Below are positions 1 to 38,563 of a stretch of DNA of 38,563 bases, one piece after another; position 1 is the first letter of the stretch, and each line of letters starts with the position of its first letter. The position numbers and the translations under genes are program-made. This stretch comes from Thermoanaerobaculia bacterium (lineage in GTDB: Bacteria > Acidobacteriota > Thermoanaerobaculia > Thermoanaerobaculales > Sulfomarinibacteraceae), in contig JAMOVQ010000103.1 in the NCBI GenBank assembly GCA_027067575.1, positions 1 to 38,563 of the forward strand. Direction: 5' to 3'. A model generated the notes under the pieces. The model was given only the letters and a program-made list of their open reading frames with translations, was not told the origin of the DNA and did no database searches.

Positions 1-695
1 GCGGAGACGACTTTCTCGTTACTTACTTTCTCGGGGGGAGTTTCCCCGAATAGACCCAGCTGGGGATTGTCTTCATAGGCAATGTCGCGCCACGACTCAT
101 CGCCCCAGAAACTTGTCATCCTGCGAATGCCAGAAGGCCTGACATGTTCTGGGTTGCGCCACAGTGCGTTCCGGTTCATGTCCATGATCGGAAAGTTGAG
201 GAAAATTTCGATGGACCTCATCTTGCCTGCGGTTTCAATGACCTCCCAGTTCAGGTGCAGTCCGTAAGGATCCAGGAGGCACAGCGCTCTCCGGTAGTCC
301 TCATAGCGCACATGTGGAAACACATCGCGAAGAAGCACATCGTTACAGTCACCGTGAAGGATATGAACCCCGGTGCGCTCCCGCACCTCCGGAAAGTTCC
401 TGAGCTGATCGACCTTATCGCCATCGAGATCGACGAGGAAGTACTCGTCGAACGGTGGATCGACATTGAGGGCGTGGAGAGGGCTTCCGGGAACGAACCT
501 GTGAGTGTCACGAGTCCAATGGACGCCTGTCCCTGCGAACCCGTCGATATACACATGGGAGAGCGGCCTCTGCCTCGCCAGAATCCTTGAATACGCACTG
601 GCGTATTTCTTCACGATCTCCAACTTGATCTCGGACCAGTACCCGATTTCGTCGAAGATGAGGTCGCGACCATCCCACCCCGAGACATGATCCAT
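1..695 (-). CDS. tcmP: TcmP family protein (three-Cys-motif partner), 3' end off the window
   Basis: The frame is open from the ATG at 695 to the left edge, about 231 codons with no stop, so the C-terminus is missing. The N-terminus starts MDHVSGWDGRDLIFDEIG. A methyltransferase-like motif, YIDGFAGTG, lies near residues 49-57, a conserved LLDPYG near 145-150, and LNFPIMDMNRNALWRNPE near 170-187. This combination is characteristic of the TcmP family, named for its usual neighbour, a three-Cys-motif (Gp37/Gp68-like) protein. The biochemical role of the family is not established; the glycine motif resembles an AdoMet-binding loop. The gene starts 4 bp after the res stop codon (TAG GGCG ATG), so it is very probably translated from the same mRNA as the type III restriction-modification genes. 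Whether the usual three-Cys partner follows cannot be seen because the window ends here. The family call is confident; its role in this operon is inference. Confidence 0.85.
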   Translation of the reverse strand, partial: MDHVSGWDGRDLIFDEIGYWSEIKLEIVKKYASAYSRILARQRPLSHVYIDGFAGTGVHWTRDTHRFVPGSPLHALNVDPPFDEYFLVDLDGDKVDQLRNFPEVRERTGVHILHGDCNDVLLRDVFPHVRYEDYRRALCLLDPYGLHLNWEVIETAGKMRSIEIFLNFPIMDMNRNALWRNPEHVRPSGIRRMTSFWGDESWRDIAYEDNPQLGLFGETPPEKVSNEKVVS

Positions 696-699
696 CGCC

Positions 700-3357
700 C
701 TACCTCACATCGTCCGCCGAGATCACCACGGCGAAATCCACGTCGAGGTGACGGAAATGAACCATCCCACACCGGATCTTGGCGGCTTCCTCCGGTCTGA
801 GCTTGTCGAGGTTGGTCGTTCCCTTGGTTTCCCGAACCAGGTATACCGTCTCGTCCCGGTCCAGGACAATGGCCCAGTCGGGGTTGTAGTCGCCCACGGG
901 TGTCGGCACCTTGAACCACGCTGGAAGTTTCACGAAGAGCCGAATGTCATGCCGGAGATCGAGCGCCTCGGCGAACCGGCGTTCCGTATCGGACTCGTAC
1001 TCGATCGCCTCGTATACCGATTTTGCCACGTTCACCAGACGCTGCTCGTACGACTCGAACGACGGCTCGAGCTCATCGAGGGCGTACTCGCCCCCGGGCC
1101 CATCGATCCGTTCGTACTTGATCCCCCGGACCATCAATTCGTGGAGCACACCGCGGACGGCCGCAATGGCTCGATCGAGGAACTGTTGCGGGTTGACCAG
1201 CACATCCCCGAGGCGTCCGCTCTGTTGCAGGATCGCCGCCAGCGTCGTTCGCGTGAGATTGGTCTGGCGTTGCAGGTAGGCAAGAATGTCCGGCAACGGC
1301 TGTGATCCCCACTCCGGCGCGGCATCTGCAACGGCCGTCACCGTGGTGGACAGGCCCTGGGCATCGAACCCGAGTCGCGCAGTCCGAGTGACGATCTTCG
1401 GAGCTTCTATGGCAGGCATGTCGCGGATCGCCTGCGCAGCGCGGTCTATGAGATCCTCGGTCGAGTACTCCACCGCGTACCGGGTCCTGTGCTTGATCCG
1501 ATCCCACAGTGCCCTGAAATCATCGTTCAGCTCCTTGCGCCTGACCGTCCGGCGCTCGCGCTTGTTCTTGACTCGCCCCTCGAAGGATTCTCCACAGTCC
1601 TTCTCGATCTCATTCTGGAGCTTCCGCGCGAAGTCCTCGTAGCTCTCGTTGGCGACCACGGTCAGCCGATTGAGCTGCTCGTCATGGCAGCGCTCGCCGT
1701 TCGCCATCACTGGCAGGCGCAGACCACGTCCGATTTCCTGGCGCTTCTTGACCTCCGACTTGGTTTCGTTGAGGGTGCAGATCTGGAAGACGTTGGGGTT
1801 GTCCCAACCCTCACGGAGCGCGGAGTGGCTGAAGATGAATCGCAGCGGCTCCTCCGGCGACAGCAGCCGTTCCTTGTCCCGCATGATCAGCACGTAGGCC
1901 TCGTCGTCCGCCTTCGTGTTGCCGCGCGTGTCCTTCGCGTGGCCCTTCTTGTCCTTGGCGAAGTAGCCGTTGTGGACCTGGTCCACCGGGGGCAGAATCA
2001 AGTCTCGATACACCGGGTCAGCAGCGAGCTGCTCGTACTCCTCGACGAACCACTTCCGGATCTTCCCGTCCTCCGGGACGTAGTTGGCCACCCGGTCGAT
2101 GAAGAACAGCGACAGGACCTTCATCCGCTGCTCCTCGGGGAGCCGACGGATGGCGAGCTCCTTGTCCAGGTGCTCCTTGATGGTCTGGCGGATCTGCACG
2201 CGCATCACGTCGTCGGTGTGCGTCCCGAGTGACTGCCCCTGGTAGACGCGCTGCCCGTTGGTGAAGGCGACGTAGCCGTGCGCCGCGTTGATCTCGCTGA
2301 CGATGTAACCCCGGTAGGTCGCCCGCTCCTTGCTCACGTCGAAGAGGTCCGTGCCGTTCTTGTGGATGGTGACTGTCTTGCGCTTCGGCCCGCCCTTGCC
2401 CAGCACATCGATCTTGAGTTTGGCGACGGGTCCGGACGATCGCGCCTCGATGGAGAGCACCTCGATGTACGGCCTGTTGAAGCCCTCCTCATCGAGCACC
2501 GAATCCACCTCGATGTGCTTGACGAGCTTCATGTCGTAGGCCGCCACAGGGCCCAGGCGGTAGAGGAGGTTGTAGACGTTGCGGTGGGTCGCGGAGTAGC
2601 GCAGCGTGCAGAGCGGGTTCAGGCTGGCGATTGCCGTCTTCGCCTTGTCGCTCTCCATGTTCTGCGGCTCGTCCACGATGACGACGGGGTAGGTGGCCTG
2701 GATGAACTCGATGGGCTTGCGGCCCGACAGGCGGTCCTGCTCCTGGTTCAGGACATTCGTGTCCTTGTTGAAGGCGTCGATGTTGATGATCAGCACCTGG
2801 ATCTGGTTGCTGGAGGCGAACTGGCGCAGCTTCGACACCTGCCTGGAATCGTAGACCCAGGCGTCCACCGGCACCTTGCCGTAGAGCGTCTCGAAGTGCT
2901 CCCGCGTGACCTCGATGTTCTTGAGCACGCCCTCGCGGATGGCCACGCTCGGCACGACGATGATGAACTTCGTGAAGCCGTACCGCTGGTTCAGCTCGTA
3001 GATGGTCCGCAGGTAGACGTAGGTCTTGCCCGTCCCGGTCTCCATCTCGATGGAGAAGTGCGGGATTCCCCCTCGTGGATCCTGGTCCCCGTGGAGACTC
3101 GGCGTTATGAGAAGCGCTGGCTCCGTGTCCTCGTCGTCCTTCCGAATGCCGTTGCGCTCCTGGACACGCCGGAGGTTCTCGGCGAGCGCCTCGACGCTCA
3201 GGACGAGCCGGTTGCCATAGCCGAGCTCGGAGAACAGGGCGCCGGGGGTGCCGATCTCGAACTCGCCCTGGGCCAGAGGCTGCCCCTCGAAGAGATCGAT
3301 GACGGCGTCGATCGCGTCGCGCTGGTACTTGAGGTCGCTCTGAAACCTGAGCTTCAT
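700..3357 (-). CDS. res: Type III restriction endonuclease subunit Res
   Basis: This is a protein of 885 residues, within the usual range of 850-1000 for type III Res. It is the ATP-dependent translocase/nuclease that cleaves DNA with unmethylated sites in complex with Mod. Residues 106-112 read ETGTGKT (Walker A). A VDEPQ motif near residue 227 is the Res version of the DEAD box, and RQEIGRGLRLP near 539 is helicase motif VI. A C-terminal PD-(D/E)XK-like stretch (DYNPDWAIV, then RETKG) near 820-850 is the nuclease. The frame is open for 49 codons further upstream, but that stretch lies inside mod in another frame. MKLRFQSDLKYQRDAI is the natural N-terminus and is preceded by GGGGGC a few bases upstream. 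The gene starts 8 bp after the mod stop and is followed 4 bp later by tcmP. All diagnostic motifs are intact, so the enzyme looks functional. Confidence 0.95.
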   Translation of the reverse strand: MKLRFQSDLKYQRDAIDAVIDLFEGQPLAQGEFEIGTPGALFSELGYGNRLVLSVEALAENLRRVQERNGIRKDDEDTEPALLITPSLHGDQDPRGGIPHFSIEMETGTGKTYVYLRTIYELNQRYGFTKFIIVVPSVAIREGVLKNIEVTREHFETLYGKVPVDAWVYDSRQVSKLRQFASSNQIQVLIINIDAFNKDTNVLNQEQDRLSGRKPIEFIQATYPVVIVDEPQNMESDKAKTAIASLNPLCTLRYSATHRNVYNLLYRLGPVAAYDMKLVKHIEVDSVLDEEGFNRPYIEVLSIEARSSGPVAKLKIDVLGKGGPKRKTVTIHKNGTDLFDVSKERATYRGYIVSEINAAHGYVAFTNGQRVYQGQSLGTHTDDVMRVQIRQTIKEHLDKELAIRRLPEEQRMKVLSLFFIDRVANYVPEDGKIRKWFVEEYEQLAADPVYRDLILPPVDQVHNGYFAKDKKGHAKDTRGNTKADDEAYVLIMRDKERLLSPEEPLRFIFSHSALREGWDNPNVFQICTLNETKSEVKKRQEIGRGLRLPVMANGERCHDEQLNRLTVVANESYEDFARKLQNEIEKDCGESFEGRVKNKRERRTVRRKELNDDFRALWDRIKHRTRYAVEYSTEDLIDRAAQAIRDMPAIEAPKIVTRTARLGFDAQGLSTTVTAVADAAPEWGSQPLPDILAYLQRQTNLTRTTLAAILQQSGRLGDVLVNPQQFLDRAIAAVRGVLHELMVRGIKYERIDGPGGEYALDELEPSFESYEQRLVNVAKSVYEAIEYESDTERRFAEALDLRHDIRLFVKLPAWFKVPTPVGDYNPDWAIVLDRDETVYLVRETKGTTNLDKLRPEEAAKIRCGMVHFRHLDVDFAVVISADDVR

Positions 3358-3365
3358 GGCGCCCC

Positions 3366-5264
3366 CTACACCGTCCGGAAGTGTTCGACGCCGTGCGACT
3401 TCATCTCCAGCACGGTGTTCGTCAGGAGCTGGTCGTTGCCGCGGAAGGCGTGGTCGAGGCAGATCACCATCTGTGGCTTCTTCGCGATCATTGCGCGGAT
3501 ACACTCGCGAGTGATCGGGTCCGCCAGGCAGATGAGGAGCCGGCCGCCCTCGATGGAGAACACCTCCTGGCCGCCGAGCTTAAGCTTCTCCACGGGGGCC
3601 GTGAGCGGGATGCCGGCCTTGAGCATCAGCTCGTACAGGACGGCCTCGGGCTTCGCGCCGGGGACCAGGTTGTCCGCGTAGAGCTCGAGCTGGCGGGCCA
3701 GCTCCTCCTCGGCGTCGGCGGCCGGATTCCAGATCTTGAAGTTGCTGGATGTCAGCTTGTAGGTGCGGAAACCGAGGTCGATGTCGTGGCTTCCGTTCAG
3801 GTCGAGCTTGCCGCCCTGCTCCTCCTTGATGGCTTCGGCGGCAGCCCGCAGCCGGGTCTTCGTAATCTCTGCGATCGTGGGATAGCCTTCGACCTCCGCC
3901 GGCTCGGGCAGCTGGACGAGAATGAACTTGCGGTCGCCGCCATCTTCGGCATTGAGCCGCAAGATCGCTTCGCCTGTGGTGCCTGATCCGGCAAAGAAGT
4001 CTAGGCACGTGTCGCCTGCATCCATCGACAACTTTACAATACGCTTCAAGAGCGACACCGGCTTCGGGTTCTCAAACGTGGCTCCGGTACCAGCCATCAG
4101 CGCGTTGAAGTGGGCCTTAGCCTGCCTATTCTGTTCAAGATCATCCCAGAGCGTCGGCCAGGGCACCTCGGGGGTTTCGGGAGCCACTTCGATGTAGTAC
4201 GGAACCCAACCGTAGTCCCGCTTGATCCACTGTGTGAGACCCGCCGCTTCACGTTCCTCCCATGTATCCTTGCTCAGCACCCACCGACCTTCCCATCCCT
4301 CTGGAGCGACCGGGAAGACTGTCGTACCGTCAGGCGCCGTGAGCGGGTACCACAGGGTGGGCCTATCCTCTCGACGTGCATTCTTGCCGTTCTTTCTGAG
4401 CTGACGCCGTCTGGCGAGACGACCGTCATCAAGACGCAGTGGGTACGCATCAAGAATCTCAGGCTTCGACATCCGGTAGATGCGCCCATTCTCCGCGCTT
4501 CTGCAGTACGCGACGATGTAATCGTGGTATGAGCTGACTGGCCGCGATTCCTCGTTGCGACTCGGGCTGTCCATCTTCTTCCAGATGATGGTCGCGACGA
4601 AGTTCTCCGGCCCGAAGATCTCGTCCATGAGATGCCGCAGGTTGTGCACCTCGTGGTCATCAATCGACACGAAGATCACCCCATCCTCGCGCAGCAGGTT
4701 CCGGGCGAGGAAGAGCCGCGGGTACATCATGCTCAGCCACCTGGAGTGGTAGCGCCCCGAGGTCTCGGTGTTGCTCGAGAGCTTGAGCCCCTCGCCGTCC
4801 ACCTGCCCGGAGTAGCGCAGGTAGTCCTTGAGCCCATCGCGGAAGTTGTCCGGGTAGATGAACTCCTTGCCGGTGTTGTACGGCGGATCGATGTAGATCA
4901 TCTTGATCCTGCCGTGGTAGGCCTTCTGGAGGAGCTTGAGAACCTCGAGGTTGTCGCCCTCGATCATCAGGTTCTCGGTCGAGTCGAAGTCCACCGACTC
5001 CTCGCGCACGGGAGCCAGGGTTCCGACGCTCGGCACCTGGATCGCCCGGATCGCGTCGGCCTTGCCGGCCCAGGTCAAGCCGTAGCGCTCCGGACCCTCG
5101 TCGATCTCCTCCCCGAGAACGAGCTTCAGCTTCTCGAAGTCGACCTTGCCCTCGGCGAACACCTCGGGAAAGAGCTGACGCAAGCCATCCATGCGCTCGG
5201 CAACGATGTCTGCGGAGGTGAGGGGCATTCTCGTTTCGACGCGGGATACCTGTTTCTTCGTCAT
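3366..5264 (-). CDS. mod: Type III restriction-modification DNA methyltransferase Mod (N6-adenine, beta class)
   Basis: This 632-residue protein methylates adenine on one strand of an asymmetric site and supplies sequence recognition for Res. The catalytic motif DPPY is at 126-129 (YIDPPYNTGKEF). The AdoMet-binding motif FAGSGTT is near residue 420. The order, catalytic motif before AdoMet motif, is that of beta-class enzymes, as in type III Mod proteins. The target-recognition region lies between the two motifs (about 200-390). Its codon use is less GC-rich than the flanks (about 4000-4600), as expected for a fast-evolving recognition domain. The start MTKKQVSRVETRMP is chosen because its ATG overlaps the antitoxin stop (ATGA); an open frame upstream lies inside the antitoxin gene. 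Tight coupling to the upstream toxin-antitoxin pair is the unusual part. Confidence 0.95.
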   Translation of the reverse strand: MTKKQVSRVETRMPLTSADIVAERMDGLRQLFPEVFAEGKVDFEKLKLVLGEEIDEGPERYGLTWAGKADAIRAIQVPSVGTLAPVREESVDFDSTENLMIEGDNLEVLKLLQKAYHGRIKMIYIDPPYNTGKEFIYPDNFRDGLKDYLRYSGQVDGEGLKLSSNTETSGRYHSRWLSMMYPRLFLARNLLREDGVIFVSIDDHEVHNLRHLMDEIFGPENFVATIIWKKMDSPSRNEESRPVSSYHDYIVAYCRSAENGRIYRMSKPEILDAYPLRLDDGRLARRRQLRKNGKNARREDRPTLWYPLTAPDGTTVFPVAPEGWEGRWVLSKDTWEEREAAGLTQWIKRDYGWVPYYIEVAPETPEVPWPTLWDDLEQNRQAKAHFNALMAGTGATFENPKPVSLLKRIVKLSMDAGDTCLDFFAGSGTTGEAILRLNAEDGGDRKFILVQLPEPAEVEGYPTIAEITKTRLRAAAEAIKEEQGGKLDLNGSHDIDLGFRTYKLTSSNFKIWNPAADAEEELARQLELYADNLVPGAKPEAVLYELMLKAGIPLTAPVEKLKLGGQEVFSIEGGRLLICLADPITRECIRAMIAKKPQMVICLDHAFRGNDQLLTNTVLEMKSHGVEHFRTV

Positions 5265-6364
5265 TTCTGCTCCCCTGCCCACTGGTACCGGATTTTCAGG
5301 CCGTTCAGGTGGCTGAACGGGATGATGCCGTCGTGCTGCAAGCGACCGACCAGGATCCCTGGGGCGATTCCAAGTCGTCGAGCAACCTCTCGAACCTGTT
5401 CCTCGGAAATGGCGCCGGGAACAAGATCCCCCAGAACGCGAGCGTCGGGAACGAGCGTCCTGTTGGCAAAGGCGTCGGCCTCCCGCTCCCTCTCCTCGTC
5501 CAGCCCCTGGATCCCCTTCCCCTCGATGAATCGCAGCTTCTTTCCGTGCCGGACCAGGTGTCCCAACTCGTGGAAGAAAGAGAACCAGAGGTGGTCGTTC
5601 GTCCTGTAGCGAAGGCTCAGTGCCAGGACGGCCCGGTCCGGGGCCGCCCACCAGGTCGCACCCGAGGCGGGACAGCCCCTGGGTGCGGGCACGAAGACCA
5701 CCGCCACACCGCACCGTGCGCAGATCTCTCGCAGGCGGGGAATGAACGCCTCCGGATCGACCTCGTTCGTCAACCCCCGCAACGCTGGTATGGCACGAGA
5801 CAGGGCCTCCCGATCGAAGGGCTCGAGGCGCAGCTCCTGCGCTTCCACCTCGGCCCGGCGCAGCCAGGCCGACACGGCGCCGCGTTTCCTGGCAATGGTA
5901 TTCGAGGCTCGAAACGCAGGCACCAGGTTCTCGACCAGCTCAGACCACGCATCCACGCTGGCCACGCCGAAGAAGCGCAGCAACTCGATCACCTGTCGTG
6001 GCTTGTCGCGGGGATGCCGGCGAATCCACCCGAACGCGGCCATGTCGGCCAGCGGGAATTCCTTCAGCCAGTCCGTGTACCCGGCGGCCTCGTCGAGCAT
6101 CTTCTTTCGAGCCAGGTCCTCGCGGTACTCCATCTCGCGCCGGAGCCAAAACCTGGCCGGCGCGCCCAGAACAGCCTCCAGCTTGAGGGCCGTCTCTGCC
6201 GTGATCGCCACCTTGCCCTTGATCAGCCCGTTGACGTGCTTCTTGCTGAAACCGGAGCGCTCGGCCAACTCGGCCTGGGTCATGCCGAGCTCCTCCAGTG
6301 CATCCGCGATGGTGTCTCCCGGTGGTGACACCCAGTCGCACTCGAACCGTGGTGTGTCAATCAT
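5261..6364 (-). CDS. HigA-like antitoxin / XRE regulator with ImmA/IrrE metallopeptidase domain
   Basis: The protein has 367 residues. Residues about 15-75 form a HigA-type helix-turn-helix (GMTQAELAERSGFSKKHVNGLIKGK, given here only as a landmark split into MTQAELAERSGFS and KKHVNGLIKG). The C-terminal half (about 180-340) is an ImmA/IrrE (DUF955) zinc-peptidase domain with FFHELGHLVRH near residue 264, including the HExxH zinc motif, and a downstream glutamate-rich EEREREADAFAN that supplies the third ligand. Plain HigA antitoxins are about 90-110 residues, so this is the long, peptidase-fused form. It overlaps the toxin gene by 8 bp and its TGA overlaps the mod ATG. By family knowledge it should bind the shared promoter and neutralise the toxin. 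Control of the downstream restriction genes by DNA binding or self-cleavage is inference. Confidence 0.88.
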   Translation of the reverse strand: MIDTPRFECDWVSPPGDTIADALEELGMTQAELAERSGFSKKHVNGLIKGKVAITAETALKLEAVLGAPARFWLRREMEYREDLARKKMLDEAAGYTDWLKEFPLADMAAFGWIRRHPRDKPRQVIELLRFFGVASVDAWSELVENLVPAFRASNTIARKRGAVSAWLRRAEVEAQELRLEPFDREALSRAIPALRGLTNEVDPEAFIPRLREICARCGVAVVFVPAPRGCPASGATWWAAPDRAVLALSLRYRTNDHLWFSFFHELGHLVRHGKKLRFIEGKGIQGLDEEREREADAFANRTLVPDARVLGDLVPGAISEEQVREVARRLGIAPGILVGRLQHDGIIPFSHLNGLKIRYQWAGEQK

Positions 6365-6686
6365 GGTAGTCTCCGATGAAGACGATCCGGACCACTGTCA
6401 CCCGATCCCATTCGATACTTCCATCAACCCCTCGGGGAACAGGATCGTTCGCCGCCTCCAGGACGAGTCGCTTTCCACCAGAGAGGTCGAGAGCGAGACA
6501 ACCCGCGAGGTCACCCCGCAACGGATGGGGTCTTCCAACCCGGATCTCCTGCATGCATCCGGCTGCCGAGAGGTCCTTGAGGCGGGCGCGAAGCTTGCGA
6601 GCACACGGCGTACCCAGCTCGCGGTTCATTCTTCGCTCCTCCCTGCAAAGCCGCTCCAGCTTGTCATCCTTGAACAAAATATCCAT
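6357..6686 (-). CDS. HigB/RelE-type toxin (type II toxin-antitoxin)
   Basis: This 109-residue protein begins MDILFKDDKLERLCREER. The N-terminal FKDDKLERLC pattern, a central basic segment (KLRARLKDLSAAG) and a C-terminal WDRVTVVRIVFIGDYHD resemble the HigB/plasmid-maintenance killer branch of the RelE superfamily, whose members cleave mRNA on the ribosome. The toxin gene comes before the antitoxin, as is usual for higBA. The ATG at 6686 keeps the conserved N-terminus. No good Shine-Dalgarno is seen immediately upstream, and a TTGACA at 6700-6705 is too close to the start to serve as a normal -35 box. This is the first gene of the five-gene minus-strand operon. The substrate and toxicity are inferred from family only. 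Confidence 0.85.
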   Translation of the reverse strand: MDILFKDDKLERLCREERRMNRELGTPCARKLRARLKDLSAAGCMQEIRVGRPHPLRGDLAGCLALDLSGGKRLVLEAANDPVPRGVDGSIEWDRVTVVRIVFIGDYHD

Positions 6687-6710
6687 CCGGGCAGCCTCAT
6701 GTCAAGAAAC

Positions 6711-7034
6711 TCATACACCTATCAGGTTCATCAAAAGGGGCCTCCTCTGGTTCGCCATCTTCGATGGGTGGGCGTGGTTCCTCGGATCGCTCTTCTGGCG
6801 GTCACCCATTGCCAAGTCTTCGAAACCGTGCCGGAACCCTTGCCAGGGTTGCGAGGTCAATATCGAGCAAAGCGTCCCCGGCGCAGGTGCGGCCACAGGA
6901 ACGTGATCCCATGCGGGAAGCTTTGAATTTCCGAGCATGTGCTGCTTGAGCCAATAGGCGCCAATACGCACGGATTTCGGCGACATGCCGGGAACCCGGG
7001 GCAGTGTGTCCGGTTTCTCCACGCTCCCCATCAT
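6711..7034 (-). CDS. Hypothetical small protein with strong ribosome binding site (doubtful)
   Basis: An open frame of about 107 codons starts at tandem ATGs (7034 and 7031), preceded by AGGAGG 4-7 bp upstream. It ends 25 bp before the toxin gene start, on the same strand. The predicted product (MGSVEKPDTLPRVPGMSP...) has no motif, membrane segment or family that I recognise. The composition is mixed and could be a decayed gene. It is reported because the Shine-Dalgarno match is much better than chance would usually give and because it lies just upstream of the defence operon. It could be the first gene of that operon, a leader reading frame, or noise. Confidence 0.3.
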   Translation of the reverse strand: MMGSVEKPDTLPRVPGMSPKSVRIGAYWLKQHMLGNSKLPAWDHVPVAAPAPGTLCSILTSQPWQGFRHGFEDLAMGDRQKSDPRNHAHPSKMANQRRPLLMNLIGV

Positions 7035-7089
7035 GCCACCTCCTGCGGCCCGGTACGGGCCGCACGCCGGAGGGAGGTGACGGGGATCG

Positions 7090-7335
7090 CTTCCGGAACG
7101 GGCCTCCGGGACCGGCTCGACGCTCGCCTCGGAGTCCATGGACGTGGGGGCGCACCGGCTCGTGCAGATCGACCGCCTGGCCGAGCGGTGGAACATGCCG
7201 GCGGCCGATGCCGTCCTCGCCAGCGTCAGCGCCTCGAGCGGCCACATCTACTACGCCTACGCCTCGGTTGTCCGGAACGACACGGGGGACGCCACCTTCG
7301 TCTTCGGCACCGCGCCGAACACGGGCCCGAACTGA
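7090..7335 (+). pseudogene. 3' remnant of a secreted protein gene
   Basis: An open plus-strand frame runs through 7090-7335 without a credible start region (an ATG at 7138 has no ribosome site). The last part reads SGHIYYAYASVVRNDTGDAT and ends FGTAPNTGPN-stop. An AYASV-(V/I)-x-N-x-(T/S)-GD ending is a pattern I associate with the C-termini of large secreted beta-rich proteins in Acidobacteria-like genomes. It is therefore best explained as the surviving 3' end of such a gene rather than a complete small gene. No other part of the parent gene can be seen upstream. This is a family impression, not a search result. Confidence 0.35.
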
Positions 7336-7463
7336 GGGAGGGGAACCGGGGCAAGGCCGGGGGCCGGGGGCCGGGGAGTGTTTGGCACGGCCGGGCGGGT
7401 GGGCCGCGAGGCGCGAGAGGAGCTGGGGCGGCCCGTTCCGGCATGCTCCTGCGGCCCCATACG

Positions 7464-7485
7464 AAAACCGCCCCGGCAGGGGCGG
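7464..7485 (-). terminator. Rho-independent terminator after tRNA-Asn
   Basis: On the minus strand the stem CCGCCCC-TGCC-GGGGCGG is followed by TTTTC. It lies 14 bp past the tRNA-Asn 3' end, on the same strand, with seven G/C pairs and a short loop. Confidence 0.75.
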
Positions 7486-7498
7486 TGGTGGTCGGGCC

Positions 7499-7573
7499 TG
7501 GCTCCGGAGGAGGGATTTGAACCCCCAACCTAGTGGTTAACAGCCACCCGCTCTACCATTGAGCTACTCCGGA
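7499..7573 (-). tRNA. tRNA-Asn (anticodon GTT)
   Basis: Read on the minus strand it starts TCCGGAGTAGCTCAATGG and ends CTCCGGAGCCA. The 7-bp acceptor stem pairs perfectly (TCCGGAG/CTCCGGA), and the T-loop GGTTCAAATC is standard. The anticodon loop in GGTGGCTGTTAACCACT places GTT in the anticodon. The CCA end is encoded. Length is 75 nt. Confidence 0.96.
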
Positions 7574-7629
7574 GCATCGGTGGCAGGGGGTGATTGTACG
7601 GATTTGCGGGCGTCTGTCAACACCGGGGC

Positions 7630-8238
7630 TCACGCGTAGCGGCGCAGGAGGGCGCGGACGACGCCCTGGACGGTGACGGACGCGGCGGGGACGACGAGGG
7701 GCTCGAGGGCCGGGTTGGCGGGCTGGAGCCGGACCGCGCCGCCTGGGGCCGGGAAGAACCGCTTGAGGGTCGCCTCGCCGTCCACGAGGGCGACCACCAT
7801 GTCGCCTTCGGCGGGGCGTTCGCGGCGTTCCACGACGATCAGATCGCCGTCGAAGACGCCGTCGCCGATCATGGAGTCGCCGCGGACGCGGAGCAGGAAG
7901 TGCGGACCGGGGCCGACGAGCGTCTCCGGGACGGCGACCTCCTCCCGGTCCTCCACCACCTCGATGGGGCTGCCCGCGGCCACCACGCCGAGCAGTGGAA
8001 CGTACACGACGCCCGATCCAGCATCGGGCTCCACCAACTCAAGACCGCGCTTCTGGTGCCGGAGACGGCGCAGGAGCCCCTTGTCGATGAGCCGCTGGAC
8101 GTGTTTCTGGGCGGTGGCCGTGCTGGAGTAGCCGAAGGCGTCCGCAATCTCCTGGAGCGTCGGGGCCACCCCCCGCGTCGCGAGGCTCTCCCGGACGAGG
8201 TCCAGGACCTGGCGCTGGCGCTCTGTCAGTGCGGGCAC
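7630..8238 (-). CDS. lexA: LexA repressor (SOS response)
   Basis: This 202-residue protein has the two LexA parts. An N-terminal winged helix-turn-helix (PTLQEIADAFGYSSTATAQKHVQRL, residues about 27-50, split here as PTLQEIADAFGYSS and TATAQKHVQRL) binds operators. The C-terminal S24-type self-cleavage domain has the scissile Ala88-Gly89 (VVAAGSP), the nucleophile Ser122 (GDSMIGDGV) and the general base Lys159 (ATLKRFF). RecA-stimulated self-cleavage relieves repression of DNA-repair genes. The start is a GTG at 8238 preceded by GGGGAGG at good spacing. It sits alone between two tRNA genes on the same strand. I could not pick out a convincing operator upstream, since LexA boxes differ between phyla. 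Confidence 0.96.
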   Translation of the reverse strand: MPALTERQRQVLDLVRESLATRGVAPTLQEIADAFGYSSTATAQKHVQRLIDKGLLRRLRHQKRGLELVEPDAGSGVVYVPLLGVVAAGSPIEVVEDREEVAVPETLVGPGPHFLLRVRGDSMIGDGVFDGDLIVVERRERPAEGDMVVALVDGEATLKRFFPAPGGAVRLQPANPALEPLVVPAASVTVQGVVRALLRRYA

Positions 8239-8290
8239 GGTGTTCCTCCCCGGGAAGGGTAGGAAGCGGAGGGCGCGAGGTCAAGCGAGA

Positions 8291-8314
8291 CGCGGGAGGC
8301 CGGAGCCTCCCGCG
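8291..8314 (-). terminator. Hairpin downstream of tRNA-Pro, possible terminator
   Basis: The perfect 9-bp inverted repeat CGCGGGAGG / CCTCCCGCG has a 6-nt loop and begins 12 bp beyond the tRNA-Pro 3' end. On the minus strand it is followed by TCTCGCTT, with no real U-run. It probably ends the tRNA transcript but is not a textbook terminator. Confidence 0.5.
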
Positions 8315-8325
8315 GTGATCGTCGA

Positions 8326-8402
8326 TGGTCGGGGCGAGTGGATTTGAACCACCGGCCTCACGGTCCCGAACCGTGCGCTCTGCCAGGCTGAGCTACGCCC
8401 CG
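8326..8402 (-). tRNA. tRNA-Pro (anticodon CGG)
   Basis: On the minus strand it starts CGGGGCGTAGCTCAGCCTGG and ends CGCCCCGACCA. The acceptor stem CGGGGCG/CGCCCCG is perfect. The anticodon arm CACGG-TTCGGGA-CCGTG gives CGG, and the T-loop GGTTCAAATC is standard. CCA is encoded. Length is 77 nt. Confidence 0.96.
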
Positions 8403-8446
8403 CGACGGCGGAGTGTAGCCGAAAACGGTGGGGCTGGCAAGCGCCG

Positions 8447-9784
8447 TCAGAGGACGAGGGTCAGCAGGATCGCCAGGATGGCCGCCGGCGCGACCCAGGT
8501 AACGGTGAACTGCCACACCGGCGCGATCTTCCGGAACGCCGGGGAGGTCGAGGCGATCTCGTCGGAGGCGTTGCGGATCCCCCACACCCAGGCGACGAAC
8601 AGGCAGAGGAGGAGCGACCCGACCGCCAGCGAAAGGTTGCCCCAGATGAAGTCCATGATCGACAGGAACCCGGTCTGGCCCAGGAAGGCGATGCGGTTCC
8701 ACGGGGCGATCCCGGCGAAGTCCAGCGCCGACGGCAGGCCGACCAGGAACGTCACCGCCCCGATGGCGAGCACGGCGCGTCGCCGGCTCCAGCCCCGTTC
8801 GTCGACGAAGTAGGCGGTGATCACCTCGAGCAGGGAGACGGTGGAGGTCAGGGCCGCGACGCAGATCAGGAAGAAGAAGACGGCACCGACCACGCCGCCT
8901 CCGAACATGGCCCGGAACACCTCGGGGAGCACCCCGAAGATCAGCGCCGGCCCGGCGGCCGGGTCGTGGCCGAAGGCGAACACCGCGGGGAAGATCATGA
9001 ACCCCGCGAGGATGGCGATGGCGGTGTCGAAGGTCACCACCCAGGCGCCGCTGGTGAGGATGTTCTGCCGCTTGGAGAGGTATGACCCGTAGGTCAGCAT
9101 GGCGCCCATCCCCAGGGAGAGGGAGAAGAACGCCTGGGCCATGGCGTCGAGGATCGTGTCCAGGTGGATCTTGGAGAAGTCGACCTCGAGGAGCCAGCGC
9201 ACGCCGGCGCCGGCGCCCGGAAGCATCAGGCCGCGGACGATGATGGCGGCCATGATCAGGAGGAGCATCGGCATCAGCACCTTGGCCCACCGCTCGATCC
9301 CCCGCTGCACGCCGCCGGCGACCACGAACACGGTCAACGCCAGGAAGACGAAGAAGTAGACGACGTCGCTCCCGAGCCCGGCCGAGGCGAGATCCGCCGT
9401 TGGGGAGAAGCCCGAGACGACGTACGACTCGCAGCACGCCAGGACCCGTCCGGCGATGACCGAGTAGTAGGAGAGGATGCCGAGACCGGTCAGCATGGCG
9501 AGGTAGCCCAGCGCCTTCCAGCGGGAGCCGGGCGCCACGGCCTCGATGGCCCCCACGGCGTTCTTCTGGGTGGCCCGCCCCAGGCTGATCTCCACGAGCA
9601 TGACCGGCAGCCCGAGGCCGATGACGCACAGGAGGTAGACGAGGATGAAGGCGCCGCCGCCGTTCTTGCCAGCCATGTACGGGAACCGCCAGATGTTGCC
9701 GAGACCGACGGCCGATCCCGCGGCGGCGAGGATGAACCCCAGCTGAGAACTCCACTGTCCCCTGGACGGTTGCGGGACACTCAC
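8447..9784 (-). CDS. Sodium-dependent transporter, NSS (SNF) family
   Basis: The 445-residue product is a polytopic membrane protein of the neurotransmitter:sodium symporter family, which couples Na+ entry to uptake of amino acids or related amines. The signature of TM1 is very clear (SSQLGFILAAAGSAVGLGNIWRFPY, cited here as GSAVGLGNIWRFPY), with the unwound GLGNIWRFPY substrate/Na+ site. Further hydrophobic segments follow throughout, including SLSLGMGAMLTYGSYL in the TM6 region. I prefer the GTG at 9784 (SVPQPSRGQWSS) because GGGGGAGG stands 4 bp before it. An ATG at 9814 in the same frame would add ten residues but has a poorer site. The substrate cannot be told from sequence. It is transcribed alone. 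Confidence 0.93.
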   Translation of the reverse strand: MSVPQPSRGQWSSQLGFILAAAGSAVGLGNIWRFPYMAGKNGGGAFILVYLLCVIGLGLPVMLVEISLGRATQKNAVGAIEAVAPGSRWKALGYLAMLTGLGILSYYSVIAGRVLACCESYVVSGFSPTADLASAGLGSDVVYFFVFLALTVFVVAGGVQRGIERWAKVLMPMLLLIMAAIIVRGLMLPGAGAGVRWLLEVDFSKIHLDTILDAMAQAFFSLSLGMGAMLTYGSYLSKRQNILTSGAWVVTFDTAIAILAGFMIFPAVFAFGHDPAAGPALIFGVLPEVFRAMFGGGVVGAVFFFLICVAALTSTVSLLEVITAYFVDERGWSRRRAVLAIGAVTFLVGLPSALDFAGIAPWNRIAFLGQTGFLSIMDFIWGNLSLAVGSLLLCLFVAWVWGIRNASDEIASTSPAFRKIAPVWQFTVTWVAPAAILAILLTLVL

Positions 9785-9876
9785 CGGACCTCCCCCTGCC
9801 GCCCGCTGACTCATCGGAAATGCCTGGGAGGAACGGGCGGCCCGTGCCGCAAGACTAACGGGGGCCGCGTTTTCTG

Positions 9877-10104
9877 TCAATCCGCACGCCGTCCGAGACC
9901 GTTGTACCGTGCGCCCCTCTTCGAGCCGACGAAATGGAACGCGGACTTCAGCCCGCACTGCTCCAGATCGAACGGCGACCCATGCGGGCTGAACCCGTAC
10001 TCCCATCCGGGGTCGTTTCCAGAGATAAACAGTGTCACCTTCTCTTCGCCCCTCCGGTACCTGGTTTCCACGATAGGGAGTGTCCCTATCCCATCTACCA
10101 GCAT
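9877..10104 (-). CDS. Hypothetical 75-residue protein or gene remnant
   Basis: The minus-strand frame starts at ATG 10104 (MLVDGIGTLPIVETRYRRGE) and ends GARYNGLGRRAD. It contains VTLFISGNDPGWEYGFSPHG, whose composition looks like real protein, unlike the shadow frames around it, and local GC is lower than in the flanking genes. A purine-rich stretch (GAGGGGAG) touches the ATG. The frame includes the palindromic repeat at 10072-10090 and begins close to the repeat at 10137. It may therefore be a fragment of a gene disrupted by repeats. I recognise no family. Confidence 0.35.
   Translation of the reverse strand: MLVDGIGTLPIVETRYRRGEEKVTLFISGNDPGWEYGFSPHGSPFDLEQCGLKSAFHFVGSKRGARYNGLGRRAD
10072..10090. 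repeat. Palindrome GATAGGGA-GTG-TCCCTATC
   Basis: Perfect 8-bp arms flank a 3-bp centre. It is the most symmetrical member of a motif class (xGGGAC/A-x-GTCCCx) that recurs at about 10215, 15447, 15545, 15690, 15822 and 16461. Such GGGACAGTCCC-like motifs are typical of degenerate REP/RAYT-associated repeats, but no RAYT gene is present. Confidence 0.6.
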
Positions 10105-10136
10105 CTCCCCTCGCCCGAAACGAAGCACCCCCGCCT

Positions 10137-10504
10137 GGTACCCCACTCACCCACCCGCCCAGGAACGAGCGAAGCGATGTTCCGGTTCGCGCCGCACAGG
10201 ACCGAGCCCATCACGATTGGGACTGTCCCCGCAACGGAGCCCTCCGCCACCCAGCGATCGAGTGCCCCACGAGGAACGGGCCGGCGTGGGGGCGGGGCGG
10301 TCCGGCGACGGAGGCGAGGGCAAGCCCCGTGGGGGCGTGCCCGGACGGCGAACGCAGGCGGCTTGGCCCGAGAGGGTGGGCGGGAGGGGGAAGGGTAAGT
10401 CGTCGAGTACGCCGTCCGGGTGCGTCGCCACGGGGTGCAGCCCGAGCCGCAGGAGCCGGGGCGCACACGCCCCCACGGCCCCGGGGAGCCGCAGGCGACC
10501 CGGG
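10137..10504 (+). repeat. Composite intergenic repeat, copy A
   Basis: A ~368-bp segment is largely repeated, in the same orientation, at 15736-16102. Shared landmarks in order are GGTACCCCACTC, GAACGAGCGAAGCGATGTTCC, ATCACGATTGGGACTGTCCCC, a CCCACGAGGAACGGGCCGG block, CTTGGCCCGAGAGG, GTGCGTCGCCACGGGGTGCA and GGGGCGCACACGCCCCCACG (each cut to 20 bases or fewer). No coding logic is apparent. It fills the space upstream of dnaX. Confidence 0.85.
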
Positions 10505-10540
10505 GTGCGCCGCGAACGCGGGGGCCGGCCGCCGGTTCAC
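10505..10540 (+). repeat. Short copy of the GCCGGCCGCCGGTTCAC repeat
   Basis: This segment carries GGGGGCCGGCCGCCGGTTCAC-type sequence, the same ending as the longer copies at 16369-16451 (plus) and 32594-32686 (minus). Confidence 0.65.
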
Positions 10541-10595
10541 CCCACGGCGAGATGGGCCACGGCCAACGGCGCTACGGCCTCCCGGCGGCGACCGG

Positions 10596-10624
10596 TTCAC
10601 GCGCCGCCGGGGGTGGGGTACGAT
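10596..10624 (+). promoter_or_regulatory. Putative dnaX promoter, leaderless arrangement
   Basis: TTCACG (10596-10601), a 17-bp spacer and TACGAT (10619-10624) fit a sigma-70 promoter. Only 6 bp separate the -10 box from the GTG start at 10631, so transcription should begin at or next to the start codon. No Shine-Dalgarno is present. Confidence 0.5.
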
Positions 10625-10630
10625 GGCGCG

Positions 10631-12199
10631 GTGAGCTACCAGGTTCTTGCACGCTCGTGGCGGCCTCAGCGGTTCGCCGACCTGATCGGCCAGGAGGCCG
10701 TGGTGCGGACGCTCCAGAATGCCATCACCTCCGGACGGCTCGGGCAGGCCTACCTGTTCTCCGGCCTTCGCGGCGTCGGGAAGACAACTGCTGCCAGGCT
10801 GCTGGCCAAGGCGGTGAACTGTGCCGAGGGCCCGACGCCGGAGCCGTGCGGGACGTGCGTCTCCTGCCGGGAGATCACCGACGGCGTCTCCCTGGACGTC
10901 ACGGAGATCGACGCCGCCACGCGGACCGGCGTGAACGAGATCCGCGACCTGCAGGAGGTCGTTCGGTACCGGCCGACCCGGGACCGTTACCGCGTGGTCA
11001 TCGTCGACGAGGTCCACATGCTCTCGGCGTCGGCGTTCAACGCGCTCCTCAAGTCGATCGAGGAGCCGCCCGAATACCTCCTGTGGATCTTTGCCACCAC
11101 CGAGCGGCACAAGGTTCCCGCCACGGTGCTCTCCCGCTGCCAGGAGCTCGAGTTCCGGCCGGTCTCCACCGCTCTGATCGCCGAACGGCTGCTCGAGATT
11201 GCGGGGGAGGAGGGGTTCGAGCTCGCGCCCGAGGCCGCCGCCATGATCGCCCGTGCGTCCGGCGGCAGCGTCCGTGACGCCCTCTCCCTGACCGATCAGC
11301 TCCGGGCGTTCTCCGGCGATACGATCGGTCCCGACGCGGTGGCGGAGGTGCTCGGTGTCCCACGCCGCGAGCGGATCCTCGCCCTGATCTCGTCCATCGT
11401 CGAGGGAGACGCGGGAACACTCCTCTCGGCGCTCCGCGAAGAGCTCCGGGAGGGCCACGACCCCACGGTCCTCTGGGAAGCACTCGGACGGGAGCTGCGA
11501 ACTCTGACCCTAACCGTTGCCGGCGCCGACCCTTCCTCGGAGCTCGATGGCGAGGCTGCGGCCCTCGCCGGACGCCTCTCCCTCGACGCATGGACGCGGG
11601 TCCTGGGCCTGTGGCTCGACCACGAGCCGGTGGTCCGGACGGCCGCCCACCGCGACCTTGCCCTGGAGGTGGCGGCGCTCCGCCTCTCCCGCTGGCCCAC
11701 GGTCCGCCGGGTGGAGGCTCTCCTTCGGGAAGCAGGCGGGACCGGAGGAGCCGTAGGGGGTGACGGTTCCCGGAAGACCGGTCCGGCGGCTTCGTCCGCG
11801 GGAGGCGGCCGGACCGCTTCCCGTTCCGCCGGTCCCGCGGGTCCTGCGGAGGCGCTCGCCGATGCGCTCTGGAACAAGGGTCTTCGCCAGGCGGCCGGGG
11901 CTGCCAGAGAAGCCACCGTGGAGATCGCCGGGGGACTGGCCACCCTCAGTCTTCCCGCAGAACGTGCCCCGCTCGCCCGAATCCTCGAGCAGCGCCTGGA
12001 CACGATCCGTGAAATCGCATCGGAACTCTGGCACGTCACCGGCGTTGACGTCGTGGTGGGAAGTGCTGGGACGGTGGAAGATTCCCTGGCCGATGAGGTG
12101 GCCCGGGATCCTGGCGTCGCGACCGCTCTCGAGGTGCTGGGCGGCAACATCGCCGCCGTGAAGCCCGATGGGAACGGGGAGGCGTCCGGATGGAACTGA
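10631..12199 (+). CDS. dnaX: DNA polymerase III subunit gamma/tau
   Basis: This 522-residue AAA+ clamp-loader subunit organises the replicative polymerase and loads the sliding clamp. Walker A is at 45-52 (GLRGVGKTT). The zinc-binding cysteines are at 64, 73, 76 and 79 (NCAEGPTPEPCGTCVSC). Walker B is VIVDEVHMLS, and TVLSRCQELEF contains the SRC motif that carries the arginine finger. The C-terminal part (from about 365) has the low-complexity linker and a short tau-like end. The GTG at 10631 is chosen because it opens the conserved SYQVLARSWRPQRFADLIGQ. The same frame is open far upstream through the repeat zone, but without coding character. The gene overlaps recR by 10 bp; ybaB, which often lies between the two, is absent. 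Confidence 0.96.
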   Translation: MSYQVLARSWRPQRFADLIGQEAVVRTLQNAITSGRLGQAYLFSGLRGVGKTTAARLLAKAVNCAEGPTPEPCGTCVSCREITDGVSLDVTEIDAATRTGVNEIRDLQEVVRYRPTRDRYRVVIVDEVHMLSASAFNALLKSIEEPPEYLLWIFATTERHKVPATVLSRCQELEFRPVSTALIAERLLEIAGEEGFELAPEAAAMIARASGGSVRDALSLTDQLRAFSGDTIGPDAVAEVLGVPRRERILALISSIVEGDAGTLLSALREELREGHDPTVLWEALGRELRTLTLTVAGADPSSELDGEAAALAGRLSLDAWTRVLGLWLDHEPVVRTAAHRDLALEVAALRLSRWPTVRRVEALLREAGGTGGAVGGDGSRKTGPAASSAGGGRTASRSAGPAGPAEALADALWNKGLRQAAGAAREATVEIAGGLATLSLPAERAPLARILEQRLDTIREIASELWHVTGVDVVVGSAGTVEDSLADEVARDPGVATALEVLGGNIAAVKPDGNGEASGWN

Positions 12200-12789
12200 C
12201 CCCTCCCGCGGTCCGGGAGCTCCTCCAGCGGCTCGGTCGTCTTCCCGGAATCGGGCCCCGTGCCGCGCGGCGAATCGCCGAGCACCTCCTGACGGCCCCG
12301 GAATCAGAGGTCGAGGCACTTGCGGAAACCCTGGGACGCCTTCGCCAGCAGGTCCGGCTGTGCTCCCGCTGCTTCCTCCTGACGGAAACCGACCCCTGCG
12401 CCGTCTGCACGGACCCGGGCCGCGACCGTTCCACGATCCTCGTGGTGGAGGAACCCACCACGGCATGGTCGGTGGAGGCAACCGGCGAATACCGTGGGCT
12501 CTACCACGCTCTCCTTGGCCGGCTCTCCCCGCTCCACGGTATCGGCCCGGACGACCTGACCATCGAGCCACTGCTGGCCCGGATCGAGAACGGCGGTATG
12601 CGCGAGGTCATCCTGGCGATGGACCCCACCGTCGAAGGGGAGACCACGGCGCTGTACCTTGCCCGTCTTCTCAAGCCGAGGGGGGTGGCGGTCAGCCGGC
12701 CGGCGGCGGGTGTTCCGGTCGGAGGCGAGCTGGGGTCGGTAGACCGGGTGACGCTCTCCCAGGCGCTCCAGCTCCGCCGGGAGCTCTGA
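12190..12789 (+). CDS. recR: Recombination mediator protein RecR
   Basis: The 199-residue protein helps RecO/RecF load RecA at gaps. It has the N-terminal helix-hairpin-helix (LGRLPGIGPRAARRIAEHL), a four-cysteine zinc finger (CSRCFLLTETDPCAVC) and a Toprim domain with VVEEPT and the conserved AMDPTVEGETTALYL. The length matches the family (about 200). Translation is probably coupled to dnaX through the 10-bp overlap. Confidence 0.97.
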   Translation: MELTPPAVRELLQRLGRLPGIGPRAARRIAEHLLTAPESEVEALAETLGRLRQQVRLCSRCFLLTETDPCAVCTDPGRDRSTILVVEEPTTAWSVEATGEYRGLYHALLGRLSPLHGIGPDDLTIEPLLARIENGGMREVILAMDPTVEGETTALYLARLLKPRGVAVSRPAAGVPVGGELGSVDRVTLSQALQLRREL

Positions 12790-12817
12790 GCCGGTGGATG
12801 AATCGGGCCCGATCGCC

Positions 12818-12889
12818 TATGATGGTCCGATGAAGGTGATGGAAAGAACGACGGGACGACGAGCCGCAAGGAGGATCCGATGGGTTTGA
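12818..12889 (+). promoter_or_regulatory. -10 box followed by leaderless upstream reading frame
   Basis: TATGAT (12818-12823) is followed 6 bp later by ATG at 12830, opening a 19-codon frame (MKVMERTTGRRAARRIRWV) that stops at 12889, inside the next gene. It overlaps both the Shine-Dalgarno and the start of the CsgG-like gene. The -35 region is poor. It may be a leader peptide that affects access to the downstream start, or an accident of an mRNA that simply begins here. Confidence 0.4.
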
Positions 12890-13806
12890 AGAGGGTGACA
12901 GCTATCACGATGATCGTCCTCGCCGCGGGGCTGTTCGTGGCAACCGAGGCCACCGCCCAGGAGGCGGGGGGGTTGCGGTACACGATCACGGTGTCGAAGT
13001 TCGAGAACCGCGCCGGGTGGTACGGGGCGTGGGACATCGGCGACGCCTGGGGAACGGTCCTGACCGACATGCTCAACCAGTCGGGCAAGTTCATCGTGCT
13101 CGGCGAGAGCGACATGCGGGCCGAGGCAATGCAAGAACAGGACTTCGCCGCGTCGGGGCGGGTCGCCGGCGGGGCCAAGGCTCCGGTGACGGGTCAGATG
13201 ACCCCGGCCCAGCTCCTGGTCAAGGGGGCCATCACCCACGTCCAGGGCGACACCGGTGGTGGACACGGTGGAATCCGGATCCACGGGTTCCGGATCGGAG
13301 GTGGCGGCAAGAAGGCCGAGATCAACGTGACGATCTACGTCGTGGACTCCACCACCGGTCAGGTCGTCGCCTCGACCAACGTCGTCGGCAAGGCCAAGAA
13401 GCGCGGTCTCTCCGTGGGATACGACACGGGTTCCTGGGGTGCTGCGTTCGGCGGCCACAAGAACGACAACATGGGACTCGCCGTGCAGGACGCCTGTGCC
13501 CAGGCCGTCGAGTTCCTCAAGCAGCAAATCGAGAACATCCCGTGGACCGGGAGCGTCGTCCTGGTCAGGAAGGGCAAGGTCTACGTCAACCGCGGCGCCC
13601 GTGAGGGTGTGCAGCCGGGAATGACCTTCATCGTGGGCAAGCGCGAGGTCATCCGCGATCCGGACACCGGCGAGGTGCTCGACGAGGACGTGGAGCAGAT
13701 CGCGACGCTCAAGGTCGACAGGGTCAAGGAGAAACTCTCCATCTGTAGCGTGACGAGCGGCGACGCCGGCGCGATTCACAAGGGGATGGCGATCAGCCTC
13801 CCCTGA
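12880..13806 (+). CDS. CsgG/HfaB-like secreted protein with C-terminal FlgT-like domain
   Basis: The 308-residue product has a signal peptide (residues 1 to about 26, ending ATEATAQ), without an obvious lipobox. Residues about 33-220 look like the CsgG fold: YTITVSKFENRAGW, a GTVLTDMLNQSGKFIVLGES region and NVTIYVVDSTTGQVVAST. CsgG forms the outer-membrane curli export pore, and relatives act in other assembly systems. Residues about 228-306 (GSVVLVRKGKVYVNRGAREG, then GMTFIVGKRE) resemble the C-terminal domain seen in FlgT and other CsgG-like proteins. AAGGAGG with ideal spacing fixes the ATG. No curli genes are nearby, so a curli role is unlikely. A terminator follows directly. Confidence 0.8.
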   Translation: MGLKRVTAITMIVLAAGLFVATEATAQEAGGLRYTITVSKFENRAGWYGAWDIGDAWGTVLTDMLNQSGKFIVLGESDMRAEAMQEQDFAASGRVAGGAKAPVTGQMTPAQLLVKGAITHVQGDTGGGHGGIRIHGFRIGGGGKKAEINVTIYVVDSTTGQVVASTNVVGKAKKRGLSVGYDTGSWGAAFGGHKNDNMGLAVQDACAQAVEFLKQQIENIPWTGSVVLVRKGKVYVNRGAREGVQPGMTFIVGKREVIRDPDTGEVLDEDVEQIATLKVDRVKEKLSICSVTSGDAGAIHKGMAISLP

Positions 13807-13826
13807 ACGGGTGACGGAACGTCTCC

Positions 13827-13862
13827 AAGGGGATCCTTCCGGGGATCCCCTTTTCTTTCTTG
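13827..13862 (+). terminator. Rho-independent terminator after CsgG-like gene
   Basis: The perfect 10-bp stem AAGGGGATCC / GGATCCCCTT with loop TTCCGG is followed by TTTTCTTTCTT. Confidence 0.9.
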
Positions 13863-13885
13863 TCGCTCCCGGATGGCGCTATACT
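13858..13885 (+). promoter_or_regulatory. Putative promoter of the 13925 gene
   Basis: TCTTGT (13858-13863), a 16-bp spacer and TATACT (13880-13885) begin in the U-tract of the preceding terminator and lie about 40 bp before the ATG. Confidence 0.5.
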
Positions 13886-13924
13886 CGTACGCAGCGGATC
13901 GTGGGGCCGTTGCAGGGAGGAGCG

Positions 13925-14374
13925 ATGGGACATCGAGGAGCGATCGGTGGGTTCGTGATCGTGATGGTGCTCGTGGGAGCCGTGGCCCTCGCCGGAGCCC
14001 TACAGCCCGTCGACAACCCGTACCAGGGTGAGTTTCCGTTCACACTTGGGGAGGAGGTCACCGTCGGCGTCAGCATCGACGGGGTGGTCTGGAACAGCTT
14101 CACGGCGAATCCGCTGGGGGAGCTCCGTCCTGGCCGGGCGGTCAGGACGGTGCTCGAGATGGCGTTCGACAATGGAAACGCCGATGCCGTCCGGCTCCTT
14201 GTCGTCATCCTCTTCGAGGACGAGCGCGGCGAGAGCCTCGACCGGATCGAGCTCGACCCGATGACGCTCGCGGCGGGCCGGACTCGCCGGTTCCGCAAGA
14301 AGGTCAAGATCCAGTCCGACGTGCTCTCCACCGCCGCGAAGGTCTACCTGTTCTGCGAGGTCCGTCCACGCTGA
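13925..14374 (+). CDS. Hypothetical secreted beta-rich protein
   Basis: The 149-residue product starts MGHRGAIGGFVIVMVLVGAV, an N-terminal signal peptide or membrane anchor, cleaved perhaps near residue 25. The remainder (LGEEVTVGVSIDGVVWNSF, ELDPMTLAAGRTRRFRKKV) is rich in alternating beta-strand patterns and would fit a small immunoglobulin-like or sandwich domain in the periplasm. I recognise no family. The start is set by AGGGAGGAGC before the ATG; an open frame 38 codons upstream runs through the terminator and is not real. It is convergent with folE. Confidence 0.75.
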   Translation: MGHRGAIGGFVIVMVLVGAVALAGALQPVDNPYQGEFPFTLGEEVTVGVSIDGVVWNSFTANPLGELRPGRAVRTVLEMAFDNGNADAVRLLVVILFEDERGESLDRIELDPMTLAAGRTRRFRKKVKIQSDVLSTAAKVYLFCEVRPR

Positions 14375-14392
14375 GCGCCGCCGGCGGCCGCA

Positions 14393-15049
14393 TCACCAGC
14401 CGGTCTTGCGGCCGATCAGGGCCAGGAACTCCTCCCGGACCTTGCGGTCCGAGAAACAGCCCCGCAGCGCCGAGGTCGTGGTCAGGGCGCCGGGCTTCTT
14501 GACCCCACGCATCTCCACGCACAGGTGCCGGGCCTCGATCACCACCATCACCCCCATCGGTGCGAGCTTCGTCCACAGGAAGCTCGCCACCTGCTCCGTC
14601 AGCCGTTCCTGGAGCTGGGGACGGCGCGCGTAGAACTCCACGATCCGCGCCAGCTTGGAAAGGCCGACGATGGTTCCCGCGGGAATGTACGCCACGTGAG
14701 CGTGCCCGTAGAACGGGATGAAGTGGTGGGCGCACATGGAGTAGAACGGGATCTCCCGCTCGATCACCATGTGGTGGTACCCCTCCTCGTTCGGGAAGGT
14801 CGTCACGGTCGGTTCCGACCCCTCGAACAGGCCGTGGAACAGCTCGAGATACATCCGCGCGATACGTTCGGGGGTTCCCTGGAAGTTCGGATCCTCGAGG
14901 TCGAGGTTGAGCTCCTGCATGATCGCCGCCATGTGTCCGGAGATCCGCGTCACGAGCCCCGCCTCGTCACCCCGAGCGATCAGGTTGCCGTCCCGCCGCT
15001 GGATCGCCTCGTCCGCCGATCCGCTCCCCGTCAGCTCGTCCATTGCCAT
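14393..15049 (-). CDS. folE: GTP cyclohydrolase I
   Basis: The 218-residue enzyme converts GTP to dihydroneopterin triphosphate, the first step of folate/pterin synthesis. The zinc ligands are visible as Cys106 and a histidine at 108/109 (FYSMCAHHFIPFYG), with a second cysteine in ARHLCVEMRGV. The substrate-binding regions TPERIARMYLELF and VGLSKLARIVEFYARRPQLQ are present. The ATG at 15049 (MAMDELTG) has GGAGG nine bases before it; the alternative ATG two codons later is less well placed. It stands alone and converges on the gene at 13925. Confidence 0.97.
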   Translation of the reverse strand: MAMDELTGSGSADEAIQRRDGNLIARGDEAGLVTRISGHMAAIMQELNLDLEDPNFQGTPERIARMYLELFHGLFEGSEPTVTTFPNEEGYHHMVIEREIPFYSMCAHHFIPFYGHAHVAYIPAGTIVGLSKLARIVEFYARRPQLQERLTEQVASFLWTKLAPMGVMVVIEARHLCVEMRGVKKPGALTTTSALRGCFSDRKVREEFLALIGRKTGW

Positions 15050-15345
15050 GCCGCATCGCCTCCGGAACCACCATACCGCGGACCCGCCGCGCCCGCCACG
15101 GTCCCTGGTCGCCTGCCGGCTGCGGACCCTGGCCATCGCCCTCGAGGCAGCGGGCGCCCCCGTCGCCTTTCGCCCACGGTCCGGGCGATGGCTCCCGAAC
15201 GGTCCGCCGGGGTGCTCGAGCTCCTCCACCGCACCTGCTCCCCGAACCGACGATCGCCGAACCCGAGGCGGTGGACCGGAGGCCTCTGCCGGTGCCAGTG
15301 ACGATGGCCATGCCCGTGGCAATAACGCTGCCCTCTGGAGGTCAT
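15050..15345. other. Gene-free stretch upstream of folE
   Basis: About 300 bp upstream of folE contain no reading frame with coding character or a ribosome site on either strand. The folE promoter should lie here, but no clear sigma-70 box stands out in the GC-rich sequence. Confidence 0.5.
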
Positions 15346-15460
15346 GAGATAAACAGTGTCCCTTTTTCTTTGATCAGCGACTCAGGGAAGCCTGGCGCTC
15401 GTTGCTGAGACACGCCATCGTCGACAGATTCCGCGGATCGAAAAGAGACTGTCCCCATTT
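15346..15460 (+). repeat. Degenerate GACTGTCCC repeat zone
   Basis: Contains GAGATAAACAGTGTCCC (15347-15363), also found almost unchanged near 10020-10036, and AAAAGAGACTGTCCCCAT. These are the left-hand members of the repeat cluster that follows; no gene is present. Confidence 0.6.
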
Positions 15461-15835
15461 GGTACCCCATTCACCCACCCGCCCAGGGACGAGCGGAGCG
15501 ATGTTCCGGTTGGCGCTCCAAAGAACCAGGGCCGTCACGATCGGGACTGTCCCCTCAATCTGGCCGAGATCCTCGCCGAGAGGATGGCGCTCCACCTGGT
15601 ACCCCACTCATCCGCCCGTCCAGGAACGAGCGGAGCGAGGTTCCGGCTCGCTTCCCAGAGAACCCCGACCCTCACGATTGGGAGTGTCCCCTCAACCTGG
15701 CCGAGATCCTCGCCGACGAGGATGGCGCTCCACCTGGTGCCCCACTCATCCGCCCACCCAGGGACGAGCGGAGCGACGTTCCGGCTGGCGCTCCAGAGAA
15801 CCAGGCCCATCACGATCGGGACTGTCCCCACAGCG
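15461..15835 (+). repeat. 138-bp tandem repeat array (about 2.7 units)
   Basis: Units begin at 15461, 15598 and 15736, each with GGT(A/G)CCCCA(C/T)TCA, then GGACGAGCGGAGCGA-like sequence, CACGATxGGGAxTGTCCCC and, in units 1 and 2, TGGCCGAGATCCTCGCCGA and GATGGCGCTCCACCT. The period is 137-138 bp. The third unit runs into the composite repeat. Spacing and unit length rule out a CRISPR. Confidence 0.85.
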
Positions 15836-16102
15836 GAGCCCTCCGCCATCCAACGATCGAGCGCCCCACGAGGAACGGGCCGGCGTGGGGGCGGGGGCGG
15901 TCCGGGGACGGAGGGGAGGGCAAGCCCCGTGGAGGCGTGCCGGGGGCGGGAGCGCAGACCCCTTGGCCCGAGAGGGGGGCTGGGTGGGGGAAGGGTAAGG
16001 GGTCGAGCACTCGTCACCGGTGCGTCGCCACGGGGTGCAGCCCGAGCCGCAGGAGCCGGGGCGCACACGCCCCCACGGCCCCGGGGAGCGCAGCGACCCG
16101 GG
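15736..16102 (+). repeat. Composite intergenic repeat, copy B
   Basis: The second copy of the segment at 10137-10504, same orientation and same order of blocks. Differences are scattered substitutions and short indels, so the copies are old. About 260 bp beyond it (16103-16368) I see no gene. Confidence 0.85.
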
Positions 16103-16368
16103 GGAGCCGCGCACGCGGCGTCCGGCCTGCGACCGCCTCTCAACGAAGCGATGAGGGGCCGCGCGGATCGTGCCCCGGGGCCGTTCCCGCAAGGGCGCGA
16201 GGAGGAACTGACCTGGCGGTCGTGACGACGAAGCGTCCGCGGCGGGGGCGGTCCCGGGGTGCGAGACTCGCGGCCCCGTTCATTCAAAGTCGATGACCCG
16301 AAGCCCTCCAACGAAGCCCAGGCGGCCGGCAGCGACGCCGGAGGCGGCGCCAGCGCATCGCACGGGCG

Positions 16369-16451
16369 GCCCGGGGGGAGCTCGCTCCCACCGGGGCGCA
16401 CGGGCGAAGCACTCAGCCCGCGCGAAGCGCGGGGGCCGGCCGCCGGTTCAC
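16369..16451 (+). repeat. GC-rich dispersed repeat with CGCGCGAAGCGCG hairpin
   Basis: Runs from GGGGGGAGCTCGC to GGCCGGCCGCCGGTTCAC and contains CCCGCGCGAAGCGCGGGG, a hairpin. A diverged copy lies on the opposite strand at 32594-32686, and its end is repeated at 10505-10540. Confidence 0.75.
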
Positions 16452-16520
16452 TTAAAAAAAGACTGTCCCCTTCTCGAAGAAGAGGAGTATCCCTTCCTTT
16501 CTCTGTCCCCTTCTCGTTCC
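16452..16520 (+). repeat. Twice-repeated CTGTCCCCTTCTCG before the small membrane protein gene
   Basis: The 14-mer CTGTCCCCTTCTCG occurs at 16463-16476 and 16503-16516, just after a run of seven A's. It is another form of the GACTGTCCC motif. The promoter of the 16561 gene (CACAAT near 16525) lies at its right end. Confidence 0.55.
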
Positions 16521-16560
16521 GTGGCACAATGGGCGCAGGTTCTCGGGAAAGGAGACCGGC

Positions 16561-16914
16561 ATGAAAAAGATCGTGCTGCTCGTCGTCGTCATCGCCATCG
16601 GGCTCCTCGCCTACAACTACCTCACCACGGGTGAGCTCCGCCTGCTGCCCGCGGCGTCCTCGCCCCAGGCGAAGGAGCTGGCCAGCCTCGAACGAGAGCT
16701 CCAGCGGACGGTCCTCGACTACCGGACGGCCGCCAAGGGCGCCGCGGTCTCCGGCGTGGACCTCACGGCCGAGGCCGTCGCGGCACGCCGGAGCGCGAAG
16801 TCGATCGAGAAGCGGCTCGCCGAGCTCCGCACGTCGCTCGACTCCGACCGCGACCGCGCACGGGCGGACCGCCTGATGGAGAAGGTGAAGGCGTTTCTCG
16901 CCTCGCTCGAATGA
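16561..16914 (+). CDS. Small membrane-anchored coiled-coil protein, function unknown
   Basis: The 117-residue product starts MKKIVLLVVVIAIGLLAYNY, a single N-terminal membrane segment. A charged helical region of about 75 residues follows (LASLERELQRTVLDYRTA, SIEKRLAELRTSLDSDRDRA), likely a coiled coil on the outer side of the membrane. AAAGGAG lies 6 bp before the ATG. I recognise no family. It is followed 36 bp later by the HAD gene, which appears to have its own promoter. Confidence 0.8.
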   Translation: MKKIVLLVVVIAIGLLAYNYLTTGELRLLPAASSPQAKELASLERELQRTVLDYRTAAKGAAVSGVDLTAEAVAARRSAKSIEKRLAELRTSLDSDRDRARADRLMEKVKAFLASLE

Positions 16915-16950
16915 CGCTCCGCACCGGAGCGGGGCTGCTATCCTCCACCC

Positions 16951-17607
16951 GTGGTCCGGGCGGTCCTGTTCGATTTCGACTACACCCTCGGTGAATCCGA
17001 GGAGGGGATCGTGCTCTGCGCCAACCGGGCGCTGGCGGCCCTCGGGTTCCCGCCGGCTCCCCGCGAGGCGATCCGGCGGACCGTCGGACTGACGCTCGAG
17101 GCGATGTTCGAGAGGCTGACCGGCCTCGACGGGGAGTCCGCCGGCCGGTTCAGGGAGGCGTTCATCGCCTGCGCCGACGAGCACATGGGGCGCCACACGA
17201 ACCTCTACCCCGGGGTTCCGGAGCTCCTCCGGACGCTCCATGGCCGGGGAGTCCCCGCCGGGATCGTGACCACCAAGCGCGGATACCGCGTCCGGGAGGT
17301 GCTCGCCCGCGAGACCCTCGAGCCGCTCGTGGCAACCATCGTGGGGATCGACGCTGTCCCGCGTCCCAAGCCGGCGCCGGACGGTCTGCGCCTGGCGCTC
17401 CGGCAGCTGGGTGTGGACCCGCCCGAGGCGCTCTACGTCGGCGACAGTGTTGTGGACGGCGAGGCCGCCCAGCGGGCCGGGGTCCCGTTCGCCGCCGTCC
17501 TGACCGGGGCGACGCCGCTGGCCGAGCTCGAGGCGTGGGGGCCGGTCGCCGTCCTCGACGACGTCACCGGCTTGGTGGCCCTTCTCGACCGCGAACCGCC
17601 GGCGTGA
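16951..17607 (+). CDS. HAD-family hydrolase, phosphoglycolate-phosphatase-like
   Basis: This 218-residue phosphatase has the nucleophile Asp8 and acid/base Asp10 in DFDYTL. Motif II is VTTKR, motif III is the lysine of PRPKPAPD, and motif IV is GDSVVD. An alpha-helical cap (about residues 15-85) places it with Gph/PpaX/beta-phosphoglucomutase-like enzymes; the substrate is unknown. The GTG start at 16951 opens directly onto VRAVLFDFDYTL. TATCCT (16939-16944) lies 6 bp before it and there is no Shine-Dalgarno, as for dnaX, so the mRNA may be leaderless. It is convergent with the HEAT-repeat gene; a 7-bp stem (TCCCGGC/GCCGGGA, 17617-17634) lies between them. Confidence 0.9.
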   Translation: MVRAVLFDFDYTLGESEEGIVLCANRALAALGFPPAPREAIRRTVGLTLEAMFERLTGLDGESAGRFREAFIACADEHMGRHTNLYPGVPELLRTLHGRGVPAGIVTTKRGYRVREVLARETLEPLVATIVGIDAVPRPKPAPDGLRLALRQLGVDPPEALYVGDSVVDGEAAQRAGVPFAAVLTGATPLAELEAWGPVAVLDDVTGLVALLDREPPA

Positions 17608-17638
17608 CGGTCCGGTTCCCGGCGGAGGCCGGGACGGG

Positions 17639-18421
17639 TCAGCCGGGGCAGTGGGCCAGTGCCTCCCTCGCCTCGCGCCGGACGATGTACGCACGGTCCC
17701 AGTCGTTGGCCTCGTCCTCGCCAAGAATCCGGGCCAGTACCCTGCGGAGCCAGGCGCACATCTCGTCCTCGAGGTAGCCACGCTGCGCCATCTTCCCCAG
17801 GCTGCGCACGGCCTTGGCCCGGATGCCGGGGTTTGGATCGCCGAGGTTCCGGCGGAGAATCTCGATCATGCGGGCCAGGAGCTCCTCGTCGACCTTCTCC
17901 CGCGGGATCTTCTCCACCATCCGGCCGATGGCACGCGTCCCGCTGTCCCGGAGGTTGCGGTCGTCGGAGGACGCCGCGTCGAGGGCGACCTCAAGGGCGC
18001 GAACGACCTGGGAGGACCGGATGTGACCGAGCGCGTAGACGATGAACGCCTTCCGCCCCGTGTCGTCCGTCTCCGAGTACGCGGTCATCAGCGGATCGAT
18101 GGCGTCCGCGCCGATCCTCCCGAGGGCGTTGGCGGCCGCGATCTGCGCCTTCAGGTCGCTGTCGTCCAGCTGTTCCAGCAGCACCGGGATCACGCACCGG
18201 CCGCAGCCCACCACGAGGGCCAGCGCCTCGTCGAGCATCGGCTTCAGCTCGGGGTTGTCCAGGGGATCGATGTAGAAGAAGGTCGTCAGCGGCCCGTACA
18301 TGTGCCCGGCGTTCTCCGCCCCGACCTCGGCGATCTCGGCCTTGATCGCCTCGAGCCCCTCCCGGACCTTCTCCGGATCACCACTCGCCAGCAGCTCTTC
18401 CACCCTTCGTGCCGTGTCCAT
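17639..18421 (-). CDS. HEAT-repeat protein
   Basis: The 260-residue, probably cytoplasmic protein is built of helical pairs of HEAT/PBS-lyase type. LKAQIAAANALGRIGADAID, DTGRKAFIVYALGHIRSSQV, LRDSGTRAIGRMVEKIP and IRAKAVRSLGKMAQRGYL are successive units across residues about 85-225. Such proteins are scaffolds for protein-protein contacts; the partner is unknown. A G-rich ribosome site (GGGGGGG) precedes the ATG. A perfect 26-bp repeat begins 37 bp upstream of the start. Confidence 0.88.
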   Translation of the reverse strand: MDTARRVEELLASGDPEKVREGLEAIKAEIAEVGAENAGHMYGPLTTFFYIDPLDNPELKPMLDEALALVVGCGRCVIPVLLEQLDDSDLKAQIAAANALGRIGADAIDPLMTAYSETDDTGRKAFIVYALGHIRSSQVVRALEVALDAASSDDRNLRDSGTRAIGRMVEKIPREKVDEELLARMIEILRRNLGDPNPGIRAKAVRSLGKMAQRGYLEDEMCAWLRRVLARILGEDEANDWDRAYIVRREAREALAHCPG

Positions 18422-18457
18422 CCGTACCCCCCCGTGTCGTGAACTCTTTCCCAGGAT

Positions 18458-18483
18458 ACCCCGGTCCGAGGCGAACGGCCAGG
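18458..18483 (+). repeat. 26-bp direct repeat, left copy
   Basis: ACCCCGGTCCGAGGCGAACG followed by GCCAGG is identical to 21391-21416, 2.9 kb away, in direct orientation, flanking the kinase gene. Confidence 0.95.
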
Positions 18484-18742
18484 TCTTTGGAGCCCCGAAG
18501 CCCCTGTGCCTGGGAGAGCATTCATGACTCCGTAATGTTCGGCGGCGTCAACCGTCACCCAGTCACGCGGTTGGGCCTTCATACACCACGGAACACCGCC
18601 GCACAGGAGCGCGACCACAATCTCCATCCCCCGTCGACTCGCGAGAATGCGGACTCCTTCGGCCCCGGTCCGAAGGGAGGGACGGCATGAGGAGCGGGGA
18701 ATCACGGCATGGTACGCTTCGTTGCAGGAGTAAGCTCTCAAC
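18484..18742. other. Gene-free stretch before the kinase
   Basis: About 260 bp have no convincing frame. A possible -10 (TACGCT, 18713-18718) lies about 25 bp before the kinase start. Sequence on the minus strand (near 18490-18640) has a semi-coding look but no ribosome site, and may be decayed. Confidence 0.4.
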
Positions 18743-21391
18743 GTGAACTGGAACGACCGGACCACCTCGACCTCTCCGGGAGCACCCGTGTTCGTCCTTG
18801 ATCGGGACCGGCTGATCGGCATGCTTCCCCGCCGGTTCTCCAAAGTCGCGCTCGTGGCCCGGGGAGGTCAAGGGGTTGTGTTCAAGGCTCTCTTGGACAC
18901 GAAACCGGTCGCGATCAAGGTCGTTCCGGCGGACGGATCGGACGCCATCCGTCTGCGGCTCGAGCTCGAACGCCTCGGAGATCTCGACAATCCCTCTGTC
19001 GCCCACCCGGTTGAGGTTCTCGAATTGGACGGGTTCGTCGCCCTCGTCATGGAATGGATCGAGGGTGAAACGCTGGCGGAGCACCTCAAGAACCGGTGGA
19101 TGGCGCACCCGGCCGCGGCCCCGCTCCCTGCCACCGACGCCATGGCCCTCGTCACCCGGATCCTGCATATCCTCGCGGATCTGCTTGAGCTGAATCCGCC
19201 AGTGATCCATTGCGACATCAAACCATCCAACGTGATCCTCCGAAACAGGCAGCCCAACGATCCGGTTCTCGTGGACTTCGGCGCGATCCGGGAGGTTCTG
19301 ACCACCTCGCGGCACACGAGCACCATCCTTGGCACACCGGGCTACATCGCCCCCGAATACCTCCATGAACGAAGGATCTCCCCGAGGGCTGACGTCTATG
19401 CCGTGGGATCCCTCCTCGCGGAGCTGGTTTCCGGCCGCGGCCCGGACCTGGAAGCCGCCCTGGAAATCCTCCGGCCATACCCCGTCTGGCGCCGTTTCCT
19501 CCAGATTGCCCGCGCTTCCGAGCCGGGGAGCAGGTTCGCCGACGCGCGGGAGGCGCTACGCTTCCTCGAATCCCCCGTCACGCGCATCCGATGGAGCACG
19601 GCGCGCGTTCTCCGGAAGCTGTCGCTGGCTCGGGCTGCGGCCGCCGCCGCTGTGCTGGCGCTCGGACTCAGCCTCGCCGCGGTCCGGGTCACTGGTGTCG
19701 CGGGTGGTCCCGTGGTTCCCGTGGACGACCCCGCCAGTGGTCTGTCCAACGTCGCCTGGCTCTCCGGACGGACCTTCCTGGGTCTGGAACGGTGGCGCTG
19801 GTCTCCGGAGGATGGGAGCCCCGTGGGAAGCTGGGCTGCCGGCCGGGACACGGTGGCCGCTCTTTCACGACCCGGTTACCTCCACGTAGCCTCGGGACGC
19901 CGGAAACAGATCCGCGCCCTGCTCGACCGAACCTCCGGATCGCTGCTGTACGCGACCCAGACGCCCCCCGTCCGGTTCAGACCTCACTGGAGCAGGGCCG
20001 TCCCCCGGACCACCTTCGACGGCTACCTGCCATACTTCCGCCTGACCCGCTTCGCCGGGCGGTTCGGCGGCCGGGACGCCTACGTCCTCGCCCACTGCAT
20101 CTGGTACCCGTCGGCGCTCCGGATCGAGGATCCGAGAGGCGGATCGGTCGACATCGTCCATCCAGGGAAGATCGTTGATGTCTGGCCCTGGACCGGTCCA
20201 GGCGGCCGGCCCGTGGTGCTCGCCCTGGCCATCAACAACATGTGGGGGCATCGCCCGGCGATCTTTGCCGTCCCTCCACCGAGCCATTCCGGCATTCTCC
20301 TCTCCGACGGGCTCTACGACCGCAGGGGGAAGGACCCGCTCGAGCCGCTCTTCTACACGTTCCTGCCCGGCACGGCGGTGGGAAACCTCCGGATCGTCAC
20401 CGCATCCCGCGGGCGGATCGTGGCCGACGTCAACCGGCGGCGCCTCGTCCTCGACGGGTCCGGCCGGAGGGCGGGAACGGCGGTGGACCCGGCCGCGGCG
20501 TCCCGCCAGTTCCGGGAGGTCCAGGCCGGCCTCGCCGCCCGCGCGTCGGGCGACGAGGAGACGGCGGCCCTCCGGCTCGCGGAGGCGGAGTCCATTCCCG
20601 GGACCGACCCACTCTTCCGCTCCGGGATCGAGCTGGTGCTCGCCCGATGGGCGATCCTCGCCGGCGACGCTCCGGACGCCCGCACACACTGCGAACGCGC
20701 CCTGGCGATCGACCCCACCACCACCGACGCGGCGCTGTGGCTCGCCGTGCTCGATGCGCTCGCGGGCCGGCCGACGCCGTCCGACCTGCCCACCATGAAC
20801 GAGGGCGTCGACTGGCAGGTCATGCTCGACCTCTCCCTGGCCAACGCCGCCGCGGGCGACCGGACGAGAGCCGACGCCATGGCTCGCTCGGCCGGCTCGT
20901 TCGCCGTCCTAGCCGGGACGTACCTCGAGACCTGCACTGACCCGGGAAGCGCCGGCGGCCGAACCGGTCTCGGATATCGGTGGTACTTCCTTCCTCACCT
21001 CCTCCGGGCCAGGGCACTCCTCTCCGAGGGCTCCGATCTCTCCCGTTCCCTCGACGAGCTCGAACTCGCCGGAGTCCTGGCGGAACCGTACGACGTCTTC
21101 TCACTCGAGGCGACCCGTGCGCTCCTCCTCCAGCAGCTCGGAAGGGGCGATGAGGTGGTGGAGCGCCCGGTCCGGGAGGAGCTCGAGACGCTCCGCCGAC
21201 TCTCGGCGACCCGGCCCATGGCCCGTTTCGAGCTGGTCTGGGCGCTTGACCACGTGGCCCGACTCGCGTCGCTGCGCGGTCATTCCGGTGAGGCCCAGGC
21301 CCTCGCGCAGGAGGCGATCCGACGCGGCACGGGGCTGGTGCCCGCCGCCGTTCACGAGGCTCGGAAGCTGCTCGAAACCACGACCCCGTGA
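18743..21391 (+). CDS. Transmembrane Ser/Thr protein kinase with large unknown extracytoplasmic part
   Basis: The product has 882 residues. The kinase domain spans about 34-275: glycine loop ARGGQGVV at 39-46, Lys59 (PVAIKVV), catalytic HCDIKPSN near 156, DFG near 178 (VDFGAIRE) and TPGYIAPEY near 200. HCD instead of HRD makes it a non-RD kinase, as in some bacterial PknB-like enzymes. A single membrane helix lies at about 296-316 (AAAAAAVLALGLSLAAV). The remaining about 560 residues face the periplasm; the end (about 590-880) looks like helical TPR-type repeats. The start is GTG, with GCAGGAG 12 bp upstream, a long spacing. No other signalling gene is adjacent. Perfect 26-bp direct repeats bracket the gene, the right one starting on the last base of the stop codon. 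Confidence 0.88.
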   Translation: MNWNDRTTSTSPGAPVFVLDRDRLIGMLPRRFSKVALVARGGQGVVFKALLDTKPVAIKVVPADGSDAIRLRLELERLGDLDNPSVAHPVEVLELDGFVALVMEWIEGETLAEHLKNRWMAHPAAAPLPATDAMALVTRILHILADLLELNPPVIHCDIKPSNVILRNRQPNDPVLVDFGAIREVLTTSRHTSTILGTPGYIAPEYLHERRISPRADVYAVGSLLAELVSGRGPDLEAALEILRPYPVWRRFLQIARASEPGSRFADAREALRFLESPVTRIRWSTARVLRKLSLARAAAAAAVLALGLSLAAVRVTGVAGGPVVPVDDPASGLSNVAWLSGRTFLGLERWRWSPEDGSPVGSWAAGRDTVAALSRPGYLHVASGRRKQIRALLDRTSGSLLYATQTPPVRFRPHWSRAVPRTTFDGYLPYFRLTRFAGRFGGRDAYVLAHCIWYPSALRIEDPRGGSVDIVHPGKIVDVWPWTGPGGRPVVLALAINNMWGHRPAIFAVPPPSHSGILLSDGLYDRRGKDPLEPLFYTFLPGTAVGNLRIVTASRGRIVADVNRRRLVLDGSGRRAGTAVDPAAASRQFREVQAGLAARASGDEETAALRLAEAESIPGTDPLFRSGIELVLARWAILAGDAPDARTHCERALAIDPTTTDAALWLAVLDALAGRPTPSDLPTMNEGVDWQVMLDLSLANAAAGDRTRADAMARSAGSFAVLAGTYLETCTDPGSAGGRTGLGYRWYFLPHLLRARALLSEGSDLSRSLDELELAGVLAEPYDVFSLEATRALLLQQLGRGDEVVERPVREELETLRRLSATRPMARFELVWALDHVARLASLRGHSGEAQALAQEAIRRGTGLVPAAVHEARKLLETTTP

Positions 21392-21416
21392 CCCCGGTCC
21401 GAGGCGAACGGCCAGG
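21391..21416 (+). repeat. 26-bp direct repeat, right copy
   Basis: Identical to 18458-18483. Its first base is the A of the kinase stop codon TGA. Confidence 0.95.
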
Positions 21417-21433
21417 CCCGCCGCAGTGGTGCC

Positions 21434-21461
21434 TTGACAATGATCAGGATTTTAGTATATT
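21434..21461 (+). promoter_or_regulatory. Strong sigma-70 promoter of the thioredoxin gene
   Basis: TTGACA (21434-21439), a 16-bp spacer and TATATT (21456-21461) form the best consensus promoter in the window. The spacer (ATGATCAGGATTTTAG) is unusually A/T-rich for this genome and could hold an operator. A thioredoxin would be a natural target of a redox-responsive repressor, but that is inference. Confidence 0.8.
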
Positions 21462-21516
21462 CGTGAATGGTTATTGAGTGAACCTCGATGACCGAGACCA
21501 TACGGAGGCACGATCC

Positions 21517-21900
21517 ATGGCCGTTTCGACCCTGACGATGGACAACATCAACGAGACGATCGAGAACAACGACATCGTCTTCATCGACTTCTGGGCGCCC
21601 TGGTGCGCACCCTGCCGTGCATTCAAGCCGATCTTCGAGAACTTCGCCGAGAAGCACCCCGAGATCACGTGCGTCGCCTGCAACACCGAGGAGCAGCAGG
21701 AGCTGGCCGCCATGTTCCAGATCCGCTCGATCCCGACCCTGATGATCTTCCGGGAACAGATCCTCGTGTTCGCGCAGCCCGGGCTCCTGCCCGAAGAGGC
21801 GCTCGAGGAGCTGCTCGGCAAGGTCAAGGAGCTGGACATGGACGCGGTCCGGGCGGAGATCGAGCAGCAGCAGAAGCAGGAAAAGACAGCCAACGCCTGA
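21517..21900 (+). CDS. Thioredoxin
   Basis: The 127-residue cytoplasmic protein has the thioredoxin fold and the redox motif WCAPC (FIDFWAPWCAPCRAFKPIF, near residues 27-45). The cis-proline loop is SIPTLMIF. A charged C-terminal helical tail (AEIEQQQKQEKTANA) extends the standard about 108 residues. The start is set by GGAGG eight bases before the ATG at 21517; an earlier in-frame start at 21478 lies too close to the promoter. It has its own strong promoter and is convergent with asnB, 7 bp away. Confidence 0.93.
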   Translation: MAVSTLTMDNINETIENNDIVFIDFWAPWCAPCRAFKPIFENFAEKHPEITCVACNTEEQQELAAMFQIRSIPTLMIFREQILVFAQPGLLPEEALEELLGKVKELDMDAVRAEIEQQQKQEKTANA

Positions 21901-21907
21901 ACGGGCG

Positions 21908-23737
21908 TCACGGCGCCCAACCCCGCCGGACGGTCGCATCCCAGCAGGTGAGGAGCCAGAGCGCGAACAGTGGCTCAGCCAGCGCCACCTCTCCCGAGCG
22001 GTGGCGTTTCAGCGCGTTCGCCGCAGGTGCGGGATCGAGCCCAAGCGCCTCAAGGCCGCCGTCCAGGACGGCGCCCTCCACGGCGGACCGCAGGGGCCCG
22101 CGGATCCACGCGCCGAGCGGCACCTCGAAGCCGATCTTCCGCCGCCTCCGCCCGAGGCCTGGCGCCACGCGGCCGAGAACGGTCCGCAGCAGCCCCTTGG
22201 ACCGGACCAGCCGTTCCGGGAGCGCCAGCGCCAGCTCGACGATCCGGTGGTCGAGCAGCGGGACCCTGACCTCGAGCCCGCAGGCCATGGAGGCCCGGTC
22301 GACCTTGGCGAGCACGCGCGACGGCAGGAACGTCAGGAGGTCGAGCGCCCGCCACCGGACCCCCGGCGGCAGGCCGTCCAGGCGCCGGAGGACCGTCTCC
22401 GGCCACGGTTCCGGCGGTTCCGTTCCGAGCAGCGCTCCCACAAGCTCCCGGGGCCCGACGCCCTGCAACGCCTGGTAGGCACGGAACGGGTCGCCGGCCG
22501 CCAGCGCCGAGCGGAGCTTCCGGCCCCACCGCCTCCCCGCGGGTGCCACGGTGCCGGCGAACGCCCTGACCGGAGGTGGAGTGCCGAGCACCCTTTCCAG
22601 GATCGGCATCGCCCGGAGCCTCGGGTAGCCGGCAAACAGCTCGTCCCCGCCGTCCCCCGACAGGGCGACGACCCACCGCTGCCGGGCGACGGACGAGACC
22701 AGCGCCGTGGGCGCAAGGGATGGGTCGGCGAACGGGTCGCCGGCGATGCGCGGCCAGTCAGGGAGGAGCGCGAGCATCCCACCGGGGTCGAGCGTCTCGA
22801 CCGATGCCACCGCACCGATCCGCTGCGCCGTCTCCAGGGCGACCGGTGACTCGTCCGCCCCCCCCTCGAAACGGACCGTCAGCGTCTCCAGGGGGCCCTC
22901 GGACGCCGCCACCGCGGCGATCAGGCTGGAGTCCGTCCCGGAGGACAGGAAACAACCGACGGGCACGTCGGCGACGAGCCGCTTCCGGACGGCGTCCCGG
23001 ACCAGCACCTCCAGCGCCTCGGCCGCCTCGCCCGCCGTTTGGGGCCCCCCGCCGCGGCGCGCCGCGTCGAGCGGGTCGTACCAGCGCCGTACCGTGATCC
23101 CGCCGGGCCCGGCCTCGAGCACCGTTCCCGGTTCGAGGGACCGAACACCGGACAGGAGCGTCCCCTCGCCGGGAACGTACCCGAGCTGGAGCCACCGGGC
23201 GAGCGCCTCATGGTCGAGATCCCTCGACACCGCCGGGTGCTCGAGCAGCGCGGGCAGCTCCGACGCGAAGACGAGCCCGCCGGCCGCCTCGGCCCAGAAC
23301 AGCGGCTTGATCCCAAGCCGGTCCCGCGCGAGCAGGAGCCGTCCGTCCGGGGACCACCACGCCAGCGCGAACATGCCGTCCAGCAGCTCGAGGGCGGCCG
23401 CGCCACGCCGTGCCAGCAGCTCGAGCACGACCTCGGTGTCCCCCGTGGACCGGAAGACCGAGCCCTCCCGCTCCAGCCGCCGCCGGAGCTCACGGAACCC
23501 GTAGAGCTCCCCGTTGTAGACAAGGACGTGGCCGCCGGGGGAGCGCATGGGCTGCGCGGCCGCGCCGCTCGGGTCAAGGACGGCGAGACGCCGGTGGCCC
23601 AGGACGGCCCGCCCCTCCGGATCGCGCCACACGCCCTCCCCGTCCGGCCCGCGGTGGGCGAGCCGGGCCGTCATGCGCGCCACGGCCGCAGCGTCCGCCC
23701 CACCCTCCCACGCCACCTGGCCGCAGATGCCGCACAT
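21908..23737 (-). CDS. asnB: Asparagine synthase (glutamine-hydrolysing)
   Basis: The 609-residue, two-domain enzyme starts MCGICGQVAW. Cys2, exposed after removal of Met1, is the glutaminase nucleophile of the class II amidotransferase domain (HRGPDGEG and YNGELYGFRELR follow). The synthetase domain carries the PP-loop as LSSGTDSSLI near residue 264 and a conserved SGDGGDELFAGYPR. It makes asparagine, or amidates a cell-envelope or exopolysaccharide substrate, from glutamine and ATP. Its ATG overlaps the TPR gene stop by one base (TGATG), as that gene does with murB, so the three form one translationally coupled cluster. Confidence 0.94.
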   Translation of the reverse strand: MCGICGQVAWEGGADAAAVARMTARLAHRGPDGEGVWRDPEGRAVLGHRRLAVLDPSGAAAQPMRSPGGHVLVYNGELYGFRELRRRLEREGSVFRSTGDTEVVLELLARRGAAALELLDGMFALAWWSPDGRLLLARDRLGIKPLFWAEAAGGLVFASELPALLEHPAVSRDLDHEALARWLQLGYVPGEGTLLSGVRSLEPGTVLEAGPGGITVRRWYDPLDAARRGGGPQTAGEAAEALEVLVRDAVRKRLVADVPVGCFLSSGTDSSLIAAVAASEGPLETLTVRFEGGADESPVALETAQRIGAVASVETLDPGGMLALLPDWPRIAGDPFADPSLAPTALVSSVARQRWVVALSGDGGDELFAGYPRLRAMPILERVLGTPPPVRAFAGTVAPAGRRWGRKLRSALAAGDPFRAYQALQGVGPRELVGALLGTEPPEPWPETVLRRLDGLPPGVRWRALDLLTFLPSRVLAKVDRASMACGLEVRVPLLDHRIVELALALPERLVRSKGLLRTVLGRVAPGLGRRRRKIGFEVPLGAWIRGPLRSAVEGAVLDGGLEALGLDPAPAANALKRHRSGEVALAEPLFALWLLTCWDATVRRGWAP

Positions 23738-25005
23738 CAGCCGCCCTCCGGGCGTCCCCCCCCGCCCGTCGTCTCGCTCTCGAGCCGGCCCGCCAGCGCC
23801 AGGAGCCGGGCGTCGGCCGGGAACCGGTCCAGCGCCCGAGACAGCGTCATCGCCGCCTCCATGTACCGGCCCTGCCGCAGGAGCAGCGCGGCCAGCCTCG
23901 CCCGGAGATCCGGCTGATCCGGCGCGACCTCCACGGCCCGCCGCAGCGCCAGCCGGGCATCGGCGTCCCGGCCGGCGCGGGCCGCGATCCGGGACACCGT
24001 CAGGAGGACTCCCACGTCGGCCGGCGCCACGCCCCACGCCCTCCGGGCGTATTCCAGGGCACGATCGAGCTCCCCCTTCCGCTCCGCGATCGCCGCCAGC
24101 GCCAGGTACGGCGCGGGGGAGTCCGGAGCGAGCCGAAGCGCGGCCTCCGCCGCCTCCAGCGCCCCACGGTCGTCACCCGATGCGGCCAGCGCCCGGGAGG
24201 CCAGCGACCAGGCTCGGGCGCGGATGGACGCCGGCAGCGCGGTACGGCGGGCCTGTTCGAGCGCCGCGGCCGCCGCCCCGGCGGCGTCACCGTCCTCGAG
24301 CGCCCACAAGGCCCTCAGCAGAACTGCATCGGGAGCATCGCCAACCTGTCCAAGCGCCCGTTCGGCGGCATCCGCCTCACCGCGCCGCCGGAGCTCCCGC
24401 GCCATGTCGAGCAGCGCCCGCTCCCGGAGGCGTGGGTACAGCGCCGCGCGCCGTCGCAGCCCCTCGAGCCGGATCCAGTCGTCGTCACCGGGCAGCACCT
24501 CGACGGGCGGAACGGCGTATCCGGGAGCGAGCCCCTCGGCGCGGGCCAGAAGCTCCAGACAGCCGTCGTAGTCTCCGCGGCCCAGCGTCAAAAGCGCCTG
24601 CAACCTGACGAGGTACGGGGAGACAGGCCACCGCTGAACCGCCGCTCGCACGAACTCCATGGCCGCTTCGGTCTCGCCACGGGCCAGCGCCGCGAGCGCC
24701 CGGTTCCGCGGCCCGGTGGGATCCGTCGGCATCCACCGTTGCTGGAGACGTCCGATCCGGTCCAGCAGCGCCGCCCTGGTATCCGCCGGCACCCCGTCGA
24801 GCACCGCACCGCCGAGCCGCCGAGAGGCATGGACGGCGGAGGGGATTCCGAGCCACCACGACTCCGCGAGCGCCCTGGCCCCGGCCTCGGGCTCAGCCTC
24901 CATCCGGTTCACGCCCACCCGCCACGCCGACCACCCGGCCCACGAGACGATCTCCACCGTGGCAGCAAGGGTTGCGAGGACCACGAGCAGCCGCCAGCCC
25001 CGCAT
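23737..25005 (-). CDS. Membrane-anchored TPR-repeat protein
   Basis: The 422-residue protein has one N-terminal membrane helix (RGWRLLVVLATLAATVEIVS) followed by helical repeats. Clear TPR units lie in the C-terminal half: GALEAAEAALRLAPDSPAPY, GELDRALEYARRAWGVAPAD, ADARLALRRAVEVAPDQPDL and MEAAMTLSRALDRFPADARL. TPR arrays bind partner proteins; the orientation predicts a periplasmic scaffold. The ATG at 25005 overlaps the murB stop by one base. A GTG one codon earlier is possible. The tight coupling with murB and asnB suggests an envelope role, but no specific partner is evident. Confidence 0.88.
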   Translation of the reverse strand: MRGWRLLVVLATLAATVEIVSWAGWSAWRVGVNRMEAEPEAGARALAESWWLGIPSAVHASRRLGGAVLDGVPADTRAALLDRIGRLQQRWMPTDPTGPRNRALAALARGETEAAMEFVRAAVQRWPVSPYLVRLQALLTLGRGDYDGCLELLARAEGLAPGYAVPPVEVLPGDDDWIRLEGLRRRAALYPRLRERALLDMARELRRRGEADAAERALGQVGDAPDAVLLRALWALEDGDAAGAAAAALEQARRTALPASIRARAWSLASRALAASGDDRGALEAAEAALRLAPDSPAPYLALAAIAERKGELDRALEYARRAWGVAPADVGVLLTVSRIAARAGRDADARLALRRAVEVAPDQPDLRARLAALLLRQGRYMEAAMTLSRALDRFPADARLLALAGRLESETTGGGGRPEGG

Positions 25006-25943
25006 CACGGCTCGATCCTCCGGCCCTCCTCGTCGAAGAAACGGATCTCCGGCTCGAGGACGATCCCGGCGTGCGCTTCCACGCGCCGCCGCATCTCGCG
25101 AACGAGCTCAAGGACCTCCGAGGCGCGCGCACTGCGTTCGGCCACGATCACGTTGGCATGACGGGTGGAGACCCGTGCCTTCCCGACCATCAACCCCTTG
25201 CAGCCCGCAACCTCCAGAAGCCGGCCTGCCGCCTCCCCATCCGGGTTGCGGAACACCGACCCGGCCGTGCGATGGAGGGGGAGCCTCCGTCCCCGTTCGG
25301 CCAGGACCTCCCTGATGCGCCGCCGCATCTCGCCGCGGTCTCCCGCCTCCAGCGCCAGCCGCAGCCGCGTCACGATGCCGCCGTCCTCTCCCAGTGCGCT
25401 CCACCGGTACCCGTGGGGAATCGCCGCCGCGTCGAGGCGGACCCGTTGCCCATCCGGGCGCACCACCTCGGCCCAGTCGAGCCGGTCGTGGAGCTCCACG
25501 CCGTACGCTCCGGCGTTCATCACCGCCGCCCCGCCGAGCGTGCCGGGGATGCCCGCGAGCTCCACGAGGCCGTCCAGCCCCGAGCGGACCGCCGCACGGA
25601 TGACCGGTGTCAGATTGGCACCCGCACCGGCCACTACGCCGTCGAAATCGACCTCCCAGCCGGCCAGCTCGCCCCCGAACGTCACCACCGGCACCCTGAG
25701 CCCGGCGTCCGGCAGCACGACGTTGGAACCCCCGCCGAGCACGAGCCACCGGGCCCCCTCCTCACCGAGGATCCCGACGACCCGCTCCACCGCTTCCACC
25801 GAAAGGCAACGCACCACGAGATCCGCAAGCCCTCCGACCCGAAGCGTCGTCCACGCGGAGAGCTCGACGCGCTCCACGAACTCGACGCCCGACCGGTTCC
25901 CGAGCGCTCTCAGGCGCGCCTTGATTCGCTCGATCGGGACCAC
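25005..25943 (-). CDS. murB: UDP-N-acetylenolpyruvoylglucosamine reductase
   Basis: This FAD enzyme of peptidoglycan precursor synthesis reduces UDP-GlcNAc-enolpyruvate to UDP-MurNAc. The FAD-binding features LVLGGGSNVVL and PGTLGGAAVMNAGAYG are clear. HRTAGSVFRNP holds the catalytic serine, and LEPEIRFFDEEG near the end holds the conserved glutamate. With the GTG at 25943 (GGGGAGG four bases upstream) the protein is 312 residues; an in-frame GTG at 25970 would add nine residues but has no ribosome site. It is first in a cluster with the TPR protein and asnB. Upstream, on the same strand, is a possible 13-codon leader with a strong ribosome site. Confidence 0.95.
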   Translation of the reverse strand: MVPIERIKARLRALGNRSGVEFVERVELSAWTTLRVGGLADLVVRCLSVEAVERVVGILGEEGARWLVLGGGSNVVLPDAGLRVPVVTFGGELAGWEVDFDGVVAGAGANLTPVIRAAVRSGLDGLVELAGIPGTLGGAAVMNAGAYGVELHDRLDWAEVVRPDGQRVRLDAAAIPHGYRWSALGEDGGIVTRLRLALEAGDRGEMRRRIREVLAERGRRLPLHRTAGSVFRNPDGEAAGRLLEVAGCKGLMVGKARVSTRHANVIVAERSARASEVLELVREMRRRVEAHAGIVLEPEIRFFDEEGRRIEP

Positions 25944-25982
25944 GTCCCCTCCCCGCGGGAATACTGGCACGGTCGTTGCTTC

Positions 25983-26024
25983 TCACCAGAACCGAGGCCG
26001 GCAACGGCCGACACCACGCATCAT
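25983..26024 (-). CDS. Possible 13-residue leader peptide upstream of murB
   Basis: ATG at 26024, six bases after a perfect AAGGAGGAG, opens MMRGVGRCRPRFW-stop, 39 bp before the murB start. Two other ATGs (26028 and 26021) use the same ribosome site; the frame from 26028 runs out of frame into murB. The ribosome site is better than that of murB itself, so some translation is likely, but the function is unknown. Confidence 0.35.
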   Translation of the reverse strand: MMRGVGRCRPRFW

Positions 26025-26045
26025 ACATACCTCCTCCTTCTTCCA

Positions 26046-26065
26046 GCGAGCCCCCCGGGGCTCGC
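26046..26065 (+). terminator. GC-rich hairpin between lplA-like gene and murB
   Basis: GCGAGCCC-CCCG-GGGCTCGC is an 8-bp stem with a 4-nt loop. On the plus strand it is followed by ATCCCTTTTT, like a terminator, although no plus-strand gene precedes it. On the minus strand it lies between the lipoate-ligase-like stop and the leader ribosome site, with no U-run. Confidence 0.4.
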
Positions 26066-26110
26066 ATCCCTTTTTCGTGAGCGGGAACACCTTCCGGGAG
26101 GGCGGACGGC

Positions 26111-26806
26111 CTACGGCACCGCTGTCCCGGTACCGGCGAGGGCGTCGCGGAACGCCCGGGTCACGGCGTCGCCGAGCCCCGCGAGGCCGGGTTCCGGCCC
26201 GATCCCGCCGACGGCCCCGCGGACCCTCGCTGGCGGGACGCCGAACACCGCGGCGTAGAGCGCATGGTCCGGCTCCCTGTGGAGGAGGCCGTGCACGAGG
26301 ACGGCCGACCGGCGGCGGGCCTGGGCACACCCGAGGACCTTACGCCCGCCGAGAAACAGCGTCTCGGAAAGGACAGTCTCGAAACAGACCGGCGAACGCT
26401 CCCTCGCGGACCGCCGCGGAACGGGCCGTGGCCGCTCGACCTCGAGGCCGAGCCCGCCGAGGGCCGCGGCGACGGCACCGACGAAGCCGTCGTAGGCCGC
26501 CGGAATGGTCCGGGCCCATGGGTGCCCCGCGGGCAGCGCGAGGGAGACTGCCAGGTCGCGGCGGTGGACGATCCCGGTGCCGCCGGTGATCCGGCGCAGC
26601 ACGGGGATCCCCTCACGCGTGCAGAGGGCGCGGTCCACCTGATCGTCCCGCTGGCCGTGGCCCAGCACCACGACCGGCCCGGGCCACGACCACAGGAGGA
26701 GCACCGGGCGCCCCCCGGCCGCCTCCTCCAGCGCCCCCTCCTCGGCGGCCAGGTCCACCTCCGGCGGCCCGTCCCAGGAGACGACGATGCGGACGCCCCC
26801 GCCCAC
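26111..26806 (-). CDS. Lipoate-protein ligase A family protein
   Basis: The 231-residue protein has the biotin/lipoate ligase catalytic fold. RRITGGTGIVHRRDLAVSLA corresponds to the conserved RRxxGGGxVxH region. GRKVLGCAQARRRSAVLVHG carries the conserved lysine that contacts the lipoyl-adenylate, followed by the VLVHGLL strand. The family attaches lipoate or octanoate to 2-oxoacid dehydrogenases or GcvH. Length matches single-domain forms (about 230-260). The GTG at 26806 follows the truncated oxidoreductase by 7 bp, so it is probably the third gene of a transcript that begins with rubrerythrin. Whether it is a ligase or an octanoyltransferase cannot be settled here. Confidence 0.85.
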   Translation of the reverse strand: MGGGVRIVVSWDGPPEVDLAAEEGALEEAAGGRPVLLLWSWPGPVVVLGHGQRDDQVDRALCTREGIPVLRRITGGTGIVHRRDLAVSLALPAGHPWARTIPAAYDGFVGAVAAALGGLGLEVERPRPVPRRSARERSPVCFETVLSETLFLGGRKVLGCAQARRRSAVLVHGLLHREPDHALYAAVFGVPPARVRGAVGGIGPEPGLAGLGDAVTRAFRDALAGTGTAVP

Positions 26807-26813
26807 CCGAGCC

Positions 26814-27212
26814 TCAGTCGCGGCCCAGGACCATCCGGCCCGCCACGGCCGAGGTGCACAACGCCGCGCCGAACAGCGCGCCCGCGACGCCCGCCGTGCA
26901 GACGTCGGCTCCCGTCAGGCACAGCCCCCGCAGGCCGGTCCGCGGTCCCAGCGCCCGCTCGCGGAACCGCCGCCGGAACACCGAGGAGGGGCGGTTCACG
27001 CCGCCGACGGAGTGGACGCCCACGTCCCACTCCCACCCCTTGCGGGAGAAGGTGTGGGTGAACCCGCCGGGCACGCCGTGGCGCTCGAGGACGGCGACGC
27101 GCCCCCCCTGCTCCTGGGCCAGCAGGGCGGCGGCGCCGAGGCCGCCGACCCCCGACCCGATCACGACGGCGTCGAACCGTTCGCCGTCGAGGGAGGAAGC
27201 GTCAGTCGACAC
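26814..27212 (-). pseudogene. FAD-dependent oxidoreductase (carotenoid isomerase / retinol saturase-like) with large internal deletion
   Basis: The 132-codon frame joins the two ends of a family normally about 500 residues long. The N-terminus has the dinucleotide-binding motif VVIGSGVGGLGAAALLA, then LERHGVPGGFTHTFSRKGWE and DVGVHSVGG. After a short bridge (NRPSSVFRRRFRERALG) comes the typical C-terminal end GLCLTGADVCTAGVAGALFG. The middle, about 350-400 residues with most of the substrate domain, is gone, but the frame is preserved. The GTG start overlaps the rubrerythrin stop. It is almost surely inactive as an oxidoreductase; a stable small FAD-binding relic cannot be excluded. Confidence 0.8.
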
Positions 27213-27717
27213 CGAACTCACGGAACACCTTCGCGAGCGCCTTGCACACCGGGCAGCGGTCCGGGGGCTCCTCGCCCGTGGAGGTCCAGCCGCAGACCGG
27301 GCAGACCCAGACCTTCGCCTCCGCGATGTCCTCACCCGCGTCCACCGCAGCCTTGGCCGCGGCGTACAGCTCCGAGTGGATCTTCTCGGCCTCGAGGGCG
27401 AACCGCATGGTCCGCTCGGCCTTCTTCTCCCCCTGCAGCTCGGCGTTGGCCAGGTAGGCGGGGTACATCTCGTCGATCTCGAAGTCCTCGCCGCCCTTGG
27501 CCGCCGCGAGGTTCTCCGAGGTGGAGCCGATCCCGCCCAGCGCCTCCAGGTGGTTCGTGGCGTGGACCAGCTCGGCGTAGGCGATGGCACGGAACAGGTT
27601 GGCGATCCGCGGCCGTCCCTCCTTCTCCGCCTTCTCCGCGAACGCCAGGTACTTCATGTGCGCCTGGCTCTCGCCGGCGAACGCCGCCTTCAGGAACTCC
27701 TCGGTCATCGGTCGCAT
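27202..27717 (-). CDS. Rubrerythrin
   Basis: The 171-residue protein has an N-terminal ferritin-like four-helix domain with diiron ligands (FAGESQAHMKY around Glu16, AELVHA with E49-x-x-H52, and EKIHSELY). The C-terminal rubredoxin-like domain has two CPVC pairs (VWVCPVCGWTS and DRCPVCKAL). Rubrerythrins reduce hydrogen peroxide in anaerobes and microaerophiles. GGGAGG lies six bases before the ATG at 27717. It leads a cluster with the deleted oxidoreductase and the lipoate-ligase-like gene. Confidence 0.96.
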   Translation of the reverse strand: MRPMTEEFLKAAFAGESQAHMKYLAFAEKAEKEGRPRIANLFRAIAYAELVHATNHLEALGGIGSTSENLAAAKGGEDFEIDEMYPAYLANAELQGEKKAERTMRFALEAEKIHSELYAAAKAAVDAGEDIAEAKVWVCPVCGWTSTGEEPPDRCPVCKALAKVFREFGVD

Positions 27718-27867
27718 CGGTCACCTCCCCGGCGTCCGCGGTGCCTCCGCGGCGCGCCACCCCGATTGTCCGTTGCCGGGGTCGGCCCGTCAACGGATGC
27801 CGGGCGCACGATGCAGGGTGCCCACTCTCATGAGAGCCTTCGGAGGACGGGCGAGCCCCCTTCCGGT

Positions 27868-27873
27868 TAGAAT
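27868..27873 (+). promoter_or_regulatory. Putative -10 box (TAGAAT) upstream of the second HAD gene
   Basis: TTAGAAT stands out in GC-rich sequence about 90 bp before the HAD start and 39 bp before the short upstream frame. No good -35 is seen. Confidence 0.35.
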
Positions 27874-27911
27874 GCACTTGCTGGCCACGATGAGTGGCGA
27901 GGGGAGACCCG

Positions 27912-27959
27912 ATGGCGACGGACGGCGGACGGCGAACACGAAAGGCCAGGAACCGGTGA
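27912..27959 (+). CDS. Possible 15-residue upstream reading frame overlapping the HAD start
   Basis: GGGGAG five bases before ATG 27912 opens MATDGGRRTRKARNR-stop. Its TGA overlaps the GTG start of the HAD gene (GGTGAGG), an arrangement expected for translational coupling. The peptide is strongly basic. The HAD gene itself has only a weak ribosome site (AGGA), which supports a real role for this frame. Confidence 0.35.
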   Translation: MATDGGRRTRKARNR

Positions 27960-28597
27960 GGCCGGCCGGCGGCACGACCCGGCGGAAGCTCCTCTCCGGG
28001 ATCCGCGCCGTCCTGTTCGACATGGACGGCACCCTGGTGGAGGTCCCCCACGACTGGAAGGCGATCCGCAAGGCGCTCGGGATCGGGCCGGGTTCGATCC
28101 TCGACCAGCTCCACGCGCTGCCCGAACCAGAGCGTTCGCGGAGGCTGGCCCTCCTCGACGCGATGGAGACGGACGCTTGCGATGCGGCCCGGCCCGCTCC
28201 CGGCGCGGCCGAGCTCCTGGGGTTCCTCCGGCGCTCCGGGATCGCCACCGCCCTCGTGACGAACAACAGCGCGGCGAGCGCGCGAACGGTCCTCGAGCGG
28301 TTCGGCTGGACGTTTTCCGCCGTGATCACACGGGACGACGGCACCTGGAAGCCGTCGCCGGAGCCGCTGTTCCGCGCGGCGGCGGCTCTCGGCGTCCCCA
28401 TCGGCGCGTGCGCCGCCATCGGCGATGCCTGGCTCGACCGGGAGGCCGCCCGGGCCGCCGGATGCCGTGCGCTGTGGCTCGTGGGCCCCGAGGCCGAACG
28501 TAGCGGCAGGGCGGCGGAGCTGGCGGCACCCGACCTCGCCGGCCTTCTCGAACGGCTCCGGGAGTCCGTTGAAACTCCGAGCCCCACGGGCTCGTAG
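27956..28597 (+). CDS. HAD-family hydrolase
   Basis: The 213-residue protein has DMDGTL with Asp22 as nucleophile and Asp24 as acid/base. Motif II is LVTNNS, motif III is the lysine of GTWKPSPEPL, and motif IV is IGDAWLDREAA. A small helical cap (about 30-95) suggests a phosphoglycolate-phosphatase-like enzyme; the substrate is unknown. I chose the GTG at 27956, coupled to the short upstream frame. An ATG at 27890 in the same frame would add 22 residues of low-complexity sequence. It is followed 56 bp later by the tricorn-like gene. Confidence 0.85.
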   Translation: MRPAGGTTRRKLLSGIRAVLFDMDGTLVEVPHDWKAIRKALGIGPGSILDQLHALPEPERSRRLALLDAMETDACDAARPAPGAAELLGFLRRSGIATALVTNNSAASARTVLERFGWTFSAVITRDDGTWKPSPEPLFRAAAALGVPIGACAAIGDAWLDREAARAAGCRALWLVGPEAERSGRAAELAAPDLAGLLERLRESVETPSPTGS

Positions 28598-28653
28598 CAC
28601 ACACCGGAACGGCAGGGCCAAGGCCGTGGCGTGCCCGGAGGAAGGAGGAGGCG

Positions 28654-31600
28654 ATGCGACGAGGAACGGGTGCGATCGTTGCAGTATTCTGCGGGGTGGC
28701 GCTGCTGGCCCTCCCGGCGGCGGCGAAGGAACGGACCCAGCTCCTGCGGTTCCCCGACATCTCCGGCGACACCATCGTGTTCTGCTACGGCGGCGACCTG
28801 TGGCGGGTGCCGGCGAGCGGGGGGGTGGCCTCCCGCCTGACGGCCCACCCCGGGGTCGAGCTCTTCCCCCGCTTCTCGCCCGACGGGGCGAGGATCGCGT
28901 TCACGGGCCAGTACGACGGCGACGAGCAGGTGTACGTCATCCCCGCCGAGGGCGGTGAGCCGCGCCAGCTGACGTGGTACCCCGCCCACGGCCCGCTCCC
29001 GCCCCGGTGGGGTTCCGACAACCAGGTGCTCGACTGGACGCCCGACGGCGGCGCCGTGCTGTTCCGCTCGATGCGGGACGCCGGTGGCGGGTCCGCGGGC
29101 CGCGTCTACACGGTCTCCCTCGACGGCGGGCTCCCCGTGGCGCTGCCCATGCCGGAGGCCGGCGTCACCGAGTACGCGCCGGACGGGAAGCGGGTGGTGT
29201 ACTCCCCCCTCGACCGGGATTTCCGGACGTGGAAACGGTACCAGGGGGGGTGGGCCGAGGACCTGTTCATCCTCGACCTGGCGACCCTCGACCGGACGCG
29301 GATCGCCCACACCGACCGGACCGAGCGCGACCCCATGTGGATCGGCGACTCGATCTACTTCGTCTCCGACCGGGACGGCTGGCTCAACCTGTACCGGTAC
29401 CGTCTCGACGGCGGCGCGGTGGAGCAGCTGACGCACTCCACGACCTGGGACGTGCGCTGGCCCGGGTACGACCCGGCGACGGGTCGGATCGTCTACGAGT
29501 ACGGCGGATCGCTCCGGGTCTACGACACCGCCACCGGCGAGGACCGGGAGGTTTCCGTCACCGTGCCCGACGACGGCCTGTGGAAGCGCCACCGCCGGGT
29601 GGACGGCTCGGAGTTCATCGAGGACTTCGACATCGGCCCGACGGGCAAGCGCGCGCTGTTCGTCGCCCGGGGCGACATCCTGACCGTGCCGGCGAAATAC
29701 GGTCCCACCCGGAACCTGACCCGCTCCTCCGGGGCCCACGACCGCGAGGCGGCCTGGTCCCCCGACGGGAAGTGGATCGCGTACGTCTCCGACGCCACGG
29801 GGGAGGACGAGCTGTGGATCGTTCCCGCCGACGGCAAGGGGAAGGCACGGCAGCTGACGACGGGCGGAACCATGCGGAGGATCCATCCGGTCTGGTCGCC
29901 GGACTCGAGGCGGATCGCCGTCTCGGACGTGGACGGCCGGATCGACGTGGTCACGGTGGCCGACGGCGCCACGGTGCGGGTGGCCGACGAGCCCAACGGC
30001 CAGGTGACGGACTACGCCTGGTCCCCAGACTCCCGGTGGCTCGCCTTCTCCCTCTCGGACCCGACCCGGTTCCGCTCGATCTACCTGTGGAAGGTCGGCG
30101 AGGCGGCGCCCCACCGGGTGACCGGGCCGTCGTTCAACGAGTGGGACCCGGCATGGAGCCCCGACGGGAAGTACCTCTACTTCCTGGCCGACCACTCCTT
30201 CGCGCCGCAGCACGCCCAGGTCGAGTGGAACTACGCCATCGACCGCCAGGCCGGGATCTACGCGCTGGCGCTGGCCAAGGACACGCCCGACCCGTTCGCG
30301 CCCCGCAGCGACGAGGAGAAGGCCGGCGAGGAGACGGCCGGGGACGGAACGAAGGAAAGATCCACGGCATCGAAGGACGACACGAAGGACTCGGAGACGA
30401 AGCAGCCCGAACCAGTGCGGATCGACCTCGAGGGACTCGCGGAGCGGGTCAGCCGCGTTCCGGTGCCGTTCGAGAACTACCACGGCCTCGTGGTCACGGA
30501 GAAGGTCCTCGTCTTCGTCCGGGTCCCCGCGAGCTTCGAGGGCCGGGAACCCGCCTGGAAGCCCGAGCTCCACGTCTTCGGCCTCGAGAAGCGGAAGGAC
30601 TCGGTGTTCCTGACCGGCGGTGCCGGGTACGCCGTCTCGGCCGACGGGAAGAAGATCCTCGTCAGGCGGAAGGGTGCGTGGTCGCTGTACGACCTCGGCC
30701 CGAAGGCCGGCGACCCGACGGCCCTCGACCTGTCGGGGATGACCATCGACGTGGACCCGCCGGCCGAGTGGCGGCAGATCTTCTGGGAGGTCTGGCGCCG
30801 GTACCGGGACTTCTTCTACGTTCCGAACATGCACGGCTACGACTGGAAGGCGATCGGCGAGCGGTACGCGAAGCTCCTCCCGGCCGTGGCGCACCGCTCC
30901 GACCTCAACTACCTCCTGGGCGAGATGATCGCCGAGCTCAGCATCGGGCACGCGTACGTGGAGGGGGGCGACTACGACATCCCGGACCGGACGCCGGTGG
31001 CGCTGCCCGGGGCGCGGTTCGAGCTGGACGCCGCCTCGGGACGGTACCGGATCACGAGGATCTTCCGGGGCGAGAACGCGGAACCCCGCTACCGGTGCCC
31101 GCTGAGGGGGATCGGCGTGGACGCACAGCTGGGCGACTACGTCCTGGCCATCGACGGCCAGGAGCTCGAGGGCACCGGCAACCCGTACCGCCTGCTGCGC
31201 GGACGGGCCGGGCACCCGGTGGAGCTGACCCTCAACTTGAAGCCCACCCTGGAGGGGGCCCGGAAGGTCACCTTCGTCCCGCGGACCGACGAGGCGCCGC
31301 TGATCTACGACGACTGGGTCGCCGCCAACCGGGAACGCGTCGCGAAACTGAGCGGCGGGCGCGTCGGGTACATCCACATCCCCGACATGGGCTCCAACGG
31401 CGCCCGGGAGTTCATCAAGTGGTTCTACCCCCAGACCTGGAAGGAGGGGCTGGTGGTGGACGAGCGGTTCAACGGCGGCGGGTACATCTCCCAGTGGATC
31501 ATCGAACGGTTGCGGCGCACGCTGCTCGGCCTCGACTACGCCCGACACGACCGTGACCCCGAGACCTACCCGAGCCGCCTCGTACCGGGGCCCATGGTGG

Positions 31601-31980
31601 CGCTGATCAACGGCACCACGGCCTCGGACGGCGACATCTTCGCGTACATGTTCCGCAAGGCAGGGCTCGGCCCCCTCGTCGGCACCCGCACGTGGGGCGG
31701 CGTCGTGGGGATCAGCGGCCACGGTCCGCTGATCGACGGCGGCACCGTCTACGTCCCCGAGTTCGCCTCCGCCTCGACCGGCGGACACTGGATCATCGAG
31801 GGGAAGGGCGTGGCACCCGACATCGAGGTCGAGCAGGACCCGAAGGCCGTGGCCGCCGGGCACGACCCCCAGCTCGAGCGCGCCGTCGAGGAGATCCTGA
31901 AGCGGCTCCCGGACCGGCCCTCACTGTTCCCGCCCAGGCCCGGACCGCCGGTGAAGACCCCGGTGCCGATCGCGAACTGA
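28654..31980 (+). CDS. Tricorn-like protease (S41 family), exported
   Basis: The 1108-residue protein begins with a signal peptide (residues 1-24, ending LPAAAK), so unlike archaeal tricorn it is exported. Beta-propeller repeats follow (FPRFSPDGARIAFTGQYDG, WSPDGKWIAYVSDATGEDEL, WSPDSRWLAFSLSDPTRFRS). A charged linker (about 548-590) comes next, then the catalytic part: the tricorn core helical domain with SIGHAYVEGGD near residue 766, which supplies the catalytic histidine, a PDZ domain (GVDAQLGDYVLAIDGQELEG), and the S41 core with NGTTASDGDIFAYMF near 990 carrying the nucleophile serine. The enzyme would degrade peptides in the periplasm. AAGGAGGAGG before the ATG fixes the start. Confidence 0.95.
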   Translation: MRRGTGAIVAVFCGVALLALPAAAKERTQLLRFPDISGDTIVFCYGGDLWRVPASGGVASRLTAHPGVELFPRFSPDGARIAFTGQYDGDEQVYVIPAEGGEPRQLTWYPAHGPLPPRWGSDNQVLDWTPDGGAVLFRSMRDAGGGSAGRVYTVSLDGGLPVALPMPEAGVTEYAPDGKRVVYSPLDRDFRTWKRYQGGWAEDLFILDLATLDRTRIAHTDRTERDPMWIGDSIYFVSDRDGWLNLYRYRLDGGAVEQLTHSTTWDVRWPGYDPATGRIVYEYGGSLRVYDTATGEDREVSVTVPDDGLWKRHRRVDGSEFIEDFDIGPTGKRALFVARGDILTVPAKYGPTRNLTRSSGAHDREAAWSPDGKWIAYVSDATGEDELWIVPADGKGKARQLTTGGTMRRIHPVWSPDSRRIAVSDVDGRIDVVTVADGATVRVADEPNGQVTDYAWSPDSRWLAFSLSDPTRFRSIYLWKVGEAAPHRVTGPSFNEWDPAWSPDGKYLYFLADHSFAPQHAQVEWNYAIDRQAGIYALALAKDTPDPFAPRSDEEKAGEETAGDGTKERSTASKDDTKDSETKQPEPVRIDLEGLAERVSRVPVPFENYHGLVVTEKVLVFVRVPASFEGREPAWKPELHVFGLEKRKDSVFLTGGAGYAVSADGKKILVRRKGAWSLYDLGPKAGDPTALDLSGMTIDVDPPAEWRQIFWEVWRRYRDFFYVPNMHGYDWKAIGERYAKLLPAVAHRSDLNYLLGEMIAELSIGHAYVEGGDYDIPDRTPVALPGARFELDAASGRYRITRIFRGENAEPRYRCPLRGIGVDAQLGDYVLAIDGQELEGTGNPYRLLRGRAGHPVELTLNLKPTLEGARKVTFVPRTDEAPLIYDDWVAANRERVAKLSGGRVGYIHIPDMGSNGAREFIKWFYPQTWKEGLVVDERFNGGGYISQWIIERLRRTLLGLDYARHDRDPETYPSRLVPGPMVALINGTTASDGDIFAYMFRKAGLGPLVGTRTWGGVVGISGHGPLIDGGTVYVPEFASASTGGHWIIEGKGVAPDIEVEQDPKAVAAGHDPQLERAVEEILKRLPDRPSLFPPRPGPPVKTPVPIAN

Positions 31981-32011
31981 CGCCGACGGCGGGAAAGAGC
32001 GACGACGGAGC

Positions 32012-32446
32012 TCAGTGGGCCAGGCGGAGGAGTGCGGCGATCAGGGCGAGGAGGGTCAGGAACTGCACGCCCACGATCCAGCGGGTCTGGGTGTCCATGT
32101 GCTGGACCAGGCGGGCCATCTCGCCCTTCAGCTCGCTCCGCAACCCGGCGATGTCGCCCTTCAGCTCGGTGCGGAGCTCGGCGATGTCGGCCTTGAGTTC
32201 GGTGCGAAGCTCCGCGATGTCACCCTTGAGCTCGTCGCGCTGGGCGTCCATTCGCCTGGCGAGCTCGGCGGTGGCGTTCTCCATGTCGGAGAAGCGGTGG
32301 TCCATGTGGCTCTGGAGCGCCGTCAGGCGTTGCTGGACCTCACGGATGTCGTCCTTCAACGACAGGACGAACGGCTCCTGGCTCTCCTTCCAGCCCTCCA
32401 GGAGAGCGACCCGCCGTTCGAGATCGGCACTGGCCGTCTGTGCCAT
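32012..32446 (-). CDS. Coiled-coil protein with C-terminal membrane anchor
   Basis: This 144-residue protein is almost wholly helical. Residues about 70-115 contain tandem 11-residue units of the type ELK(G/A)DIAELRT (four in a row, the last more diverged). A C-terminal tail anchor (WIVGVQFLTLLALIAALLRL) follows. Similar small tail-anchored coiled-coil proteins (DUF1640-like) are widespread but uncharacterised. It converges on the tricorn-like gene, 31 bp from its stop. Confidence 0.8.
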   Translation of the reverse strand: MAQTASADLERRVALLEGWKESQEPFVLSLKDDIREVQQRLTALQSHMDHRFSDMENATAELARRMDAQRDELKGDIAELRTELKADIAELRTELKGDIAGLRSELKGEMARLVQHMDTQTRWIVGVQFLTLLALIAALLRLAH

Positions 32447-32593
32447 AAAACCATGCTACCACAGGGCCGCCGGGCCGAACGGCGCGGTGGGGACGCCCCC
32501 CCGGAGCGCGGGCTTCGGCCCGCATCGCGGGTGGTCATGTTGCCGGGCGGCGGCACGGGCGCACGACAGACGGTTTCGCCTTCCTTCGTTGTG

Positions 32594-32686
32594 GCGAGCC
32601 GGCGGCCGGCCCCCGCGCTTCGCGCGGGCGACGCGCCTCGCCCGCGCGTCCCGGTGAAAGCGAGCTTCCCCGCGTGGCCCCGGGGG
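32594..32686 (-). repeat. GC-rich dispersed repeat, inverted copy
   Basis: The reverse complement matches 16369-16451 (GAAGCTCGC ... GCCCGCGCGAAGCGCGGG ... GCCGGCCGCCGG) with scattered changes. The surrounding 32447-32955 has no gene. Confidence 0.75.
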
Positions 32687-32696
32687 AAGGAGGCGG

Positions 32697-32810
32697 GATC
32701 CCCCAAACGGAGCTGCTCCCCCTTGCCCCGCGGCTAGCCCACTGCCCCCCTGGGATCCATGCGGGGATCTGGGTATCCCCCAACTGCGGGATCCTGGGTG
32801 TCCCTTGACA
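32697..32810 (+). repeat. CCCAACTGCGGGATCC repeat, copy 1
   Basis: About 115 bp match 35535-35653; the right-hand part (CCCCCAACTGCGGGATCCTG then GGTGTCCCTTGACA) is identical. It lies just upstream of the first toxin-antitoxin pair. Confidence 0.85.
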
Positions 32811-32955
32811 CCGCTTCGCCCCCTCCAGAACCCCGCGTATTCGTCTCTTGCGGGCCACAGGGGACACCGGTGATATCATGAGCATGGTTTCCGACCACGA
32901 TGGATGTGCTGGTTCCCGATCACCTACCCATCGAAGGTCGTAGCCAGGAGGGCGT

Positions 32956-33162
32956 ATGTCACAGACCGACACGCATGACGATCTCGTCGAGAAGATCCGC
33001 AGCCTGCCGCCGGACAAGGCCGCCGCGGTGGAGGACTTCGTGGATTTCCTCAGCCGGCGGGAGGAGCATCGTCGGCTGGTGCGGACGAACGCAAGACTGT
33101 CCGAGAACGCCTTCCAACGGGTGTGGGACAATCCCGACGACGCAATCTACGATCAGCTATGA
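32956..33162 (+). CDS. Antitoxin of PemK/MazF-type pair (DUF2281-like)
   Basis: The 68-residue protein VEKIRSLPPDKAAAVEDFVD (residues 11-30) matches the short helical antitoxins with a DUF2281-type LPxxKxxxVxDFVxFL core. The acidic C-terminus (WDNPDDAIYDQL) would contact the toxin. AGGAGG lies four bases before the ATG. TATCAT with an upstream TG (32871-32879) is a likely extended -10 box. The TGA overlaps the toxin ATG (ATGA), so the two are translationally coupled. Confidence 0.85.
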   Translation: MSQTDTHDDLVEKIRSLPPDKAAAVEDFVDFLSRREEHRRLVRTNARLSENAFQRVWDNPDDAIYDQL

Positions 33163-33503
33163 CCACCCTCTCCTTCGGCGACGTCGTCCTCGTCCCGTTT
33201 CCCTTCACGGATCAGACTGCCTCCAAGAAACGCCCGGCGGTGGTCGTCAGCTCCGATACGCTCCACAGCGAGAGCATCGACTTGGTCGTCATGGCCGTCA
33301 CCACCCAGCCGAGAGCCGCATCTTCTCTCGAAGTCCCTGTGACCCACTGGCAGCAGGCCGGCCTCCTCCGCCCCTCCGTTATCAAACCCGTCCTCGCCAC
33401 CATCGAACGCTCCCTCGTCCTCAGAAAGCTCGGGTCCCTCCAATGCCCCGACCGCCAGGCCCTGGCAACCCTCCTGTCCAACACCCTCGGCCCTCACGAA
33501 TAG
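33159..33503 (+). CDS. PemK/MazF-family toxin
   Basis: This 114-residue protein starts MTTLSFGDVVLVPFPFTDQ. The GDVVLVPFPFTD strand and KKRPAVVVSS are the diagnostic first strands of the PemK/MazF fold, and LRPSVIKPVLATIERSLV is the conserved later part with the T-x-E/D pattern. Members are endoribonucleases that cut mRNA at specific short sequences. The coding region appears intact. It is convergent with a repeat and then the RelE/Phd pair. Confidence 0.92.
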   Translation: MTTLSFGDVVLVPFPFTDQTASKKRPAVVVSSDTLHSESIDLVVMAVTTQPRAASSLEVPVTHWQQAGLLRPSVIKPVLATIERSLVLRKLGSLQCPDRQALATLLSNTLGPHE

Positions 33504-33562
33504 CATCAATCACCGCGCCGGGTACGTTTTCTGACCGGACGGGCCCAGCAGGATGAAGCTCC

Positions 33563-33737
33563 GCCCGGACGAGCGGATGCCGGCGCTCCTCGACGGAAAT
33601 CTGCGCCCGCTCCGCTCTTCCCGGACGCCTCCCGCCCGATCATTCAGCCTCCGGGGGCTCCCCGGTCGGCGTCTCCCGGCCTTCCTGCCGCTCCTGGGTC
33701 CGCGGATTCACCTTTTCCGGGGGGCCAAGAGACAGGA
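33563..33737 (-). repeat. TA-island repeat, copy 1
   Basis: First of four copies (others at 34494-34692, 35332-35517 and 35666-35852). On the minus strand it encodes NPRTQERQEGRETPTGEPPE then AE-stop, with the stop overlapping an ATG (ATGA). It lies directly downstream of the RelE-type toxin. Confidence 0.9.
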
Positions 33738-33770
33738 CAACGAAAGCGTAGAACGCCTGCGTGCCCGGAC

Positions 33771-34040
33771 CTAGCGATGCCACCGGTAGATTTCACTCCG
33801 ATGACCGATTCTCACAACCAGGACCGTGAGCCTGTCGTGTTCGATACGATAGATGATCCGGAAATCGCCTTCCCTGATGCGGTACACGGGTGGCGAGATC
33901 CCCTTCAGCTGTTTCGCTCCAGGTGGCAGCGGCACTTCCCCGAGCCTCTCGATCCGCCTCGCAAGCCGCTCCCGCATGCCGGGATCAAGCTTCTTCAACT
34001 GGCGAACGGCAGAACGGGTGACCTCGATAGCATAGGCCAC
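33771..34040 (-). CDS. RelE/ParE-family toxin
   Basis: The 89-residue protein AIEVTRSAVRQLKKLDPGMR (residues 4-23), PPGAKQLKG and YRIREGDFRIIYRIEHDRL followed by VLVVRIGHRSEIYR are the standard RelE signatures, including the C-terminal basic/aromatic residues used in ribosome-dependent mRNA cleavage. A GTG start lies 6 bp after the antitoxin stop. It is intact. Confidence 0.95.
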   Translation of the reverse strand: MAYAIEVTRSAVRQLKKLDPGMRERLARRIERLGEVPLPPGAKQLKGISPPVYRIREGDFRIIYRIEHDRLTVLVVRIGHRSEIYRWHR

Positions 34041-34046
34041 GTTCCG

Positions 34047-34301
34047 TCAAAGCTCCAGATCCTTCTTGGCCTCCAACCAGGGAACGGTTCCATTCCTCCG
34101 CGCATCGGCCAGCGCCTTCTTCACCTCCCGCACATCGATCTCATCCTCGAGACGCTCGATCAACTCCAGATCCTCGATCGGCACGATGGCGACAAGATCC
34201 TTGCCCCGACGGGTGATCAGCACCCGGTCCTTGCCGTAGGCCACACGGTTCAGAACGTCCGCCAGGTTCTCGCGGGCCTCGGTTGCATTGATGCGGCTCA
34301 T
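34047..34301 (-). CDS. Phd/YefM-family antitoxin
   Basis: The 84-residue protein begins MSRINATEARENLADVLNRV, the Phd/YefM DNA-binding N-terminus. VLITRRGKDLVAIVPIEDLE is equally typical. The C-terminal half (EVKKALADARRNGTVPWLEA) wraps the RelE toxin. The ATG at 34301 is preferred to the adjacent GTG because GGAGG lies six bases before it. A palindromic operator overlaps the promoter. Confidence 0.95.
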   Translation of the reverse strand: MSRINATEARENLADVLNRVAYGKDRVLITRRGKDLVAIVPIEDLELIERLEDEIDVREVKKALADARRNGTVPWLEAKKDLEL

Positions 34302-34317
34302 CACGACCCTCCAGTCC

Positions 34318-34330
34318 GTACAGATTGTAC
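34318..34330 (-). promoter_or_regulatory. Operator palindrome of the RelE/Phd pair
   Basis: GTACA-GAT-TGTAC is a perfect 5-bp inverted repeat 17 bp before the antitoxin ATG. On the minus strand it contains TACAAT, a good -10 box, so bound antitoxin would block RNA polymerase. Phd/YefM proteins commonly recognise TGTACA-like palindromes. Confidence 0.75.
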
Positions 34331-34493
34331 ATCATGAACCGCTGGATTCCCAATCAACCTGACCCTCCGAACAACCCCCGCCGCGAACGACCCTGCCCCG
34401 AGAGCCGTCAGTCCCCCGGTGCTCGGCGGGCTGTACCACATCACCAGGCTCGAAAACGTGGCGTGACGGTCGCTCCCTCGGCGGACCGGACAA

Positions 34494-34692
34494 CCAGGAG
34501 CCGGGAAGCAACCACGGTGGAGCTATACGCAAACGAGCGGATGCCGACGCTCCTCGCAGGAAATCCGCGTCCGCTCCGCTCTTCCCGGCCGCGCCCGACT
34601 CGATCATTCAGCCTCCGGTGGCTCCCCGGTCGGCGTCTCCCCGCCTTCCTCCCACTCCCGCGCCCGCGGATTCCTTTCTTGCGGGGGACAGG
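34494..34692 (-). repeat. TA-island repeat, copy 2
   Basis: On the minus strand it encodes NPRAREWEEGGETPTGEPPE then AE-stop, again with ATGA at the end. The left flank shares GGCGTGACGG with the region before copy 3. Confidence 0.9.
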
Positions 34693-34704
34693 AGGTGCTA
34701 TGAT
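34677..34704 (+). promoter_or_regulatory. Putative hicBA promoter with -35 in the repeat
   Basis: TCTTGC (34677-34682), a 16-bp spacer and TATGAT (34699-34704). The -35 and most of the spacer lie in the end of repeat copy 2, so the repeat may supply half of the promoter. Confidence 0.5.
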
Positions 34705-34770
34705 CGAACCCCAGGCACGACAGGAAACCGGCGAGGAAGGTATCTGACGTGCCGCCAGGGAGTTCGAATC

Positions 34771-34995
34771 ATGCGAAACATCAAGATCATCGTCGAAGAA
34801 TATCCAGACGGATACGTCGCCTACCCGCTCGGCCTCAAAGGTGTCGTCGTGGGTCAGGGAGACACGTACGCGGAGGCGCTCGCTGACGTCCGCTCCGCGA
34901 TCCGCTTCCATATCGAGACCTTCGGCGAGGAAGCGCTCGAGATGGATCCTCCCGTCATTCAGGCGTTCGTGGCCGAAGCGGTGGTCCCAACCTGA
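34771..34995 (+). CDS. hicB: HicB-family antitoxin
   Basis: The 74-residue protein MRNIKIIVEEYPDGYVAYPL has the HicB partial RNase-H-like fold. VVVGQGDTYAEALADVRSAI is the conserved GxG-T-xEA-ExxxxA region. The short C-terminus has no added DNA-binding domain. AGGGAG precedes the ATG. The antitoxin comes first, and its TGA overlaps the hicA ATG. Confidence 0.92.
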   Translation: MRNIKIIVEEYPDGYVAYPLGLKGVVVGQGDTYAEALADVRSAIRFHIETFGEEALEMDPPVIQAFVAEAVVPT

Positions 34996-35234
34996 TGCCG
35001 AAATTTCCGGTCGATGCGCCCCGGCGAAGGGTCGTCAAGGCTCTTCGCCTCCTGGGTTTCAAGAAGGTCCGTGAAGCCGAACATATCGCTATGATCCGCC
35101 ATAACCCTGACGGCTCTGTAACGCCTCTCACTCTCCCCGCCCACAAGACCATCAAGTCGTCCACCCTCCGAACTATCTGTACCCAGGCCGGCATCTCGAG
35201 GCAGGACTTTCTCGAAGCCTATGACAAGAGCTGA
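34995..35234 (+). CDS. hicA: HicA-family toxin
   Basis: The 79-residue protein has the dsRBD-like HicA fold: RRVVKALRLLGFKKVREAEH, IRHNPDGSVTPLTLPAH and KTIKSSTLRTICTQAGISRQ. In most HicA proteins the catalytic histidine sits in a G-S-H context; here EAEHIAMIRH keeps the histidine. HicA cleaves mRNA. It is intact and coupled to hicB. Confidence 0.93.
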   Translation: MPKFPVDAPRRRVVKALRLLGFKKVREAEHIAMIRHNPDGSVTPLTLPAHKTIKSSTLRTICTQAGISRQDFLEAYDKS

Positions 35235-35331
35235 TTCCACAAATCCTCGACGGTTTCCCAAGAGCCAACAACCACCTTGAAAAGGCGGCGTGACGGCCGG
35301 CCGGAAGACGAGCCGTACAAGCTGAAAGAAC

Positions 35332-35517
35332 GAGAGGAGCCGGGCCGCGCCGTGCCCTGACGACCAGATACCGGCGCTTCTGGTGGGAAATCCGCGCCAG
35401 CTCCGCGCTCCCCGGCCGCGTCCCACTCGATCATTCAGCCTCCGGGGGCTCGCCGGTCGGTGTCTCCCCGCCTTCCTCCCGCTCCTGGGTCCGCGGATTC
35501 ATTTTTGCGGGGGACAC
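35332..35517 (-). repeat. TA-island repeat, copy 3
   Basis: On the minus strand it opens with ATG in this copy and encodes MNPRTQEREEGGETPTGEPP then EAE-stop. It begins at GAGAGGAGCCGGG, as does copy 4. Confidence 0.9.
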
Positions 35518-35534
35518 CCCTCGGGGGGCAGGGT

Positions 35535-35653
35535 GGCTCCCCCGAAAGGAGGTGATCCCCCCTTGTCCCGCCCCAGGCCCACCGACACCCCCCTGGGACC
35601 CATGCGGGAATCTGGGTGTCCCCCAACTGCGGGATCCTGGGTGTCCCTTGACA
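35535..35653 (+). repeat. CCCAACTGCGGGATCC repeat, copy 2
   Basis: Matches 32697-32810. Together the two copies bracket the three toxin-antitoxin modules in direct orientation. This copy also contains AAAGGAGGTGATCC, a perfect complement of the 16S rRNA 3' end, without a credible gene after it. Confidence 0.85.
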
Positions 35654-35665
35654 ACCTGGCAGACC

Positions 35666-35852
35666 GAGAGGAGCCGGGCGGAGCTGTGCCCGGACGACCG
35701 GATGCCGGCGCTTCTGGTGGGGAATCCGCGTCCGCTCTGCGCTCCCCGGCCGCGTCTGGCTCGATCATTCAGCCTCCGGTGGCTCCCCGGTCGGCGTCTC
35801 CCCGCCCTCCTGCCGCTCCCGGGTCCGCGGATTCTTTTCTTGCGGGGGACAC
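35666..35852 (-). repeat. TA-island repeat, copy 4, fused to the lipoprotein gene
   Basis: On the minus strand this copy is in frame with the 36307 gene and supplies its last 25 or so residues (ending EGGETPTGEPPEAE). Boundaries match copy 3. Confidence 0.9.
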
Positions 35853-36307
35853 GAGCATGGGGGAAAGCTATCGGTAGGTTCGATCCGACCCTTGCAGAAA
35901 TTCACTAACTTCCGGTCTTTCACGATATAGGTATAATCGCCGTAACCCTCGTAAATCCATGTGCCAAGGTGGGTCTTGCCAAGGCGCTCAAATTGAAAAT
36001 CATACCCGAAATTCCAAGTAGGAACATCCGCGCCGGATATCCTACAGTTTGTTACCGAATCAACAAAAACAGCGGATGGCGAAAGATCTCCATTAGACAG
36101 CTCATAACACAAGACATTCCCAGTTTCTCCAACAGAATATCGAAGAGCAACGCAACCACGCCCTTCCGCTAGGTTCCCAAGCAGATCCTCTAAGTACATC
36201 TCATCAGGACCACTTGCAGTCGGAGAATAGCAGCCAACAAGACTCAATACTGTTGCCAGAACTGAACATACCCTTGCCATCCAGGCTTTTGACTTTCGGT
36301 AGTCCAT
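35765..36307 (-). CDS. Putative immunity lipoprotein for the RHS toxin, with repeat-encoded tail
   Basis: The 180-residue product starts with a signal peptide and a lipobox-like LSLVGC (cysteine near residue 26). It is therefore probably a lipoprotein. The body (about 27-150; YEGYGDYTYIVKDRKLVNF, with several cysteines) matches nothing I know. It starts 2 bp after the RHS gene stop, the usual place for an immunity gene. Base composition is close to 50% GC, like the toxin domain and unlike the chromosome. From about residue 155 the sequence becomes the repeat-encoded KNPRTRERQEGGETPTGEPP tail, so the native C-terminus may have been replaced. The immunity role is inferred from position only. 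Confidence 0.65.
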   Translation of the reverse strand: MDYRKSKAWMARVCSVLATVLSLVGCYSPTASGPDEMYLEDLLGNLAEGRGCVALRYSVGETGNVLCYELSNGDLSPSAVFVDSVTNCRISGADVPTWNFGYDFQFERLGKTHLGTWIYEGYGDYTYIVKDRKLVNFCKGRIEPTDSFPPCSCPPQEKNPRTRERQEGGETPTGEPPEAE

Positions 36308-36309
36308 TG

Positions 36310-38562
36310 CTACCGGCCCTCTTCTTCAGGTGACCTAGAAGTGAACAGCTCCCGCAGATACCGCTTTGCATCTTCCAGTCTTTGGATCGAAAGCAACTTC
36401 ATCCTTTCCACGATGTTGCGAGCTGTTCTATTGCCTGCACTAGCAATCTCGATGAGATCAGCCTTTATCCTTGAATACTCGGCAGATAACGTGGTTGCGT
36501 CATAATACGTAATCGAGGCCATCCCTCCAAATCCAATACCCGCACGCCCTCCACTCAGTTCCAGGCCCCAATAACTTTTCGACCAGAAAGCAGAGCCGGA
36601 CCCGCCGGGAAAGGCCGCGCCGACTGACCTAAACTCTCCCATCCAAAATCGAAGAATATCATCATCAGATAGATCCTGGTATCCGCCTGGTGTGGTTGCA
36701 CCTATGAACCATGCGACGTTACCCGAAACCCCGACCGAAGCACCTTCACCGATAATACCCCACGGACCGAAGGGAAGGGATAGCTGATCGCCATGAAGTT
36801 TTCGTTGCCGGACCGCAGTAACATTGTCAAAGAAAAACAATCCGCGCAGGATGGTTCCATCCCTTCTCCGCCAAAGTTGGTAGTTATAGCCAACGTGGAT
36901 TCCCTTACCGCCAAAGTCCTCGTAGTAGCCTGGCCCAATCTTAGTCGCGACTCCCCACGCTTCAGCGACAATGCCAACGGTCAGCCGTCCATCATCGCGA
37001 TTCTCGCCCGAAGAATACTTCCGCCACAGCTCCTTGTTCTCGGGTTCGGAGTTGAAGCCTCCGTACGCCCCGAACTGCCTACCCATAGGATCGAGCAGGT
37101 TCGCGGGATCCTCGTCCATGTACCCGTAAAGATTTGGGGTTTGGGCATACCCCACCGGATCCCTCTCCCCAAACACCCCTGCTTCGGGGAGGTACCATCT
37201 GGCCCTGTAGTGGTACATCCCGAGATCGGCGTGCCACGTTCTTCCCTGGAAGAGCGTGGTGAGGCCGTAGTCGCTCTGTGGCCTTGGCTGGCTGTCGGTG
37301 GGGGCGGTGTAGGCCAGGCGGAGCATCTGGTTGGTGGTGGTGAGATGGGTGAAGGTCACACCGGCTGAAGCCGCGTTGCCGGCGAGGTCGGTGAGGTTGG
37401 TCAGGGTGAGGGTGTAGGTTGCGCCGGGGAGGAGGGTGGCGTCGCCTACTGTTTGCCACCGGAGGACACCTGCGCCGAGACGGGTCGTTTCGCCTTCCAC
37501 CTGCTGACCTTGCCGGGTGAGGGTGAGGGCGTCGCTCAGGTCGTGGCCTGCGGAAGCCCGCACTGGCTCGTCGAGGAGGAGATAGAGGGCATCCGCACCG
37601 TCCAGGACGGCGAGGAGTCTCGGGGGCCTCGTGTCGGCGAGGATTTCGTAGGTGTCGGTATCGGCGATGGTAACCGTGGCCTCCTCCGGCCAGAGGGTGT
37701 TTCCGCTGGTGTCGGTCAGGCCGTCGAGGTGGAGGGTGTAGGGCGTTCCGGCCTGGACGGTCGCGCCGGTGAGGTGCACCGTCCGCCTGTCGGCGGCCAG
37801 GGTGAGGGCCAAGCTGAGCACGTCCCCGCCGTCCGGCGTCAGGGTGGCCGTGGCGTTCGTGGTGCTGGCCGGGTCGATGGGTTCACTCAGGCCGATCTCG
37901 AAGGCGTGCTCGGGCACGGATCCGCCGGTTGGATCGGTGCCGTCCCCGGTCCAGGCGATCCGGGTCACGCCCGGGCGGACGGTGTCAGCCGACCAGAAAT
38001 GCGGGGTGCCGTCGGGGTCGTAGGTGATCCGTTCGGCGATGGTGCCGGTGTCGTCGGTCAGCAGCTGGACACTGCCCAGGAGGTCGGTGATCGGGTAGAG
38101 GGTGGTTTCGAGGGTGCCGTCGCCGTCGGTGTCCACCTGTTCGACCGCGAGATCGTCGATCCACCGCGCCCACAGGTGGCGGCGCTCCGGCTGCCACGCA
38201 CTGCTTCCCGGTGCCTGCACGTACTCCACGACCACCTGGTCGCCGTCGTGGAGGAAGGCGCGGGCGATGTCTCCCGCGGCCGTGTGCCGCACCTTCCCCA
38301 CCATCCGGCCCAGGGGATCCAGGACGATCCGCGTCGTCTCGCTCCCCTGCTGGACGCCCGTCAGCCTGTCCCGCCAGTCGTGCATGAACACCGCATCGCC
38401 GTACGGCCCGCCCGTCCTGGTCTCAATGTTGCCGGTCACGTCCCAAGTGTAGCTCGCCGGTGCGGTGCCCTCACGGGCCGTCACCTGGTGCAGCGCGTTG
38501 TGCTCGAAGCTCACCGGCTCGTACCGCCCCTCCTCGATCCGGTCCCGCTCCGTCAGCTCGTC
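36310..38562 (-). CDS. RHS-repeat polymorphic toxin (C-terminal part; 5' end off the window)
   Basis: The frame is open to the right edge. Residues shown (about 750) contain YD/RHS repeats (VFMHDWRDRLTGVQQGSETT, YPITDLLGSVQLLTDDTGTI), then two Ig-like (Big_5-type) domains (about 37310-37960: AFEIGLSEPIDPASTTNATA, LYLLLDEPVRASAGHDLSDA). After them come the RHS core LGMYHYRARWYLPEAGVFGE and RDPVGYAQTPNLYGYMDEDP ending LLDPMGR. By family knowledge the shell encapsulates a C-terminal toxin released at this core. The last about 250 residues form a glycine-rich, AT-richer domain (GIIGEGASVGVSGNVAWFIG) of unknown type, with a helical end. A lipoprotein gene follows 2 bp later. Confidence 0.85.
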   Translation of the reverse strand, partial: DELTERDRIEEGRYEPVSFEHNALHQVTAREGTAPASYTWDVTGNIETRTGGPYGDAVFMHDWRDRLTGVQQGSETTRIVLDPLGRMVGKVRHTAAGDIARAFLHDGDQVVVEYVQAPGSSAWQPERRHLWARWIDDLAVEQVDTDGDGTLETTLYPITDLLGSVQLLTDDTGTIAERITYDPDGTPHFWSADTVRPGVTRIAWTGDGTDPTGGSVPEHAFEIGLSEPIDPASTTNATATLTPDGGDVLSLALTLAADRRTVHLTGATVQAGTPYTLHLDGLTDTSGNTLWPEEATVTIADTDTYEILADTRPPRLLAVLDGADALYLLLDEPVRASAGHDLSDALTLTRQGQQVEGETTRLGAGVLRWQTVGDATLLPGATYTLTLTNLTDLAGNAASAGVTFTHLTTTNQMLRLAYTAPTDSQPRPQSDYGLTTLFQGRTWHADLGMYHYRARWYLPEAGVFGERDPVGYAQTPNLYGYMDEDPANLLDPMGRQFGAYGGFNSEPENKELWRKYSSGENRDDGRLTVGIVAEAWGVATKIGPGYYEDFGGKGIHVGYNYQLWRRRDGTILRGLFFFDNVTAVRQRKLHGDQLSLPFGPWGIIGEGASVGVSGNVAWFIGATTPGGYQDLSDDDILRFWMGEFRSVGAAFPGGSGSAFWSKSYWGLELSGGRAGIGFGGMASITYYDATTLSAEYSRIKADLIEIASAGNRTARNIVERMKLLSIQRLEDAKRYLRELFTSRSPEEEGR

Positions 38563-38563
38563 C

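What the first reader, a model, noticed from the sequence alone, without database searches (positions are those of the whole stretch)
1..6686. Toxin-antitoxin, type III restriction-modification and TcmP genes in one coupled operon
Five minus-strand genes are joined by an 8-bp overlap, an ATGA overlap, an 8-bp gap and a 4-bp gap: HigB-like toxin, HigA-ImmA protein, Mod, Res, TcmP. Toxin-antitoxin control wired directly into a restriction operon would couple loss or damage of the restriction system to toxicity, or let the antitoxin's peptidase domain set restriction expression. Gene identities are from motifs; the joint function is inference.
Basis: partly seen in the sequence, partly recalled or inferred. 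Interest (0 to 1): 0.75.

Follow-up and report, generated by a model that had tools for sequence, protein, structure and literature searches.

The report
Toxin-controller cassette heading a restriction operon
A portable toxin-plus-protease-repressor cassette, with its own conserved DNA switch, sits at the head of a bacterial restriction operon; the same cassette recurs in front of, or inside, many other restriction and defence operons, so it may let bacteria switch DNA-cutting defences and a growth-stopping toxin from one signal.

Summary
In detail: five minus-strand genes with the stated junctions (8-bp overlap, ATGA overlap, 8-bp gap, 4-bp gap) encode HigB, HigA fused to an ImmA/CapP-like peptidase, Mod, Res and TcmP. 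TcmP is cut by the contig end. The five-gene set is not a conserved unit: the nearest HigBA relative (67%) has no restriction genes, 14 Mod matches in 13 other genomes of the phylum lack HigA nearby, and TcmP was not found near HigBA elsewhere. However, the HigB-HigA/ImmA pair (HigB detected in 72 of 80 loci) is a travelling cassette that recurs next to Type I, MmeI-, BglII- and Eco57I-like and Type III restriction genes (15 of 80 genome loci; none seen beside 30 classical HigBA loci), gained at least seven times. A palindrome (RTTWACC-N5-GGTWAAY) lies about 40 bp upstream of higB in 69 of 74 loci; the window has a degenerate copy at 6713-6731, its only match in the window. Best reading: an autoregulated toxin-antitoxin controller (PD-lambda-2 AB-like) whose promoter also drives what lies downstream, here Mod-Res. 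Repression, proteolytic release and a DNA-damage signal are inferred from HigA, CapP and PprI. New variant of a known kind.

The parts
6357..6686 (-). HigB-like RelE-fold protein, 109 aa; His54 and Asp106-Tyr107-His108 kept
5261..6364 (-). HigA-type HTH fused to ImmA/IrrE (M78, CapP-like) peptidase, 367 aa, HELGH motif at residues 265-269
6713..6731 (-). operator-like palindrome ATGAACC-TGATA-GGTGTAT, 27-45 bp upstream of higB; degenerate copy of a family-wide motif
3366..5264 (-). Type III modification methyltransferase (Mod), 632 aa; IDPPYNTG and FAGSG motifs present
700..3357 (-). Type III restriction subunit (Res), 885 aa; TGTGKT motif and C-terminal endonuclease domain with ETK
3..695 (-). 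three-Cys-motif partner protein TcmP, cut by the contig end
7499..7573 (-). tRNA-Asn (GTT), possible boundary of the acquired block; also just upstream of the nearest HigBA relative

Best explanation
The HigB and HigA-ImmA genes form a mobile, self-regulating toxin-antitoxin controller cassette of the PD-lambda-2 AB type that has been placed at the head of a Type III restriction operon. In the resting state HigA-ImmA, alone or with HigB, binds the palindrome just upstream of higB and keeps the shared promoter low, so HigB, Mod, Res and TcmP are made at a set level from one transcript. When the CapP-like peptidase domain is triggered (single-stranded DNA from damage or phage attack is the likeliest signal, by analogy with CapP and PprI), the HTH part is cut or released, transcription of the whole operon rises and the HigBA complex is disturbed, so restriction and growth arrest are raised together. 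Shown here: anatomy, junctions, intact motifs, HigB and HigA folds, family-wide operator-like motif, recurrence with restriction systems. Inferred: the common transcript, repression by HigA, proteolytic trigger, the signal, and which protein is toxic.
For: Tight junctions in one direction. HigB model matches P. vulgaris HigB; the HigA-ImmA model matches HigA in its HTH (6chv, 2ict) and CapP (7t5t) in its peptidase half. The palindrome lies about 40 bp upstream of higB in 69 of 74 loci against 6 in shuffles; its TTAAC/GTTAA halves equal the published P. aeruginosa HigA operator halves (PMC6987408); no second strong copy was found in 924 kb of loci, so the repressor should act on this promoter and what follows it. 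The window's copy is the only site of its score in 38.5 kb and lies at the right spot; background rate 17 per 924,475 bases, so about 5e-4 for a 25-bp target zone. When the next gene is co-directional within 130 bp of HigA, 11 of 27 are restriction genes and 7 more look like defence or nuclease genes (annotation). [quoted passage not shown]
Against: No expression or binding data. The window's operator is degenerate (8 of 12 core bases; score 9.7 against a family median of 23.4). In some restriction-linked loci the restriction gene lies upstream of the cassette (L037, L076, L097), where this promoter would not drive it. About half of the loci have no close co-directional gene downstream, so the cassette also works alone. 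Restriction linkage is scattered on the tree and not conserved between near relatives. The only sigma-70-like match near higB would start transcription inside higB, so the promoter itself is not identified. The HigBA complex was not modelled.
Confidence: 0.55

Rival explanations
1. Defence-island stacking. HigB-HigA/ImmA is a separate anti-phage or selfish toxin-antitoxin unit that landed upstream of a separate Type III system; the overlaps reflect compact insertion and the genes share a transcript without shared function.
For: The nearest HigBA relative (67%, L033) has Fic and transglutaminase genes downstream, not restriction genes. Closely related cassettes sit beside different partners (L039-L043, L034-L036). 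None of 14 Mod matches in 13 other genomes of the phylum has HigA within the fetched flanks. The block follows a tRNA-Asn, a common insertion point.
Against: Restriction linkage (15 of 80) is not seen beside 30 classical HigBA loci (Fisher p 0.006); junctions of 30 bp or less are mostly to restriction or defence genes (10 of 13); the operator-like motif stays upstream of higB in restriction-embedded copies.
Confidence: 0.3
2. Addiction or guard. The toxin-antitoxin pair protects the restriction operon: loss of the operon, or phage proteins that inhibit it, frees the toxin and stops the cell.
For: Toxin-antitoxin genes stabilise linked DNA in general (established knowledge); HigB keeps His54 and the Asp-Tyr-His end; DarTG2 is embedded in a Type I system in EPEC (PMC12255303).
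Against: In PD-lambda-2 the HTH-peptidase protein is toxic and the HigB-like one protects (PMC9519451), the reverse of simple HigBA addiction; partner genes turn over rapidly, so no restriction system is durably guarded.
Confidence: 0.1
3. Repurposed, non-toxic controller. HigB is only a co-repressor of HigA-ImmA and the pair is purely a transcription switch for adjacent operons.
For: HigB-like protein rescues toxicity in PD-lambda-2; RefSeq names one such small gene 'killer suppression protein'; the operator-like motif is strongly kept.
Against: HigB catalytic-type residues are nearly invariant in 53 sequences, unlikely for a mere co-repressor.
Confidence: 0.05

Closest known systems
PD-lambda-2 (Vassallo et al. 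2022, PMC9519451)
   Same: HigB-like gene followed by HigA HTH fused to an ImmA/IrrE peptidase; HigA-ImmA hits PADLOC PD-Lambda-2_B at 1e-31.
   Different: PD-lambda-2 has a third gene, C, required for defence; here Mod, Res and TcmP follow instead and no C was identified.
Xre-COG2856 fusion with RelE (Makarova et al. 2009, PMC2701414)
   Same: The two-gene arrangement and the proposal that the protease cuts an Xre repressor/antitoxin.
   Different: The passages read do not mention coupling to restriction operons or an operator.
Controllers CapW/BrxR, CapH-CapP, CapK-CapS (PMC13373217) and PprI-DdrO (PMC10904395)
   Same: Promoter-proximal regulator ahead of varied immune operons; CapP-like peptidase fold.
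   Different: HTH and peptidase are one protein here, and a HigB toxin gene is added. VapKSC in the same paper is a toxin-bearing relative of CapK-CapS.
RptR-DarTG2-Type I RM island of EPEC (PMC12255303)
   Same: A toxin-antitoxin pair inside a restriction operon under one repressed promoter.
   Different: There the repressor RptR is separate from the DarTG2 pair, and the restriction system is Type I.
Classical HigBA
   Same: HigB and HigA folds, gene order, palindromic operator with TTAAC half-sites.
   Different: HigA here carries the extra peptidase and linking domain, and the family adjoins restriction genes.

Membership tests
HigB (RelE superfamily) | HigB fold | tested here: met
   AF2 pLDDT 94, best PDB matches P. 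vulgaris HigB, TM 0.6-0.7; PDB profile hits E 1e-5 to 6e-7
HigB (RelE superfamily) | ribosome-dependent RNase activity or toxicity | not testable with these tools
   only residue conservation seen
HigA-ImmA / PD-lambda-2 B | HigA HTH plus M78 peptidase with HEXXH | tested here: met
PD-lambda-2 system | third component C | tested here: not met
   next genes are Mod, Res, TcmP; so AB-like only
Type III restriction-modification | adjacent Mod (N6 MTase) and Res (helicase plus endonuclease) | tested here: met
   motifs read
Type III restriction-modification | active restriction and methylation of a target site | not testable with these tools
   no methylome or assay
TcmP | TIGR04474 match | tested here: met
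   159 bits, cut-off 53
TcmP with three-Cys partner | partner gene (PF07505) | tested here: inconclusive
   no hit in the genome, but the contig ends inside TcmP
Controllers of adjacent immune operons (Cap type) | HTH protein with an operator-like site, promoter-proximal to varied immune operons | tested here: met
   by gene order and motif only; repression itself not shown
Controllers of adjacent immune operons (Cap type) | ssDNA-triggered derepression | not testable with these tools
   inferred from CapP and PprI only

The most novel reading that the evidence does not exclude
HigB-HigA/ImmA is a widespread plug-in controller: one fused repressor-protease with its own operator, inherited by any restriction or defence operon it lands in, raising restriction and a growth-stopping toxin together on a DNA-damage signal.
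Probability: 0.35. Interest if true: 0.75.

Novelty: new variant of a known kind. Interest (0 to 1): 0.55.

Why it matters
How restriction systems are kept quiet and then raised during attack is poorly known outside C proteins, BrxR/CapW and RptR. If this cassette is a controller, one conserved 19-bp operator and one protein family would explain the regulation of Type I, II and III systems in many phyla, and would link first-line restriction to growth arrest. The operator makes the idea directly testable.

Tried and rejected
Conserved five-gene operon: rejected. Additional operators upstream of other restriction genes: none above threshold in 924 kb. The TTGACA hexamer at 6705 as the higB promoter: the start site would fall inside higB, so not used. 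A second copy of the tRNA-Asn 3' end as an attachment repeat: none in the assembly. Three-Cys partner of TcmP in the genome: none. One literature query failed on a sign and was not repeated in that form. The pooled control scan lists only 25 of 43 families, so 'none' in the control is a reading of the best matches.

Full report
Observation. HMM libraries name TcmP, Res, Mod and a HigA-peptidase fusion; the last is closest to PADLOC's PD-Lambda-2_B. The small first gene has no hit in those libraries, but a 53-sequence alignment gives a confident model (pLDDT 94) whose best PDB matches are P. vulgaris HigB, and a profile search of PDB sequences finds the same proteins. His54 and the final Asp-Tyr-His are kept; His54, Asp106 and His108 are nearly invariant in the family, and the PDB holds P. 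vulgaris HigB variants changed at the corresponding tail (Y91A, delta-H92). The fusion's model (pLDDT 90) matches HigA in the HTH and CapP in the peptidase half. The window begins at a contig end, so TcmP is incomplete.

Is the set conserved? No. Eighty genome loci of the HigA-ImmA family were taken. A HigB homologue was detected by BLAST upstream in 72, so the pair is a stable unit; the rest may be undetected or cut by contig ends. The Mod and Res partners change. The closest relative (L033, 67%) is followed by a Fic and a transglutaminase gene. In 297 genomes of the phylum, the 14 Mod matches in 13 genomes other than the window's lack HigA in their flanks of about 1.5 kb, and TcmP relatives lie near neither HigBA nor, with one weak exception, Mod.

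Is the link with restriction more than chance? Probably. Gene calling plus Pfam shows restriction genes next to the pair in the same direction, most within 250 bp, in 15 of 80 loci: Type I (L037, L038, L048, L052, L057, L078, L080, L093), MmeI (L035), BglII (L041), Eco57I-like (L076, L097), an HsdR-like helicase (L034) and Type III (L043; L091 after one small gene, 470 bp away). Annotated plasmids add HigBA-HsdS (L129) and M-S-DUF262-HigBA-Fic (L164). Thirty classical HigBA loci from the phylum gave 22 co-directional neighbours with no restriction family among the best-matched ones. A Fisher test of 15/80 against 0/30 gives p 0.006; the two samples differ in taxonomy and flank length, so this is indicative. 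On the HigA tree the restriction label needs 15 changes, at least 7 forced by well supported branches, and is not clustered: the pair has repeatedly come to lie in restriction operons.

Operator. Comparing the sequence upstream of higB exposed a palindrome, RTTWACC-N5-GGTWAAY, whose core starts about 40 bp before the start codon. It scores at least 9 of 12 in 69 of 74 loci, against a mean of 6 loci in shuffled sequence. The restriction-linked loci with enough upstream sequence keep it. No other copy above threshold was found in the 924 kb of these loci. The P. aeruginosa HigA operator has the same TTAAC/GTTAA half-sites (PMC6987408). The window has a weak copy, ATGAACCTGATAGGTGTAT at 6713-6731, the only site of that score in the window and at the expected place; its nearest relative has GTTCACTTGTTAGGTGAAC. 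Because the cassette heads the operon, whatever controls this promoter should control Mod and Res if they share its transcript.

Mechanism. The inference is that HigA-ImmA represses the promoter and its peptidase relieves repression. CapH-CapP and PprI-DdrO work so, with ssDNA as signal (PMC10904395), and Cap-type controllers stand ahead of varied immune operons (PMC13373217). Direction of toxicity is open: in PD-lambda-2 the HTH-peptidase protein was toxic alone and the HigB-like protein rescued (PMC9519451). A toxin-antitoxin pair embedded in a restriction operon is itself not new (DarTG2 under RptR; PMC12255303), and the HTH-protease/RelE pair was predicted in 2009 (PMC2701414). What I did not find described in the papers searched is the repeated association of HigB-HigA/ImmA with restriction systems of several types and its family-wide operator; the library holds only open-licence papers, so this is not proof of absence.

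Verdict. Real and partly correctly read. The specific five-gene circuit is a local assembly; the general theme, a toxin-antitoxin controller that plugs into restriction operons, is supported by recurrence and by the operator-like motif, and awaits binding and expression tests.

Noticed in passing
window 7499-7573; L033 9396-9470: A tRNA-Asn gene lies upstream of the HigBA cassette in both the window and its nearest relative, while other lexA loci of the family have no tRNA-Asn there; possible insertion point, but no second attachment copy found.
   Followed up: partly
window 1-664; L234 8383-9046: TcmP is 97% identical in DNA to a copy in another genus of the family (G286), where LexA is only 63% identical in protein; both contigs end inside the gene. 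Recent transfer is likely.
   Followed up: partly
L100, L111, L130, L165, L166, L168, L170, L171, L173: A distinct group in which HigA-ImmA faces a conserved gene of about 310 aa and a thymidylate synthase relative, convergent with it, in several phyla; the higB operator was not found in those tested.
   Followed up: partly
L045, L051, L074: HigBA cassette directly followed by SIR2-HerA, HerA-NurA and NurA genes.
   Followed up: no
window 7258-7332; G000 contig C43 3794-3868: A 75-bp stretch between tRNA-Asn and higB is 84% identical to another contig of the genome, perhaps a gene remnant.
   Followed up: no
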